A stretch of DNA of 64,000 nt from Woeseiaceae bacterium. Lineage in GTDB: Bacteria > Pseudomonadota > Gammaproteobacteria > Steroidobacterales > Woeseiaceae. Location: positions 1 to 64,000 of the forward strand of contig JAJFKT010000026.1 of the NCBI GenBank assembly GCA_021773075.1, in the 5' to 3' direction. Under the pieces are notes generated by a model, which was not told the DNA's origin, did no database searches, and was given only the letters and a program-made list of their open reading frames with translations. The position numbers and the translations under genes were made by a program. The first letter of the stretch is position 1; every line of letters begins with the position of its first letter. Shown here piece after piece: positions 1-64,000 of the stretch.

Positions 1-1
1 G

Positions 2-139
2 ATGGTGATGCCGGGCGATAACGTGCAGATGGTTGTAGAGCTGATTGCACCGATCGCTATGGAAGACGGTCTCCGCTTCGCGATTCGCGAAGGTGGCCGT
101 ACGGTTGGCGCTGGTGTAGTTGCCAAGGTTATTGAATAA
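2..139 (+). CDS. tuf: Elongation factor Tu, C-terminal end (partial)
   Basis: The window opens inside this gene; the last 45 codons are present and end in TAA. The translation ends with a glycine-rich stretch ([17 protein letters not shown]) that is the usual C-terminus of EF-Tu, the GTPase that delivers aminoacyl-tRNA to the ribosome; this part belongs to beta-barrel domain 3. Its place directly before rpsJ is the usual end of the str operon (rpsL-rpsG-fusA-tuf). The N-terminal GTPase domain lies outside the window, so nothing can be said about it. Confidence 0.95.
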
Positions 140-145
140 CACAGA

Positions 146-188
146 GGGGTCGAACCGCACTTTTCAAAGAAAAGTGCGGTTCGACCCC
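146..188. repeat. Perfect 20-bp inverted repeat between tuf and rpsJ
   Basis: The left arm GGGGTCGAACCGCACTTTTC (146-165) is an exact reverse complement of 169-188, with a three-base AAA loop. It begins six bases after the tuf stop and ends 15 bases before the rpsJ start. No T-run follows, so it is not a standard terminator; it could pause or stabilise the tuf transcript or be a REP-like palindrome. The outer GGGGTC...GACCCC also forms the core of the palindrome at 50315-50327. Confidence 0.85.
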
Positions 189-203
189 ATATAAGGAAAG
201 AGC

Positions 204-518
204 ATGAGTACTAATCAGAACATCAGAATTCGCCTGAAAGCATTCGATCATCGTTTGATCGACAATTCAGCACGCGAAATAGTCGATACCGCCAAGCGCA
301 CAGGCGCCACGGTTAAGGGTCCTATCCCTTTGCCAATGAGGAAGGAGCGTTACACGATCCTGATCTCTCCGCATGTGAACAAGGATGCGCGTGACCAGTA
401 CGAAATTCGCACCCACAAGCGTTTGATGGATATCGTTGATCCTACTGATAAGACAGTTGATGCTTTGATGAAGCTTGAATTGCCTGCCGGTGTGGATGTT
501 CAGATCAAACTGAATTAG
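204..518 (+). CDS. rpsJ: 30S ribosomal protein S10
   Basis: A 104-residue protein matching the S10 family (E. coli has 103), with the characteristic [14 protein letters not shown] start and a [12 protein letters not shown] segment. S10 is a 30S head protein and, as NusE, also takes part in antitermination with NusB. An AAGGA ribosome binding site lies at a good distance from the ATG. It follows tuf, as in most gammaproteobacteria, but the usual next gene, rplC, begins only after a gap of about 680 bases; transcription of S10 may therefore come mainly from upstream. Confidence 0.98.
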
Positions 519-539
519 GCGTTCTAATAACGATCGGCC

Positions 540-615
540 CGTCGCCGACATATATGTGACTAGGAATGGCTCGCTTCGCTGCGCTTTATTTCCTGTCACA
601 TATATCTCGCCGACG
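540..615. repeat. Intergenic hairpin 1 of the rpsJ-rplC gap
   Basis: Arms 540-566 and 590-615 pair over about 24 bp with two mismatches and one bulged T (561). They share ATATATGTGAC, the rest of the stem being GTCGnCGA-like. The interior (562-594) reads, on the minus strand, AGGAAATAAAGCG-CAG-CGAAGCGAGCCATTCC. That same interior occurs on the plus strand inside the next hairpin (700-791), although the outer stems are unrelated. No T-run follows. This looks like a mobile or repeated palindromic element rather than a terminator. Confidence 0.8.
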
Positions 616-699
616 TGCCTGACAGTTAGATGAATGAGCTAATCCAGCTTTTTCGAATTGATTGTCAAGATCCTGAAAGCCTTTCCGACGCCCAAAGGG

Positions 700-791
700 C
701 GGATGGGAGAGTCCTTACAGGAAATAAAGCGGATCTCGATGCCGCTTGACGGTACCGAAGGGAGCCATTCCAGTAAGGACTCTCCCATCCG
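700..791. repeat. Intergenic hairpin 2 of the rpsJ-rplC gap
   Basis: Arms 700-723 and 768-791 pair over 24 positions with a single mismatch (719/772). The interior starts with AGGAAATAAAGCG (719-731) and ends with CGAAGGGAGCCATTCC (756-771). These two blocks match the reverse complement of the interior of hairpin 1 at 13/13 and 15/16 bases, with 24 instead of 3 bases between them. The middle has its own small AAGCGG/CCGCTT stem (727-732/742-747). A competing hairpin CGCCC-AAA-GGGCG (689-701) overlaps the left foot. Confidence 0.85.
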
Positions 792-797
792 ACCACT

Positions 798-834
798 TTG
801 GTGCCAACTAAGTCATTGATTTTATTGGCACCGA
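798..834. repeat. Small inverted repeat GGTGCCAA/TTGGCACC
   Basis: GGTGCCAA (800-807) and TTGGCACC (825-832) form an 8-bp stem around a 17-base AT-rich loop. It is the third inverted repeat in a row in the rpsJ-rplC gap and lies about 40 bases upstream of the -35 element, so it could also be an operator or the foot of a longer structure. Confidence 0.55.
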
Positions 835-874
835 CCTAGTTTGCCAAAACCTGCGAAAAAACCCTCGAAACCGC

Positions 875-902
875 TTGTAATAAGGGGTTGGAGTCGTATA
901 AT
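875..902 (+). promoter_or_regulatory. Sigma70-type promoter for rplC and downstream S10 genes
   Basis: TTGTAA (875-880, 4/6 to consensus) and a perfect TATAAT (897-902) are separated by 16 bases. Predicted transcription would start near 908-910, giving a leader of about 290 bases before rplC. In E. coli the S10 promoter lies upstream of rpsJ; here the best promoter-like sequence lies after rpsJ. A search of other genomes for conservation of this site, or 5'-end mapping, would settle it. Confidence 0.55.
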
Positions 903-907
903 TGCGG

Positions 908-1197
908 GCTCGCTTGATTTGGCCGGACCGGGAGTCGGCCAAAAGCGAAGAAAGCGAAGAAATAGTCGCCAGGAAATCGAGGGTGACACGGCAAATCCCG
1001 GAACTGCCGAGCCGGCCATAAGGCCGTATCGGAGCTTGGGTCAGCCCCAGAGCATAGAGGACGAAGTCCTCAGCGATGGCTGGCCCTTTCGCATGTCTGG
1101 ATTATTAAACAGTGGTCGCCAATCGAAGTGGCCACAGTGAAAATTTTAAATTTTGAGATTGTCACTGACCAAACGAAGTCGGTGCGAGGTTTTGAAC
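908..1197 (+). promoter_or_regulatory. Structured 5' leader upstream of rplC (candidate S10-type autoregulatory leader)
   Basis: Consecutive hairpins can be drawn: 911-947 (CGCTT..TTGGCCG/CGGCCAA..AAGCG), 1007-1032 (CCGA..CGGCC ATAA GGCCG..TCGG), GGG-TCAG-CCC at 1038-1047, GAGGAC-GAA-GTCCTC at 1057-1071, 1112-1135 (GTGGTCGC/GTGGCCAC with wobbles) and CAGTGA/TCACTG (1135-1140/1162-1167) around an AT-rich loop. In E. coli a leader of this general kind binds ribosomal protein L4 and represses the S10 operon. Its function here is inferred from position and structure only. No convincing protein is encoded in it. Confidence 0.5.
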
Positions 1198-1842
1198 ATG
1201 ACAATGGGTCTTGTTGGTCGCAAGTGCGGCATGACACGTGTCTTTACGGACGACGGAGTTTCGATTCCAGTTACCGTTATAGAGGCACAACCAAACCGAG
1301 TTACTCAGGTGAAAACCGTTGAGACTGACGGATACCGCGCGCTGCAGGTTGCCGCCGGTAGCCGCAAAGCGTCTCGCGTGCGGAAACCTGCAGCTGGCCA
1401 CTTCGCAGCCGCGAAGGTAGAAGCTGGCGATCTTATGATGGAGTTCCGACTCGAAGACACCGATGAAGGTGAATTCGAGAAAGGGAACGAGCTCAAGGTT
1501 GACCTCTTCGAGGAAGGCCAGAAGGTCGATGTTATTGGAACGTCAATTGGTAAGGGCTTTGCCGGCGGTGTTAAGCGCTGGAACTTCAGCATGCAGGATG
1601 CGACGCACGGCAACTCGCTCGCGCATCGTGCGCCGGGTTCTATTGGTCAGAACCAGACACCAGGTCGTGTCTTCAAAGGCAAGAAGATGGCTGGCCACAT
1701 GGGTAACGTTCGTCGCACCGTACAAAATCTCGAAGTTGTACGTGTTGATGCGGAACGTAATCTTCTCCTGATTAAGGGTGCTGTCCCGGGTCATCGAGGC
1801 GGAAGCGTAGTTGTTCGTCCCGCCATTAAGACCAGGAAGTAA
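1198..1842 (+). CDS. rplC: 50S ribosomal protein L3
   Basis: The protein has 214 residues (E. coli 209) and opens with [16 protein letters not shown], the family start; a GAGG ribosome binding site eight bases upstream selects ATG 1198 over an open extension that begins at 1153. The long internal loop that reaches the peptidyl transferase centre is visible ([21 protein letters not shown], residues about 162-182, and the glutamine of [15 protein letters not shown] that is methylated in E. coli). It is the first gene after the rpsJ gap and the probable first gene of a separate transcript. Confidence 0.97.
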
Positions 1843-1853
1843 GGGGCGATTCG

Positions 1854-2456
1854 ATGAAATTGAAACTTCAGGACAATGGTTCAGTTGACGTAGCAGAAGC
1901 TGCATTCGGCGCGGACTTTAACGAGCCGTTGATTCACCAGGTTGTGACGGCATATCTCGCGGGCTCACGTGCCGGTACCAAGGCGCAGAAAAATCGCGCG
2001 GCTGTACGCGGTGGTGGTGCCAAGCCATGGGCCCAGAAAGGCACAGGTCGTGCTCGCGCTGGTACTTCGCGCAGCCCGATATGGGTTGGCGGTGGACGCA
2101 CCTTTGCTGCGCAACCACGTAGCTTCGATCAAAAAGTGAACAAGAAGATGTACCGCGCAGCGATGCGTTCGGTATTGTCCGAATTGGTTCGGAAGGATCG
2201 CCTGGTTATCGTCAACGAGCTCACGCTCGAGGCGCCGAAAACCAAGCTGCTTGCAACCAAGCTCAAGGAATACGATCTGGATAATGTCCTGATCCTCAAC
2301 GAAGCATTCGACGAGAAGCTGTTTCTCGCCGCCCGCAACCTGCCAAACGTAGGTATTTGCGATGTTTCGTCAATGGATCCGGTTGTTCTGATTCGTTTCG
2401 AAAAGGTTCTGGTCACCGTGCCAGCACTGAAACTGATTGAGGAGCGCCTGTCATGA
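1854..2456 (+). CDS. rplD: 50S ribosomal protein L4
   Basis: This 200-residue protein matches L4 in length (E. coli 201) and in the basic loop [19 protein letters not shown] that lines the exit tunnel. L4 binds 23S rRNA early in assembly and, in E. coli, represses its own operon by binding the S10 leader. That makes the structured leader before rplC a candidate target. An AGGGG site precedes the ATG, and the stop overlaps the rplW start (ATGA), so the two are translationally coupled. Confidence 0.97.
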
Positions 2457-2761
2457 GCCAAGCTCTGCATCAGGAAAGATTGTTGACGGTTATTAAAGGT
2501 CCGCACCTGTCTGAAAAGGCGCACATCGCGGCTGAAAATAACCAGGTAGTTTTGAAAGTTCGCACTGACGCGACCAAGAAAGAGGTAGCGCAAGCTGTTG
2601 AGTTGCTCTTCGAGGTCAAGGCTGAATCGGTTCAGGTTGTAAACGTGAAGGGTAAAGCCAAGCGTTTTCAGCAGACCAAGGGCCGCCGCGCGAGTTGGAA
2701 GAAAGCATACGTAAAGCTCCCTGATGGCACGTCCATCGAAGAGCTCTTCGGCGCAGAATAA
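2453..2761 (+). CDS. rplW: 50S ribosomal protein L23
   Basis: A 102-residue L23 (E. coli 100) with the typical [20 protein letters not shown] start. The internal segment [27 protein letters not shown] corresponds to the tunnel-exit rRNA-binding hairpin. L23 is the docking site on the ribosome for trigger factor and SRP. It overlaps rplD by four bases and is followed after 12 bases by rplB. Confidence 0.97.
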
Positions 2762-2773
2762 AGGTAATCGATC

Positions 2774-3607
2774 ATGTCACTGCATAAAGCCAAACCGACA
2801 TCACCTGGACGCCGTTTCGTCGTCGCTGTTAAGACTCCGGATCTGCACAAGGGTAAGCCACATGCTCCGCTTCTCGAGAAGAAGTCAGGCAAGGGCGGTC
2901 GCAACAACAATGGTCGTATTACGGTTCGACACCAGGGCGGTGGTCACAAGCAGCATTACCGCGTTGTTGACTTCAAGCGTGATAAGGACGGTATTCCGGG
3001 CGTTGTAGAGCGCCTTGAGTATGATCCAAATCGAAGTGCGCACATCGCATTGGTCAGGTATACCGACGGCGAGCGTCGTTACATTCTGGCACCGAAGGGT
3101 GTTGGTGCCGGCGCTCCAATCATCAGTGGTGATGACGCGCCGATCAAACCAGGTAACGCATTACCGATTCGTGCGATTCCGGTTGGTTCGACGATTCACA
3201 ACATCGAGATGAAGCCTGGTAAGGGTGGTCAGCTGATTCGATCAGCCGGTGGTTCCGCGATGTTGGCCGCTCGTGAAGGTGCTTACGCGACAGTGCGTTT
3301 GCGCTCGGGTGAGACACGCAAGATTCACATCGACTGTCGCGCAACAATTGGCGAAGTCGGGCATGGCGAACACAACCTGAGGAAACTCGGTAAAGCCGGT
3401 GCGAAGCGCTGGAGAGGTGTACGTCCGACGGTTCGTGGTGTTGCCATGAACCCGGTTGATCACCCACACGGTGGTGGCGAAGGCCGCACCTCCGGTGGTC
3501 GCCATCCGGTTAGCCCTTGGGGCACACCGACGAAGGGCGCGAAGACGCGCTCGAACAAGCGTACGGACGGCATGATTGTTCGCCGCCGTAACAAGAAGCG
3601 TAAGTAA
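2774..3607 (+). CDS. rplB: 50S ribosomal protein L2
   Basis: The protein has 277 residues (E. coli 273) and contains the conserved C-terminal block [20 protein letters not shown], including the histidine long implicated in peptidyl transferase centre function. The OB-fold and SH3-like halves are full length. L2 joins the subunits at bridge B7b and is the most conserved large-subunit protein. An AAAGG site lies just upstream of the ATG. Confidence 0.98.
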
Positions 3608-3619
3608 AGGATTTCGATA

Positions 3620-3892
3620 ATGCCGCGTAGCGTAAGAAAGGGCCCATTCGTCGATAACCATTTGGCGAAGAAGGTAGCAGTAGCAGCAAAGGCGAATGAC
3701 CGTCGTCCTATTAAGACCTGGTCGCGTCGCTCAATGGTACTGCCGGATATGGTTGGTCTGACAATCGCCGTTCATAACGGTCGTCAGCACATACCGGTTC
3801 TGATTTCCGAAAACATGGTTGGTCACAAACTCGGTGAGTTTGCGATGACACGAACTTTTCGCGGTCACTCCGGTGATCGGAAAACGAAGTAG
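3620..3892 (+). CDS. rpsS: 30S ribosomal protein S19
   Basis: A 90-residue S19 (E. coli 92) with the family signatures [15 protein letters not shown] and [30 protein letters not shown] motifs near the C-terminus. It binds 16S rRNA in the head of the 30S subunit with S13. An AAAGG site precedes the ATG; rplV follows 11 bases after the stop. Confidence 0.97.
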
Positions 3893-3903
3893 GGAGCGGG
3901 TTA

Positions 3904-4239
3904 ATGCAAGTTGCAGCAACACTTAGATATGCACGTGTTTCTCCACAGAAATGTCGTTTGGTGGCTGATGTCATCCGCGGCAAGTCTGTCGATGACGCGT
4001 TGCGTGCCTTGACGTTCTCGCCGAAGAAAAGTGCTCGTATCGTGAAAAAGGTTCTGGAGTCGGCAGTTGCCAACGCAGAGCACAATCACGGAGCAGATAT
4101 CGACGAATTGAAAGTCGCGACCATTGAAGTTAACGAAGCACCTACGTTCAAGCGTTTTCGTGCTCGTGCAAAAGGCCGTGGCGCACGAATTATCAAGCGC
4201 AACAGTCACATCACGATCCGGGTAGCAGACGAAACATGA
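3904..4239 (+). CDS. rplV: 50S ribosomal protein L22
   Basis: The protein has 111 residues (E. coli 110). The beta-hairpin that lines the exit tunnel is visible at residues about 80-100 ([21 protein letters not shown]), the region where macrolide-resistance changes occur in other bacteria. No such insertion or deletion is seen. A GGGAG site precedes the ATG. The gap to rpsC is 51 bases, slightly longer than between the other genes here. Confidence 0.97.
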
Positions 4240-4290
4240 TCATGAACCTGAAAAATCACCTCGCCGACAGGCGTGGAGACGAGAAGTAAT

Positions 4291-4980
4291 ATGGGCCAGA
4301 AAGTACATCCAACAGGAATACGCCTAGGCATCGTCAAGGATTGGGTATCGACATGGTATGCAGATACCAAGACCTTCCCTGAATACATCCGCGCTGACCA
4401 TCTGATCCGCGTCTTCATCAAGAAAAAGTTGAAAGATGCATCTGTTAGTCGCATTGCGATCGAGCGTCCGTCCAAAAAATGCAATATCACGATTCACACG
4501 GCACGTCCGGGTATCGTGATCGGCAAGAAAGGCGAAGACATTGAGAAGCTTCGTTCGGAAGTGGCTGCGATGACGGGCATGGCAATTCAGGAGGTTCGTA
4601 TCAACATTAACGAAGTCCGCAAGCCTGAACTCGATGCACAGCTGGTTGCCGAAGGTATAGCGCAACAACTCGAACGCCGAGTCATGTTCCGCCGTGCGAT
4701 GAAGCGCGCAGTGACGAACACAATGCGAGTTGGTGCCGAGGGCATCAAAGTGAAAGTTGGTGGTCGTCTGAATGGTGCAGAAATCGCACGTTCAGAGTGG
4801 TACCGCGAAGGTCGCGTCCCGCTGCACACGCTGCGTGCGGACATCGACTACGGCACAGCCGAAGCGCACACGACATATGGTGTGATCGGCGTGAAAGTAT
4901 GGATATTCAAGGGCGAAGTTTTTGACAAGCCTGAAGTGATACCGGCGGAGCCGGCAGAAGCTAAAGCGGCACGTTCTTAA
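4291..4980 (+). CDS. rpsC: 30S ribosomal protein S3
   Basis: A 229-residue S3 (E. coli 233). It starts [14 protein letters not shown], the universal S3 start, so ATG 4291 was preferred over an in-frame GTG at 4273. The KH type 2 RNA-binding loop [14 protein letters not shown] lies at residues about 73-86. S3 forms part of the mRNA entry tunnel with S4 and S5. The short C-terminal tail is rich in alanine and glutamate ([12 protein letters not shown]). Confidence 0.97.
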
Positions 4981-5007
4981 GAACGGTCGGCAACTGGATA
5001 GACGAAA

Positions 5008-5421
5008 ATGTTACAACCAAAACGCACAAAATTTCGCAAGCAATTTAAGGGACGCAACCGCGGCCTGGCTTTGCGCGGAAGCAATGTATCGTTCGGTGAG
5101 TACGGACTCAAAGCGACCGATCGTGGTCGGCTGACGGCACGTCAGATTGAGGCTGCTCGTCGTGCAATGACGCGTCATATCAAGCGTGGCGGAAAGATCT
5201 GGATCCGGGTTTTCCCCGACAAGCCTATCTCCAAGAAGCCGCTTGAAGTGCGTCAGGGTAAGGGCAAGGGCAACGTTGAATACTGGGTTTGCCAGATTCA
5301 GCCGGGCCGGGTTCTGTATGAGATGGAAGGTGTTTCTGAAGAGATCGCTCGTGAGGCGTTTCGTTTGGCGGCTGCAAAGCTACCGTTCAGTACCACATTC
5401 GTTAAACGGCAGGTGATGTGA
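5008..5421 (+). CDS. rplP: 50S ribosomal protein L16
   Basis: The 137-residue product matches L16 (E. coli 136), beginning [19 protein letters not shown] and including the [20 protein letters not shown] block around the tRNA elbow contact. L16 is needed for peptidyl transferase activity and for organising the A site. The stop codon TGA overlaps the rpmC start, indicating translational coupling. Confidence 0.98.
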
Positions 5422-5627
5422 TGAATGCAGCTGACCTTAGGGCTAAGTCGGTAGAGGAACTCAACGAAGAACTCGTTGCGTTACGCCGCGAGCAGTTCAA
5501 TCTGCGAATGCAGCAGGCCACTGGCGAGTTGGCGCAAGTGCATCAGCACAAGCGTGTTAAAAAAGATATCGCGCGCGTAAAGACAGTTCTTAGTGAAATG
5601 TCGCGGGCAGCGGGTGAAGACAAATGA
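5421..5627 (+). CDS. rpmC: 50S ribosomal protein L29
   Basis: A 68-residue two-helix protein (E. coli 63) with the family sequence [27 protein letters not shown]29 sits next to L23 at the tunnel exit. ATG 5421 was chosen because it gives the normal N-terminus ([10 protein letters not shown]); a GTG lies one codon upstream. The start overlaps the end of rplP and the stop overlaps the rpsQ start. Confidence 0.95.
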
Positions 5628-5890
5628 GTGATGAAAACAAAGCACAGCGCACGATCACTGGTCGTGTTGTCAGCGACAAGATGGATAAGTCCGTATCTGT
5701 CGCTATCGAGCGCTTGATCAAGCACCCGGTTTACGGCAAGTACATCCGCCGCACAACCAAGGTCATGGCACACGATGCGAATAACGAGTGCAAGGCGGGA
5801 GATCGCGTTCAGATTGCTGAAGGTCGTCCGATTTCGAAGAATAAGTCCTGGTCAGTCGTCAACGTTGTTGAACGTGCGGCGGACAAGTAA
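5624..5890 (+). CDS. rpsQ: 30S ribosomal protein S17
   Basis: The product has 88 residues (E. coli 84) with the OB-fold core [22 protein letters not shown] and the conserved [18 protein letters not shown] segment. It is a primary binder of 16S rRNA helices in the body of the 30S subunit. It overlaps rpmC by four bases (ATGA). A 19-base gap leads to rplN. Confidence 0.97.
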
Positions 5891-5909
5891 TAACTCTTAG
5901 GATGCAGTC

Positions 5910-6278
5910 ATGATTCAGATGCAGACAGTTCTGGATGCGGCCGATAACTCAGGTGCTCGTCGCGTGCAGTGCATCAAAGTACTCGGCGGCTCAAAGCGCC
6001 GGTATGCCGGTGTAGGTGATGTCATTAAGGTAAGCGTAAAAGATGCGATCCCGCGTGGCAAAGTCAAGAAAGGCGAAGTTTACAACGCTGTTGTAGTTCG
6101 TACCCGTAAGGGTGTACGACGCAAAGACGGTAGCTTGATTCGTTTCGACGGCAACGCAGCAGTATTGCTGAATGCTCGCCTCGAGCCGATCGGTACACGT
6201 ATTTTTGGGCCGGTTACACGCGAGCTGCGCACCAGCCAGTTCATGAAGATTATTTCGCTGGCCCCAGAAGTTCTCTGA
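5910..6278 (+). CDS. rplN: 50S ribosomal protein L14
   Basis: This 122-residue protein (E. coli 123) has the invariant [33 protein letters not shown] start and the [11 protein letters not shown] motif near the end. L14 contacts 16S rRNA at bridge B8 and is the docking site for the silencing factor RsfS, which is encoded in this same window (55975-56328). It is the first gene of the classical spc operon; no separate promoter was recognised in front of it. Confidence 0.98.
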
Positions 6279-6317
6279 GAACGGTTCTTTAGAGCCGGGT
6301 TAGCACGGAAAGAAGTT

Positions 6318-6635
6318 ATGAATAAGATTAGAAAAAACGACGAAGTCATCGTAACAGCCGGTAAAGACAAGGGCCGTCGCGGCACTGTGCTTGAGGTTTT
6401 TGATGACGGTCGTGTGAAGGTTGAGGGTATCAACCTCGCGAAGAAGCACGTCAAGCCGAATCCAAATGCGAATCCTCCTGAGCCGGGTGGCATCAAGGAT
6501 CACGCAATGCCGCTGGACGTATCGAACGTACTCGTTTTTAACCCAAAAACGAAGAAGGGCGAGCGAGTTGGTTTCCGAGTTGAAGATGGTAAGAAATTGC
6601 GCGTCTTTCAAAACGGCGACGTAGTCGACATTTAA
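6318..6635 (+). CDS. rplX: 50S ribosomal protein L24
   Basis: A 105-residue L24 (E. coli 104) with the KOW motif [20 protein letters not shown] at residues about 8-27. L24 is one of the two assembly-initiator proteins of the 50S subunit. The 39-base gap before it contains a short GGTTCT/AGAGCC hairpin and a GGAAAG ribosome binding site. Confidence 0.97.
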
Positions 6636-6645
6636 GAGAATCGAA

Positions 6646-7185
6646 ATGGCACGTTTACACGAAAAATATTCGAGCGAGCTCTCTGGGCAAATCCAGAAGA
6701 AGCTAGGTCTCGGGAATCCGATGGAAGTACCGAAGATCACCAAGATCACTATCAACATGGGTGTTGGTGAGGCCGTTGCTGACAAGAAGATCATGGACAA
6801 GGCGCGCGAAGACATGCAGAAGATCGCAGGTCAGAAGCCGGTAACGACACTTGCTCGCAAGTCTGTTGCTGGATTCAAAATTCGTGATGGCATGCCGATC
6901 GGCTGCAAGGTTACCCTGCGTCGCGAACGGATGTACGAGTTCCTTGATCGTCTCGTAAACATTGCGATTCCTCGTATCCGTGACTTCCGGGGACTGAACC
7001 CGAAGTCCTTCGATAAGCAAGGTAATTACAGTATGGGTGTCCAGGAACAGATTATTTTCCCGGAGATCAATTACGACGAAATTGATGCACTGCGTGGTAT
7101 GGACATAATCATTACTACGACAGCGCGCAATCCCGAGGAAGGCAAGGCGCTTCTCGAAGCGTTTAACTTTCCCTTTAAGAAATAG
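6646..7185 (+). CDS. rplE: 50S ribosomal protein L5
   Basis: The 179 residues equal the E. coli length. Conserved stretches include [44 protein letters not shown] (split by no gap) and [16 protein letters not shown]5 belongs to the 5S rRNA particle of the central protuberance and contacts P-site tRNA. In E. coli the S8 regulatory site lies around the rplE start; here only ten bases separate rplX from rplE and no such site could be recognised by eye. Confidence 0.98.
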
Positions 7186-7194
7186 AGAGAAGAC

Positions 7195-7500
7195 ATGGCC
7201 AAGAAGTCAATGATCATGCGCGAAGCAAAGCGAACCAAGCTCGTCGCTCGGCAAGCACAGAAGCGCAAGGCACTGAAGGCGATCGTTCGTAACATCCACA
7301 GCTCTGATGATGAGCGTGCTGTTGCTCAGGCGAAGCTGAATAGTTTGCCGCGTGATGGTAGCCCGACACGCCAACGCAATCGTTGTGCGATAACTGGACG
7401 CCCACACGGTGTTTATCGCAAGTTTGGCCTGGCTCGAAACAAGCTACGTGAAGCCGCCATGAATGGCGAAATCCCTGGCCTGACCAAAGCCAGCTGGTAG
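7195..7500 (+). CDS. rpsN: 30S ribosomal protein S14 (zinc-free long form)
   Basis: A 101-residue S14, the length of the E. coli zinc-independent (C-minus) form. Only one cysteine ([11 protein letters not shown]) remains where zinc-binding paralogues have CxxC pairs. The C-terminal block [28 protein letters not shown] is invariant in S14. It binds in the 30S head beside S19 and S10. An AGAGAAG site precedes the ATG. Confidence 0.97.
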
Positions 7501-7513
7501 GCGGAGAAAGAAC

Positions 7514-7909
7514 ATGAGTATGACCGATCCGATCGCAGACATGCTGACCCGTATTCGTAACGGCCAGGGCGCACGCAAAGTAAGTGTGTCAATGCCCGCC
7601 TCGAAGGGGAAAGAAGCTGTCGCGAAAGTATTGCAGGACGAAGGCTACATCTTAGGTTTTGCGACCGAGGGTGTTGGTGCCGCGAAAGAATTAACCGTTG
7701 AGCTGAAGTACTTCGAAGGCGTGCCGGTTATTGAGACGATTCAGCGTTCCAGCAAACCTGGCCTGCGGATATACCGCGGCAAGGACGAGCTGCCGAAAGT
7801 ACTGGGTGGCCTCGGTGTCGCAATCGTTTCGACTTCAGCTGGCGTTATGAGTGATCGCCAGGCTCGCGAAAAAGGTATTGGTGGTGAGGTTATCTGCGTC
7901 GTTTCATAG
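7514..7909 (+). CDS. rpsH: 30S ribosomal protein S8
   Basis: A 131-residue S8 (E. coli 130) with the [18 protein letters not shown] start and the C-terminal signature [27 protein letters not shown]8 binds the central domain of 16S rRNA and is the translational repressor of the spc operon in E. coli. Whether that feedback exists here was not determined. Confidence 0.98.
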
Positions 7910-7939
7910 CGCATAACCCCACGGATAAGAGACAGGACT

Positions 7940-8473
7940 ATGTCAAGAATTGCAAAAGAACCGGTTGAACTGCCGAAAGGCGTTGAGTTCAAGCAAGACG
8001 GCAACGTTGTCACCCTGAAAGGTGGCAAGGGTGAATTGTCGATGGAGCTGAATTCCGAAGTTGAACTGACTCAGGAAGAGGGTGTGTTAAAAATTGCGCC
8101 GCGTTCAGGTTCAAGATTCGCTACGGCGATCTCGGGCACGATGCGAGCCATCCTGGCCAATATGGCACAGGGTGTGTCTGAAGGTTTTGAACGCAAGCTC
8201 GAGTTGGTTGGCGTTGGTTATCGTGCACAGGCACAGGGCAAGAGCCTGAATCTGCAGCTCGGTTTCTCGCACCCGGTTGTATATTCGGCCCCGGAAGGCA
8301 TCAGCATTGAAACGCCGAGCCAGACCGAAGTCATCATCAAGGGCACTGACAAACAGCAAGTAGGTCAGGTTGCCGCAGAGATTCGGCGCTACCGTCCGCC
8401 TGAGCCTTATAAGGGCAAGGGTGTTCGATACGCAAATGAGCGCGTCGTTCTTAAAGAAGCGAAGAAGAAATAA
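7940..8473 (+). CDS. rplF: 50S ribosomal protein L6
   Basis: The 177-residue product equals the E. coli length and has the two L6 repeats. It starts [15 protein letters not shown] and ends with the [29 protein letters not shown] block that contacts the sarcin-ricin loop region. A GACAGGA site lies at a good distance before the ATG. Confidence 0.98.
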
Positions 8474-8486
8474 TTAGGTAAACACC

Positions 8487-8846
8487 ATGAAGCTGAGCAA
8501 GAAAGAAAACCGTTTACGGCGTGCCCGCAGGGGTCGCTCGAAAATCCGTGAGCTCGAGGCAACTCGCCTTAGTGTTCACCGTACACCACAGCATATTTAT
8601 GCACAGGTGATCGCGGCCCATGACAACGTGATCCTGGCATCGGCATCGACACTTGAAGCCGAAGTTCGTAAGGGTATTAAGAACGGTGGCAACGTAGAGG
8701 CTGCAGCAATTGTTGGTGCGCGTATTGCGGAAAAAGCCAAAGCAGCCGGAATCGATACCGTTGCGTTCGATCGTTCCGGTTTCCGTTACCACGGGCGTGT
8801 GAAAGCACTGGCTGATGCGGCGCGTGAAGCCGGACTGAAGTTCTAA
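8487..8846 (+). CDS. rplR: 50S ribosomal protein L18
   Basis: A 119-residue L18 (E. coli 117) with [31 protein letters not shown] at the N-terminus and the C-terminal [26 protein letters not shown]. It binds 5S rRNA with L5. It is followed by a 54-base gap that holds a small hairpin just before rpsE, longer than most spacings in this operon. Confidence 0.97.
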
Positions 8847-8871
8847 CTCATATTTTAATTTATAGGAATTT

Positions 8872-8886
8872 GGCGGCTAAGCCGCC
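8872..8886 (+). other. Perfect GGCGGC-TAA-GCCGCC hairpin in front of rpsE
   Basis: A six-base-pair GC stem with a three-base loop ends 14 bases before the rpsE ATG. Only a short GGA remains near the right foot as a ribosome binding site. The hairpin could shape translation of rpsE or position the ribosome; there is no T-run, so it is not a terminator. Confidence 0.45.
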
Positions 8887-8900
8887 GGACATATTTGATA

Positions 8901-9407
8901 ATGGCTAGAAACGACAACAATCAACCGAGCGATGACCTCATTGAAAAACTGGTCACCGTTAATCGCGTCGCCAAAGTAGTAAAGGGCGGTCGTCAATTTG
9001 GTTTTACGGCACTCACCGTTGTTGGTGATGGTGCTGGCCAGGTTGGATTTGGATACGGCAAAGCACGTGAGGTGCCGATCGCTATTCAGAAGGCGATGCA
9101 AGCTGCGCGGAAGAACATGATTAACATCAATCTGAATAACGACACGCTTGTTTACGCAAAGAAAGGTCGTCACGGCGCCACTTTGGTTTACATGCAGCCG
9201 GCCTCTGAAGGTACCGGTGTTATCGCCGGTGGTGCGATGCGTGCGGTTTTTGAAGCTGCAGGCATTCGGAACGTTCTTGCAAAGAGCTACGGCTCTCGTA
9301 ACCCGATCAATGTTGTGCGCGCAACGATCAAAGGTCTGTCGGAGATTCACTCACCGCAGTCGATCGCAGCGAAGCGCGGCAAGAAAGTTAAGGAAATCCT
9401 CGCCTAA
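8901..9407 (+). CDS. rpsE: 30S ribosomal protein S5
   Basis: A 168-residue S5 (E. coli 167) with the double-stranded RNA-binding N-terminal domain ([28 protein letters not shown]) and the C-terminal [30 protein letters not shown] block. ATG 8901 gives the normal N-terminus; a TTG two codons earlier was rejected. Unlike its neighbours it has no strong ribosome binding site and is preceded by a GC hairpin. S5 helps fidelity and mRNA unwinding at the entry tunnel. Confidence 0.97.
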
Positions 9408-9447
9408 GGCAGAGGATTATCACTAAAGAGATATTAGAGACAAGATC

Positions 9448-9636
9448 ATGGCGAAGGCAAAAGAATTAAAAGTCACGCTGCTGAAGAGCAAATACGGCCG
9501 GCTGAAAAGCCATAGGGCCTGTATTACTGGTTTGGGCCTGCGAAAAATCCGCCACACAGTGACGGTTATCGATACGCCTGAAAATCGCGGCATGATCAAT
9601 CGAATTTCGTACCTGGTATCGGTAGAGGAAGCCTGA
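9448..9636 (+). CDS. rpmD: 50S ribosomal protein L30
   Basis: A 62-residue L30 (E. coli 59) with the [31 protein letters not shown] core folded as a short alpha-beta protein. It sits between rpsE and rplO exactly as in E. coli, and the stop is one base before the rplO ATG. L30 is missing in some bacteria, so its presence is consistent with a gammaproteobacterium. Confidence 0.96.
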
Positions 9637-9637
9637 C

Positions 9638-10072
9638 ATGCGTCTGAATGAATTGTCACCGGGAACCGGTGCGAAGAAAATTGGCAAGCGTAAGGGCCGT
9701 GGTCACTCTGCAGGTCAGGGTAAGACCAGTGGTCGTGGCGTGAAAGGTCAGAAAGCACGCTCCGGCGGTTTTCACAAGGTTGGATTCGAGGGCGGACAAA
9801 TGCCTTTGCAGCGTCGTTTGCCGAAAGTCGGTTTCCGCTCACGCATGGCTCGTTTGACCGCAGAACTGCGCTTGCATGAACTCGACATCCCGACAGCTGA
9901 TGTCATCGACATGGACGTATTGAAAGCATTGAATCTGGTTCCGGCATTTGTGACCAAAGTTAAGGTCATCAAGTCCGGTGAAGTAACAAAAGCAGTCAAG
10001 CTGAAAGGTCTCAAGGTCACCAAGGGTGCCCGTGAAGAGATCGAGAAAGCTGGCGGCAGTATCGAAGAGTAA
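9638..10072 (+). CDS. rplO: 50S ribosomal protein L15
   Basis: The 144 residues equal the E. coli length. The glycine- and lysine-rich N-terminal extension (residues about 1-60: [20 protein letters not shown], then [20 protein letters not shown]) penetrates 23S rRNA; the C-terminal globular domain follows. The ATG is nearly adjacent to the rpmD stop, implying translational coupling. secY follows after 14 bases. Confidence 0.98.
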
Positions 10073-10086
10073 TAACGGGAACTAAC

Positions 10087-11448
10087 GTGGCGAAAAAGCC
10101 CCAACAAAATCCGGCAGACATCGCGAAGCAAGCGAGCAAACTGGGCGAACTCAAGATTCGTTTCCTGTTTCTCATCGGCGCGCTGATCGTTTACCGCTGT
10201 GGAACCTATATCCCGGTCCCGGGCGTTGATCCGGTTGCGTTGAATGAATTCTTCAAGCAACAGTCTGGCGGATTGCTGGCAACGTTTAATCTGTTCTCAG
10301 GTGGTGCTCTGTCGCGCTTCGGTATATTCGCGCTGGGTATCGTGCCGTATATCTCGTCATCGATCATCATGCAGATGGCAAGCCGTATTGTGCCGAGTCT
10401 TGAGGCACTGCGTAAAGAAGGCGAGTCAGGACGACGTCAAATCGTCAAGTACACGCGCTACGGCACGGTTGCTCTGGCAAGTTTTCAGTCGATCGCGGCG
10501 GCATCGTGGTTGCAGGGGCAGGCTAACCTGGTGATCAACCCAGGTCCGTCGTTCCTGATCACGGCCTGTATTACGCTGGTTACCGGTACGGTATTCCTGA
10601 TGTGGCTGGGCGAGCAGATTACCGAGCGCGGCATCGGCAACGGCATTTCCATGATTATTCTGGCCAGTATCGTAGCCGGGCTACCCGGTGCGATCGCCGG
10701 TACAGCCGAACTCGTCAACACCGGCGAAATGTCATCGATCACGGCGATCATGATGTTGCTTGGCGGTATCGCAGCAATTGTCTTCGTTGTTTACATGGAG
10801 CGGGCACAGCGCCGCATCACGGTGAACTACGCACGACGCCAACAGGGTCGTCGGATGATGCAGGCTCAAAGCACGCATCTGCCATTCAAGATCAATATGG
10901 CAGGTGTTATTCCGCCGATTTTTGCCTCGAGCATCCTGATGTTTCCGGCGACGATTGCACAGTTTTTCGGTCAATCGACCGACCCAACTGCCGTACAGCG
11001 TGCGTTGCAGACGATCGGTGCCAACCTTGGCCCTGGTCAGCCTGTTTACGTCCTGATGTACGCAGCTCTGATTATTTTCTTCTGCTTTTTCTACACAGCG
11101 CTTCAGTACAACTCGAAAGAGACGGCTGATCAGTTGAAGAAGGGTGGTGCATTTCTGCCGGGTATTCGGCCAGGTGCACACACGGCGGAATACATTGACC
11201 GAGTTCTGACTCGACTGACGTTCTGGGGAGCTTTGTATATTGCGGGAGTATGTTTACTTCCGGAGTTAGTACGAATGTTCTACCCCAGCATGCCGTTCAG
11301 CTTTGGTGGCACAAGCTTGCTGATTCTGGTCGTTGTCACGATGGACTTCATGTCACAGATGCAGGCACATGCAATGAGCCATCAGTACGAAGGCATGATG
11401 CAGAAAGCCAACTTGCGCAACTACAGCAAAGGTGGACAGACACGCTAG
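10087..11448 (+). CDS. secY: Preprotein translocase subunit SecY
   Basis: A 453-residue polytopic inner-membrane protein (E. coli 443) with about ten hydrophobic segments, beginning around residue 25 ([21 protein letters not shown]). SecY forms the protein-conducting channel with SecE and SecG and works with SecA and ribosomes. The conserved cytoplasmic loop before TM7 ([21 protein letters not shown]) and the PGIRPG motif in the later cytoplasmic loop are intact. Start is GTG with a GGGA site. It lies between rplO and rpmJ as usual. Confidence 0.98.
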
Positions 11449-11481
11449 TGGCTCGGCCATTAAGCGTTTTGGAGAAAGCTC

Positions 11482-11598
11482 ATGAAAGTAAGAGCATCAG
11501 TAAAAAAGATCTGCAGAAATTGCAAAATTGTTCGTCGCAATGGCGTTGTTCGAGTGATTTGCAGCTCAGACGCACGACATAAGCAGCGCCAGGGTTAA
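11482..11598 (+). CDS. rpmJ: 50S ribosomal protein L36 (zinc-ribbon form)
   Basis: A 38-codon gene translating to [20 protein letters not shown] and then [18 protein letters not shown]. The zinc ligands Cys11, Cys14, Cys27 and His33 are all present, so this is the zinc-binding (C-plus) form. The ATG is preceded by GGAGAAAGC. Length and position between secY and rpsM match the E. coli alpha/spc boundary. Confidence 0.96.
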
Positions 11599-11626
11599 TC
11601 CCGGTCTATAGATAAGGATAGGTTAA

Positions 11627-11983
11627 GTGGCACGTATATCAGGCATAAACATTCCGTTGGCGAAGCACGTCGTGATAGCACTGACGTCGATCTTCGGTAT
11701 TGGAGATACGCGCGCGAAGCAGATTTGCGAAGCGGCTGGTGTTGCTCCAAACACGAAGGTAAAAGATCTGGCTGAACCGGAGGTTGCAAAGCTGCGCACT
11801 GCAGTAGCAATTTTCACGGTCGAAGGTGATCTGCGCCGTGAAACGTCAATGAACATCAAACGCTTGATGGACCTCGGTTCCTACCGTGGTATCCGTCACA
11901 GACGTGGTTTGCCGCTCCGCGGCCAACGCACTCGTACGAACGCGCGCACCCGCAAGGGCCCGCGTCGTCCGATTAAGAGGTAG
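11627..11983 (+). CDS. rpsM: 30S ribosomal protein S13
   Basis: The 118 residues equal the E. coli length; the start is GTG and the N-terminus is (V)[18 protein letters not shown]. The helix-turn region [13 protein letters not shown] and the basic tail [20 protein letters not shown] are typical. S13 contacts tRNA and bridges the subunits. In E. coli S4 represses the alpha operon through a pseudoknot before rpsM; the gap here is only 28 bases, too short for an obvious equivalent. Confidence 0.97.
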
Positions 11984-11990
11984 GTCTTAG

Positions 11991-12371
11991 ATGGCTGAAG
12001 CAAAGAAGAAGAAGGTCAAAAAGCACGTAGTTGACGCAGTTGCGCACATACATGCTTCCTTCAACAACACGATCATTACGATTACAGATCGTCAGGGCAA
12101 TGCGCTTTCATGGGCAACGGCTGGCGGTTGTGGTTTTCGTGGATCTCGTAAATCCACCCCGTTCGCAGCACAGGTTGCGTCGGACAAAGCGGGCCGTGCG
12201 GCTCTCGAGTTCGGCGTAAAGAATGTAGATGTGCGTGTTCGTGGGCCGGGCCCAGGTCGCGAGTCTGCAGTACGCGCCCTGAATGCTCTCGGATTCCGTA
12301 TTCAAAACATTGAGGATGTAACACCTATCCCTCATAACGGCTGTCGCCCGCCTAAAAAGCGTCGCGTGTAG
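11991..12371 (+). CDS. rpsK: 30S ribosomal protein S11
   Basis: A 126-residue S11 (E. coli 129) with [27 protein letters not shown] and the C-terminal [24 protein letters not shown], the most conserved parts of the family. It lies on the platform of the 30S subunit near the Shine-Dalgarno helix. Only seven bases separate it from rpsM. Confidence 0.98.
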
Positions 12372-12381
12372 AGGCTGAGAC

Positions 12382-13002
12382 ATGGCAAGATATTTAGGAC
12401 CAAAGTGTAAACTGTCCCGTCGCGAAGGCACGGATCTGTTCCTTAAGAGTGGCATAAGGCCGCTCGAATCCAAGTGCAAACTGGACGTTCCTCCAGGCGG
12501 TGCGGCGCAACGTCGCCCACGTCTTTCGGAATACGGCTTGCAGCTTAGAGAGAAGCAGAAGCTGCGTCGTATGTACGGTGTACTCGAGCGTCAGTTCCGC
12601 AACTATTACAAGCGTTCAGCACAGCTGAAAGGCTCAACAGGTGAAAACCTGCTGCGTATGCTCGAAGGACGTTTGGATAACTGCGTTTATCGCATGGGTT
12701 TCGCATCAACACGCGCTGAAGCACGCCAGCTGGTGAGTCACAAGAGCATCGAAGTTAACGGCAAGGTCGTTAATATTCCGTCAGCTCAACTCAAAGCAGG
12801 AGATGCGATCACGATACGTGAAAAAGCAAAGAAGCAGCTCCGAATCCAGAGCGCACTTGAGATTGCAGGACAAGTCGGTTTGCCTGATTGGGTGAACGTA
12901 GACACGAAGAAAATGGCGGGCATCTTGACGTCGTTGCCGGATCGGGAAGACATCCTCCCTGATATCAACGAAAACCTTGTCGTCGAGTTGTACTCGAAGT
13001 AG
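12382..13002 (+). CDS. rpsD: 30S ribosomal protein S4
   Basis: The 206 residues equal the E. coli length. The S4 RNA-binding domain ([37 protein letters not shown]) occupies residues about 95-135. S4 nucleates 30S assembly, forms part of the mRNA entry site and is the alpha-operon repressor in E. coli. A GAGGCTGAG site precedes the ATG. Nothing unusual was seen. Confidence 0.98.
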
Positions 13003-13020
13003 CCAGGAGGGTTAATTCCC

Positions 13021-14022
13021 ATGCAGGAATCAGTACACGACTTTTTAAAGCCGCGCGTTGTGAAAGTAACGCCGATCAACGATCTGCAAGCGAAAGTCAC
13101 AATCGAGCCGTTCGAACGCGGTTTTGGTCACACGCTTGGAAATGCGCTGCGCCGTATTTTATTGTCCTCAATGCCAGGTGCGGCAATTACGGAAGCTGAA
13201 ATTGAGGGCGTGCTCCACGAGTACACCAGCATCGAAGGTGTACAGGAAGATGTCGTTGACATTTTGCTAAGCCTTAAGCAGGTTGCGGTCACAATGAACA
13301 CTCGTGACACGGCCGAGCTTCGCGTTTCGAAGAAGGGCCCGGGTCCGGTTACGGCTGGTGATATTCAGTTGGATCATGATGTTGAAATCATGAATCCTGA
13401 GCTTGTCATCGCGAACCTGACGAAAGCCGGTGAGCTGAATATGATACTGAAAGTCGAACGTGGTCGTGGATACCGTCCGGCGACTCAGCGTCCGTCTTTT
13501 GAAGAGCAGGGTGGCCCGATTGGCCGTCTGCAACTCGATGCGTCATTCAGCCCCATCGTCCGCGTAACTTACAACGTCGAATCCGCTCGCGTAGAACAGC
13601 GTACCGATCTCGACAAGCTGCTTATCGATCTCGAGACCAATGGTACGATCGATCCTGAAGAAGCTATTCGCCGTGCGGGCAGTATCCTCAAAGATCAGCT
13701 GTCGGTATTTGTTGATCTGCAGGGTCAGGAAGATGGACTTGCGACTCAGGCTGAGAATCAGGTTGATCCGATTCTACTGCGTCCGGTTGACGAGCTTGAG
13801 CTCACAGTACGTTCCGCGAATTGCCTCAAAGCCGAGAACATCATGTACATCGGTGATCTCGTACAGCGCACTGAAGTTGAACTTCTTCGCACGCCGAACC
13901 TTGGCAAAAAATCTCTTACAGAGATCAAAGAAGTTCTGGAAGGTCACGGTCTGGGTCTGGGCATGCGCCTCGATAACTGGCCGCCCGCCTCCTTGCGTCC
14001 CGAGCACGAGCTCGTAATGTAA
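13021..14022 (+). CDS. rpoA: DNA-directed RNA polymerase subunit alpha
   Basis: A 333-residue alpha subunit (E. coli 329). The N-terminal dimerisation domain (residues about 1-235, with [25 protein letters not shown]) and the C-terminal domain that binds UP elements and activators (about 250-325, with [23 protein letters not shown] and [13 protein letters not shown]) are both intact. AGGAGGG at a good distance precedes the ATG, the strongest ribosome binding site in the cluster. Confidence 0.98.
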
Positions 14023-14030
14023 CAAAACGG

Positions 14031-14081
14031 GGTCAGTACGCATGGGGCATATAAAAGCCCTTTTCGGAAGAAGTTCTGACC
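14031..14081 (+). other. Possible attenuator-like hairpins between rpoA and rplQ
   Basis: GGTCAG (14031-14036) can pair with CTGACC (14076-14081). Inside, GGGC (14045-14048) pairs with GCCC (14057-14060) and is followed by TTTT. This resembles a weak intrinsic terminator or attenuator that might lower rplQ expression. The stem is only four or five pairs, so the call is tentative. Confidence 0.3.
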
Positions 14082-14104
14082 GCAAAGATTGAAGGGATAG
14101 ACAA

Positions 14105-14488
14105 ATGCGCCATAGAAAGTCCGGCCGTAGGCTGGGTCGCAATAGCTCTCATCGAAAGGCAATGTTTCGCAACATGGCCACCTCGATGCTGATGCATGAA
14201 ACGATCAAAACGACTTTGCCGAAAGCCAAGGAACTACGCCGCGTCGTAGAGCCGCTCATCACGCTTGCGAAGGAAGACAGCGTTGCGAATCGACGTCTTG
14301 CTTTTGATCGGTTGCGTGACAAGGCAGCAGTTGGCAAGCTCTTTACGGAGATTGGCCCGCGTTGCAAGGAGCGACCTGGTGGTTACCTTCGGATTCTGAA
14401 GACTGCGCCGCGTCCTGGCGACAACGCGCCGATGGCTATCGTGATGCTGACGGATCAAGCGCCGGAAGTCGTAGCGGAAGAGTCCTAG
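14105..14488 (+). CDS. rplQ: 50S ribosomal protein L17
   Basis: The 127 residues equal the E. coli length. The start [20 protein letters not shown] and the segment [21 protein letters not shown] are invariant features. L17 lies near the tunnel exit. It is the last gene of the alpha operon, preceded by a 'GAAGGGAT' ribosome binding site and followed by a strong terminator about 55 bases after the stop. Confidence 0.98.
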
Positions 14489-14541
14489 ATACGCCACATT
14501 CGCGCATCCGTGCGCTGCATGACTTAGGGACTTCACGTCCG

Positions 14542-14569
14542 AAAAACCGGGCATCGCCCGGTTTTTTTT
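14542..14569 (+). terminator. Rho-independent terminator of the ribosomal protein cluster
   Basis: The stem CCGGGC (14547-14552) and GCCCGG (14556-14561) with an ATC loop is flanked by five A and eight T residues, giving a textbook terminator that may work in both directions. It closes the S10-spc-alpha cluster. Confidence 0.92.
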
Positions 14570-14633
14570 ATGCGCGATGGGTCGACCAGAATTCAACTTA
14601 TTGTTTTTAAACATTATTATTGAATTTCGTATT

Positions 14634-14649
14634 TGTGAGTCCGCTCACA
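14634..14649. promoter_or_regulatory. CRP/Vfr-type operator
   Basis: TGTGA (14634-14638), six bases, then TCACA (14645-14649) matches the core half-sites of the cAMP receptor protein site exactly, and the N6 spacer is itself partly palindromic (G..C). It lies in the AT-rich region between the terminator and the acidic ORF/SDR gene pair. A weak -10-like TATTAT at 14615-14620 precedes it. CRP control of the SDR genes is an inference; no crp gene is in the window. Confidence 0.4.
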
Positions 14650-14772
14650 GTGATTCCTGAACAATACTTCTAAAGTTAAGCTCATATCTCATACGAGGAT
14701 GGCCCGATCAGTAACGATAAGGCATTTGACGATTGCGTAATACTTAACAAGGAAGCGTTCGATCCGGACGCC

Positions 14773-15018
14773 GTGTTTCTTGACGATATCGTTGACGATG
14801 ACGTATTGCCGTACTTAAGTCTGGCTGTCGATGGATTGACCGCTTCCGCTGAAGGCAAGAAGGGCGGCCTTGACCTGCGTCCCGAAGACGTCGCAGCGAA
14901 TGATGCCATCCGAGCAGATACGACGATGCCTGTCGCCGCACTTGATCCCGATCAGCTGGACGTCTACGGCTGGGAGCCCAGTATCTGGAAAAAAATTAAG
15001 GGATACTTCGGGCTGTAG
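14773..15018 (+). CDS. Small acidic hypothetical protein
   Basis: From GTG 14773 the frame encodes 81 residues, strongly acidic at the N-terminus (FLDDIVDDDVLPYLSLAVDG) and ending in a basic aromatic tail (EPSIWKKIKGYFGL). No family was recognised and there is no convincing ribosome binding site for GTG. The same frame is open back to 14680 but has no ATG, GTG or TTG there, whereas an ATG at 14699 (after GAGG) is in another frame and stops after 13 codons. Either the start is wrong by a frameshift or the gene is decaying. The SDR gene begins 12 bases after the stop. Confidence 0.4.
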   Translation: MFLDDIVDDDVLPYLSLAVDGLTASAEGKKGGLDLRPEDVAANDAIRADTTMPVAALDPDQLDVYGWEPSIWKKIKGYFGL

Positions 15019-15030
15019 TACCATCCGCGG

Positions 15031-15873
15031 ATGATATTCAATAACAAGACCGTGATCATCACGGGCGGGTCTGAGGGCGTGGGGGCCGCTACTGCACGCC
15101 TGTTTGCCGAGGCCGGCGCCAATCTGATGCTGGTCGCACGCGATAAGAAGAATCTGGACATCATTGCCGCGGAACTTCGTGGCAAAACCCGCGTGGAGCT
15201 TTTCGCAATGGACGTCTCGGATGCCGACGCATGCGTAGACGTCTTTAAGAAAGCATCATTTGAGTTCGGTCAGGTCGATGTGCTGGTCAACAATGCGGGT
15301 TATCACAAGCGCGGTCTTGTTGAGGATGTAGAGGCGACAGATCTCGCCAAAATAATCGATGTGAATCTTAAAGCGCCTATCATGCTGAGTCGAATTGCTT
15401 TGCCATATCTTCGCGAGGCCGGTGGCGGCGCAATCATTAACGTCGGTTCCCTGGCAGGTCGCGCACCTATACCGGGAAGTGCTGCCTATGCAGCGAGTAA
15501 AGCGGGTTTGCGTTCATTCACCTACGCGTTGGGAATGGAGTTGGCGGACAGCAAAATCAAACTAGCCGTAGTGTCGCCCGGGCCGATAGATACCGGCTTT
15601 ATCATGGCCGATATTGACGCAACGTCAGACCTCACATTGTCCCAGCCGATCAGCACGGCGGAAGAAGTGGCACAAGCAGTATTGGATTTGTGTGGTAATC
15701 GACCCCGTGAACAATCGATGCCAAAACTCAGTGGCTTCCTCACGATGTTCATGTACCTGTTTCCGGGGCTCAGCCCAAAACTTAGACCCATGTTTGAACG
15801 CAAGGGCGCGCGTGTAAAAGCAAAGCTCAAAGCAGAGCGAAAGCGTCGCGAGTCAGATTCTCCCGATCATTAG
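15031..15873 (+). CDS. Short-chain dehydrogenase/reductase
   Basis: A 280-residue classical SDR. The nucleotide-binding TGGSEGVG motif is at residues about 11-18, NNAG at about 88-91, the catalytic serine in NVGSLAG and the YAASK active-site pair near residue 151-155, followed by the PGPIDTGF motif. Such enzymes reduce or oxidise carbonyl and hydroxyl groups with NAD(P)H; the substrate is unknown, although the family resembles 3-ketodihydrosphingosine reductases and DltE-like SDRs in layout. The C-terminus has an extra hydrophobic patch (GFLTMFMYLFPGL) and a basic tail, suggesting membrane association. It overlaps the end of pepQ on the other strand by 47 bases. Confidence 0.88.
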   Translation: MIFNNKTVIITGGSEGVGAATARLFAEAGANLMLVARDKKNLDIIAAELRGKTRVELFAMDVSDADACVDVFKKASFEFGQVDVLVNNAGYHKRGLVEDVEATDLAKIIDVNLKAPIMLSRIALPYLREAGGGAIINVGSLAGRAPIPGSAAYAASKAGLRSFTYALGMELADSKIKLAVVSPGPIDTGFIMADIDATSDLTLSQPISTAEEVAQAVLDLCGNRPREQSMPKLSGFLTMFMYLFPGLSPKLRPMFERKGARVKAKLKAERKRRESDSPDH

Positions 15874-17173
15874 CAAGGACCCGGACATTATCTTCGATCC
15901 GAATGCCGCCGAACGGCCTTAGCCAATCGACTGTTTTCCAATTGACGTGCGATTCAGCCGGCGTGCCTCGTAAGTTCTCAAGCAGCATGTCGATAGCGTA
16001 GAGCCCAGGCTCGATCGTCAACACCATGTCTTCTTCGAGGACGCGTGTTAGACGAAGATATGGGTGGCCACTCGGCGGATCGATAGTGGTACCCGACTCG
16101 TTCTCCATGAAGCCACCCACGTCGTGTACCTGGATGCCGAGCAAGTGGCCGAGGCCGTGTGGGAAGAACGCCGATGTAACACCGGTCTCGAGCAGGGTAT
16201 CCGGGTCGCCACTAGCGAGCTCCGCATCAACCAGCACATTTGCCAGCAACTTGTGTGTCGCGATGTGCAATTCGCGATAATCGATACCCGCGCGTACTTG
16301 AGCGACAATTTTCTGCTGCATGATGTGCATACGCTCGATCAGCGCCTTAAGGCCGTCATCACCGTTCGCATAAGTGCGTGTGATATCAGATGCATAGCCG
16401 TGAACTTGTGCGCCCGCGTCGATTAGAAACGAACGCGAGTCTGCCGGCGGTGTTCTATCGAAATTGGTGTAGTGCAATACGGCACCATGCTCGTTAAGTG
16501 CAACAATGTTTCCATAGGGTAGTTCTGCATCCGTGTGGCTGACGGCTTTGCAATACGCGCGGTTGATATCGAATTCCGCTTCACCGTTTCGAAAAGCCGA
16601 TTCCGCTGCGCTGTGGCCAGCAACACCGCGCTGGGACGCCAGGCGCATTATGGCGAGTTCGTATTGCGATTTTATGCCGCGCGCATAATGCAGGATGTTT
16701 ATAGCAGTCGTCGGATTAATACGTTCGATCCCGAATGCCAGCGCATCGTCATTGATTTCACCGATGACAATGCACTTCTCGCGATCTTCGGGCAAGTGAG
16801 CCGCGACCTCATCGACCGTATGTACGACGCGAATATCAAACTCACTGGTCCAGTAGCCGTCGGGTGCTCCCGGAACCACATGCCAGTAGTCGCGCGGCTG
16901 ATTGTAGATGAGCACCGGCGGTTCGCCTGGTGTGTACACAATGTAAGAAAACGGCAGGTTTGTTAGTGGTGCCCAATTAACGAAATGCGGGTTCGGTTTG
17001 AACGGCATATGATGGTCGTCGAGGAATGCAATTCTCGGATTCCCCGAATAAATGATCGCGTGGCTGGCACCGGCCTGCTCAAGTGCGTGATCGTGACGTG
17101 CCGCAACGGCAGCAATGTGCTCGGCGTACAATGCTCCCAGTGCCGGGTTCCTGTCTGAGTAGTCGCTATTCAT
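15827..17173 (-). CDS. pepQ: Xaa-Pro dipeptidase (prolidase)
   Basis: A 448-residue member of peptidase family M24B (E. coli PepQ has 443). It cleaves dipeptides with C-terminal proline. Metal ligands are all visible: the two aspartates in LIDAGAQVHGYASDITRTY, the histidine in FPHGLGHLLGIQVHD, and glutamates in LTIEPGLY and IRIEDNVRV. ATG 17173 (AAGGT upstream) was chosen over a TTG two codons earlier. Divergent from ggt, with which it shares a peptide-salvage theme. Confidence 0.92.
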   Translation of the reverse strand: MNSDYSDRNPALGALYAEHIAAVAARHDHALEQAGASHAIIYSGNPRIAFLDDHHMPFKPNPHFVNWAPLTNLPFSYIVYTPGEPPVLIYNQPRDYWHVVPGAPDGYWTSEFDIRVVHTVDEVAAHLPEDREKCIVIGEINDDALAFGIERINPTTAINILHYARGIKSQYELAIMRLASQRGVAGHSAAESAFRNGEAEFDINRAYCKAVSHTDAELPYGNIVALNEHGAVLHYTNFDRTPPADSRSFLIDAGAQVHGYASDITRTYANGDDGLKALIERMHIMQQKIVAQVRAGIDYRELHIATHKLLANVLVDAELASGDPDTLLETGVTSAFFPHGLGHLLGIQVHDVGGFMENESGTTIDPPSGHPYLRLTRVLEEDMVLTIEPGLYAIDMLLENLRGTPAESHVNWKTVDWLRPFGGIRIEDNVRVLANDRENLTRDAFALL

Positions 17174-17269
17174 TGGCAAATCATACCTTGTTGCTGCGGT
17201 CGGCGGCGAGTGCCATCATTGGCGATTCCCGTCGATAGGGACTCAAATCACCCGCTGGTGGAGTAAAGG

Positions 17270-18985
17270 ATGAAACAGACAAAATGGATCGCAGGCATCG
17301 CAATGGCAGTATTTGGAGCGGCAGCAGTGAGCGCAACTGATCCCGGGTATGACCGGGTTTCCGGGCGCGCACATGCGTCCCGATCGGAAGTCATCGCGCC
17401 ACACGCAATGGCAGCCACCAGCCACCCTTTAGCGACGCAAATTGCTCTGGATATTCTCAAAGCGGGCGGAAGCGCCGTGGATGCTGCGATTGCCGCGAAC
17501 GCCGCGCTGGGATTAATGGAGCCAACGGGTAATGGCATTGGCGGCGACTTGTTCGCAATCGTCTGGGATGCCGAGAAACAAGAGCTCGTCGGACTCAATG
17601 GATCGGGTCGGGCGCCAAAGGCGATGACGCTCGAATATTTTCAGGAAAACGGTATTGACGTGATCCCGCCATTCGGACCACTGCCGGTTAGTGTTCCGGG
17701 TGCCGTCGATGGCTGGTTTCAATTGCACGGTCGCTATGGTCGATTGGGCATGGGAGAAATTCTTGCTCCAACGATCGCGTATGCGCGCGAGGGTTTTCCG
17801 GTCTCGGAAGTAATCGCAATGTATCTGCAATCAAACAAGAAGCGTATCGGTCAATACCCGGGATTTGCAGAAACCTACATGCCCGGTGGTGACGTCCCCA
17901 GGAAAGGCGAGATGTTCCGTAATCCACGGCTGGCCAATACACTCGAAGCCATAGCGGAGAAGGGGCGCGATGAGTTTTACAAAGGTGATATAGCACGACG
18001 CATTGACGCGTATATGGCCGAACAGGGTGGACTGCTCAATTACGATGATCTGGCAGCGCATGAGTCGGAGTGGGTGACACCAGTATCAACTAATTATCGC
18101 GGCTGGGACGTTTTTGAGTTGCCACCGAACGGGCAGGGTATTGCCGCCTTGCAGATACTAAACGTCCTCGAAAGCTTCGATATTGCGGCGATGGGTTTCG
18201 GTAGCGCCGAATACATACACACATTTGTGGAGGCGAAGAAACTGGCGTTCGAGGATCGAGCGAAATACTACGCAGACATGGACTATGTCGCTGTTCCCGT
18301 CGAGACACTGATCTCGAAAGATTACTCTGATGATCGTCGCAAACTGATCGACCCGAAAAAAGCATCGCAGCAAACTCCTGCAGGCGACGCGAAGCTGGAA
18401 GATGGCGATACTATTTATCTAACGGTTGCAGATGCAGATGGCAATATGGTGTCGTTGATTCAAAGCAACTACCGCGGAATGGGTTCGGGCATGACGCCTG
18501 GTGATCTTGGCTTTGTATTGCAGGATCGTGCTGAACTATTCGCGCTCGATGCCAGCCATGCAAATGTTGTTGCGGGCGGAAAACGCCCATTCCATACGAT
18601 CATTCCAGCATTTGTCATGAAAGATGGCGAGCCATTGATCAGTTTCGGTTTGATGGGCGGCGCGATGCAGCCACAGGGGCATGCACAGATTATCGTCAAT
18701 ATGATCGACTTCGAAATGAATTTGCAGGAAGCTGGTGATGCGGCGCGTATCAATCACGTGGGGTCATCATCACCGACCGGAACAACTATGACGGACGGTG
18801 GTGTGGTACATCTCGAATCGACCTTTAGTGAAGAAACTCGTGAAGCGCTGGAGGCCATGGGACACACATTGGGCGACAGCAATGGAAGCTTTGGTGGTTA
18901 CCAGGCGATCATGTGGGATGAGGAGCAAGGCGTTTATTATGGCGCCTCCGAAGTACGCAAAGACGGACAGGCAGCAGGTTATTAG
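17270..18985 (+). CDS. ggt: Gamma-glutamyltransferase (exported)
   Basis: A 571-residue Ntn-hydrolase of family T3 (E. coli 580) with a signal peptide (residues 1-22, IAGIAMAVFGAAAVSA). It hydrolyses or transfers the gamma-glutamyl group of glutathione and related peptides in the periplasm after autocleavage before the catalytic threonine. That residue is Thr381, in GDTIYLTVADADGNMVSLIQ; the downstream GGAMQPQGHAQ block is also typical. A GGAG site precedes the ATG. trpS starts four bases after the stop, an unusual pairing for a tRNA synthetase. Confidence 0.92.
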   Translation: MKQTKWIAGIAMAVFGAAAVSATDPGYDRVSGRAHASRSEVIAPHAMAATSHPLATQIALDILKAGGSAVDAAIAANAALGLMEPTGNGIGGDLFAIVWDAEKQELVGLNGSGRAPKAMTLEYFQENGIDVIPPFGPLPVSVPGAVDGWFQLHGRYGRLGMGEILAPTIAYAREGFPVSEVIAMYLQSNKKRIGQYPGFAETYMPGGDVPRKGEMFRNPRLANTLEAIAEKGRDEFYKGDIARRIDAYMAEQGGLLNYDDLAAHESEWVTPVSTNYRGWDVFELPPNGQGIAALQILNVLESFDIAAMGFGSAEYIHTFVEAKKLAFEDRAKYYADMDYVAVPVETLISKDYSDDRRKLIDPKKASQQTPAGDAKLEDGDTIYLTVADADGNMVSLIQSNYRGMGSGMTPGDLGFVLQDRAELFALDASHANVVAGGKRPFHTIIPAFVMKDGEPLISFGLMGGAMQPQGHAQIIVNMIDFEMNLQEAGDAARINHVGSSSPTGTTMTDGGVVHLESTFSEETREALEAMGHTLGDSNGSFGGYQAIMWDEEQGVYYGASEVRKDGQAAGY

Positions 18986-18988
18986 GGA

Positions 18989-19999
18989 ATGGCAAAAGAA
19001 ATATATTTAACCGGTATAACGACGACGGGCACACCGCATATTGGTAATTACGTTGGTGCGATTCGGCCGAGTATTGCCGCGAGCATGGATGCTGACAAGA
19101 AGAATTACTATTTTTTGGCTGACTATCATGCGCTGGCAAAAAACGAGGACCCGGACAAGATCAGCCAATCGACGCTGGAAATTGCAGCGGCATGGCTCGC
19201 ATTGGGAATGGACACGGCTAATTCGGTGTTTTACCGGCAGTCGGATATCCCCGAAATTCCGGAGTTGACCTGGATACTGACAAGTATGACGGCAAAGGGC
19301 CTCATGAACCGCGCCCATTCGTACAAAGCAGCCGTACAAGCAAATATCGATGGCGACAACAAAGACCCGGACAAGGGCATTACGATGGCTTTGTATAGTT
19401 ATCCGGTTTTGATGGCGGCCGATATTTTAATGTTTAAGGCGACCAAGGTCCCTGTTGGTCGTGACCAAAAACAGCACGTTGAAATGGCGCGAGATATTGC
19501 GCAGCGCTTTAATCATCACTACGGTGATGTATTGGTGCTTCCCGAACCACTAATCGATGATCACACGGCCGTGCTGGCCGGCCTCGATGGACGCAAGATG
19601 TCGAAGAGCTACAACAACACAATTCCATTGTTCGCGCCCGAGAAACAGTTTCGCAAACTGATAATGAAGATCAAGACAAACAGCCTCGAGCCGGGTGAGC
19701 CGAAAGATATCGAAGGTAGCACTCTGTTCGATATCTACAAGGCTTTCGCGACGGCGGATGAAACGGCGGCGGTTGCGGAACAGTACGCAGAAGGTATCGC
19801 GTGGGGTGCAATGAAGCAGCAATTATTTGAATACATTAATGATCACATTGGGCCGGCACGAGCGGAGTACGATCGCTTGATGAGCGACCCATCAATTGTC
19901 GAAGAGGAATTGCAAAAAGGCGCGCTGCGCGCTCGAGAGCTTGCATCGCCATACATGGATCAAATTCGCAGCGCTATCGGGATCCGTCGGCTTGGTTAA
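18989..19999 (+). CDS. trpS: Tryptophanyl-tRNA synthetase
   Basis: A 336-residue class Ic synthetase (E. coli 334). The HIGH-like motif is TGTPHIGN (His17) and the KMSKS loop is GRKMSKSYNN (Lys203-Ser207). Other conserved blocks, such as YPVLMAADILMFKATKVPVGRDQKQHVE, are intact. It charges tRNA-Trp in the cytoplasm. The gene follows ggt by three bases and its stop overlaps the probable start of the cupin lipoprotein. Confidence 0.97.
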   Translation: MAKEIYLTGITTTGTPHIGNYVGAIRPSIAASMDADKKNYYFLADYHALAKNEDPDKISQSTLEIAAAWLALGMDTANSVFYRQSDIPEIPELTWILTSMTAKGLMNRAHSYKAAVQANIDGDNKDPDKGITMALYSYPVLMAADILMFKATKVPVGRDQKQHVEMARDIAQRFNHHYGDVLVLPEPLIDDHTAVLAGLDGRKMSKSYNNTIPLFAPEKQFRKLIMKIKTNSLEPGEPKDIEGSTLFDIYKAFATADETAAVAEQYAEGIAWGAMKQQLFEYINDHIGPARAEYDRLMSDPSIVEEELQKGALRARELASPYMDQIRSAIGIRRLG

Positions 20000-20381
20000 G
20001 CTTTGCAGGTATCTCCGAAGGGTGGTCGGACTAATTGCGGCTTCAATGACTTTTGCAGCGTGTGCACAGACGCAAGTTTTGCCGGATCCGCTTGCGGCGG
20101 GCTGGAACAGTAAGCCAGTGTGCGAACATTTGTATGAAGACTCGGTACAGCGCGCGCTGCGGTGCACATTTCCGCCTGGCGTGGGACACGAACGCCATTT
20201 CCATGTCGCACATTTCGGATACGTTTTAGCGGCTGGTCGAATGCGGATCACGGATGAGAGCGGCGTGCGAGAGGTCGACCTCGCCCAGGGCGCAAGCGTT
20301 TCAAGCCAAGGGACGAGATGGCACGAAGTTTTAAACGTCGGAGAAACTACGGTCGTTTATCTCATAGTGGAACGAAAGTAA
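19992..20381 (+). CDS. Cupin-fold lipoprotein
   Basis: From TTG 19992, overlapping the trpS stop, the frame encodes 129 residues. It starts with a lipoprotein signal (basic LCRYLRR, hydrophobic core, lipobox TFAAC) and continues as a small cupin (residues about 45-125) with HERHFHVAHFGYVLAAGRMRI and a second half WHEVLNVGETTVVYLIVE. The open frame extends further back into trpS (to 19896), but the signal sequence argues for a start near 19992 or GTG 20025. The ligand or reaction is unknown. The histidines in HERHFHVAH could bind a metal, although the classical cupin pattern is not complete. Confidence 0.65.
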   Translation: MVKLCRYLRRVVGLIAASMTFAACAQTQVLPDPLAAGWNSKPVCEHLYEDSVQRALRCTFPPGVGHERHFHVAHFGYVLAAGRMRITDESGVREVDLAQGASVSSQGTRWHEVLNVGETTVVYLIVERK

Positions 20382-20460
20382 CGGTGATAGCCGCTTTCTG
20401 ATTGGTCAGGCAATATTCAGAAGAGGTCGAAATTTTCCCAACGTAATATTCGGCGCAGGG

Positions 20461-20526
20461 ATGCGGCCGATACGCCAATGACTTCTCCACGACCCACAGT
20501 CGAATTCATTGGCGTATCGGCCGCAT
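20461..20526. repeat. Hairpin A, perfect 21-bp stem, of the paired-loop module
   Basis: Positions 20461-20481 are an exact reverse complement of 20506-20526. The 24-base loop (20482-20505) contains TCTCCACGACCCACAGTC (20484-20501), which is the exact reverse complement of the loop of the next hairpin. It lies between two convergent genes (cupin lipoprotein and the S9 peptidase). No U-run follows the stem. Confidence 0.9.
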
Positions 20527-20573
20527 TTCGTCAGTCGGTCACGTATTTCAATTCAAGGTCGCCGCACTGAACA

Positions 20574-20647
20574 GGTGTCCATCCGGGAAAGCCAAGGCTG
20601 TTGACTGTGGGTCGTGGAGACAGCGTTGGCTTTCCCGGATGGACACC
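20574..20647. repeat. Hairpin B, perfect 22-bp stem, of the paired-loop module
   Basis: Positions 20574-20595 are an exact reverse complement of 20626-20647, and after one mismatch the stem continues for four more pairs (GCTG/CAGC). The 20-base loop holds GACTGTGGGTCGTGGAGA (20603-20620), fully complementary to 18 bases of the hairpin A loop. The stem sequence is unrelated to that of hairpin A. The stretch 20382-20460 before the pair and 20648-20726 after it show no further gene. Confidence 0.9.
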
Positions 20648-20726
20648 GGATTAAGAACGCTACTTCGATATAGACGGTTTGTGACTGACCGATCAGAGGA
20701 TGAATATCACAAATAATGCCTGCTAC

Positions 20727-22832
20727 CTACTCGCGAATATTTTCCAATCCCATGAAGAACGCATAATTCAAAGCCGTATCCTCGATTCGTCGAAACCGAC
20801 CCGTTTTGCCGCTATGCCCCGCTTCCATATCTGTCTTCAGCAGGAGCAGATTATCGCTCGTATTGAACTGGCGAAGTTTGGCAACCCACTTGGCGGGCTC
20901 CCAATACTGTACTTGCGAATCGTGCAAACCGGTCGTTACTAGTATGTTCGGATAAGCAGCTGTGCGCACGTTGTCATACGGCGAATACGACAGCATGTAG
21001 TCGTAGAACTCTTTCTTGTTCGGGTCACCCCATTCATCCCATTCGCCGGATGTTAGCGGGATATCTTCGTCCAACATTGTTGTGACTACATCGACGAACG
21101 GAACAGCCGCAAGGACGCCGTTGTAGAGTTCCGGCGCCATATTGAGAACTGCACCCATCAGCAAACCACCAGCGCTACCGCCATAGGCGTAAAGATGATC
21201 GGGAGATGTGTAACCGTCTTCGATCAGGAATTTTGAAACATCAACAAAGTCGGTGAAGGTATTTTTCTTGTTTAGTTGCCGTCCGTCGTAGTACCAGTCA
21301 CGTCCCATTTCGGACCCACCGCGAATATGTGCGATCGCGTAGATAAAGCCGCGATCCAGCAAGCTCAGGCGATCAGGACTAAAATAAGGCGTGGTGCTGT
21401 AGCCGTAAGATCCGTAGGCATACTGCAGCAAGGAATTACTGCCGTCTTGCTGCATTCCTTTGCGGTAGACCATTGATACAGGAACTTCTGTTTCGTCACG
21501 AACCGTTACAAACAATCGTTTTGTTTCGTAGTTTGTTCGGTCAAAATCGCCAACAACTTCGCTTTCATCAATTAATGTGTGGGAGTTGTTCGTCAGCGCA
21601 TAGTCGTAGGTCGATTCTGGAGTGGTCAGCGACTCATATGTGTATCGAAATACGCCAGCCTCAAACTCCGCGTTGCCATTCCCATATGCTGTGTAAACTT
21701 CTTCATCAAATGCGATACGTTTGACATCTCCACTGCGCCGGTCCAGCACCTCCATTTGCTTCAGGCCTCTCTCCAGCATTTCCAAAACGATGTAGTCCTT
21801 GAACACGGTTATGTCCTGTATGAGGACATCAGCTCGATGCGGTACGAGTTCTCTCCAGGACGTTTTGTCGGTTGCATCGAGAGGCGCTTCCATGAGCCTG
21901 AAATTCTCAGCGTTATCGTTGGTAAGAACGTAAAAGCGGTCGCCACCATCCTCAACGTGATAAAGGTGGTTTTCCTCGCGCGGCAGAAAGACCTCAGGCT
22001 CGTCTTGTGGCGATCCCGCAGAAACATAACGAACCTCGTCGTACAAGGTATGCGAACTCACAATGTAGAAAAATTCAGATGAAAGAGATTTTTCTACCGA
22101 TAGATAGTTTGTATCGTCACTCTCTTCATAGACCAGCGCGTCGTTGTCAGACTCCAGTTGGTGTCGATAGATCTGATAGGAGCGTAAGGTTTCCGGGTGT
22201 TGCTTGGCGTAGAGAATCGTCTGGCTATCGTTCGCCCAGAAAAAATTAGCCGTCGTGTTTCTTACCACATCATCGACAAGTTCGCCTGTCTCGAGGTCCA
22301 GGAAGAAAATGTCGTAGAAACGTCGTCCAGCTGCGTCCACGCCATAGGCAGCGATACGGTCGTCCGGGCTGACGGAAACATTGCGCACCGAGAAATAATC
22401 TGCGTCGCCGGCCAGCTTATTGACGTCGAGAAGTATCTCCTCGTCCGCATCGAGCGAACCTCGTTTGCGAGCATAGATCTTATATTCATTGCCTTCTTCA
22501 TAGCGGGTGTAGTAATAGTAGTTACCGCGACGATACGGTACTGACGCGTCGTCCTGTTTGATTCGAGCCGTCATTTCCTGGACGAGAACGCCGTGAAGCC
22601 CTTTGAACGGGCTCAATTCAGATTCTGTGAACGTGTTTTCCGCTTCGAGATAGGCGATAACGTCTGGGTTCTCGCGCTCTCGCAACCAATAGTAGTCGTC
22701 CACGCGTTTGCTATCGTGCAGTTCCAGCGTCACGGGTCTTATTTCTGCGACCGGCGCCTGTGGACCCGGGTCTTCTGTGCTGCAGCTAGTCATTAAGACG
22801 AGCAGGAATGTGATTTGAAGTAGAGGTTTCAT
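20727..22832 (-). CDS. Oligopeptidase B-like S9A peptidase, lipoprotein
   Basis: A 701-residue prolyl oligopeptidase-family enzyme with an N-terminal beta-propeller and a C-terminal alpha/beta hydrolase domain. The catalytic triad is Ser553 (YGGSAGG), Asp638 (GLHDSQV) and His673 (EAGHSG). The C-terminal half resembles oligopeptidase B (PtrB), which cuts peptides after basic residues. Unlike cytoplasmic PtrB it begins with a lipoprotein signal (ITFLLVLMTSC), so it probably works in the periplasm or on the outer membrane. ATG 22832 has an AGGAAA site; an upstream in-frame start at 22847 was rejected. Confidence 0.9.
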   Translation of the reverse strand: MKPLLQITFLLVLMTSCSTEDPGPQAPVAEIRPVTLELHDSKRVDDYYWLRERENPDVIAYLEAENTFTESELSPFKGLHGVLVQEMTARIKQDDASVPYRRGNYYYYTRYEEGNEYKIYARKRGSLDADEEILLDVNKLAGDADYFSVRNVSVSPDDRIAAYGVDAAGRRFYDIFFLDLETGELVDDVVRNTTANFFWANDSQTILYAKQHPETLRSYQIYRHQLESDNDALVYEESDDTNYLSVEKSLSSEFFYIVSSHTLYDEVRYVSAGSPQDEPEVFLPREENHLYHVEDGGDRFYVLTNDNAENFRLMEAPLDATDKTSWRELVPHRADVLIQDITVFKDYIVLEMLERGLKQMEVLDRRSGDVKRIAFDEEVYTAYGNGNAEFEAGVFRYTYESLTTPESTYDYALTNNSHTLIDESEVVGDFDRTNYETKRLFVTVRDETEVPVSMVYRKGMQQDGSNSLLQYAYGSYGYSTTPYFSPDRLSLLDRGFIYAIAHIRGGSEMGRDWYYDGRQLNKKNTFTDFVDVSKFLIEDGYTSPDHLYAYGGSAGGLLMGAVLNMAPELYNGVLAAVPFVDVVTTMLDEDIPLTSGEWDEWGDPNKKEFYDYMLSYSPYDNVRTAAYPNILVTTGLHDSQVQYWEPAKWVAKLRQFNTSDNLLLLKTDMEAGHSGKTGRFRRIEDTALNYAFFMGLENIRE

Positions 22833-22930
22833 GATATTTCCTAGCACGAACTCGGGTCGACTCAGTATAGTTACCGGATCGTGTAATCGCTATAGCCGGG
22901 TCAGATACTGCATCGCTGAGGTTTGTTTTC

Positions 22931-23575
22931 ATGAGTGACTCCAAAATAAGCTACGTCAATTGGACATGCGTTGTGCTGAGCATGATGTTCTGTGGGTTTA
23001 GCCCAGCGATAGCCAGCGCCGATACAATATTCTATTTGCATGGACGAATAATTGAGCTTGAGGGCGTGCAGCCCGTCCATGACCGATTCGGACTGTACGA
23101 TTACAATGGCATTGTAAAGGCTCTGGAGGCCGACGGCGCGACCGTTATTTCCAATGTGCGCTCCGGGGATATCAATGTATCCTCGTATGCGCGAGATGTC
23201 GCGGGGAAGATAGACGAGATGATCGAGTCTGGTGTGGCCGCCGAGAGTATTACCGTTGTCGGATTTTCCAAGGGTGGGATGATCGCGATTTATGTATCGA
23301 ACATCCTGGGTCGTTCAGATATTAATTTCGTATTTCTGGCGGCCTGCAGTTCGTGGATCAAGTCATATCCGAATTTGACGGTGAACGGAAATATTCTTTC
23401 AATCTACGAAAAATCGGATTCGCTTGCCGGCTCTTGCAAGAAACTGGTCCGGCGCAACGACGCGATAAGTTCATTTCAGGAAATACGATTGAAAACAGGA
23501 AAAGAGCACGGTGCATTTTACCTGCCAAGACCCGCGTGGCTCGATCCGTTATTGATCTGGATAGCGGCAGAATGA
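22931..23575 (+). CDS. Exported alpha/beta hydrolase
   Basis: A 214-residue protein with a signal peptide (about residues 10-30, ending ASA) and an alpha/beta hydrolase core. The first strand is followed by YLHGRIIE, the nucleophile elbow is GFSKGG (Ser113), an acidic candidate lies in YEKSDS and the likely catalytic histidine in GKEHGAFY. The substrate is unknown. A conserved hypothetical family of this size is known in gammaproteobacteria. It is divergent from the S9 peptidase, with a TATACT -10-like element on the other strand in the gap, and its stop overlaps the next gene (AATGA). Confidence 0.75.
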   Translation: MSDSKISYVNWTCVVLSMMFCGFSPAIASADTIFYLHGRIIELEGVQPVHDRFGLYDYNGIVKALEADGATVISNVRSGDINVSSYARDVAGKIDEMIESGVAAESITVVGFSKGGMIAIYVSNILGRSDINFVFLAACSSWIKSYPNLTVNGNILSIYEKSDSLAGSCKKLVRRNDAISSFQEIRLKTGKEHGAFYLPRPAWLDPLLIWIAAE

Positions 23576-24117
23576 ATCAGATTGATCGTGTCCCCCGGTG
23601 GCGTATGGAGACAGAGCGGCTGTATCTTAGCGACGTCACCGTGGAAGACTCGGCATTGATGCTGGCTGTCTGGAATGACCCGGCGTTCATGCGCAATGTT
23701 GCAGATAGAGGTATTCGTAGCAATGAGCAGGCGAGGGAGGCCATCGCGAACGGTGCCCGGAAATTGTTTGAGGAATTTGGATATGGCCCGTACAGCATGG
23801 CGTTGAAATCGAATGGTGCCATGATCGGTATATGTGGGTTATTCAAGCGTGAAAATCTTGATGACCCCGACATCGGCTTCGCGGTGCTGCCCGACTATTG
23901 CGGCAAGGGCTATGCCGGCGAAGCAGCTTTGGCCGTTGTCGACTATGCGCGTAGCAATCTGGGCATTGAAAAACTAACTGCGATCGTATCCGCCACGAAT
24001 ACTGCGTCGATCGGACTGATAGAAAAACTCGGACTCGTGTTCGAACGCATGATTACGATGCCGGGTGATGACGAGGCAATTCGCCTCTACAGCATGTTGC
24101 TAACGGACTATAGATAA
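23572..24117 (+). CDS. GNAT-family acetyltransferase (RimJ/RimL-like)
   Basis: A 181-residue acetyltransferase of the RimJ/RimL subgroup. It starts with the ETERLYLSDVTVEDSALMLAVWNDPAFMRNV pattern of this group, and the acetyl-CoA loop is visible in CGKGYAGEAALAVVDYA. ATG 23572 overlaps the previous stop by four bases; the upstream extension to 23353 lies inside the hydrolase gene and was rejected. The substrate, a protein N-terminus or small amine, is unknown. Confidence 0.85.
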   Translation: MNQIDRVPRWRMETERLYLSDVTVEDSALMLAVWNDPAFMRNVADRGIRSNEQAREAIANGARKLFEEFGYGPYSMALKSNGAMIGICGLFKRENLDDPDIGFAVLPDYCGKGYAGEAALAVVDYARSNLGIEKLTAIVSATNTASIGLIEKLGLVFERMITMPGDDEAIRLYSMLLTDYR

Positions 24118-24120
24118 CAC

Positions 24121-24609
24121 ATGAAATTTTTTAAAAGTAACGGCGCCCGCACCGGCCTGTTTTTCGGTGCTACATCTGGCGTCATAACGACGCTTGGGCT
24201 CATTACCGGCCTTAACTCCGGAACTCAGTCGATCGTCGCGGTTCTCGGCGGTATTTTGATTATCGCTGTCGCCGATTCGATGTCCGATGCACTTGGAATA
24301 CACCTGGCCGAAGAGGCGAACCCCGATACCGACCACGCGCACGTCTGGCAGGCGACAATAACGACCTTCCTCACGAAGCTTGTGTTTGCTCTGAGCTTTG
24401 CCATACCACTCTTATTATTACCCCTTGGCCCGGCCGTAATTGCCTCGATTGTGTGGGGTATGCTGGTTATTGTTGTGTTGAGCTATTTCCTTGCGCGATC
24501 GCAAAATGAATCACCCTGGCCGGTTATTCTGGAGCATCTCGGGATCGCAATTCTCGTCGTTGTTCTCTCACACTTTATCGGCGCGTGGGTCGCGAACACA
24601 TTCGCTTAA
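24121..24609 (+). CDS. VIT/CCC1-like integral membrane protein
   Basis: A 162-residue membrane protein with four or five hydrophobic segments. The N-terminal part, GLFFGATSGVITTLGLITGL and ADSMSDALGIHLAEEA, resembles the first two helices of the VIT1/CCC1 iron and manganese transporters, including the acidic residues of the second helix. The length is shorter than typical VIT proteins (about 230), so it may have lost the metal-binding cytoplasmic part. The function is an inference from this similarity only. Confidence 0.65.
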   Translation: MKFFKSNGARTGLFFGATSGVITTLGLITGLNSGTQSIVAVLGGILIIAVADSMSDALGIHLAEEANPDTDHAHVWQATITTFLTKLVFALSFAIPLLLLPLGPAVIASIVWGMLVIVVLSYFLARSQNESPWPVILEHLGIAILVVVLSHFIGAWVANTFA

Positions 24610-24629
24610 GCTATACTCCTGGCAACGCT

Positions 24630-25025
24630 ATGAACGACACCACCTCACCTACAGACTGGCGGCAACTGCGCGAATTTGCGGCCGTGGATTTGAACCAGTC
24701 GTATATACTTTCCTGGCATCTCGAGTCGGAAACGCTAATGGTCGATATTGATGTTCTATTGACCTCCGAGCATCCATTTTACGAAAAGCCCAGACCGGCT
24801 GAAAAGGTCTGTATTCGGCCTGCGATCATCGAATTTCCGTTTTGCGAAGAGATCTCTGTTGACGGCCGAGTTTCGGATGACGCCGACGAAACGTCCGCGG
24901 GACTTGGACATGGATTGATAGAAAGCCTTAGACGATATGACGATGGCCGCTACGAGATAAAAGGAGATTTTGGCACTGTATTTGTGTCGGCCGAACGCCC
25001 GTTATTGAGGTTGAAAGGGCCATAG
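24630..25025 (+). CDS. Conserved hypothetical protein
   Basis: A 131-residue soluble protein with no signal peptide or membrane segment and no recognised family. It is rich in aromatic and acidic residues (WRQLREFAAVDLNQSYILSWH, then ISVDGRVSDDADETSAGLGH). The start at ATG 24630 was preferred to an extension reaching back to 24585 into the previous gene. It is part of the co-directional train and may be co-transcribed with the VOC gene 16 bases later. Confidence 0.65.
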   Translation: MNDTTSPTDWRQLREFAAVDLNQSYILSWHLESETLMVDIDVLLTSEHPFYEKPRPAEKVCIRPAIIEFPFCEEISVDGRVSDDADETSAGLGHGLIESLRRYDDGRYEIKGDFGTVFVSAERPLLRLKGP

Positions 25026-25041
25026 CCGTTTGGAGAATCTT

Positions 25042-25389
25042 ATGCGAGCAGAAAACCGAATTGACTACATCGAGATTCCTGCAACTGACCTGAAAAAGGC
25101 CGAGGAATTTTTTTCCGCGCTGTTCAACTGGTCGTTCCAGAATTGGGGCGAAGAATATACGAGCTTCAATGACGGTCAGCTTGACGGCGGGTTTCGGCTT
25201 GCCGCGGACGTCGCTCCAGCGACCGGTGTCCTGGTCATTTTTTTCAGCACCGATCTGGAGCGCGATGTTGAACGTGTACAGGAGCTTGGCGCGACGATTT
25301 CCGAGCCAATCTTTCCCTTCCCGGGCGGCCGACGATTTCATTTCGTTGATCCAACCGGTACCGAATACGCAATCTGGTCGGCTGAATGA
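25042..25389 (+). CDS. VOC (glyoxalase/bleomycin resistance) family protein
   Basis: A 115-residue vicinal-oxygen-chelate protein with the paired beta-alpha-beta-beta-beta modules: NRIDYIEIPATDLKKAEEFFSALFNW in the first half and GGRRFHFVDPTGTEYAIWSAE in the second. ATG 25042 follows a GGAGA site; an in-frame start at 25030 is less well placed. The substrate cannot be deduced. Such proteins act on dicarbonyls or aromatic compounds or just bind drugs. Confidence 0.8.
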   Translation: MRAENRIDYIEIPATDLKKAEEFFSALFNWSFQNWGEEYTSFNDGQLDGGFRLAADVAPATGVLVIFFSTDLERDVERVQELGATISEPIFPFPGGRRFHFVDPTGTEYAIWSAE

Positions 25390-25413
25390 TAGCCGGTCTA
25401 TGGAGAACAGCGA

Positions 25414-26037
25414 ATGGCTGAACTGATCGACCACCCCTGCGTGCAACACAAGCTCGCAATCATTAGAGATGTGGATACCGGACATAAGCGATTTCGAGAG
25501 CTTGCGACGGAAATAACGAAATTTATTTGTTATGAAGCGTTGAAGAACATCAAGACCAAGGACGTTCTGGTCCAAACGCCGGTGGCAAAAGCCAACTGCA
25601 AGAAACTCGATACTGACCTGGTTGTTGTTCCTATTCTGCGAGCCGGTGTCGGAATGTTGGAGGGCATATTGGAGCTTGTGCCGACAGCGCGCGTCGGTTT
25701 CGTCGGTTTGTATCGTGATGAAGAAACGAAATTGCCGGTCACCTATTACGAGCGCTTCCCACAACAGATCAAGGGTGGCACCTGCATTATCATCGACCCG
25801 ATGTTGGCAACCGGTGGATCGACGGTCGCAGCTATCGACAAACTTAAGGAAAGTGGCGCCGGGAGCATTGTTGTTGTTTGTATTGTGACCTGCCCGGAAG
25901 GTATCGCACTGGTCGAAGCTGAGCATCCCGATGTGCCCATATATGCCGCGGCGATTGATGAAAAACTGAACGAGAAAAAATACATCGTGCCGGGTCTTGG
26001 AGATGCAGGAGACCGCTTGTTCGGAACCTCACACTAG
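25414..26037 (+). CDS. upp: Uracil phosphoribosyltransferase
   Basis: A 207-residue type I phosphoribosyltransferase (E. coli 208) that makes UMP from uracil and PRPP. The PRPP-binding motif IIIDPMLATGGSTVAAID lies at residues about 127-145, and the uracil-binding C-terminal block YIVPGLGDAGDRLFGT is intact. A GGAG site precedes the ATG. In many bacteria upp stands next to uraA; here it sits in the middle of an unrelated gene train. Confidence 0.96.
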   Translation: MAELIDHPCVQHKLAIIRDVDTGHKRFRELATEITKFICYEALKNIKTKDVLVQTPVAKANCKKLDTDLVVVPILRAGVGMLEGILELVPTARVGFVGLYRDEETKLPVTYYERFPQQIKGGTCIIIDPMLATGGSTVAAIDKLKESGAGSIVVVCIVTCPEGIALVEAEHPDVPIYAAAIDEKLNEKKYIVPGLGDAGDRLFGTSH

Positions 26038-26047
26038 GGGGCACACA

Positions 26048-26470
26048 ATGGCTGAGAACAAAACAAAACCGACTATGCAAAGCGCTAGCCGATTCATCAA
26101 CGATATAGAAAATAAACAGAAGCGCTCGGACGTCAAAAAAGTCGCAGCTATGATGCGCAAAGCGACTGGAAAAAAGGCGGCAATGTGGGGCAGCGCGATA
26201 GTGGGTTACGGCCAATACCATTATAAATACGCAAGTGGCAGGGAAGGAGACTACATGCTTGTAGGGTTCTCACCACGCAAACAAGCGTTGACCATATACA
26301 TCATGACTGGTTTTAAGAAATTCGAACCACTGATGAAGAAGTTGGGTAAGTACAAGACCGGAAAATCCTGTCTGTATATCAATAAACTATCTGACGTAGA
26401 CGAACATGTGCTCGAGCGCCTGATCAACGGCTCGGTGAAATCTATGCGCGAGAAATACGAGACAAAGTGA
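26048..26470 (+). CDS. DUF1801 domain protein
   Basis: A 140-residue basic protein with the DUF1801/YdhG-like fold: ASRFINDIENKQKRSDVKKVAAMMRKATGKKAAMWGSAIVGYG in the N-terminal half and YINKLSDVDEHVLERLINGSVKSMREKY at the end. Members are small cytosolic proteins of unknown function. The ATG follows GGGGGC; an upstream start at 25997 lies in the tail of upp and was rejected. Confidence 0.8.
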   Translation: MAENKTKPTMQSASRFINDIENKQKRSDVKKVAAMMRKATGKKAAMWGSAIVGYGQYHYKYASGREGDYMLVGFSPRKQALTIYIMTGFKKFEPLMKKLGKYKTGKSCLYINKLSDVDEHVLERLINGSVKSMREKYETK

Positions 26471-26477
26471 GGTTGTT

Positions 26478-26945
26478 GTGAGCGACATACTGGTTTCACG
26501 GCTGGAGGGTAGCAGGCTCATTGTCGAAACGGCAGAAGGCATCGAAGAATACGATTCACAGTTTCTTGTTGCTGCACTACTCGTGTACGTGGCACGCGCC
26601 GACGGTCAAATCGAACCCGAAGAGTCAGCCAAGATGATCGACTTAATTGAAGATCACTTTCACTTACAGGGTCCAGAGTCGCTTGAGCTAATCACGCGAG
26701 CAATGACCGAGATGATGGAGAAGCCGGAGCTGCGTGGGCTGCTCGTCGATCTGGCACCGACGCTATCGGTGTCGGACAAAGAAAACATAGCGTTGATGGC
26801 GCTCAAAGTTGTTGCCGCGGATGGGCATCGTCATTTTGCCGAAATTGAACAGTTCAACCGTGCCATGGAGGCACTGGGAATCTCCCCGGAGATTGTGCAC
26901 CGAGCGTTCGACCAATACTTTGCCGAAACAATGCCGGGCTTATAG
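26478..26945 (+). CDS. TerB-like acidic helical protein
   Basis: A 155-residue protein starting at GTG 26478 after a GAGG site, eight bases after the DUF1801 gene. It shows the two helical repeats of the TerB/DUF533 family, each with a DGxxxxxE motif: ARADGQIEPEESAKMIDLIEDHF and AADGHRHFAEIEQFNRAMEALGIS. These motifs bind divalent metal in TerB. Involvement in stress or tellurite tolerance is a family property, not shown here. Confidence 0.75.
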   Translation: MSDILVSRLEGSRLIVETAEGIEEYDSQFLVAALLVYVARADGQIEPEESAKMIDLIEDHFHLQGPESLELITRAMTEMMEKPELRGLLVDLAPTLSVSDKENIALMALKVVAADGHRHFAEIEQFNRAMEALGISPEIVHRAFDQYFAETMPGL

Positions 26946-26955
26946 GGGACACACG

Positions 26956-27309
26956 ATGAAATTACTGGGAATTCGATTTTGCGCGGTTGCTGAAGAGGCC
27001 ATTCCGATGGCGCAGTTTTTTACCCAGAGCCTGGGTTTGCCCGAGCGTGATCTTGGTGGTGACTCTGACACGTTTAGCGGTTGTGTCATACCTGCGGGCG
27101 AATCGAGCTGGGTTGAGATTTGGCAAAAAGGTTCCGACATGCCGGCCGGATTGATGTTGCAGCTGGTGGTTGACGACGCTGATGCTGTAGCGGCAAATGC
27201 GAAAGAGAATGGCGTCGAAGTTCAGGGTCCAATGGAAGCGCACGGGGAAAAGATTTATTTCGCCGTTGCTCCCGGTGGCCTCAGCGTGAGTTTTCAACAG
27301 GTTCTGTAG
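26956..27309 (+). CDS. VOC family protein (second copy type)
   Basis: A 117-residue single-domain VOC protein: KLLGIRFCAVAEEAIPMAQFFTQSLGL opens the fold and ENGVEVQGPMEAHGEKIYFAVAPGGLSVSF closes it. It differs clearly from the VOC protein at 25042, so the two are not a recent duplication. A GGGGAC site precedes the ATG. The stop is directly followed by the nhaA start with no spacer. Confidence 0.75.
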   Translation: MKLLGIRFCAVAEEAIPMAQFFTQSLGLPERDLGGDSDTFSGCVIPAGESSWVEIWQKGSDMPAGLMLQLVVDDADAVAANAKENGVEVQGPMEAHGEKIYFAVAPGGLSVSFQQVL

Positions 27310-28488
27310 ATGAAAGCGACGATCAGGAACTTCCTGAAAATGGAGGCTTCTGCTGGCATCGTATTGATGGCTGCTGCTGCGCTAGCGATGTTCGCCGCGA
27401 ACTCTCCGGTTGCGGGATTGTATACGTTCTTTTTGGATACACCTGTCGCCGTCCGTGTAGGCGCTCTTGAGATCGCTAAGCCATTGTTGTTATGGGTAAA
27501 TGACGGCTTGATGGCGATATTTTTCTTCCTCGTAGGGCTGGAGCTCAAGCGCGAATTTCTGGAGGGGGAATTGTCTCGGCCAGCCAATGTCTTGCTGCCG
27601 GCTTTGGGCGCGGTCGGTGGAATGGCGGTACCTGTTGCTGTGTTTGTCTGGTTCAATAACGGTGACCCGGTTGCAATGCAGGGGTGGGCCATACCAGCGG
27701 CAACAGACATTGCATTTGCGCTCGGTATCCTGATGTTGCTTGGCAGTCGCGTGCCAATCTCCTTGAAAGTCTTTCTTGTTTCTTTGGCGATTTTCGATGA
27801 CCTGGGCGCGGTTTTGATTATCGCGATTTTCTATTCTTCTGATTTGTCGACGACGGCACTTATTGCGAGTGCAACATGTCTTGTGATTCTTGCGCTGCTT
27901 AACTTTCGGGGCGTTGGATCTGTTTCGACTTACGTTCTTGTCGGCGTTGTTATGTGGATTGCGGTTCTGAAGTCAGGCGTACATGCGACGCTCGCGGGCG
28001 TCGCGTTAGCTGCGTTCATACCCATGCGAGATTCAAACGACGCCCAGCGCTCACCGTTGCGAGAGCTCGAGCACGATTTGCACTCTGTCGTCGCGTTTGG
28101 CGTTCTGCCACTGTTCGCCTTTGTGAATGCGGGCATTAGTCTTGACGGCGTGAGCTTAGCTGATCTGTTACACAATGTACCTTTGGGGATAGCGGCTGGA
28201 TTGTTCATCGGCAAGCAGGTGGGAATATTCTTACTGTGTTTTTTCGCCATCAAGCTCGGACTTGCGCGACTACCGGAGGGTGCAAACTGGGGCTCGTTGT
28301 ACGGCGTGTCCATCCTCTGTGGCGTGGGATTTACTATGAGCCTGTTTGTAGGTTCGTTGGCTTTTGAAAACAATGCACTTGATCGCGAGGTGCTCTTTGA
28401 CGAACGACTTGGAATTATCGTGGGCTCATTACTGTCGGGAATCGTTGGCTATGTCGTGTTGCATTTGTCGCTACCGCGATCCGAATAA
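27310..28488 (+). CDS. nhaA: Na+/H+ antiporter NhaA
   Basis: A 392-residue inner-membrane antiporter (E. coli 388) that exports sodium in exchange for protons and controls pH and salt balance. The ion-binding aspartates are seen in [11 protein letters not shown], and the discontinuous TM4 region in [15 protein letters not shown]. About 11-12 hydrophobic segments are present. It starts directly after the VOC stop; its own stop overlaps the next ATG (TAATG). Confidence 0.95.
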
Positions 28489-28958
28489 TGCCGTGGTTCC
28501 TCGACAAGGCCGTCGAAGCGGATATTGACGAACTCATGTCATGGTTTCCGGACGCACAATCCGTCGATATCTGGGGCGGCCCCAGATTTCGCTATCCGTT
28601 CGATCGCGAATCTTTTCATGAAGATTGCCGCTGGCAGGAGTTTTCTTCCTTCTGTCTGCGAGATGTAAATGGTAATTTCGCGGCGTTTGGCCAAATAGGG
28701 AAACGCTATAAGCGATCACATTTGGCGCGCCTGATAGCGCACCCGGAAAGGCGCGGGCAGGGTATAGGTCGTATCTTGCTGCAAGAATTAGTCGAGGCAG
28801 CCCGGACCACCCAGAATCGTGAAGAAACTGCCTTGTTCGTATATCAACACAATGCTCCAGCAATTCGATGCTATTTGTCGTTGGCGTTTGAATTTCAGGA
28901 CTACCCGGAAGATGCACCAATGGCGGATGAATGCTATTACATGACGAAAAAGTCTTGA
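28488..28958 (+). CDS. GNAT-family acetyltransferase
   Basis: A 156-residue N-acetyltransferase with the acetyl-CoA pyrophosphate-binding loop RGQGIGRILLQELVEAA (residues about 88-104) after the core strand SHLARLIAHPERR. The start ATG overlaps the nhaA stop. The substrate is unknown. The downstream gene is convergent (uup), with 39 bases between stops and no recognisable terminator. Confidence 0.85.
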   Translation: MPWFLDKAVEADIDELMSWFPDAQSVDIWGGPRFRYPFDRESFHEDCRWQEFSSFCLRDVNGNFAAFGQIGKRYKRSHLARLIAHPERRGQGIGRILLQELVEAARTTQNREETALFVYQHNAPAIRCYLSLAFEFQDYPEDAPMADECYYMTKKS

Positions 28959-28997
28959 ATGGGAGAAATACCCTGCGTGTCGTGTTGCTACTGCAGT

Positions 28998-30896
28998 CTA
29001 TTTGAGCGACTCACTAATCGACTCAAGCTCGCTCCAGCGTTCGATGCGCTGTTCAAGCAGCGTTTCAGCACTACTAAGTTCAAGCAGGGTTTTCTGCACT
29101 GAGGGCTTGTCACCGGAATAGAATTCAGGATTCGCGATCGTACTTTGTAGGCCCGCGATAGCAGATTCCAGCGCCTCGATCTCGGCCGGTAGTTGATCGA
29201 GCTCGCGCTGTTCTTTATAGCTTAATTTAGTTTTGGTTCTATTCTTGCGTTGTTCGGCACTGGCCTGCTTTCTGGCTTCGGCAAAAACAATACTTTCTGT
29301 GTCGGCGAGCTCTCTGCCATGTCGAACCCAGTCGGAATAACCGCCAACGTACTCCTTTGCGCGGCCATCAGCCTCAAAGACCACTGTGCTTGTAACCACA
29401 TTGTCCAGAAACGCACGATCGTGGCTAACGACGATCAAAGTACCGGCATAATCGCACAGCGTCTGCTCCAGAACCTCCAGCGTTTCAATATCGAGGTCGT
29501 TGGTCGGTTCGTCCAAAACCAGAAGATTTGCGGCGCGAGTAAACAGTTTGGCCAGGATGACCCGATTGCGCTCGCCACCCGACAATGCTTTGACGGGCAT
29601 ACCCGACCGCTTCGGTGTGAACAAAAATCCCTTCAGGTAACCAACGATGTGTCGTTCTTTTCCATTCAGCGTGATGTAGGTACGGCCCTCCCCAACGTTA
29701 TAAGCAACCGACTTCTCCAGATCAAGTGTTTGGCGCAGTTGATCAAAGTATCCGATTTCGAGATTTGTACCGTGTTTCAGCGTTCCGGATTGCGGCTCAA
29801 GCTGCTCAAGTAGCAAGCGCAGCAAGGTGGTCTTGCCAACGCCGTTGTTGCCGATTAGACCGATGCGGTCACCACGCATGATCTTTATTGAAAAGTCGCG
29901 AATGACGTTCTCATCGCCATAGCTATAACTAATGTTCTTCGCACGAATGACTTTGCGACCTGACTGCTCAGCCTCTTCAATATGAATTCGTGCCTTGGCG
30001 TCCTGCTTGATCCTGCCTGCAACTTCTTCACGCATTTTCTCAAGTGATCGAACTCGACCTTCGTTGCGCGTACGACGCGCCTTAATGCCTTGCCGAACCC
30101 AGACCTCCTCCTGCCCTAGTTTTTTGTCGAAGCGCGCATTTGCAGTGGCCTCATCCTCAAGTGTTTTTTCCTTCCGTCTCAGAAAGTTGCTGTAGTCGCC
30201 GGGCCAGCTCGTTATTTTACCGCGGTCGATCTCCACGATGCGTGTCGCGAGCCGCTGCAAAAACGCCCGGTCGTGCGTAATAAACAAAACGGCGCCGGAA
30301 TACGAGTAGATACGATCCTCGAGCCATTTGATTGTTGCGATATCGAGATGATTGGTTGGTTCGTCCAGCAACAGCAAATCGGGCTTCTGAACAAGCGCTC
30401 GAGCCAGCGCGACCCGGCGGCGCCAGCCGCCCGAGAGTTCGCTCATCTTCTTATCGGCGGGTAGATTCAGGTCGGTAATAGTCGCGTCGACACGTTGATC
30501 GATATGCCATCCATCATGCGCGTCGATTTTCGCGTGCAGCACTTCGAGCTCGAGCAGCCCATGTTTGTCGAGATTCCGGCTCGACATTTCCTTGTATTGC
30601 TCCACCAGTGCATTGATGTCCTGCAAACCCGAGACAATGACCTCTCGGACGGGAAGCTCGATTGCATCGGGCAAGTCTTGGTGTAACTGGCTAACAATCA
30701 TCCCCGCCTTGGGAATTATCGTGCCCTGATCGGCCTCGATTTCGCCACTGATTAATTTCAATGTTGTTGATTTGCCGGCGCCGTTGCGGCCAATGAGGCA
30801 GACGCGTTCGCCGGGCTCAATCGAAAACTCGGCGTCGCGCAGTATGACCTGTTCGCCAAAATCCAGCCTGATATCTTCGAAGCGCAGCAACGACAT
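28998..30896 (-). CDS. uup: ABC-F ATPase Uup
   Basis: A 632-residue cytosolic protein with two ABC domains (E. coli Uup has 635). Each has a Walker A loop (GRNGAGKST near residue 37 and GNNGVGKTT near 349), a signature (LSGGWRRRVALARAL and LSGGERNRVILAKLF) and a Walker B (LLLLDEPTNHLDI and LLVLDEPTNDLDI). The ABC-F linker and a C-terminal coiled-coil domain (residues about 555-632) are present. Uup-type factors act on ribosomes and reduce precise transposon excision. An AGGAAAAC site precedes the ATG; slyX is divergent. Confidence 0.93.
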   Translation of the reverse strand: MSLLRFEDIRLDFGEQVILRDAEFSIEPGERVCLIGRNGAGKSTTLKLISGEIEADQGTIIPKAGMIVSQLHQDLPDAIELPVREVIVSGLQDINALVEQYKEMSSRNLDKHGLLELEVLHAKIDAHDGWHIDQRVDATITDLNLPADKKMSELSGGWRRRVALARALVQKPDLLLLDEPTNHLDIATIKWLEDRIYSYSGAVLFITHDRAFLQRLATRIVEIDRGKITSWPGDYSNFLRRKEKTLEDEATANARFDKKLGQEEVWVRQGIKARRTRNEGRVRSLEKMREEVAGRIKQDAKARIHIEEAEQSGRKVIRAKNISYSYGDENVIRDFSIKIMRGDRIGLIGNNGVGKTTLLRLLLEQLEPQSGTLKHGTNLEIGYFDQLRQTLDLEKSVAYNVGEGRTYITLNGKERHIVGYLKGFLFTPKRSGMPVKALSGGERNRVILAKLFTRAANLLVLDEPTNDLDIETLEVLEQTLCDYAGTLIVVSHDRAFLDNVVTSTVVFEADGRAKEYVGGYSDWVRHGRELADTESIVFAEARKQASAEQRKNRTKTKLSYKEQRELDQLPAEIEALESAIAGLQSTIANPEFYSGDKPSVQKTLLELSSAETLLEQRIERWSELESISESLK

Positions 30897-30961
30897 GAGG
30901 TTTTCCTATTGAGTAAGCGGTGTATCCTATACGAATTGCTACCCTGTCAGAGGAGATGTGC

Positions 30962-31168
30962 ATGAGCGAGGAACGCTTTATCGATCTGGAGAGCCGACTG
31001 GCGCACCAGGATCAGCTGTTGAACGATCTCAACGAAGTTGTAACAGCGCAGCAGGCGAAGATCATGCAAATGGAGGAGTTGTGCAAGGCTTTGATTCAGC
31101 GCGTACGATCAGTCGGCGACGGAATGTCTGACGATGCTCCTTCCGACGAACGCCCGCCGCACTACTAG
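30962..31168 (+). CDS. slyX: SlyX-like protein
   Basis: A 68-residue protein (E. coli SlyX 72) predicted to be one coiled coil: MSEERFIDLESRLAHQDQLLNDLNEVVTAQQAKIMQMEELCKAL. The C-terminal DDAPSDERPPHY tail is the family signature PPHY. ATG 30962 follows GAGGAGATG; an extension to 30920 was rejected. The function of SlyX is unknown. It is divergent from uup and followed by the YjdF-like gene. Confidence 0.85.
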   Translation: MSEERFIDLESRLAHQDQLLNDLNEVVTAQQAKIMQMEELCKALIQRVRSVGDGMSDDAPSDERPPHY

Positions 31169-31180
31169 CCAGAGATTGAG

Positions 31181-31783
31181 ATGCAAATAGTCTGGGTTGT
31201 TACTTTCAGTGCCGTACTCGTGTGGTCCGGTATCGGGCCGAAAGACTTCATGACCTGGTGTCTCGAAGTTTTCCCGGCAGTCCTTGGCGCTGGCGTCCTT
31301 TGGACTACGCGCAAGCGATTTCCACTCACGACGCTGGTTTACGCTTTGATTCTGGTCCACTGCATCATTTTGATGGTTGGTGGGCATTATACGTATGCCG
31401 AGGTTCCGGTCGGTGACTGGATGCGGGACCTGTTCGATGGGAGCCGTAACAATTACGACAAGCTCGGCCATTTTGCGCAAGGCTTCGTTCCGGCCATGAT
31501 CGCTCGTGAGCTTGTAATTCGGCTGGATGTTTTCAACTCGGTTTACTGGCGCGATTTTTTCATAGTCAGCTTCTGCGTCGGTTTTAGTGCATTTTATGAA
31601 CTTATTGAATGGTGGGTCGCATTGCTGTCTAACGAGGGAGCAGATGCTTTCCTGGGAACTCAGGGCTATATCTGGGACACGCAATCGGATATGGGGCTGG
31701 CATTGATCGGTGCGATAGCAGCGCTGCTGATTCTAAGCAAAATTCACGATAAGCAATTGAGTGCGTTGCATGCAAAAAGCTAG
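31181..31783 (+). CDS. DUF2238/YjdF-like membrane protein
   Basis: A 200-residue protein with five or six hydrophobic segments and the acidic loop DLFDGSRNNYDKLGHFAQGFVPA followed by FYELIEWWVALLSNEGADAFLGTQGYIWDTQSDM. These motifs are the signature of the DUF2238/YjdF family, which is found in many bacteria; the biochemical role is not known. It starts 12 bases after slyX and overlaps the next gene by 14 bases. Confidence 0.82.
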   Translation: MQIVWVVTFSAVLVWSGIGPKDFMTWCLEVFPAVLGAGVLWTTRKRFPLTTLVYALILVHCIILMVGGHYTYAEVPVGDWMRDLFDGSRNNYDKLGHFAQGFVPAMIARELVIRLDVFNSVYWRDFFIVSFCVGFSAFYELIEWWVALLSNEGADAFLGTQGYIWDTQSDMGLALIGAIAALLILSKIHDKQLSALHAKS

Positions 31784-32486
31784 AACTATTATTGCCTTAT
31801 GTCTGTTATTGGCGATCGGCACGGCGTCGGCAAGTGAATGCGTCGTATTGCTGCATGGTTTGGCGAGGACGTCGATGTCCATGAATCCGATGCAGGAAGC
31901 GCTTGAAGAAGAAGGTTATCGTACGGCGAATATCGACTATCCGTCGCGTGACCACGTAATCGCGGAACTCGCGACGATCGCCGTGGACGCCGGTCTTGCC
32001 AGTTGTCGCGAGGATGAAGATGTCGAGAAGATTCACTTCGTTACACATTCTCTGGGCGGCATTCTATTGCGTCAGTTCTTGAGTACTGAATCGATTGACG
32101 ACCTTGGTCGAGTCGTAATGCTTGGACCGCCGAACCAGGGCAGTGCGGCAGCCGACGATATGGAAGGCATTCCAGGATTCGACTGGATTAACGGACCTGC
32201 GGGTAAGGAACTCGGCAAGGGCGAGGGCAGTGTGCCCCTGGCATTGGGGCCGGTTGATTTTGAGTTGGGCGTCATCGCCGGTAATCGAACAATAGACCCG
32301 ATCACCTCGGCTGTGCTCGAAAATCCCGATGATGGAAGAGTGTCTGTTGAAGACACAAAGGTTGAGGGGATGGATGACTTCGTGGTCGTCGAGCATTCAC
32401 ATGCTTTCATGATGCGCATGCAGAAGCCCATAAAGCTGACGATTGAGTTTCTTAGAAGTGGTAGTTTTTCTGCCGCAAGCGAGTAA
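31770..32486 (+). CDS. Exported lipase-like alpha/beta hydrolase
   Basis: A 238-residue protein with a signal peptide (ALCLLLAIGTASAS, cleavage near residue 22). The oxyanion-side motif VVLLHGLARTSMSM is close to the mature N-terminus and the nucleophile elbow HSLGG gives Ser94. It resembles the PGAP1/lipase-like hydrolases found in gammaproteobacteria. The start ATG 31770 lies inside the last codons of the upstream gene. Substrate unknown. Its stop codon is embedded in a palindrome shared with the convergent regulator gene. Confidence 0.8.
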   Translation: MQKARTIIALCLLLAIGTASASECVVLLHGLARTSMSMNPMQEALEEEGYRTANIDYPSRDHVIAELATIAVDAGLASCREDEDVEKIHFVTHSLGGILLRQFLSTESIDDLGRVVMLGPPNQGSAAADDMEGIPGFDWINGPAGKELGKGEGSVPLALGPVDFELGVIAGNRTIDPITSAVLENPDDGRVSVEDTKVEGMDDFVVVEHSHAFMMRMQKPIKLTIEFLRSGSFSAASE

Positions 32487-32498
32487 GGATTACTCGCT
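32478..32498. repeat. Palindrome spanning both stop codons of convergent genes
   Basis: AGCGAGTAA (32478-32486) is the exact reverse complement of TTACTCGCT (32490-32498) with a GGA loop. The TAA stops of the hydrolase (plus) and of the TPR regulator (minus) both lie in its arms, so both proteins end in -SE. No T-run follows on either side. It may act as a simple bidirectional end of transcripts or have arisen by chance. Confidence 0.55.
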
Positions 32499-34904
32499 GT
32501 CGTTACCTACCTGTTTGCGATATCGCGCAAGCAGTGCCGCATCTTCGTCATCCCACCCTTCGCCGGCATTGGTGCGCGCAATGCCCATAAGTTTTGCTGC
32601 CTCGCCAACATTGCCTCGCAATGATTCGTAGGATGCCTGCACCTTCAAACTGTCGGCATCCTCAGGTCGCGCGTTTGCTGCCTCCGATACATGTGGCGCG
32701 GCGGCGTCCGTATCTCCGGTCGTGAGATATTCTTCCGCCAGCAGAATATGAACCGACGCCTGCACGACTGTATCCTGAATGTCGTTTGCATAGCTGAGCA
32801 CTTCCTCAAGTATTGGAATCGCCTCCTGGTGCTGGCCTTGCTCGGAGTGGATTCGGGCAAACACTCGCATTGCAGCAGTTTCGTCACGCCGACGATCTTT
32901 GTCCCGGGCATCATTTAATAGTTCTGTTGCGATAGCCATGGCGTCGTCATAAAGACCCATCTCGATCCTGGTCTCCGCCAATCCTAGTTGAGCGCGGAAG
33001 ACGTTGTGCGGATCCTCGCTAACTCTGGCAATTGCCTCGACTTCGGTATAGCGCCTGGCTGCGTCCTCCGGACGGCCAAGCCGATTCTCGGCTCTCGCTA
33101 TGCGAAGTAATGCAGGAACGCTTATTCGCGGCGCATCGATGTCAATGCCAATATCGTAAGCCTGCATCGCGTGCTGCAACGCGCGCGTGTAGTTGCCGCG
33201 TTGTGCAGCGATATCCGCGATACTGATCAGACTGGAACCAACACCGAACTGATCGTCCAGTTCACGGCGAACAGATAACGCATTCTCTGCCGTCTCGATA
33301 GCCTCGTCATAGAAGCGCTGGCGCGCGTAGATGTCCGACAATCGGTTCATGGCAGTCGCTTCGTTGCGCCTTTCGCCCGTCAGGCGAAAGCTCTCGATCG
33401 CTCGTACTGAATAAGTCTCAGCGTCCTTGAAGTGCCCCATCTGAATCAGGACGCCTGACAGGTTGTTAAGCAAAGCGCCGGGCAAAACCCGAATATCCGC
33501 ATCATCATAAACCTGCTCAGCCTGCCGCATGTACGCCAGTGCTTGCGTTGTGTTATTGATATTTTTCTCGACCAGGCCGAGGTTTTGATACCCGGTTGCA
33601 GCACGCAACTGGTTATTGACCTGTAAGGACAAGTCGACCATTTTTTGAAAAGACTCCAGCGCCTCAGCGTGACGTCGCTTGCTCCAGTAGATCACCCCGA
33701 GTGCGTTCTCGACACTTGCGTGCTCGCGCTTCATGTCGGGCCGGGATACTTCGTCCCTTAACGCAATCAATTCGCGCTCAGCGCCTTCGAAGTCACGTAA
33801 GTTACGAATCGTTAACGCGCGCTCGTAGCGCGGCCAAAAAAGCTGCGGTTCCTGCTCAATAATCATCCCGAACAAACTCTTCGCATCTTCAAAGCGACCC
33901 TCATGGTAGAGGGACATCGCGCGTGCATATGCCTCGTTCAGAAAGTCATCCTTGCTGACAGATGACTGAGCTCCATCCAGCTTCGGCAAGCCGTCCAGGA
34001 TAATCGCTGCAACGGTATCCACGACGTCCTTGGCAAGTTTCGTTGCTTCTTTGCCAACGATTGTGCGGCGCATCGGCCGAACGTCTGCACCGGCCAGCGT
34101 GTAGGTCAGACGATAGAGTCCGTTGCTGTCCTCTAGCCGTGCGCCAATGACGTGAGTTGCAGCCGAGGTTTGTGACAATTTTTTCCGAAACTCACTGCCA
34201 GTGGCGATCAGTTCCGTCAGAGCCGAATCGCCGGCAAGGCCCGCGACTTCTCGTGAGCTCACGGTGTCAATGCCGTTGTCCTGCAGCATACGACTCATCA
34301 AAGCCATGAGTCCGTTGGATACCCAGTCCAGGTCTGCGTCGCCGGTTGCATTTTCTACCGGCAAAATTGCGAGCCTTACCGGGCCGCTAAACGTGGGCGG
34401 TGCAAAATATAACCAGGCCGCGACGATAAGTGCGAAGAGTCCGGCCGCGACACCGATAATTTTAATTTGCTGCAAACTGGGTCTGCGGGGAGTTGTCTGA
34501 TTGACAGCGGCTTTCGAGTCAGCAGGCGGATGATCCGTAACAGTGTCCTCAACGCTCGCCGTGAATCGATAACCGTGGCCATGAACCGTCTTGATTATCG
34601 CTTGCTTGTCCGCGTCGTCACCAACGGCGCGGCGCGCCTTCATTACACAACGCGTCAAGGCTGTCTCGGTAACGATACTGCGTGGCCACAGCGCGTCCTG
34701 CAGTTCGTCCTTATCAACCGCACGTTGGCGATTGCGGATCAGGTACAAGAGAAGCTCGAAGGCCTTCGGCTGCATCGTGACCGTCTCACCGGCCACCGTG
34801 AGCTCGCGTCTGTCCGCATCGATGACACAGTCAGAAAACCTGTAAACCTCTGTTTTTTGGTCTTTTTCTTCGGTCAATGCCACTGGTTCCGGGCGCGTCA
34901 GCAA
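32490..34904 (-). CDS. CadC-like membrane-bound regulator with TPR domain
   Basis: An 804-residue protein in three parts. Residues about 20-115 are an OmpR-type winged helix (YRFSDCVIDADRRELTV, then PKAFELLLYLIRNRQRAVDKDELQDALW and VHGHGYRF). A single membrane helix follows at about 150-170 (GVAAGLFALIVAAWLYF). The rest is a periplasmic module, at its start an adenylate-cyclase-regulator-like segment (LAILPVENATGDADLDWVSNGL), then TPR repeats from about residue 315 to 790. The architecture matches ToxR/CadC one-component regulators. Start is TTG 34904 in the longest frame; GTG 34882 is a likely alternative, as no good ribosome binding site is seen for the TTG. Targets unknown. Confidence 0.88.
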   Translation of the reverse strand: MLTRPEPVALTEEKDQKTEVYRFSDCVIDADRRELTVAGETVTMQPKAFELLLYLIRNRQRAVDKDELQDALWPRSIVTETALTRCVMKARRAVGDDADKQAIIKTVHGHGYRFTASVEDTVTDHPPADSKAAVNQTTPRRPSLQQIKIIGVAAGLFALIVAAWLYFAPPTFSGPVRLAILPVENATGDADLDWVSNGLMALMSRMLQDNGIDTVSSREVAGLAGDSALTELIATGSEFRKKLSQTSAATHVIGARLEDSNGLYRLTYTLAGADVRPMRRTIVGKEATKLAKDVVDTVAAIILDGLPKLDGAQSSVSKDDFLNEAYARAMSLYHEGRFEDAKSLFGMIIEQEPQLFWPRYERALTIRNLRDFEGAERELIALRDEVSRPDMKREHASVENALGVIYWSKRRHAEALESFQKMVDLSLQVNNQLRAATGYQNLGLVEKNINNTTQALAYMRQAEQVYDDADIRVLPGALLNNLSGVLIQMGHFKDAETYSVRAIESFRLTGERRNEATAMNRLSDIYARQRFYDEAIETAENALSVRRELDDQFGVGSSLISIADIAAQRGNYTRALQHAMQAYDIGIDIDAPRISVPALLRIARAENRLGRPEDAARRYTEVEAIARVSEDPHNVFRAQLGLAETRIEMGLYDDAMAIATELLNDARDKDRRRDETAAMRVFARIHSEQGQHQEAIPILEEVLSYANDIQDTVVQASVHILLAEEYLTTGDTDAAAPHVSEAANARPEDADSLKVQASYESLRGNVGEAAKLMGIARTNAGEGWDDEDAALLARYRKQVGNDSE

Positions 34905-34959
34905 ATGGTCATGGTTTAGTCCCTGAGAGGTCAGGACTGTTGACCATGATACGCGGAGA

Positions 34960-34989
34960 CTGCAAATCAGGCCATAAGCTGATTTGCAG
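34960..34989. promoter_or_regulatory. Perfect 11-bp inverted repeat in the divergent gap
   Basis: CTGCAAATCAG (34960-34970) and CTGATTTGCAG (34979-34989) are exact reverse complements with an eight-base spacer. It lies between the divergent CadC-like gene and the broken hydrolase gene, ten bases upstream of the latter's GTG. A second short pair, TCATGGT/ACCATGA, lies at about 34909-34950. This is a plausible operator for the neighbouring regulator, but a hairpin in RNA is equally possible. Confidence 0.45.
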
Positions 34990-34999
34990 GAGAATCAAA

Positions 35000-35226
35000 G
35001 TGAAAACCAAAACAGAACAAGGCAATCGCCCGATCGTCGTTTGTCTTCACGGCAGCGCGAGTAACGGCGGGCAGTGGCGATCAAAGACTCGTGTTTTCTG
35101 CAGTTAGTGAACTTGCATCACATGACACCCCTCACAGACCCTGACAACGTGAACCCGCTATTGGTCGATTACGTTGTGCCGGTCATCGAACCTTCGGTCG
35201 CAAGTGCCGGACCGCGGTGCGCGTGA
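35000..35226 (+). pseudogene. Remnant of an alpha/beta hydrolase gene
   Basis: GTG 35000, after an AGGAG site, opens a 35-codon frame that contains RPIVVCLHGSASNGGQW, the first strand and oxyanion motif of an alpha/beta hydrolase. It then hits TAG at 35105-35107. A second frame (ATG 35122, 34 codons, TDPDNVNPLLVDYVVPVIEP) runs to a TGA that overlaps the start of the next gene. The nucleophile and the other triad residues are missing, so most of the gene has been deleted and the frame has shifted. The second part may not belong to the hydrolase; that is an inference from position. Nothing else was found in 34905-35225. Confidence 0.55.
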
Positions 35227-36053
35227 TGAAGAAAGACCTGATCATGCTTTACGCCGTTCTCGCCTATATTGCCTTCATACTAGCCATCGCCTACAGCGTC
35301 GCGTTTCTTGGCAATCTTTTCGTGGCGCGGACGATAGACGGCGCGGCGGTAGTTCTTATTGGTGAGGCTCTCGCAGTTAACTGTGGGTTGCTGTTCTTGT
35401 TTGGATTGCAGCACAGCGGCATGGCCAGAAAATCATTCAAGCACTGGTTGCACAAATGGATGAGCCCCGGTTTAGAGCGCAGCACTTATGTATTGGTATC
35501 GAGTATTGCCACTGTGACTTTGATGGCTCTTTGGCAGCCAATGGGCGGTGTTGTCTGGGCGCTTTCCGGTACGGTCATTTACTGGGCGATTTACGCACTG
35601 TACTTCGCCGGCTGGACGATCATGATTTACGCAACCTATCTCATCAATCATTTCGAATTATTCGGGCTGCAGCAGGCGTGGCCGGTGTATCGGGGTGGGG
35701 AGTGCGCTGCGCCAAGACTAAAGACTCCGGGTCTGTATCGGCACGTTCGCCATCCAATTTACCTGGGCTGGCTGCTGGTTGTCTGGGCATCGCCGGTGAT
35801 GACCGTTGCACATTTAGTTTTCGCCACAGGCATGACTGTCTATATGCTCATCGGAATACGGCTGGAAGAGCGGGATCTCGAGGTGGAGCTACCGGAATAT
35901 CAGCAATACAAGCGTAAAGTACCCATGCTATTACCCTCGTTGCGCAAGCGCCTGCTTACCCAGCCATCGTTTTCTCTACGCACTGACAGCGGCGCCGCGG
36001 CGCGTTTCGCGCGGGCCGTTGACCAGTGGTTTAAGGAACACGCCCGTAAATGA
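35226..36053 (+). CDS. mddA: NnrU/isoprenylcysteine methyltransferase-family membrane protein, MddA-like
   Basis: A 275-residue protein with five or more hydrophobic segments. Motifs of the MddA/NnrU group are [28 protein letters not shown] and the S-adenosylmethionine-binding C-terminal [18 protein letters not shown] ending in [11 protein letters not shown]. In Pseudomonas MddA methylates methanethiol to dimethyl sulfide. The assignment rests on motif recall; the related NnrU-type proteins have other or unknown roles. ATG 35226 was chosen; the coding end overlaps the end of uvrA on the other strand by 78 bases. Confidence 0.7.
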
Positions 36054-38837
36054 GCCCTTCGTTGCGGCGACTTTCTCCGGCGTGCCAGTAGCCACCACCT
36101 GGCCCCCACCATCGCCACCCTCGGGGCCAAGGTCGATCACCCAGTCGGCTGTCTTGATGACGTCGAGATTGTGTTCGATGACCACCACCGTATTGCCACG
36201 GTCGCGCAGGCGGTGCAATACGTGCAACAAGTGCTCGATGTCGAAAAAATGCAGGCCTGTGGTCGGTTCATCGAGGATGTACAAGGTACTACCCGTATCG
36301 CGTTTAGACAGCTCCTTCGCGAGCTTCACGCGCTGTGCTTCGCCACCGGATAATGTGGTCGCATTCTGACCGAGCCGCACATAACTAAGACCGACGTCCA
36401 TCAAGGTTGTCAGCTTCTTGGCGACGACGGGTACGTTCTTGAAGAATTCCGCAGCATCTTCCACCGTCATATCGAGTACTTCGTGAATGTTCTTGCCTTT
36501 GTAGCGAATTCCCAGCGTCTCTCGGTTGTAGCGCTGGCCTCTACAGGTGTCGCATGGCACATATACGTCTGGAAGAAAGTGCATCTCCACCTTGATGACG
36601 CCGTCACCCTGGCAGGGTTCGCAGCGACCACCCTTGACGTTGAAGCTGAAGCGCCCGGGCATGTAACCACGCGAGCGTGCTTCCTGCGTGCCGGCGAACA
36701 ATTCACGAATAGGTGTGAACAGGCCACTGTAAGTCGCGGGGTTCGACCTTGGAGTGCGCCCAATCGGACTTTGGCTGATGTCGATAACACGATCGATGTT
36801 CTCGAGGCCTTTGATTTCCTTGTGCGGTGCCGGGTTGCGATTCGACCGGTTCAATTCGTCCGCGACTGCCTTGTACAAGGTGTCATTAACCAGCGTTGAT
36901 TTTCCAGACCCGGAAACGCCGGTGATACAAGTCATGAGGCCGACCGGAATCGAAGTGTCAATGTTTTGCAGGTTGTTGCCAGTGGCGCCAAATATTTCGA
37001 GCTGGCGTTTTGGGTCATTAGCCGTGCGCTCGACGGGCAGTGCGATCGAGCGTTTTCCAGACAAGTATTGCCCCGTCAGCGAATTCGGGTCGCTCATAAC
37101 CTCTGTCGGTGTACCTTGAGAAACCACTTGACCACCGTGCACGCCGGCACCCGGTCCGAGATCGACAACGTGATCGGCGGCCAGAATGGCTTCTTCATCG
37201 TGTTCGACAACAATGACGGTATTACCAATATCGCGCAGGTGAACAAGCGTCTTCAAAAGACGTTGATTGTCGCGCTGGTGTAGCCCGATGGATGGTTCGT
37301 CGAGGATATACATGACGCCGACGAGGCCCGATCCGATCTGGCTGGCAAGACGAATTCGTTGCGCCTCACCACCGGACAGTGTGTCCGCGCTTCGATCGAG
37401 TGACAGATAATCAAGTCCAACATCCGAAAGAAAACTCAGTCGATCACCGATCTCTTTCACGATCTTGTCGGCGATGGTCGCCCGCCATCCGTCGATCTCC
37501 ATGGAAGCGAAAAAATCCCTCGCGTGACCGACCGACAGATGGGTAATTTCAGGTAGCGAGCGTTCGCAAACGAACACATGTCGCGCCGCTCGATTCAAGC
37601 GGGTGCCGCCGCAATCGGGACAGGACTGGCTATTCAGAAATTTGGTGAGCTCCTCGCGAACGGCGTTTGATTCCGTCTCGTGATAGCGACGCTCGAGATT
37701 TGGCAATACGCCCTCGAAGCGGTGCCGTTTTTTGATCTGCATTCCGCGCGTGTTCTCGTAGAAGAACTCGATTTTCTCCTTGCCGCTGCCGTACAGGACG
37801 ACCTTCTGCAGCTCGTCGGATAGCTGATCAAACGGTGTTTCGATATCAAAGTCGTAGTGCGATGCCAGGCTCTGAATCATTTGGTAGTAGTAGGTCGTCT
37901 TGCGATCCCAACCTCGAATTGCGCCGCCGGCAAGCGACAGACCTGGATTCACAACGACACGGTCTGGATCAAAAAACTGTTTTACTCCCAGGCCGTCACA
38001 AGTGGGGCAGGCACCGGTTGGGTTGTTAAACGAAAACAGGCGCGGCTCGAGTTCTGTCAGGCTGTAGCCGCAATGCTTACACGCAAATCGATCGGAGAAA
38101 ATAATTTCCTCCGCGTCCTTGTTGTCCATGTAGGCAATACGAGCCGTGCCGTCCGCAAGTCGTAATGCCGTTTCGAACGATTCCGCGAGCCGCAGGCGCA
38201 GGTCTTCCTTTACCTTGAATCGATCAACGATTGCGTCAATGCGGTGTTTTTTTCTGAGGTCCAGCGCGGGCGGCTGATCCAGTTCATAGATCTCGCCATC
38301 AATTCGGGCGCGGATGAATCCCTGGGCCTGCAAATCACCCATAAGCTGCACGTGTTCGCCCTTACGATCGACAATCACCGGTGCCAGCAGCATGAGTTTC
38401 GTGCCCTCCGGCAGAGCCATTACCTGATCGACCATTTGCGCGATGGTTTGCGCCTCGAGTGGCTGGTCATGATCCGGACAAATTGGTGTCCCCGCCCGTG
38501 CATAGAGCAGGCGCAGATAGTCATAGATCTCGGTGACGGTTCCGACGGTTGAGCGTGGATTGTGTGATGTGGATTTCTGCTCGATCGATATGGCAGGAGA
38601 CAGTCCATCAATATGGTCGATATCCGGTTTCTCCATCATCGAGAGAAACTGACGTGCGTAGGCGGAGAGCGATTCGACATAGCGACGCTGACCTTCGGCA
38701 TAAATTGTATCGAAGGCGAGCGAGGACTTACCCGAACCGGACAGCCCTGTTAAGACGATTAACTGGTCGCGTGGCAGCTTGATGTCTATGTTTTTCAGAT
38801 TGTGGGTTCGGGCACCACGGATATCTATGGTCTTCAT
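35976..38837 (-). CDS. uvrA: UvrABC excinuclease subunit A
   Basis: A 953-residue DNA-damage sensor (E. coli 940) with two ABC ATPase modules. Walker A loops are GLSGSGKSS (about residue 31) and GVSGSGKST (about residue 640); the signature blocks are [16 protein letters not shown] and [15 protein letters not shown]. The zinc modules CKHC...CPTC and CEPC...CDTC are complete. It loads UvrB at bulky lesions. The ten extra C-terminal residues ([12 protein letters not shown]) exceed the family norm. No clear LexA box was found upstream. It is divergent from the MFS gene. Confidence 0.97.
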
Positions 38838-38894
38838 GGTCTGTATTTAATCATTGAATGAGGGCAGTCATCTGCGGCCAACCTGCTAATATAC

Positions 38895-38915
38895 GCCGCC
38901 GCGTATCCGCGGCGC
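38895..38915. repeat. GC-rich inverted repeat upstream of the MFS gene
   Basis: CGCCGCG (38897-38903) and CGCGGCG (38908-38914) form a seven-pair stem with a TATC loop in the divergent uvrA-MFS gap, about 20 bases before the MFS start. It may be a regulator binding site or a leader hairpin. A short A/T element TAATAT lies just upstream. Confidence 0.35.
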
Positions 38916-38930
38916 AAAGGAAGCGCAGGA

Positions 38931-40130
38931 ATGAGTTCAGAAAGCCCCGAAACCCTTGTCGAGACGGTCGCTATGGATGCTGCGGAACGCCGCTCTGTCG
39001 GGGTGGTTGCGCTGATATCGATGATTCGGATGTTCGGGTTGTTTGCTTTGCTTCCAGTGCTGTCCCTGTACGCAACTGAGCTTGAGAATGCGACGCCGCT
39101 TCTGGTCGGGCTGGCCGTTGGTGCTTACGGACTAACGCAAGCGGGCTTCCAGGTGCCGCTTGGAGCCTTATCTGACCGGGTCGGCAGGTTGCCGGTCATT
39201 ATTTTTGGACTCGGCGTATTTGCCGCTGGCAGTGTATTGGCAGCGATGAGCGATTCCATCTATGGGATCATCGCCGGTCGCCTTTTGCAGGGTGCGGGAG
39301 CAATATCGGCAACGCTGACGGCACTCATAGCGGATGCCACGCGGGAGGAAGTACGCACTCGATCCATGGCGGTATTCGGGATTGGCATCGGTCTGTCATT
39401 TATGCTCGCTATGGTAGCTGGCCCATTGCTAGCGGCGAAGTTCGGATTCCGGGCGCTGTTTTGGATCGCCGCATTGCTTGCGGTGTTCGCCGGTCTGTTG
39501 CTGACGCTGCTGCCCGAGATTCCAAAAGCGCGAAAGAGTGAAAACTGGAATCTGCTGCCCGCGTTACGAGCAGATTTATTGCGTGTTGATTCTTACGTTT
39601 TTTTGCTACACACCATTATGACCGCAACATTCGTCGCACTGCCGTTCTTGCTAACAGACCAACTTGGTATGGTGCTGACGGATCACTGGAAGATTTACGT
39701 CGGAGCCTTGCTATTGTCTCTGGTCGTCGCGGTGCCGATGATCATGAAAGATCATCGACAGGGAAGCGGCAGGCTCATAGGAATCGCAGTCAGCATGATC
39801 CTGATTGCTCAGTTGGGGCTGACATTTTTCAGTTTTTCAGCCGTGCCGGTATTGATGTTTTTCGCAATCTACCTGGCGGGCTTCAATTTCCTGGAGGCCG
39901 CATTGCCGGCACGGTTGTCCATCCTGGCGGATGACGAAGTGCGTGGTGCATCACTCGGCGTGTTCTCGAGCGCTCAATTCCTCGGGGCATTCATCGGCGG
40001 ACTTATCGGCGGCCGATTCCTCGGCCATGGCCGCCCGGGCGACGTGTTCTTCGTTTGTGCATTACTCGCCGCTATTTGGTTGGCCCTTCAGGGCTTCGGG
40101 CTTGCCCGACGAAGCGAGCCATCGCAGTAA
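38931..40130 (+). CDS. Major facilitator superfamily transporter
   Basis: A 399-residue protein with about 12 membrane segments. The MFS motif between TM2 and TM3 is GALSDRVGRLPVIIFG. The layout resembles the YajR/drug-H+ antiporter group but lacks the long C-terminal domain of YajR. The substrate is not deducible. An AGGAA site precedes the ATG; an overlapping start at 38858 was rejected. Divergent from uvrA. Confidence 0.85.
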   Translation: MSSESPETLVETVAMDAAERRSVGVVALISMIRMFGLFALLPVLSLYATELENATPLLVGLAVGAYGLTQAGFQVPLGALSDRVGRLPVIIFGLGVFAAGSVLAAMSDSIYGIIAGRLLQGAGAISATLTALIADATREEVRTRSMAVFGIGIGLSFMLAMVAGPLLAAKFGFRALFWIAALLAVFAGLLLTLLPEIPKARKSENWNLLPALRADLLRVDSYVFLLHTIMTATFVALPFLLTDQLGMVLTDHWKIYVGALLLSLVVAVPMIMKDHRQGSGRLIGIAVSMILIAQLGLTFFSFSAVPVLMFFAIYLAGFNFLEAALPARLSILADDEVRGASLGVFSSAQFLGAFIGGLIGGRFLGHGRPGDVFFVCALLAAIWLALQGFGLARRSEPSQ

Positions 40131-40270
40131 CGGCCTACCCGACTGAAATCAGCATAATTTGGCAGAAATCGGGCTAGTAATTGCCCAAACAAGCACTACA
40201 ATAGTCTCCCCTCGCTGCTCCGCGGCGAGCCACACATAAAAAACACACACATAAGACAGGGGATCCGTAA

Positions 40271-40759
40271 ATGGCCCGCGGAATTAATAAAGTAATCATT
40301 GTAGGAAACGTCGGTGGGGATCCCGAGACTCGATATATGCCCAGCGGTTCAGCCGTAACGAACCTGACAATTGCGACCAACGAGTCGTGGAAAGACAAGC
40401 AAACCGGCGAGCAGAAAGAACGCACCGAGTGGCATCGCGTTGCGATGTTTAATCGCCTGGCCGAGATTGCAGCCGAGTATCTACGCAAAGGTTCGCAGGT
40501 CTACATCGAAGGCAAACTGCGTACCCGTAAATGGCAGGACAAATCCGGTAACGATCGTTACACTACCGAAATCATCGCTGACGAGATGCAAATGCTCGGC
40601 GGTCGAGGCGGCTCTGGTGGCGGTGGCAACTTCGGCGGCAATCAGAATCAGGACGGTGGTGGCCAGAGCGGTGGTCAGCAAGGCGGTGGTCAGCAAGGTG
40701 GTGGCAATGCACCTCCACAGCCGGGCCCTGATGACTTCGACGATGATATTCCGTTCTAA
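40271..40759 (+). CDS. ssb: Single-stranded DNA-binding protein
   Basis: A 162-residue SSB (E. coli 178). The OB-fold domain is at residues 1-115 ([42 protein letters not shown]). It is followed by a Gly/Gln-rich linker with near-repeats of GGQQGGG (about 117-148) and the acidic C-terminal tip DDFDDDIPF that recruits partner proteins. A GGGG site is near the ATG. The upstream gap holds a TACAAT box at 40197-40202 with no clear -35. Confidence 0.97.
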
Positions 40760-40771
40760 CGAGATCGGGCG

Positions 40772-42124
40772 TTGAAGCTGTACATCAAAACGATGGGCTG
40801 CCAGATGAACGAGTACGACTCGGAAAAGATGGCGGACGTGTTGCGTGAGTCGCATGGTTACGAATTGACGGACACACCGGAGAGCGCGGATCTGCTGCTG
40901 GTCAATACCTGCTCAATTCGCGAGAAAGCTCAGGAAAAGGTTTTTTCGCAGCTCGGTCGCTGGCGCAAGCTCAAAGACAAAAACCCCAATATAAAAATTG
41001 GTGTTGGTGGATGCGTTGCCAGCCAGGAGGGCGAAGGCATTACGAGGCGTGCGCCCTTCGTTGATGTTGTATTTGGTCCGCAAACTTTGCACCGCTTGCC
41101 AGAGCTCATCGATAATTCGGAGAAAAGAGGTGAGTCGATCGTTGATATCTCGTTTCCCGAGATCGAAAAGTTTGATCGTCTGCCTGAGCCGCGTGCCGAC
41201 GGTCCAACGGCTTTTGTTTCCGTTATGGAGGGCTGCAGCAAGTACTGTAGTTTTTGCGTTGTGCCGTATACGCGTGGTGAGGAAATCAGCCGACCGTTCG
41301 ACGACGTCATCGCGGAAGTTGCGACGCTGGCAGAGCAAGGTGTCCGAGAGGTTAATTTACTTGGACAAAACGTAAATGCGTACCGTGGACCGATGCACGA
41401 TGGCCAGATCGCCGATCTTGCGACGCTTATTTATTACGTAGACGCCATCGAGGGTATTGAGCGAATTCGATTTACGACCTCACACCCGGTTGAGTTTACC
41501 GACAGCCTGATTCAGGCGTATGCAGAGGTGCCGTCGCTTGCGAGTTACTTACATCTTCCCGTGCAACATGGCTCGGACCGTATTCTTGCAGCAATGAAGC
41601 GCGGCCATATGGTTCTTGAGTACAAACAGAAGATTCGCAAACTGCGCGAAGCGCGCCCCGGAATTTCATTGTCATCCGATTTTATTGTCGGCTTTCCTGG
41701 TGAAACGGATAGTGATTTCGAAGCGCTCATGAATATGATTGCAGACATTGGCTTCGATCAGTCTTTCAGTTTCATTTACAGCGCCAGACCCGGCACTCCG
41801 GCAGCAAGCCTGGCTGACGACACGACGATGGAAGTGAAGAAGGAACGACTCGCTTTGTTGCAGGCTCGTATCAATCAGCAAGCGATGGAGATCAGTCGCG
41901 CGATGATAGGTACAACACAACGTATCCTGGTTGAAAAAACCTCCAGGAAAAGGACCAGCCAGGTTTCCGGGCGAACCGAGAATAATCGTTGGGTCAATTT
42001 TGATGCCGATGTATCGTTGATCGGTCAATTCGTTGACGTCGTAGTCACCGAAGCTATGCCTAATTCCTTACGCGGCCGACTTGCGAATGACTTGCCAATA
42101 AAGGAGCTGCGGCGTAGTCTCTAA
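40772..42124 (+). CDS. miaB: tRNA-2-methylthio-N6-isopentenyladenosine synthase
   Basis: A 450-residue radical-SAM methylthiotransferase (E. coli 474). The N-terminal UPF0004 domain has its three cluster cysteines (MGCQMN, NTCSIRE and GGCVASQ), the radical SAM loop is CSKYCSFC, and a TRAM domain ends the protein. It modifies A37 of tRNAs that read UNN codons. The start is TTG 40772, which gives the normal [17 protein letters not shown]-terminus. It leads the phoH-ybeY-corC-lnt row, as in E. coli. Confidence 0.95.
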
Positions 42125-42178
42125 GACAATGATCGATTGTCTATTCAGACATGCCACGTCCCCTGTCCTCCTGACAGG
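42125..42178 (+). other. Two small hairpins between miaB and phoH
   Basis: GACAAT-GATCG-ATTGTC (42125-42141) begins at the base after the miaB stop, and CCTGTC-CTCCT-GACAGG (42162-42178) follows. Neither has a T-run. They may protect or process the polycistronic mRNA. Confidence 0.4.
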
Positions 42179-42211
42179 CGGCCTCCTACGCAGAGGTTTT
42201 AAATACAGATC

Positions 42212-43195
42212 TTGAATGCTGTCCAGTTTTCTCGGGACATAGTCCTCGAGCCCGCCGATAATGACCGCCTCGCTAACCTGTGCGGTCAATTTGATGAACA
42301 CCTCCGACAAATTGAACGCCGCCTCGATGTTGAAATCGCGAGTCGCGGTAATACGTTCCGTGTGACCGGTCGTCCAGGTGCTGCCGAGGTCGGAGGTGAC
42401 GTTTTGTTGTCGCTATTTGAGATGACTAACGAGGAACGACTGGATCCGGAACGTGTTCATATGACGTTACAGGAGTCTTTTATGGATGATGCTGCAGCAA
42501 GCGTAAATGATGAAACGTTGGACGGCGGCGAAGTCGTAACGATTCAGACACGCCGCAAGCTCATTCGACCGCGCGGCGCGAATCAGGGCTCATACATGCG
42601 CAGGGTCCGTGATCATGATTTGGCTTTCGGTATTGGACCAGCGGGTACCGGCAAGACTTATCTAGCCGTAGCAAGCGCCGTTGATGCTTTGGAAAATGAA
42701 CAGGTTCGGCGAATCGTGTTGGTACGGCCCGCTGTTGAGGCCGGAGAACGGCTTGGGTTTCTGCCGGGTGATCTGTCGCAGAAAGTAGATCCTTACCTGC
42801 GCCCTATGTATGACGCTTTATATGACATGATTGGAGCGGAGCGCGTTACACAGCTGATCGAGCGCAACGTTATCGAGATTGCGCCCTTGGCATTCATGCG
42901 TGGCCGCTCGCTCAACGAGTCTTTCATTATTCTCGACGAAGCGCAAAATACCAGTATTGAACAAATGAAAATGTTTCTTACGCGGATCGGCTTTGGGTCA
43001 AGCGCCGTCGTCACTGGCGACATCACGCAGATCGACCTGCCGTCTGGTCAAACGTCCGGACTAAACAATGCGATTGCTGTCTTGGGCGATGTGAAGGGCG
43101 TTTCGTTCACTTATTTCAAACCAAAGGATGTTGTTCGCCACGAATTGGTGCAGCGGATCGTCGAAGCCTACGAGAAAAATGACCGTTCGAGTTGA
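42212..43195 (+). CDS. phoH: PhoH-family ATPase (YbeZ type)
   Basis: A 327-residue PhoH-like protein. It starts at TTG 42212 (NAVQFSRDIVLEPADNDRLANLCGQFDEHL); the ATP site has Walker A GPAGTGKT and Walker B SFIILDEAQN, typical for the YbeZ branch. The N-terminal KH-like part suggests RNA binding. YbeZ works with YbeY in rRNA processing; ybeY starts before this gene ends (overlap 17 bases), consistent with joint action. Confidence 0.93.
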   Translation: MNAVQFSRDIVLEPADNDRLANLCGQFDEHLRQIERRLDVEIASRGNTFRVTGRPGAAEVGGDVLLSLFEMTNEERLDPERVHMTLQESFMDDAAASVNDETLDGGEVVTIQTRRKLIRPRGANQGSYMRRVRDHDLAFGIGPAGTGKTYLAVASAVDALENEQVRRIVLVRPAVEAGERLGFLPGDLSQKVDPYLRPMYDALYDMIGAERVTQLIERNVIEIAPLAFMRGRSLNESFIILDEAQNTSIEQMKMFLTRIGFGSSAVVTGDITQIDLPSGQTSGLNNAIAVLGDVKGVSFTYFKPKDVVRHELVQRIVEAYEKNDRSS

Positions 43196-43661
43196 CGTTC
43201 AGTTCGCGGTCGAAGAAGAGTCGGTAGCCGGCAAAGAGGAAATTTCACTTTGGGTCGCTCGTGCACTGACTACGGCGTACCCGGGCAGTGATGCCGAAGT
43301 TTCGGTCCGAGTCGTCGACGCAGCGGAAATGCAGCGGCTCAATAAGGAATTTCGCGAGCAGGATAAGTCGACCAACGTTCTGTCTTTTCCAGCGGGCGAA
43401 ATTGTGGGCTTGCCGGGTGATGCTGACGTACCGCTTGGCGATATCGTTGTTTGTTCGAGTGTTATAAGCGCCGAGGCGGGGCAACAGGGCAAACCGCTCG
43501 TCAGTCACTGGGCGCATATGATCGTTCACGGCACCCTGCATTTATTGGGCTACGACCACGTTGACGACAGCGATGCGATGGCAATGGAAGCCATGGAAAT
43601 CAGGGTTTTGGGCGATATTGGTGTTGCCAACCCCTATGGAGAGTCTCCGCAGGAGACCTGA
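43179..43661 (+). CDS. ybeY: Endoribonuclease YbeY
   Basis: A 160-residue single-strand endoribonuclease for 16S rRNA 3'-end maturation and rRNA quality control (E. coli 155). The zinc-binding motif HGTLHLLGYDH is at residues about 123-133, and the RNA-binding SFPAGE block and nearby conserved arginine are present. ATG 43179 overlaps phoH. The upstream frame to 43128 is inside phoH and was not used. Confidence 0.95.
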   Translation: MTVRVDVQFAVEEESVAGKEEISLWVARALTTAYPGSDAEVSVRVVDAAEMQRLNKEFREQDKSTNVLSFPAGEIVGLPGDADVPLGDIVVCSSVISAEAGQQGKPLVSHWAHMIVHGTLHLLGYDHVDDSDAMAMEAMEIRVLGDIGVANPYGESPQET

Positions 43662-43662
43662 T

Positions 43663-44526
43663 ATGATTAGCTTGATGAACGAAAAACCTCCAAGTACCGG
43701 CGGCTCAGGCACACCCGGACTGGTCGCACGCGTAATGCGCGCGATCAGGGGCGAACCCTGGAGCCGCGACGAAATCCAGACTTTTATCCAGGCCGATGTT
43801 GAACTCGATGCCGAAGAAAAGAGCATGCTATCGGGCGTGCTCGAAGTGTCCGAGACTCAGGTTAGAGAGGTCATGGTGCCGCGATCACAGATGGTGGTTA
43901 TCGACATTGAGGACAAGTTCGATGAAACCCTGAAATTGATTGTTGAGTCGGGCCACTCCCGATTTCCGGTGATTGGCGAAGATCGGGACGAAGTACTCGG
44001 AATATTGCTCGCCAAAGACCTTTTGCGTTACTACGGTAGCGATGAGGCCAAAGAGCTGACGATCAAGAAGTTGTTGCGGCCCGCGTCGGTGATTCCGGAG
44101 TCGAAACGCTTAAACGCGTTGTTAAAAGAGTTTCGTGCAAGCCATAACCACATGGCGATCGTCGTTGATGAGTACGGCGGTGTTGCCGGGCTGCTTACCA
44201 TTGAAGACGTGCTCGAAGAGATTGTTGGTGAAATCGATGACGAACATGATCATGAGGAGGCTGAGTTTATTCGACCGGATGGTGATCGCGACGGCCAACC
44301 TTGTTTTGCCGTTCGCGCATTGACTCGTGTAGAAGATTTCAATGACTACTTCGAATGCGAGCTTGATGATGAAGAGTACGACACCGTCGGTGGTCTTGTA
44401 TTACACGAGCTTGGAAGGCTTCCACGACGTGGTGAAAAGGTTGAATTTGGCGGGTTCACGTTTGCTGTAACCAGCGCTGATAAGCGACGAATTGATGCAT
44501 TGCAAGTCCAGCGCAATGGCGAATAA
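43663..44526 (+). CDS. corC: CBS-domain protein CorC (YbeX)
   Basis: A 287-residue cytosolic protein (E. coli 292). Two CBS domains lie at residues about 70-190 (MVPRSQMVVIDIEDKFDETLKLIVESGHSRFPVIG; HNHMAIVVDEYGGVAGLLTIEDVLEEIVGEI). A C-terminal CorC/HlyC transporter-associated domain (about 205-285) follows. It takes part in magnesium and cobalt efflux and, by neighbourhood, in ribosome-linked stress. ATG 43663 follows an AGGAGACC site. Confidence 0.93.
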   Translation: MISLMNEKPPSTGGSGTPGLVARVMRAIRGEPWSRDEIQTFIQADVELDAEEKSMLSGVLEVSETQVREVMVPRSQMVVIDIEDKFDETLKLIVESGHSRFPVIGEDRDEVLGILLAKDLLRYYGSDEAKELTIKKLLRPASVIPESKRLNALLKEFRASHNHMAIVVDEYGGVAGLLTIEDVLEEIVGEIDDEHDHEEAEFIRPDGDRDGQPCFAVRALTRVEDFNDYFECELDDEEYDTVGGLVLHELGRLPRRGEKVEFGGFTFAVTSADKRRIDALQVQRNGE

Positions 44527-44531
44527 GTAGT

Positions 44532-46070
44532 TTGGCTAACAAGAAAGATAGAAATCTCCTGTTTTCCCTAACGGCAGATCGGCCAGGAATCAGCCGTCTC
44601 TTAGCATTTGCCATCGGTTGTGCCACTACACTCGTTTTTGCGCCGGCCGAGTGGTCGATACTCGCGCCGATCCTGACCTTACCGTTGTTATTTGTTGCGC
44701 TTACTGTTTCGCCCAAAGACGCTGCAGCACACTTTTTCTGGTTCGGTTTTGGTCTGTTTCTGGTTGGTACGTACTGGATTTACATATCGGTATATGTGTT
44801 TGGCAACGCGGCATTGTGGATTGCGTTGCTGCTGATGGTCGGACTATCGTTGATCATGGCGACGTTCCTCTGGCTTGCTGGGTGGGTGATCGCACGACTT
44901 TCACACGGTGAGCCATGGCGGCTTTACTTTGTCGGCCCCGCTGCCTGGGTTTTAATTGAATGGTTGCGCGGCTGGATTCTGACCGGTTTCCCATGGCTGG
45001 CGCACGGCTACGGACAGGTTGATTCGGTGCTGGCGGGTTGGGCACCGGTGCTCGGCGTGTACGGCGTTTCCATGATGATGATGTTTGCTACAGCGGCGAT
45101 CCTGGTAGCAATAATGACCAACGGAAAAGAGCGGCTGATCGCACTTCCTCTCATCGTCCTGCCGTGGATTATGGGAAGTATCCTGGGTTCCGTCGAGTGG
45201 ACAGAGCCGTATGGCAAAGCGGTCCGCACGACGATTGTGCAGGCCGGTGTGCCGCAGGATCAAAAATGGCTGCCGGCGCAGCGGCAGGTGACGCTGGACT
45301 TCTACCGCAGTGCGACCCTGAGCGTGCCGGAAAGCGAACTCGTCGTTTGGCCTGAGGTCGCCATTCCGGCATTGCATGATCGGGTTGCCGATTACCTAAA
45401 CATCGTAGACCAGGACGCAAAGCGCAACGGCCAGACGGTGTTGCTCGGAATTCTTGAAAACAGTTCTGAACGTTCAATCGAACCGCGAATATACAACAGT
45501 GTTTTGATGCTCGGTGGTGTGGAACGACAGGTCTATCGCAAGCGACATTTGGTACCTTTTGGAGAATATTTTCCGGTACCCGCAAGCGTCCGTGAGTGGA
45601 TGAAGATGCAGAATTTGCCGTACGCTGATCTGGCGGCCGGGGATGATGTCCAGCCGCTACTGATTGCGGCCAACGGCGCGAAGCTTGCGGTTGCAGTGTG
45701 CTACGAAGATGCCTATGGCGCGGAGCAGCTGTACGCATTTCCAGATGCCGATTTGCTTATCAATGTCAGCAATGACGCATGGTTTGGTGATTCCATTGCA
45801 CCGCATCAGCATCTGCAGATTGCACGAATGCGGGCACTTGAGGTCGGACGTTACTCAGTCAGATCGACCAATACCGGCATCAGCGCCTTCATCGGGCCTG
45901 AGGGCCAGCTGCTGCAAGCCGGTCAGCAATTCACCGATGAGATCATGACCGCCGATGTGCGTCTGCACAGAGGTACAACGATTTACGCCGACTGCGGCAA
46001 CTGGCCGGTCCTGATTATCTGCTTCCTGACGCTTGGGTTCTTCTGGATTCGAAGTCGCGTCGGCATCTGA
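44532..46070 (+). CDS. lnt: Apolipoprotein N-acyltransferase
   Basis: A 512-residue inner-membrane enzyme with six or more N-terminal membrane helices and a nitrilase-like periplasmic domain; it adds the third acyl chain to lipoproteins. The catalytic triad is visible: Glu in VWPEVAIP, Lys in YRKRHLVPFGEYFP and Cys in AVCYEDAYG. Start is TTG 44532, just after corC. Its placement between corC and leuS follows the E. coli order. Confidence 0.94.
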   Translation: MANKKDRNLLFSLTADRPGISRLLAFAIGCATTLVFAPAEWSILAPILTLPLLFVALTVSPKDAAAHFFWFGFGLFLVGTYWIYISVYVFGNAALWIALLLMVGLSLIMATFLWLAGWVIARLSHGEPWRLYFVGPAAWVLIEWLRGWILTGFPWLAHGYGQVDSVLAGWAPVLGVYGVSMMMMFATAAILVAIMTNGKERLIALPLIVLPWIMGSILGSVEWTEPYGKAVRTTIVQAGVPQDQKWLPAQRQVTLDFYRSATLSVPESELVVWPEVAIPALHDRVADYLNIVDQDAKRNGQTVLLGILENSSERSIEPRIYNSVLMLGGVERQVYRKRHLVPFGEYFPVPASVREWMKMQNLPYADLAAGDDVQPLLIAANGAKLAVAVCYEDAYGAEQLYAFPDADLLINVSNDAWFGDSIAPHQHLQIARMRALEVGRYSVRSTNTGISAFIGPEGQLLQAGQQFTDEIMTADVRLHRGTTIYADCGNWPVLIICFLTLGFFWIRSRVGI

Positions 46071-46111
46071 TTTACCGTGGTACTACTGCGTATTGCAGCC
46101 TCTTCATGTAG

Positions 46112-49082
<2,971 letters not shown>

Positions 49083-49089
49083 CCTAACG

Positions 49090-49572
49090 ATGTTGCTCAT
49101 TGCTGATGTGCCGCGAGTAGCGATAACGACCTTACTGCAGCGCTACGATCTTGAGCTCCTGAGGCAGGAGCCAGGCGACCCAATCGCCGGTAGTTTTTGG
49201 GGTGATTCGGAGGCCGGAATAGTTGGTCGCAAAGTATTCGTTCGCGACGATACGCCGATACATTCATTACTGCATGAAACCTGTCATGTCATTTGTATGA
49301 CTGAAGAGCGTCGCGCCGGTCTCGAGCGAGATGCTGGTGGAGATGATCTGGAAGAATCGGCTGTTTGCTATTTGCAGGTCGTTCTATCCGATCATCTTGC
49401 GGGCGTCGGACGTGATCGCCTGATGCGTGACATGGATGAGTGGGGCTACAGCTTTCGTCTGGGAAACACGCAAGACTGGTTCCAAAGCGACGCTGAGGAC
49501 GCGGCAGAGTTTCTTATGAATCATGGACTTCTGACCACGGAAGGCGAAGTCACGTTCCGACTGCGCGACTAG
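49090..49572 (+). CDS. HExxH-containing conserved hypothetical protein
   Basis: A 160-residue soluble protein directly after lptE (seven bases). It carries a putative zinc-protease motif, HSLLHETCHVICM (HExxH at residues about 61-65), with a further pair of glutamates in DDLEESAVCYLQ that could complete a metal site. There is no signal peptide or membrane helix. Similar short metalloprotease-like proteins (ImmA/IrrE type) exist, but the rest of the sequence was not recognised. Function unknown. Confidence 0.65.
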   Translation: MLLIADVPRVAITTLLQRYDLELLRQEPGDPIAGSFWGDSEAGIVGRKVFVRDDTPIHSLLHETCHVICMTEERRAGLERDAGGDDLEESAVCYLQVVLSDHLAGVGRDRLMRDMDEWGYSFRLGNTQDWFQSDAEDAAEFLMNHGLLTTEGEVTFRLRD

Positions 49573-49596
49573 TTTCGACGCGGTGTATAGTCTGGT

Positions 49597-50295
49597 ATGC
49601 CGTGGATCCGCTACCTCCTGTATTTCATTACGATCGCGTTCATTACATGGGCGCTGACGCAAATGGAAATTGCCTCGCCGGGCAGCTTGAAGATGCACAT
49701 CCTGTTGAGTGCTTCGGACCGCTACGGTACTAGCGAATTCTCGCCAGTCGAAATTATTCAAGCGATTATTCTCGCTGCGTGCGGCGTGATTATGTGGTGG
49801 GTGGCTCGCTATTGTCCCACGCAACGACCCATCGCGATCCCGTTAGCCGGTATGGCATTGGCATTCTTGATTCGTGAACTGGATTTCTTTCTGGACCGAT
49901 TTATCGCCGACAACCTGTGGCAGGTGTTGATCGTTATGATTGGATCGCTCTTAATCGTCTATACCTACAGAGCTCGCAAGCGGCTACAAATTGCACTTGC
50001 CAGGATCTGGCCATCACCCGGCCTGACCTTATTATTTGCCGGAGCTGTCATTTTGTTCGCTTTTGTCCGACTGGTCGGACACGAACCCTTATGGATGTCG
50101 ATATTGGGTGACGACTACAAACGCATCGTTAAACTCGCGGTCGAAGAGTTTATCGAACTTGTGGGTTACTTCCTGTGGATGGTAGGCATCATCGAATACG
50201 CGTTTCAGGCACGTGCCATCGCGATGGCGGAACCGCAACCTGCAGCACAACGGCTGCGTAAGAAACGGCGGCACGATGCGGAAGGCAAGTTCTAG
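49597..50295 (+). CDS. Conserved hypothetical membrane protein
   Basis: A 232-residue protein with about six hydrophobic segments (LLYFITIAFITWALTQ; IIQAIILAACGVIMWWVARY; AIPLAGMALAFLI; VLIVMIGSLLIVYTY; LLFAGAVILFAFVRLV; FLWMVGIIEYAFQA). The cytoplasmic tail is basic. An acidic pair in the third loop (RELDFFLDRF) and an EEFIEL stretch are the only polar features inside the membrane part. No family was recognised. The end lies close to the end of hisI on the other strand. Confidence 0.7.
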   Translation: MPWIRYLLYFITIAFITWALTQMEIASPGSLKMHILLSASDRYGTSEFSPVEIIQAIILAACGVIMWWVARYCPTQRPIAIPLAGMALAFLIRELDFFLDRFIADNLWQVLIVMIGSLLIVYTYRARKRLQIALARIWPSPGLTLLFAGAVILFAFVRLVGHEPLWMSILGDDYKRIVKLAVEEFIELVGYFLWMVGIIEYAFQARAIAMAEPQPAAQRLRKKRRHDAEGKF

Positions 50296-50296
50296 A

Positions 50297-50339
50297 CCCT
50301 CAAAGACCCTCAAAGGGGTCAGACCCCAATTTAGAGGGC
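50297..50339. repeat. Palindromic GGGGTC-A-GACCCC element between convergent genes
   Basis: GGGGTC (50315-50320) and GACCCC (50322-50327) surround a single A. CCCTC repeats to the left (50297-50311) and GAGGG to the right (50334-50338) extend the symmetry. It fills the gap between the convergent membrane-protein gene and hisI. The sequence type resembles REP-like palindromes seen widely in gammaproteobacteria, and its core matches the ends of the tuf-rpsJ hairpin. Confidence 0.65.
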
Positions 50340-50837
50340 TTACAGAATTGTGGGGTTAGGGGTGTCACCGTAGACCTCTTCCGGATCAAAGACCTTCTCC
50401 GTTTCCGTCCATTCGAGATCAACGTGGCCGTCTGTCTGTTTGGCCTCGAAGTCGCTGCCAACCGGAACCTTACGGTAGAAGCAGCTGCGGTAGCCGACGT
50501 GGCAGCTGGCACCGCCACTAACTTCGACTCGCAGCCAGACACAGTCCTGATCATCATCGATCAAGAGCTCGCGAACTGATTGTACGAGACCACTGGTCGC
50601 TCCCTTGTGCCACAGTACCTGGCGGCTGCGGCTGTAGTAATGCGCTTCGCCGCTTGAGATTGTGAGCTGTAGCGCTTCGGCGTTCATATATCCCTGCATC
50701 AGCAACTCGCCGCTATCGGCATCGGTTGTGACAACGGTGATAAGGCCTCGATCGTCAAATTTGGGTGCGAGGTCGTTGGCTTCCTCAACCTGTTGAATGC
50801 TATTGCGGGCTCGAAATCGGACTTGCGAGGCAGACAT
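50340..50837 (-). CDS. hisI: Phosphoribosyl-AMP cyclohydrolase
   Basis: A 165-residue monofunctional HisI-type enzyme of histidine biosynthesis (third step). The zinc and magnesium sites are seen in [38 protein letters not shown] (cysteines of the HisI signature). There is no fused HisE domain. It stands alone, away from other his genes, in an interposed block between lptE and holA. Confidence 0.93.
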
Positions 50838-50922
50838 TTTGGGTCCTTGCTAAATGGGTCGCGGGGCCGAAGAATACCGGGCGCGATGCACGGCAGCAAA
50901 CTGTAACGACATGCCGCTATAT

Positions 50923-50931
50923 TGTTATGAT
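50923..50931 (+). promoter_or_regulatory. Extended -10 promoter for cysS
   Basis: TGTTATGAT fits an extended -10 element (TGn followed by TATGAT). The predicted start would be near 50937, giving a leader of 20-25 bases to ATG 50962 but only about seven to ATG 50944. It lies in the divergent hisI-cysS gap. Confidence 0.4.
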
Positions 50932-50961
50932 TGCGTCTTTTCAATGACTGAATCGCATCTC

Positions 50962-52338
50962 ATGACATTACAGCTACACGACACGCTCCGGGGCAAGAAA
51001 GTCCCCTTCGAACCGCTCAAGGAAGGCGAGGTGACGATGTATCTGTGTGGGCCAACGGTCTACAACTTCGCGCACATCGGCAACGCAAGGCCAGCGGTCG
51101 TTTTCGACCTGCTGGCGCGGCTGCTTCGCCGCAGCTACAAACTTACTTTCGCACGCAATATCACGGACGTTGATGACAAGATCAATGCTGCGTCAGTCGA
51201 GTCAGGCAAGCCCATCGACGAGATTACGGCACGTTACATAAAGGCCTATAACGACGACATGGGTGCACTTGGCGTGAAGCCGCCCGATATTGAGCCACGC
51301 GCAACGCAGCATATCGATGAGATGGTCGCAATGATCGCGACCCTGGTCGAAAAGGGATTTGCCTATGAGGCCGATGGTCACGTTCTGTTTGATGTGTCGT
51401 CAAACGAAGCCTACGGCACGCTTTCGAAACGTGATCTTCGCGAGATGATAGCTGGCGCCCGAGTTGAAGTGGCACCCTACAAAAAAGCGGCGCATGACTT
51501 CGTGCTCTGGAAACCATCGACACCGGAATTACCGGGCTGGGATTCACCCTGGGGACGCGGGCGCCCGGGTTGGCACATTGAGTGCTCGGCAATGGCTGAA
51601 AAACACCTTGGCACTACAATTGATATTCACGCTGGCGGCCGAGATTTGGTTTTTCCTCATCACGAAAATGAATTGGCGCAGAGTTCCTGCGCGCATGATG
51701 GCGCGCCGTTCGCTCGCTACTGGCTGCACAACGGCTTCCTCAGTATGGATCAGACGAAAATGTCGAAGTCTCTGGGCAACGTGCTGCTCGTTCACGAGAT
51801 GATAAAGACAATACCTGGAGAGATAATCCGATTGGCACTGCTAAGTGCGCATTATAAACAGCCGCTTGACTGGTCTGCAGAGAGCATAGAGTCTGCGCGC
51901 CGCATGCTGGATCGATTGTACGGAGCCGTGCAGGGTGTCGAGGTCTCGAAGGATGCGCGTGCCAGTGCCGAAGTACCTCCCGAATTGATCGCTGCCCTTG
52001 AAGATGATCTAAATTCGCCAAAGGCTATGGCGGCGTTTTTTGGGCTGGCCAAAGACCTCAACAAAGCAAGTGACGCCGATCAACGTGAATCGCTGGCGGC
52101 AAAAATGTACGCCTGTGGCGAATTGATGGGCCTGCTGGGCAACGATCCGGATGAATGGTTTTCAGCCCATGTAGAAGGCGAGCTGACATCCGGGGAAATC
52201 GATGTGTTGGTCGAAAAGCGTATCGCGGCAAAGGCAGCCGGCGATTACGAAACAGCCGACGCGTTGCGTGATTCATTACTTGAAGCCGGCGTTACAATCC
52301 AGGACGGTCGCGATGGAAGCACCTGGCGGCGGAGCTGA
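50962..52338 (+). CDS. cysS: Cysteinyl-tRNA synthetase
   Basis: A 458-residue synthetase (E. coli 461). The zinc ligands and HIGH motif are in YLCGPTVYNFAHIGNARP, a further zinc cysteine in HIECSAMA, the HHENELAQSS block follows, and KMSKS is TKMSKSLGN. ATG 50962 (MTLQLHDTL) gives the usual N-terminus; ATG 50944 is in frame and would add six residues. Neither has a strong ribosome binding site. The sufE-like gene starts two bases after the stop. Confidence 0.94.
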   Translation: MTLQLHDTLRGKKVPFEPLKEGEVTMYLCGPTVYNFAHIGNARPAVVFDLLARLLRRSYKLTFARNITDVDDKINAASVESGKPIDEITARYIKAYNDDMGALGVKPPDIEPRATQHIDEMVAMIATLVEKGFAYEADGHVLFDVSSNEAYGTLSKRDLREMIAGARVEVAPYKKAAHDFVLWKPSTPELPGWDSPWGRGRPGWHIECSAMAEKHLGTTIDIHAGGRDLVFPHHENELAQSSCAHDGAPFARYWLHNGFLSMDQTKMSKSLGNVLLVHEMIKTIPGEIIRLALLSAHYKQPLDWSAESIESARRMLDRLYGAVQGVEVSKDARASAEVPPELIAALEDDLNSPKAMAAFFGLAKDLNKASDADQRESLAAKMYACGELMGLLGNDPDEWFSAHVEGELTSGEIDVLVEKRIAAKAAGDYETADALRDSLLEAGVTIQDGRDGSTWRRS

Positions 52339-52340
52339 TC

Positions 52341-52766
52341 TTGAGTAACGAAATTCAAGTCGCGCAGCAGGAGCTTATCGAGGACTTCGATCTGTTCGAG
52401 GACTGGATGGACCGCTACCAGTATTTGATTGACATGGGACGTCGTTTGCCGGATTTTCCTGAAGAGTATCGCAACGACAGCAATCGCATCCGTGGTTGCC
52501 AGTCACAAGTCTGGTTTGTCGCCAAAGAACGTGAGGGGCGTCTGCACTTTCAGGCGATTAGCGATGCTGCAATTGTGTCCGGTCTGATTGCTTTATTGCT
52601 GCGCCTGTACAGTGGTCGACTGCCGCAAGACATTCTCGATACTCCGCCCGATTTTGTTAACGCGCTGCAACTTGAGGCACACCTGAGCCCAACGCGAAGC
52701 ACGGGACTTTCTTCGATGCTCACGGCGATCCGGCGATTCGCTTCCGAGGCCCTTGAGGCGGCCTGA
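52341..52766 (+). CDS. sufE: SufE/CsdE-family sulfur acceptor
   Basis: A 141-residue SufE-fold protein that takes persulfide sulfur from a cysteine desulfurase. The acceptor residue is Cys53 in [12 protein letters not shown], the family signature. Start is TTG 52341. The fold also occurs in CsdE, so the exact partner (SufS or CsdA) is not known; no desulfurase gene is in the window. It overlaps yidD by one base. Confidence 0.85.
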
Positions 52767-53029
52767 TGGCGAACACCGTGAGCAAAGCGCTCGCGTGGCC
52801 GCTGATTCAATTGGTGCGGCTGTATCGAATTGCGATCTCGCCATGGCTCGGTGGCAACTGCCGCTTCGACCCCACCTGTTCAAATTATGCGATCGAAGCT
52901 CTGCAGGACCACGGCATTTTAAAGGGCAGCTGGCTGGCCGTCCGACGCATCGGCCGTTGCCATCCGTGGGGTGGTAGCGGCTACGATCCGGTGCCTGCCG
53001 CAGGAAAAGACACGCATGAATCCGAGTAA
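52766..53029 (+). CDS. yidD: YidD membrane insertion factor
   Basis: An 87-residue protein with an N-terminal amphipathic or hydrophobic helix ([22 protein letters not shown]) and the family signature [15 protein letters not shown] followed by [18 protein letters not shown]. YidD supports YidC-mediated insertion. It normally lies between rnpA and yidC; here it follows sufE and precedes a membrane protein. Confidence 0.9.
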
Positions 53030-54050
53030 GATTCTCAAAGCCGTCGCGTATCCGCTGACGCAAAGCAGCGTTTTGATACCCGTACTTGTGTTGTGGCTGT
53101 TGATGTCGTTCGCACGCTGGGGCGGCGTAGTGGGCATGTTTCTCATGTTTCTTACGATCCCGGCTGTTTTTCGACACCAGATGATCATTCTTGAGGCGCG
53201 CGCGAGCGATCGCGTTCCGCCAATTCCGGACACCGATTTTTTTCGCTGGTTCGGTAACGCCTGGTCACTGTTTCCCGTGCCGCTGGTATTGCTCACAGGC
53301 TGGGCAGTCATAGGGGCCGGCGAAAACTTCGGGGCAGGCGGCAGGATCGCAGTACTGGCTGCCGCCGGGGCTTTCCTGCCGGCCTCTTTCGCAGTGCTTG
53401 CTATTACCCACTCGCCGCTGCAAAGCCTGAATCCGCTAGCAATCCTGCGACTACTCAGGGAATGCAACGATACATTCTGGATCGCATCCGTTTATATGGT
53501 GCTGGCCGGCTGCCTCATCATCATGACCGAGGCCTTGCCCGACATGCTCGCCAATCTCGCGACAATGTTGCTTATATCGTCCGTATTCTCCTTGATAGGG
53601 AGTCTCATCGAACCCTATGGATTGATGGATGACGTCAGTATCCCGGATTCATTGCAGCCGGACGAGAAGCAGGTCGAGGGTGATCTGGAAAAGCAGCGAG
53701 TTGATGTGCTTTCACATGCGTATGGTTTTATGAGTCGTGGCAATCGTGAAGGTGGCTTCAAGCACGTTACCGAACGGATTGCCGCGGAGCCCGATACGGT
53801 GGCGGCCTGGGCATGGTTTTTTGACCAAATGCTGCGTTGGGAACAAAAACAGCATGCGCTATTTTTCGCACAGCATTATGTGCATGACATGCTGCTGCAC
53901 GGTGAGAAAATTCCGGCGCTCAAAGTTATTCTGCGCTGCCGTCTGATCGACGAGCAGTTCAAGCCATTCCGTGAGGACCTGCCGGCGGCAATCGAAGCGG
54001 CCGAAAGCAGCGGAAATATCGAGCTTGCGGCTGTCCTCAAGCGCTTTTGA
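53016..54050 (+). CDS. Conserved hypothetical membrane protein with helical C-terminal domain
   Basis: A 344-residue protein overlapping yidD by 14 bases. The N-terminal half has about five membrane helices ([80 protein letters not shown]). The C-terminal part (about 215-344) is soluble and helical, TPR-like ([44 protein letters not shown]). No function is known. Confidence 0.75.
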
Positions 54051-54067
54051 AGCGCTACAATGGGCAC

Positions 54068-54322
54068 ATGGATAAGCGTTTACTGACAATCTTGCGATGC
54101 CCTGTGTCCCACAAGGGTCTATCACTACTGACGAAAGACAAGCTGACAAAAATCAATGCGGCGATCGAGGCGGGCGAACTCGTTAATCACGAGGGTAGCG
54201 CTGTTGCCAATCCAATGCTTGAGGCCCTGGTGACCGACGACGGCAAGCGTGTTTATTCGATCGACGACGGCATTCCCGTCTTGCTCGAGGACGAATCGAT
54301 AAGCATGGAGCAGCTTGCTTGA
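54068..54322 (+). CDS. Trm112/YcaR family protein
   Basis: An 84-residue protein of the UPF0434/Trm112 type. It starts MDKRLLTILRCPVSHKGL (family: LLxILxCPxxxGxL) and ends YSIDDGIPVLLEDESI. The second half of the zinc CPxC pair is replaced (CPVS), as in many YcaR proteins. It is usually linked to lpxK/kdsB; here it sits in front of holA. ATG 54068 was chosen over TTG 54047. Confidence 0.88.
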   Translation: MDKRLLTILRCPVSHKGLSLLTKDKLTKINAAIEAGELVNHEGSAVANPMLEALVTDDGKRVYSIDDGIPVLLEDESISMEQLA

Positions 54323-55320
54323 AGATTCAGGCTAACCAACTATCGTCGCACCTCAAAAAATCGCTCGCCCCTTGTTACCTTGTTACTGGTGACGAATTTC
54401 TGCTCGTTGATGAAGCGCTCGACGCGATACGGGAGACCGCTCGCGGCAGGGGCTTCGTGTCGCGCGAATTGCACATCGCGACCACGGGTTTTGACTGGAA
54501 CGCATTAACGGCATCAACGAGCAATTTCTCACTGTTTGCAGAGCAACGCATTATCGAATTGCGTCTGCCAACGGGCAAGCCAGGTAAGGCCGGCAGCGCA
54601 GCTATTATTGCTCTCGTTGAACAAGCCGGAGCGGAGTTATTGTTCATCGTGACGGGGCCGAAGCTGGACAGGAGTAGCAGTGCGTCCAAATGGGCCAAGA
54701 CTATTGATCAGAAAGGCGTGTCGCTGGCGTTGTGGCCAATCGGTGTGCGTGAACTGCCGGGCTGGATTGCAAACCGAATGCGAGCTTCGGGTCTGCAGCC
54801 GGATCGCGACGCTGTGACGCTAATAGCCGATCGGGTGGAAGGCAATTTGCTTGCGGCCCAGCAGGAAATTGAAAAACTGCGGCTGATTCTTGGTGAAGGG
54901 AAAGTCAGTGCTGAAGCGGTAAATGATGCCGTCGCCAACAGCAGTCGGTATGACGTTTACAAGCTTACCGACGCGGCGCTTGCAGGCGATGCAAGACGTT
55001 CCGTGAAGATTCTGGGCGGTTTACGTGCAGAGGGTGTCGAGCCCGTCATAGTGATGTGGGCCCTTACCCGGGAGCTGCGTACACTGGCGACTCTGGATGA
55101 CGTTATTCGGCAGGGCGGTGATCTTGGCGGTGCCATGCAGCGCTCAGGTGTCTGGCGCGATCGGCAGGGACTGGTGCGCAGCTGCATTAGCCGACATCAG
55201 CACGGTGATTTTCATAGAATGCTCAAAGCAAGCGGTCGGGCTGATGCCGCGGCCAAGGGTCAACGCGCCGGGAATCCATGGCAAATGGCGACCGACGTCG
55301 TCGTGAGTCTTTCTCAGTGA
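54319..55320 (+). CDS. holA: DNA polymerase III delta subunit
   Basis: A 333-residue clamp-loader wrench subunit (E. coli 343). The start is TTG 54319, overlapping the previous stop. The AAA+-like N-terminal domain includes CYLVTGDEFLLVDEALDAIRE; the C-terminal collar domain follows. HolA opens the beta clamp. It normally follows lptE directly; here about 5.2 kb separate them. Confidence 0.92.
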   Translation: MKIQANQLSSHLKKSLAPCYLVTGDEFLLVDEALDAIRETARGRGFVSRELHIATTGFDWNALTASTSNFSLFAEQRIIELRLPTGKPGKAGSAAIIALVEQAGAELLFIVTGPKLDRSSSASKWAKTIDQKGVSLALWPIGVRELPGWIANRMRASGLQPDRDAVTLIADRVEGNLLAAQQEIEKLRLILGEGKVSAEAVNDAVANSSRYDVYKLTDAALAGDARRSVKILGGLRAEGVEPVIVMWALTRELRTLATLDDVIRQGGDLGGAMQRSGVWRDRQGLVRSCISRHQHGDFHRMLKASGRADAAAKGQRAGNPWQMATDVVVSLSQ

Positions 55321-55982
55321 GCGCAACTCGTCCGATCGGAATCTTTGGCGGTACTTTCGATCCGGTCCATTACGGCCATCTGAGATCTGCTTTCGAAATG
55401 CTGCAGGCGCTGAAGCTCGACGAGGTCCGATTCGTGCCCTGCGGCGATCCGCCGCATCGCGGCAGGACCTTCGCCGACGCAGAGTTACGTTATCGAATGG
55501 TTGAGGTCGCCATTCAAGCTCAGACCGGATTTGTGAGCGATGATCGTGAGTTGCGTCGGGAAGGGCTGTCCTACTCCATTGATACGTTGGAAAGCCTGAG
55601 AGAGGAATTTCCGGACCGTTCATTGGGTCTCATAGTGGGAATGGACGCGTTTCTTGGCTTACCGAAATGGCATCGCTGGGATGAAATTCTCAAGATCGCC
55701 CACATTATTGTCGCGCATCGCCCGGGCTGGAGGGCACCGGATATGGGTCCGCTGGGTGAATTGATCGCTGAAAGTGGCACGCACAAAGTGGACGACCTGC
55801 ACAAAGCGACGCATGGGCGCATACACATACACGCGGTGACGCAACTCGAGATAGCGTCAACGGAGATTCGGGAGTTGGTCGCAGCGGGACGTGATCCGCG
55901 CTTTTTGATGCCCGACGCGGTTAGAGATGTAATAAAGGAGACAGGAATATATATGAGTGATTTGAGTGAAACGCATGAATAG
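55317..55982 (+). CDS. nadD: Nicotinate-nucleotide adenylyltransferase
   Basis: A 221-residue NAD biosynthesis enzyme (E. coli 213). The nucleotidyl transferase motif GGTFDPVHYGH lies near the N-terminus (residues about 9-19), with ISSTEIR-like TSTEIREL near the C-terminus. GTG 55317 overlaps the holA stop; ATG 55278 would add 13 residues and is possible. It deamidates nothing itself but makes NaAD from NaMN and ATP. Confidence 0.93.
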   Translation: MSATRPIGIFGGTFDPVHYGHLRSAFEMLQALKLDEVRFVPCGDPPHRGRTFADAELRYRMVEVAIQAQTGFVSDDRELRREGLSYSIDTLESLREEFPDRSLGLIVGMDAFLGLPKWHRWDEILKIAHIIVAHRPGWRAPDMGPLGELIAESGTHKVDDLHKATHGRIHIHAVTQLEIASTEIRELVAAGRDPRFLMPDAVRDVIKETGIYMSDLSETHE

Positions 55983-56328
55983 TGAAAAATTATGCGATCT
56001 GGTTGTCGAGGCGCTTGAGGAGATAAAGGGGCTGGATATCATCAAGCTCGATGTTCGCAGCATGACGACAGTGACCGACTGGATGATCGTGGCAAGCGGA
56101 ACATCCAGCCGGCATGTTCTGGCTTTAGTTGAAAATGTTTCGGACAAAGCCAAGGCCGCCGGCCACAGGCCGTCGGGCGTCGAGGGAGAAAGTGGTGGCG
56201 AATGGGTACTCCTCGACCTGCAGGATGCACTTGTTCACGTGATGCTGCCCAAAGTGCGTGAGTTCTATAATTTGGAGAAACTCTGGTCGATCACTCCGTC
56301 AGGAGATGCTGCGGCGACCGACGGATAA
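55975..56328 (+). CDS. rsfS: Ribosomal silencing factor RsfS
   Basis: A 117-residue RsfS (E. coli 105) with the family blocks VRSMTTVTDWMIVASGTSSRHVLAL and EGESGGEWVLLDLQDALVHVM. It binds L14 and blocks subunit joining during starvation. ATG 55975 was preferred; GTG 55966 is also in frame. It overlaps nadD and precedes rlmH, as usual. Confidence 0.94.
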   Translation: MNSEKLCDLVVEALEEIKGLDIIKLDVRSMTTVTDWMIVASGTSSRHVLALVENVSDKAKAAGHRPSGVEGESGGEWVLLDLQDALVHVMLPKVREFYNLEKLWSITPSGDAAATDG

Positions 56329-56331
56329 TTC

Positions 56332-56802
56332 GTGCATATTCGTTTGCTAGCTGTCGGTGATCGGCAACCGTCCTGGGTGGACGAAGCCTTTGGCACCTAC
56401 ACGGAGCGCTTTCCGCGCGAGTGGAAGTTCCGTCTCGACACAATTGCGACCGTTCGCCGTAGCAAAAACGACAAGTCGCGACAGGCGATGGATTCAGAGG
56501 GCGGGCTGATTTTGGCAAAGCTGGCACCGGCGGAGCAGGTTATTCTGCTGGATGAGCGTGGCAAGCAAATGAAAAGCGAGACTCTGGCGGCTAAATTAAT
56601 CGACTGGCAATCCGATGCGCGCGATCTGTGTTTTGTTATTGGTGGACCGGATGGTGTTTCGGACGCAGTACGACAACGCGCCGACATGTTGTGGTCGCTT
56701 TCTCAATTGACTCTGCCTCACGGCATGGCGCGTGTCCTGCTAAGCGAACAACTGTATCGGGCCTGGTCCCTGCATACGGGCCATCCCTACCATCGTGTCT
56801 AA
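56332..56802 (+). CDS. rlmH: 23S rRNA pseudouridine-1915 N3-methyltransferase
   Basis: A 156-residue SPOUT-family enzyme (E. coli 155), starting at GTG 56332. Typical blocks are HIRLLAVGDRQPSWVDEAF, CFVIGGPDGVSDAV and LSQLTLPHGMARVLLSEQLYRAWSL with HTGHPYHR at the end, the trefoil knot and S-adenosylmethionine site. It overlaps maf by eight bases. Confidence 0.96.
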   Translation: MHIRLLAVGDRQPSWVDEAFGTYTERFPREWKFRLDTIATVRRSKNDKSRQAMDSEGGLILAKLAPAEQVILLDERGKQMKSETLAAKLIDWQSDARDLCFVIGGPDGVSDAVRQRADMLWSLSQLTLPHGMARVLLSEQLYRAWSLHTGHPYHRV

Positions 56803-57367
56803 GCTCATACTGGCCTCTACTTCGCCGCGTCGCCGAGAGATTCTGGCGACGCTGGGAATCGACTTCGATGTCGTAAGCGTGGACACCGATGAGCGTCGCC
56901 ACGATGCGGAGTTGCCACAGGAGATGGTGTTGCGGCTGGCAGCGGGCAAGGCGGAAGCCGTCGCCGGCGGCGAGTTGGTGCTGGGCGCAGATACGGTGGT
57001 CGTCTTGGGTGAGCGGGTTCTGGGCAAACCGCAAAATGCCGCGGACGCGGTTGAAATGCTGCTGGCGCTGTCGGGACGCACACACAGCGTGATGACGGGT
57101 GTTGCGTTGAAAACAGTGAATGGAACCCACTTCGTCCTGTCCAAGACTGAAGTCCAGTTTCGCGAAATTGGTCAGGACGAGGCGCATCGTTACTGGCACA
57201 GTGGGGAGCCCGCAGACAAAGCGGGTGCCTACGGTATCCAGGGACGGGGTGGCATGTTCGTAAAGGCCATCAACGGTAGCTATTCCGGCGTGATGGGATT
57301 GCCGGTTTTCGAAACGGTCGAATTATTGAAGTCAGCAGGAATTGATGTACTCGAAGACCAGCAATGA
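56795..57367 (+). CDS. maf: Maf-like nucleotide pyrophosphatase
   Basis: A 190-residue Maf protein that removes pyrophosphate from noncanonical or regular nucleoside triphosphates. The signature LASTSPRRREIL is at the N-terminus and the ADTVV and GRTHSVMTGV blocks follow, with the GAYGIQGRGGMFVKAINGSYSGVMGLP stretch completing the active site. The start is GTG 56795. It overlaps rng by four bases. Confidence 0.93.
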   Translation: MSKLILASTSPRRREILATLGIDFDVVSVDTDERRHDAELPQEMVLRLAAGKAEAVAGGELVLGADTVVVLGERVLGKPQNAADAVEMLLALSGRTHSVMTGVALKTVNGTHFVLSKTEVQFREIGQDEAHRYWHSGEPADKAGAYGIQGRGGMFVKAINGSYSGVMGLPVFETVELLKSAGIDVLEDQQ

Positions 57368-58842
57368 CAGAAGACTCATCCAAAGAAGAAATCCTGATCA
57401 ACGTTACGCCCAGCGAGGTGCGTGCGGCGCTGCTGGAGAACGGCGTGCTGCAGGAAGTCTACATAGAGCGTGCTGCGCGACGTGGGCTCGTCAGCAATAT
57501 TTACAAGGGTCGCGTATCGCGCGTGTTGCCGGGCATGCAAGCGGCCTTTATCGATATCGGTCTTTCGAGAACCGCGTTCTTACACGTTTCGGATATCGCT
57601 TCGCCGCAGCGTCCCGAACGCAGCGATGAAGAGCCCAACATCAAAGACCTGCTCCGCGAGGGCGATAGCATTATGGTGCAGGTCGTCAAGGACCCGCTGG
57701 GCAACAAAGGCGCACGCCTTACGAGCTACATCACCTTGCCATCCAGGCATCTTGTTTTGCTGCCGCATAGCGACACGGTCGGTGTTTCCGCGCGTATTGA
57801 AGACGAGGACGAGCGCCTCCGGCTGCGCAGCATGGTGGAAGGCTTGCTTGGAGAGCACGGGCTAAAATGCGGTGCCATTGTAAGAACGGTGGCGGAGGGT
57901 GCATCGGCGGAGGCCGTATCAGCCGACCTTCGTTATGCGATCAAGCTATGGGACGTTGTTCAGCAACGGTGCAGGCAGGCTAATGTAAAAACAATGGTGC
58001 ACGAGGACCTTTCCTTGCCGCTGCGAGTATTGCGGGACCTTGTGACATCGGATGTGGAGCGAATACGGGTTGATTCTGAAGCGGATTTCGAAGTGATGAA
58101 GGAGTTCAGCCGAACTTATCTCCCGGATGCTGAGGCCATGCTTGAATCCTACAAACGACGCCGACCAATTTTCGATCTGCATGGAATCGAGGATGAAATC
58201 AGCAAATCTCTTGATCGAAGTATTCCTTTAAAATCCGGAGGTTATCTAATTTTTGACCAAACGGAGGCGATGACCACTGTAGACGTGAATACGGGTGGCT
58301 ATGTGGGACATCGCAATCTCGAAGAAACCATATACCGTACTAACCTGGAGGCTGCTGTCGCGATAGCCCGCCAACTGAGGCTGAGAAACCTGGGTGGCAT
58401 TATCATTATCGACTTCATCGATATGCAGGAAGAGGACCATCGCAGCAAGGTGTTACAGCTGCTGGACAAATCCCTGTCTCGTGATCATGCGCGTCATCAG
58501 ATCACGCCGGTGTCCCCTCTCGGACTAGTGGAGATGACCCGTAAGCGCACGCGTGAGAGCTTGCAGCACATCCTGGGCGAGGACTGTCCCGGCTGTAGCG
58601 GTCGCGGCTTCGTGTTAACGGCCGAGACCGTGTGTTTCGAGGTGTTTCGCGAGATCATTCGGCAGTCCCGACAATTTGAATTTGATGAGGCGATGGTCCT
58701 TGCCCATCAGGACGTCATCGAATTATTACTGGATGAGCAGGCGGCAAGCCTCGCCGAGTTGGAAGAACAAACCGGCAAACCAATCCGCCTGCAAACCGAG
58801 TCGCTGTATCTTCAGGATCAGTTCGACGTTGTGCTGATGTGA
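57364..58842 (+). CDS. rng: Ribonuclease G
   Basis: A 492-residue endoribonuclease (E. coli 489) that matures 16S rRNA 5' ends and degrades mRNA. An S1-like domain (GLVSNIYKGRVSRVLPGMQAAFIDIGLSRTAFLHVSD) comes first. The catalytic aspartates are in TTVDVNTGGYVG and IIIDFIDMQ, and the zinc-link cysteines in CPGCSGRG. There is no long C-terminal tail, so it is RNase G, not E. Confidence 0.96.
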   Translation: MTEDSSKEEILINVTPSEVRAALLENGVLQEVYIERAARRGLVSNIYKGRVSRVLPGMQAAFIDIGLSRTAFLHVSDIASPQRPERSDEEPNIKDLLREGDSIMVQVVKDPLGNKGARLTSYITLPSRHLVLLPHSDTVGVSARIEDEDERLRLRSMVEGLLGEHGLKCGAIVRTVAEGASAEAVSADLRYAIKLWDVVQQRCRQANVKTMVHEDLSLPLRVLRDLVTSDVERIRVDSEADFEVMKEFSRTYLPDAEAMLESYKRRRPIFDLHGIEDEISKSLDRSIPLKSGGYLIFDQTEAMTTVDVNTGGYVGHRNLEETIYRTNLEAAVAIARQLRLRNLGGIIIIDFIDMQEEDHRSKVLQLLDKSLSRDHARHQITPVSPLGLVEMTRKRTRESLQHILGEDCPGCSGRGFVLTAETVCFEVFREIIRQSRQFEFDEAMVLAHQDVIELLLDEQAASLAELEEQTGKPIRLQTESLYLQDQFDVVLM

Positions 58843-58856
58843 CGTAGAGCAGCGCG

Positions 58857-61800
58857 ATGAAAAAATATCTTCGAGCATTGATCAAGATCTTCGCGTACAC
58901 CGCGGCGAGTATCGTGATCCTGTTGGCCATTTTCGTGGGCTTGTTCCGTCTGTTCTTGCCTCGCGTCCCAGAATATCAGGATGAAATCAAAGCCTGGGCG
59001 AGTGCTGCGATCGGTGTGCAGGTAGAGTTCACTGGTATGGATGCCCGATGGGGTCTGAGTGGGCCTGAACTCGAGTTCTACAACACCGAGCTGCTGCGTC
59101 AAAGTAGCGGCACGCGTATTATTGCCGCCGAGGAAGTGCGTATCAGTGTCGGTTTGATGCGGCTGCTGTTCGAACAGTCACTCGTCGTGGATCGAGTCGT
59201 CATACGGGATACCAGCGTCGACGTTCGACAACATGCGGACGGTAGTTACCGGATTCAGGGTGTGCCTCTTGAGGAGCTTCTGGCTTCGCGTAGCAGTGAC
59301 TCGGATGTGCCGGCCAGCATTGAATTCATCGGTGAGGATATCGAGCTCAGATTCATGCAACCAGGTGATGAGCGACCGCATTTTTTCCACGTGCCACAGG
59401 TGAGTGCAAGCATCGACGATAAGCGAATTGCGGCTGAGGCCGAAATTCGATTGCCCGATGAACTTGGGCGCCAGCTGAGTGTGTCCGCAGTACAGATTCT
59501 GGCGCCTCCCGTTGCGGAACGGAGCTGGGACATTACCGTCGATGCGGACGACGTAAACCTGGCTGGCTGGTCGAGCTTGTTACCGGGAGAAAGCCGCTTT
59601 AAATCAGGTGTTGGTGATTTGGAGTTGGCGCTGGCACTCACCGATGCTGGTGTATCGAATGTGACCGCGGAAATTGACTTCGTGGATATCGCGATGGTCG
59701 CGGATGATTTTTTTGACATCACGGGTCGGGTTGAGATCGATGTGACTGAGAGCGACTGGCTGATCGCAGCAGATGAGCTGGTCATATCATTTGCAGACCA
59801 CGAATGGCCCGAAGCGTCGCTGCGAATAGAGGCAAGCGTCGATCACGACGGCCGCGCCGTTATGGTGGACGCGCGCGCCTCGTACCTGAATCTGGATGAC
59901 TTGCACGTCATAAGACCGTGGTTGAACGATGAACAGCAAGATGTGTTGCGCGACGTCGAACCTTCGGGTGTGGTCAGAGACATGATAGCGACAGTTTCGG
60001 AAATAGATAGCGACACGCCGCGCTTTAACGTCTCGGCGGAACTTGATCGAGTTGGTATTGCGAGCACATCTGAACGACCCGGTGTGCGAGGATTCTCGGG
60101 TCTGTTACGAGCGAATCGTTCTGGCGGTCGGCTGGAAATAAACTCGGCCGATGTCGAATTGCGGGCGCCGGAGTACCTGCCCCAGGCACTCGTTATCAGT
60201 CGCGCAGATGGCACGGTCATTTGGCGTAGTAGCAGTCGGCAAACAACGATCATCTCAGACAGCATTAGCGTTTCCGGCGATTTCTTCCATAGCCAAAGCA
60301 ATGTCCAGCTCGTGCTAAGCAAGGACGGTTCATCGCCAGAGATTGATCTGGCGAGTACATGGAGCATTGCCGATATTGCCGAGGCGAAACGCTACATCCC
60401 TGAAAAGGCCTTGCAAGCGAAACTGTACGAGTGGTTTCAGATGGCGCTGGTTAGTGGTTCGATCACACGTGGCACAACCACACTTAACGGACCGTTGGCC
60501 AAGTTTCCCTTTGATGGTGGTGAAGGTCGTCTGTTGGTGGAAGCCTCTGTTCGTAACATGTACTTCAAATACCATAAGGAATGGCCGGCGACCGAAGAGT
60601 CGGACATGGAGGTCATTCTCGACAATGCCCGTTTGTATACGACCGAGAATCGATCGACAAGTGCGGGTATTCCGGTGGTCAATGCGAAGGTCAATATTCC
60701 GGACCTTCGCGATCCGGTATTGAGTATTCAATCCTTCTCGAGTGGCACGCTCGATTCGATTAGAACCTTCTCCATGAAAAGTCCGATCTCGGATGTATTT
60801 GGTGGACAACTTGATCGCGTTGCCGTATCCGGAGAAGCATCGCTTTCTCTCGACCTCTCGGTGCCACTCAAAGTAGCGCGAATTCAGGACTTCGAGTTCG
60901 TTGCGAAAATTCGCAGCAATAACGGTACTTTGGCGATCGACGGATTCGACCCGCCTGTCACCGATCTGATCGGCGAAGTGACAATCGATCGTGAACAAAT
61001 TTCAAGCGAAGGGCTCGGTGGTAGCTTCCTCGGAGAAAGTGTCAGCATTTCGCTGGCTCGCTCAGAAGATCCGCAATTCACGGTTGTCGCCAGCACAAAA
61101 GGCACGATTACTAAGGCCGGTATCGTTGATGGCCTGGGTGCGCCGTTACAGGGTCTTGTCAGCGGTGCAGCGCTGTACGAAGCCGACGTTCTGTTTCCGA
61201 GCAGCAAAGTTGCGTCGAAATCGCCGCTAACGATCCAGATTCGCAGTGATCTCGTCGGACTGGGATTCGAATTGCCGCAGCCAGTCAATAAGGTGGCGCA
61301 GGAAGCCCTGAGTATTTTCGGCGAGATCCGGTTTATGCCGGATGGTGAAGTTATCGAGAGTGTCGGTTTCGCGGAGGACTTGCTGTCATGGCAACTTGCA
61401 TTCAATCGTCCAGAGGACTTCTGGGATCTGGATCGTGGCGTCGTGACATTTGGAACCGACGAAGTGCAGGCGGCCGATACGCGCGGTCTGCACTTGCGCG
61501 GTAGTACCGACATCGTAAGGCTAACAGATTGGCTAAGTCTTTCTCGTAGCGGTGAGGATAAAGTCGGCGTCGCAGAACGTATACGATCGGTCGACATGAT
61601 CGTCGACGATCTGTTTCTTATCGGACAGCACCTGAAATCACACCGGGTGCGTGTCGATCGTAGCGCACTCGACTGGCTGGTCCAGTTTGAAGGTGAAGAT
61701 ATCATTGGCTCGGTATTTGTACCCTATGATTTCGACGGTGATCGGGCAATGATTCTGGACATGGAAAAACTGCGTTTGCCAGGCGACGATACTGACACCG

Positions 61801-62690
61801 ATTCGGTTGCTACGCTCGACCCGCGGAAGTTGCCGGCTATCCAGCTCAAAGTCGCCGACTTAGCGTTCGGCGATCGGAATCTTGGCGCCGTGGAAGCGAC
61901 CTTCGACAAGATCGAAAACGGCCTGGAGGCCGCAACAATAATCGGCAACGACGAAACCTTTAGTCTGGTCGGGACCGGGCGCTGGCTCGCGGACGATGAT
62001 GATCCGCTTGGTAGCCACACCTATATTACGGCGACGCTGACAAGCAGCGACGTCGTACGGACAATGGCTCGACTGAATTACACGCCTGGTATCGTCAGCA
62101 AGGATATGAGCATACTTTTCGATCTCGACTGGTCAGGCAGTCCGCGCGCGGATATTTTCGAGGTCCTCGATGGTGATGTGTCTGTACGTTTCGGCGACGG
62201 ACAGTTAGAAGAGGTCGAGCCCGGTGCCGGCCGAATGTTTGGATTGATGAGTATTAGTGCATTGCCGCGACGTCTGTCATTTGATTTTCGCGATGTATTT
62301 TCGAAGGGTTTCAGTTTCGACTCGATCTCGGGTAGTTTCAGGATCGAAGATGGCGTAACACATACTTGCGATTTATCACTTGACGGGCCGGCGGTTGATA
62401 TTGGCATTGTCGGCATTGCGGACTTGAGAGATCGAACCTATGAACAAACGGCGATTGTTTCGGCGAATGTCGGAAATACGCTGCCAATTGTCGGTGCGGT
62501 CGTTGCGGGCCCACAGGTCGCTGCAGCATTACTGATTTTTTCGCAGATTTTTAAGAAGCCATTGCAGGAGGTTGGACAGGTCTATTACGGAATCGAGGGC
62601 TCGTGGGATAAACCCGATGTCGAGTCAACTGATTCGGCCGCTTTTGTAGCGAGCGGCGAGCAGGCAGGCTGTCTGGCTGGAGGGGAGTAG
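58857..62690 (+). CDS. yhdP: YhdP/AsmA-like lipid transport protein
   Basis: A 1277-residue protein (E. coli YhdP 1266) with one N-terminal membrane helix (YTAASIVILLAIFVGLFRLFLP) and a long periplasmic region of the DUF3971/AsmA type, predicted to form an extended hydrophobic groove. YhdP, with TamB and YdbH, moves phospholipids to the outer membrane. The AsmA-like C-terminal domain (about 1060-1240, LPRRLSFDFRDVFSKGFSFDSISG) is intact. It stands between rng and the nitrilase gene. Confidence 0.94.
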   Translation: MKKYLRALIKIFAYTAASIVILLAIFVGLFRLFLPRVPEYQDEIKAWASAAIGVQVEFTGMDARWGLSGPELEFYNTELLRQSSGTRIIAAEEVRISVGLMRLLFEQSLVVDRVVIRDTSVDVRQHADGSYRIQGVPLEELLASRSSDSDVPASIEFIGEDIELRFMQPGDERPHFFHVPQVSASIDDKRIAAEAEIRLPDELGRQLSVSAVQILAPPVAERSWDITVDADDVNLAGWSSLLPGESRFKSGVGDLELALALTDAGVSNVTAEIDFVDIAMVADDFFDITGRVEIDVTESDWLIAADELVISFADHEWPEASLRIEASVDHDGRAVMVDARASYLNLDDLHVIRPWLNDEQQDVLRDVEPSGVVRDMIATVSEIDSDTPRFNVSAELDRVGIASTSERPGVRGFSGLLRANRSGGRLEINSADVELRAPEYLPQALVISRADGTVIWRSSSRQTTIISDSISVSGDFFHSQSNVQLVLSKDGSSPEIDLASTWSIADIAEAKRYIPEKALQAKLYEWFQMALVSGSITRGTTTLNGPLAKFPFDGGEGRLLVEASVRNMYFKYHKEWPATEESDMEVILDNARLYTTENRSTSAGIPVVNAKVNIPDLRDPVLSIQSFSSGTLDSIRTFSMKSPISDVFGGQLDRVAVSGEASLSLDLSVPLKVARIQDFEFVAKIRSNNGTLAIDGFDPPVTDLIGEVTIDREQISSEGLGGSFLGESVSISLARSEDPQFTVVASTKGTITKAGIVDGLGAPLQGLVSGAALYEADVLFPSSKVASKSPLTIQIRSDLVGLGFELPQPVNKVAQEALSIFGEIRFMPDGEVIESVGFAEDLLSWQLAFNRPEDFWDLDRGVVTFGTDEVQAADTRGLHLRGSTDIVRLTDWLSLSRSGEDKVGVAERIRSVDMIVDDLFLIGQHLKSHRVRVDRSALDWLVQFEGEDIIGSVFVPYDFDGDRAMILDMEKLRLPGDDTDTDSVATLDPRKLPAIQLKVADLAFGDRNLGAVEATFDKIENGLEAATIIGNDETFSLVGTGRWLADDDDPLGSHTYITATLTSSDVVRTMARLNYTPGIVSKDMSILFDLDWSGSPRADIFEVLDGDVSVRFGDGQLEEVEPGAGRMFGLMSISALPRRLSFDFRDVFSKGFSFDSISGSFRIEDGVTHTCDLSLDGPAVDIGIVGIADLRDRTYEQTAIVSANVGNTLPIVGAVVAGPQVAAALLIFSQIFKKPLQEVGQVYYGIEGSWDKPDVESTDSAAFVASGEQAGCLAGGE

Positions 62691-62696
62691 GGGCTT

Positions 62697-63509
62697 ATGC
62701 GTGTCGCGGCTATTCAAATGAACAGCGGTGCCGACGTCGCTTCGAATCTGCGCTCGGCAGACGACTTGCTTCGCAGCGCTGCCGAGGACAGTTGCAAGCT
62801 GGCCGTCTTGCCAGAAAACTTTGCTTTGATGCCAGAACGTGGCCGCGATAAAGCGAAGTTTGCTGAGGCGCCCGGAGTGGGGACTGTGCAGACGTTCCTG
62901 TTCGATGCATCACGACGTTATGGCTTGTGGATTGTCGCCGGGAGCATGCCGCTGATTTCGCCTGAGATCGACGCCGAACGGGTGTACGGTGCCTGCCTGG
63001 TCGTTGATGACAATGGCGACACCCAGGCGATCTACCGCAAGATTCATCTTTTCGACGTGGACCTCGTCGACAAGCAGGAATCGTATCGAGAATCGCGCTC
63101 TATGTATCCGGGTGAAGATATCGTGACGGTTGATACTCCCTGCGGCCGGATAGGACTTACAATTTGCTACGACCTGCGCTTCCCGGAGTTGTACCGACAA
63201 CTGGTTGATGCTGGTGCGACCGTGTTTACTGTACCGGCTGCGTTCACCGCAACAACTGGAAAGGCGCACTGGCATACCCTGCTGCGAGCGCGCGCCATCG
63301 AAAATCTGGCGTATGTGATCGCGCCGGGGCAATATGGCGAGCACCCTGACCGGCGTGCGACCTATGGACATTCGCTTATCGTGGATCCATGGGGACGAAT
63401 ATTGGCGGAAGCAGCGGACGGAGATTGCTTCGCTGCAGCAGACATAGATACTGATCTGGTTGCCCGTTTGCGTAGTGAGTTCCCGGCACTCGCGAATCGG
63501 CGCCTGTAA
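62697..63509 (+). CDS. Carbon-nitrogen hydrolase (Nit1-like)
   Basis: A 270-residue nitrilase-superfamily enzyme. The catalytic triad is Glu in VLPENFAL, Lys in YRKIHLFDVD and Cys in TICYDLRFPE. The closest relatives are the Nit1 proteins that hydrolyse deaminated glutathione and are often found between yhdP and tldD, as here. No signal peptide. Its stop lies 35 bases before tldD. Confidence 0.9.
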   Translation: MRVAAIQMNSGADVASNLRSADDLLRSAAEDSCKLAVLPENFALMPERGRDKAKFAEAPGVGTVQTFLFDASRRYGLWIVAGSMPLISPEIDAERVYGACLVVDDNGDTQAIYRKIHLFDVDLVDKQESYRESRSMYPGEDIVTVDTPCGRIGLTICYDLRFPELYRQLVDAGATVFTVPAAFTATTGKAHWHTLLRARAIENLAYVIAPGQYGEHPDRRATYGHSLIVDPWGRILAEAADGDCFAAADIDTDLVARLRSEFPALANRRL

Positions 63510-63543
63510 CAACAGCCCAAATACCAGGATACGGACAGAGAGA

Positions 63544-64000
63544 TTGGACAAAACCAGTAATTCTATCGATTCGCTGATGTCGCGAATGCTCGAGCCCGCC
63601 GGGCTGGATGAAAGCAAGCTGAGCAAGACACTCGGCAGCATGATGCAGGGCGGTGTGGATTATGCCGATTTGTATTTTCAGGTCAGCCGCCATGAGAGCT
63701 GGACGCTTGAGGATCGCATCATTCGTGATGGCAGCTTCAATCTTGATCAGGGCGTTGGTGTACGGGCAACCAGCGGCGAGAAGACGGGTTTCGCCTATTC
63801 GGATGAACTACTGCTGCCCGCGCTCGAACAAGCCGCCGGCGCTGCAAGAGCGATTGCTCGACAAGGTCAGGACCTCGCTGTGCAAGCGTGGAAAAGAACC
63901 GAAGCGAAGTCGCTTTATCCCAGCGATGATCCCGCAGCGAGTATCGATGATACGCAAAAGACGGCCTTGCTCAGCGAGATAGACGCGGCAACGCGCGATC
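63544..64000 (+). CDS. tldD: TldD metalloprotease subunit (partial)
   Basis: The first 152 codons of tldD, cut off by the window end. The start is TTG 63544 (an AGAGAG lies just upstream). The N-terminal part matches the family: GVDYADLYFQVSRHESWTLEDRIIRDGSFNLDQGVGVRA and GEKTGFAYSDELLLPAL. TldD/TldE form a peptidase that processes microcin B17 and CcdA. The HExxxH catalytic motif lies beyond the end. Confidence 0.93.
   Translation, partial: MDKTSNSIDSLMSRMLEPAGLDESKLSKTLGSMMQGGVDYADLYFQVSRHESWTLEDRIIRDGSFNLDQGVGVRATSGEKTGFAYSDELLLPALEQAAGAARAIARQGQDLAVQAWKRTEAKSLYPSDDPAASIDDTQKTALLSEIDAATRD

Follow-up and report, generated by a model that had tools for sequence, protein, structure and literature searches.

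Hairpin-forming inverted repeats are known from several bacterial settings. Inverted repeats able to extrude as cruciforms are concentrated behind stop codons in E. coli, and many of them lie within intrinsic terminators (PMC6060812). GU is given as the commonest intermediate in Bacillus cereus terminators (PMC5381666). Replication template switching is described in PMC8794818 as making and maintaining perfect hairpins, and the origin and upkeep of long perfect hairpins amid sequence change is there called an open question; template switching is further described as yielding arm homogenisation together with spacer inversion (PMC8604942). How do such hairpins fare when many of them share one loop? 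We describe a hairpin family from Woeseiaceae, bacteria that are common in sea-floor sediment and whose order is reported to be abundant in marine sediment (PMC7082342), in which the loop is nearly constant and the stem changes while staying paired.

The hairpin pair and the repeat around it

The window, that is, the whole stretch of 64,000 nucleotides that was analysed, holds two long hairpins, A and B (Table 1). An earlier note on this DNA had placed them between convergent genes and had described their 18-nt loops as exactly complementary, and all of this is present in the sequence: the loop 18-mer lies at 20484-20501 on the minus strand and again at 20603-20620 on the plus strand, and the flanking cupin ORF and prolyl oligopeptidase gene end at 20381 and 20727. 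The note was also right that the loop match is beyond chance. The window has no further copy within three mismatches, where 0.06 are expected. At 96% complementarity the arms of A and B reach 25 and 28 nt, and the interval 20440-20670 folds at -123.6 kcal/mol (-72.9 +/- 4.3 for shuffles). No Rfam family reached its gathering score in the window, and ARAGORN reported nothing there.

Table 1. Coordinates of the hairpin module, the surrounding element and the neighbouring genes in the window
Feature	Position	Strand	Remark
MITE-like element, ~327 bp	20384..20710		lies between stop codons of convergent genes; homologous copies elsewhere
Left terminal inverted repeat, degenerate	20384..20412	+	21/29 identical to right repeat
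Right terminal inverted repeat	20682..20710	-	from alignment with left repeat
Hairpin A	20461..20526	-	perfect 21-bp stem, 20461-20481/20506-20526, exact reverse complements
Conserved 16-nt loop of A	20486..20501	-	GACTGTGGGTCGTGGA on minus strand
Hairpin B	20574..20647	+	perfect 22-bp core stem, 20574-20595/20626-20647, exact reverse complements
Conserved 16-nt loop of B	20603..20618	+	GACTGTGGGTCGTGGA
Left neighbour, ORF with cupin domain (PF07883)	19896..20381	+	true start uncertain
Right neighbour, prolyl oligopeptidase (PF02897, PF00326)	20727..22847	-	domain matches

Rather than standing alone as a built pair, the two hairpins make up the central part of a dispersed MITE-like repeat, of which a few related Woeseiaceae genomes contain dozens of copies. 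In an alignment of 28 loci the common sequence reaches past the hairpins; the copies are non-coding, and both stem A and stem B recur, in altered form, in copies elsewhere. The agreement between the terminal repeats of the window copy was equalled by 5 of 2000 mononucleotide shuffles. In a survey of terminal repeats that covered 28 of 30 pairs and left out the last two, eight pairs have clear terminal inverted repeats of 22-38 nt (element spans 285-374 bp), and 19, the window copy included, have a terminal-repeat score of 11 or less. Several of the repeats resemble TGTGATAGTCGTCACCTGAT, and one copy in genome G061 (L148) has a different repeat sequence. A derivative on contig C33 of genome G014 keeps the repeats and has lost most of the hairpin core. 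G061 also carries a pair downstream of pgk, in the gap before the converging gene; in several relatives this gap is just a short spacer. The remaining one of the 28 pairs lies at the end of another G014 contig (C57, locus L046), where the sequence folds back around it with an inverted-repeat score of 117.5, either through misassembly or as a genuine inverted duplication.

The repeat pattern of the element occurs in 6 of 73 genomes of the genus. CTAG-like bases were seen by eye at some ends only, and no target-site duplication is certain; no transposase or autonomous partner was recognised beside the repeat ends in eight loci read in part. With an E-value cut-off of 1e-150, the window's oligopeptidase has a match in 26 of the 73 genomes. 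Nine of these loci were read and hold nothing like the element at the oligopeptidase end, but the ORFs that follow the oligopeptidase look different in them, so an empty site could not be shown. The earlier note had named the remnant of a known transposon as one finding that would overturn its reading: the module does lie within a MITE-like repeat, though not one of a known family.

A family restricted to one genus

The hairpin family is genus-specific. The source genome (G000; 4.09 Mb, 37 contigs) has nine matches to the loop 18-mer at up to three mismatches: two form the window pair, two form a second pair (G000:C37:91022-91157), four belong to solo hairpins whose stems differ, and the last (L007), stemless and inside an apparent gene, looks like chance. 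The second pair is homologous to the window module throughout, with paired stem changes and a loop spacing of 118 nt (119 nt in the window pair). The comparison of hairpin pairs, a check that the earlier note had suggested for related genomes, covers 30 pairs.

A covariance model (R1) built from 24 hairpins, with a 22-bp stem and a 16-nt loop, has 130 matches in 9 of 73 genomes of the genus under Infernal's stricter filters: 48 in G061, 25 in G017, 22 in G080, 16 in G014 and 10 in the source genome, with small sets in G010 (4), G008 (2), G016 (2) and G002 (1). Across 196 genomes from 60 genera of the order, the same filters gave matches in five, all from this genus, and the 18-mer at up to one mismatch is found in 4 of 60 genomes, the source included, again all of one genus. 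Searched exactly against the genome_contigs collection, the 18-mer occurs in 49 stretches, and the named motif-bearing records are metagenome assemblies of Woeseiaceae or Gammaproteobacteria bacterium. Eight stretches in other or unclear taxa were considered as family members and set aside, being stemless and looking like chance. A distant blastn search of plasmid and phage collections with 20380-20715 found no match, nor did a search of viral contigs for the exact 18-mer with G or T in the middle.

From 95 loci examined we listed 122 hairpins; L175, L188 and L203 yielded none, so G008, with its two model matches, enters no later count. The filter for this list demands likeness to one loop consensus, and the loop conservation reported below is therefore partly due to selection of the sequences. 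Hairpin-bearing genomes cluster in gene trees for clpB (though four changes are required, 8 rows) and pgk (three required, 9 rows), and show no clustering in a lysS tree (11 of 30 rows).

Solo hairpins behind stop codons

Solo hairpins, which lie outside the MITE-like element, sit at gene ends. When pairing is counted strictly, the stem is 20-31 bp long in 20 of 23, the other three being interrupted nearer the loop, and 20 of the 22 that were measured start between -12 and +21 nt from a stop codon; the exceptions are L184, 50 nt from its stop, and L008, which is 13 nt away by another gene caller. Several sites are shared between species: the end of clpB in six genomes, that of xseB with a convergent amidohydrolase gene in four, that of pgk in three as well as the G061 pair, and those of tldD, a MarR-like regulator (scoring just under the Pfam cut-off) and a crp-like gene in two each. 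The names clpB, xseB, pgk, tldD, crp-like and amidohydrolase are our own presumptive assignments, recognised from the sequences. Most solos look vertically inherited. Many members of the genus have no hairpin at these gene ends, and any function is thus not essential.

Behind clpB, G000 and G016 have a second, inverted hairpin. These hairpins (L211 and L210) have inverted loops and unrelated stems, about 150 nt apart in G000, a layout that resembles the pairs yet lies outside the MITE-like element. At L015, L200 and L183 we considered whether the far arm had been copied from the neighbouring gene end and rejected this, the strict stem stopping at or before the stop codon; a stop codon lies clearly inside the hairpin only at pgk of G014.

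Other hairpins were seen in passing. Near the end of pgk in G060, G009, G024 and G034 (L058, L060, L066 and L079) the hairpins have another loop in common, which follows the pattern CAAAGCGAGTTTGCG..CACTGTC.GAGCGAC or resembles it more loosely. In the window, a long hairpin at 536-619 (32-nt arms, 81% complementary) has the loop GGCTCGCTTCGCTGCGCTTTA, which recurs at two more places in the source genome with partly different outer stems, one of them truncated where its contig stops; some relatives have hairpins with loops like it close to pgk and lysS, and the GGCTCGCTTCGCTGCGCTTTA loops possibly form a second conserved-loop family. The window also has a perfect 20-bp hairpin with a 3-nt loop at 146-188, by eye just before an apparent ORF start at 204, and arms of 27 nt, 93% complementary and 44 nt apart, at 697-794.

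The gene context of the family is skewed. Solos lie between convergent genes in 11 cases and tandem genes in 9 (two unclassified), and MITE places in 24 and 10 (13 unclassified), so that 0 of 54 classified places is divergent; the 60 adjacent gene pairs of the window, called by the same program, comprise 5 convergent, 50 tandem and 5 divergent, a control that is a single window set against solos from about ten sites, in counts that omit hairpins with less than 150 nt of flank and depend on a caller that missed some genes, the cupin ORF of the window among them. This bias is consistent with hairpins that end or block transcripts, or with elements that are tolerated only at gene ends. A T-run (TTTT within 12 nt of the foot) is present in 1 of 46 flanks of the 23 solos; because the strict criterion breaks off the stems of L005, L197 and L198 at an internal mismatch, this count uses lenient ends. 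With T-runs nearly absent, the hairpins are not standard intrinsic terminators.

Stems that change and stay paired

In a 24-sequence alignment 96.4% of stem cells pair, and two-sided changes occur in 20 of 22 stem pairs (16.1 for shuffles). The alignment reaches a covariation score of 0.94, where shuffles give 0.23. Stems at shared sites resemble one another more than stems at different sites do (0.436 versus 0.294; 0 of 20000 permutations). Twenty-two comparisons at shared sites, partly non-independent and including L184, which is perhaps not orthologous to the other clpB hairpins, gave 224 two-sided Watson-Crick changes and 225 unchanged cells, with one-sided cells numbering six G.T and six mismatches, and one other cell.

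Counted over stems scoring 15 or more, positions 6-24 of the solos hold 437 cells (424 Watson-Crick, 4 G.T, 3 A.C and 6 other), and the stems of MITE hairpins hold 1570 Watson-Crick, 26 G.T, 8 A.C and 37 other cells. That G.T outnumbers A.C on the GACTG strand of the MITE hairpins hints at selection on a single strand, RNA or ssDNA, though the copies, being related, are not independent observations. Recopying of arms by template switching would predict such a preponderance of two-sided over one-sided change (PMC8794818), and the stems vary yet stay paired probably because each is recopied from its own other half.

A near-constant loop in either orientation

The loop consensus is G[AC]CTGTGnnnCGTG[GA]A. 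Across the 122 hairpins positions 2 and 15 covary (A/G in 71, C/A in 47, other combinations in 4), and the middle triplet is GGT in 77, TGT in 13, TCC in 10, TTT in 9, GCT in 8 and something else in 5. Species differ in the state of positions 2/15 at the clpB site, at the xseB site and at that of the MarR-like gene, which indicates that the two positions switch together.

At tldD, the MarR-like gene, pgk and xseB, the loop does not face the same way relative to the gene in all species. Behind clpB, four hairpins that are alike in position and stem share one orientation, and two that are unlike them in stem or position (L142 and L184) have the opposite one. Within the MITE-like copies, L178 has one loop inverted relative to the otherwise matching L176. 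Rearranged forms also occur: L191 shows the arm-loop-arm arrangement that a deletion between same-way loops would leave, and L013, L026 and L035 are mixed-arm forms of the same kind. Inversion of the spacer between the loops, which the earlier note had envisaged, was not seen among loop matches read without a stem requirement; the hairpin model would miss such a form.

In a survey of 23 solos and the second clpB hairpin of G000 (L142, with its 14-bp stem, was left out), stems that are otherwise unlike have G at -17 in 23 of 24 cases and T at -7 in 21 of 24, with a weaker bias at -14 and -28 (17 of 24 each). Positions -7, -17 and -28 are about one helical turn apart, a spacing that suggests a protein bound on one face of the folded arm. 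Cells that are not Watson-Crick concentrate at -4/-5, where 14-16 of 24 are paired.

Identity with REP/RAYT elements was considered and rejected, foot tags being rare and association with Y1 transposases absent from the four Y1 loci read. With lenient ends GTAG and CGTC stand at the foot of 3 and 1 of the 23 solos, and with strict ends of 3 and 0 (about 0.9 expected per tag). Genes for Y1 transposases occur in 48 of 73 genomes, G010 and G008 having none, and no link to the family was seen; all four Y1 loci read are without hairpins.

What the hairpins may be

Our best explanation, to which we give about an even chance, is that the window holds an old non-autonomous MITE-like copy carrying head-to-head, loop-recognised 3'-end hairpins with arms kept by template switching. 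It starts from the observed family, its loop motif and location bias, the paired divergence of its stems, the loop flips and the lack of covariation between A and B. To these it would add template switching, a 3'-end role and a loop-reading factor. Replication would occasionally switch template on a hairpin, one arm being recopied from the other so that the arms stay perfect, and the same event could at times invert the loop. At transcript 3' ends the hairpins may act as orientation-independent terminators or 3'-end blocks. A putative factor would read the loop together with some positions of the stem (-7, -17), and its reading would keep these from changing as the remainder of the stem drifts. 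Two solo-type hairpins would have been taken up head to head by a MITE-like element.

A more specific version, which we hold only tentatively and regard as unlikely, is that a genus-specific protein of the host or of a mobile element recognises folded hairpins, irrespective of strand, by the near-constant 16-nt loop and some stem positions a helical turn apart, the remaining stem being constantly rewritten by template switching, the solos serving as gene-end marks and the pairs having been captured.

The hairpins may instead act purely at the RNA level, as terminators or decay blocks at 3' ends under ordinary compensatory selection, with the loop as a protein or RNA site. Their position behind stop codons, the lack of divergent places among the 54 classified, the strong fold, the preference for G.T over A.C in MITE hairpins (26 versus 8) and the common loop orientation of the four most similar clpB hairpins agree with this, but loop orientation differs both at tandem sites (tldD and the MarR-like gene) and at convergent ones (pgk and xseB), G.T and A.C are about equally rare in the solos despite the prominence of GU in B. 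cereus terminators (PMC5381666), and the T-run is missing. We judge a purely RNA-level role to be improbable.

Less credible still are single-stranded DNA or cruciform sites, recognised by their structure, for a putative recombinase or transposase, loosely like attC or REP/RAYT, with the solos as old landings; by analogy such sites could explain loops that differ in orientation, stems that are almost wholly Watson-Crick with exceptions gathered at -4/-5, constant positions (-7, -17, more weakly -28) set about a helical turn apart, and two inverted copies within a mobile-looking element. Against such landings, most solos occupy fixed sites and seem to have been inherited vertically, and Y1 genes do not track the family. 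We think this reading doubtful.

Do the two loops of a pair bind each other? The proposal is that they pair in RNA or between extruded cruciforms and that their complementarity is selected. The loops are exactly complementary in the window and identical as motifs in 15 of 30 pairs, 29 of the 30 are head to head, a G061 pair (L059/L148) has the same two departures from the window loop in both loops, and another pair (L155) has the same rare variant in both. Shuffling within genomes, however, gives 15.3 identical pairs (P 0.65), and the loops of the remaining 15 pairs differ at 1-5 positions; exact complementarity is therefore best taken as one motif that occurs twice, inverted, and not as evidence that the loops pair. 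The same loop also tips solos, which have a second hairpin only behind clpB in G000 and G016 (in flanks of limited length), and L178 has both loops the same way round. We consider selected loop pairing very unlikely. The earlier note had held that the two hairpins were built or kept as a unit and had pointed to covariation between the loops as a check: the hairpins do travel together, but upkeep of their complementarity as a pairing is not supported, no covariation appears in the 30 pairs, and the loops vary independently.

An assembly artefact of draft metagenome genomes, to which many copies at contig ends (in G061) and the long fold-back at the L046 contig end might point, is hardly believable given the same structures in independent genomes and on contigs of up to 921 kb, and hairpins with different stems at the same gene ends; the mixed-arm forms and the flipped loop may yet be of that kind.

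Comparison with known systems

We found no description of conserved-loop, variable-stem hairpins in Woeseiaceae in the full-text literature, a body from which subscription papers are mostly absent. If a protein does read the loop, these hairpins would belong to a gene-end recognition system of which the literature searched gave no description. The family is in any event a useful case for hairpin evolution, its loop near-constant and its stem free to change yet paired: one loop is found on dozens of hairpins, several of them at the same gene ends across species, which allows a direct count of how often stems were rewritten and loops inverted.

Each known system shares part of this picture. Like intrinsic terminators, the hairpins lie just behind stops and often between convergent genes, but their stems are mostly 20-31 bp, the 16-nt loop is conserved, T-runs are missing and G.U is scarce. 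Like MITEs, the element is short, dispersed and intergenic and has terminal inverted repeats in some copies; it differs in its two strong internal hairpins, whose loop motif is common to solo hairpins at fixed gene ends, and in that an autonomous partner was not found and no target duplication is certain. REP/BIME elements with RAYT, as presented in PMC3733652, are likewise palindromic, mostly downstream of genes and often in inverted pairs, whereas here the constant part is the loop, GTAG/CGTC tags are few and no Y1 link was seen. Closest in the behaviour of the arms are the hairpins attributed to template switching, for which PMC8794818 and PMC8604942 report perfect arms, compensatory change of several bases at once and spacer inversion; what sets the present case apart is a whole family with one near-constant loop, traceable at shared gene ends across species.
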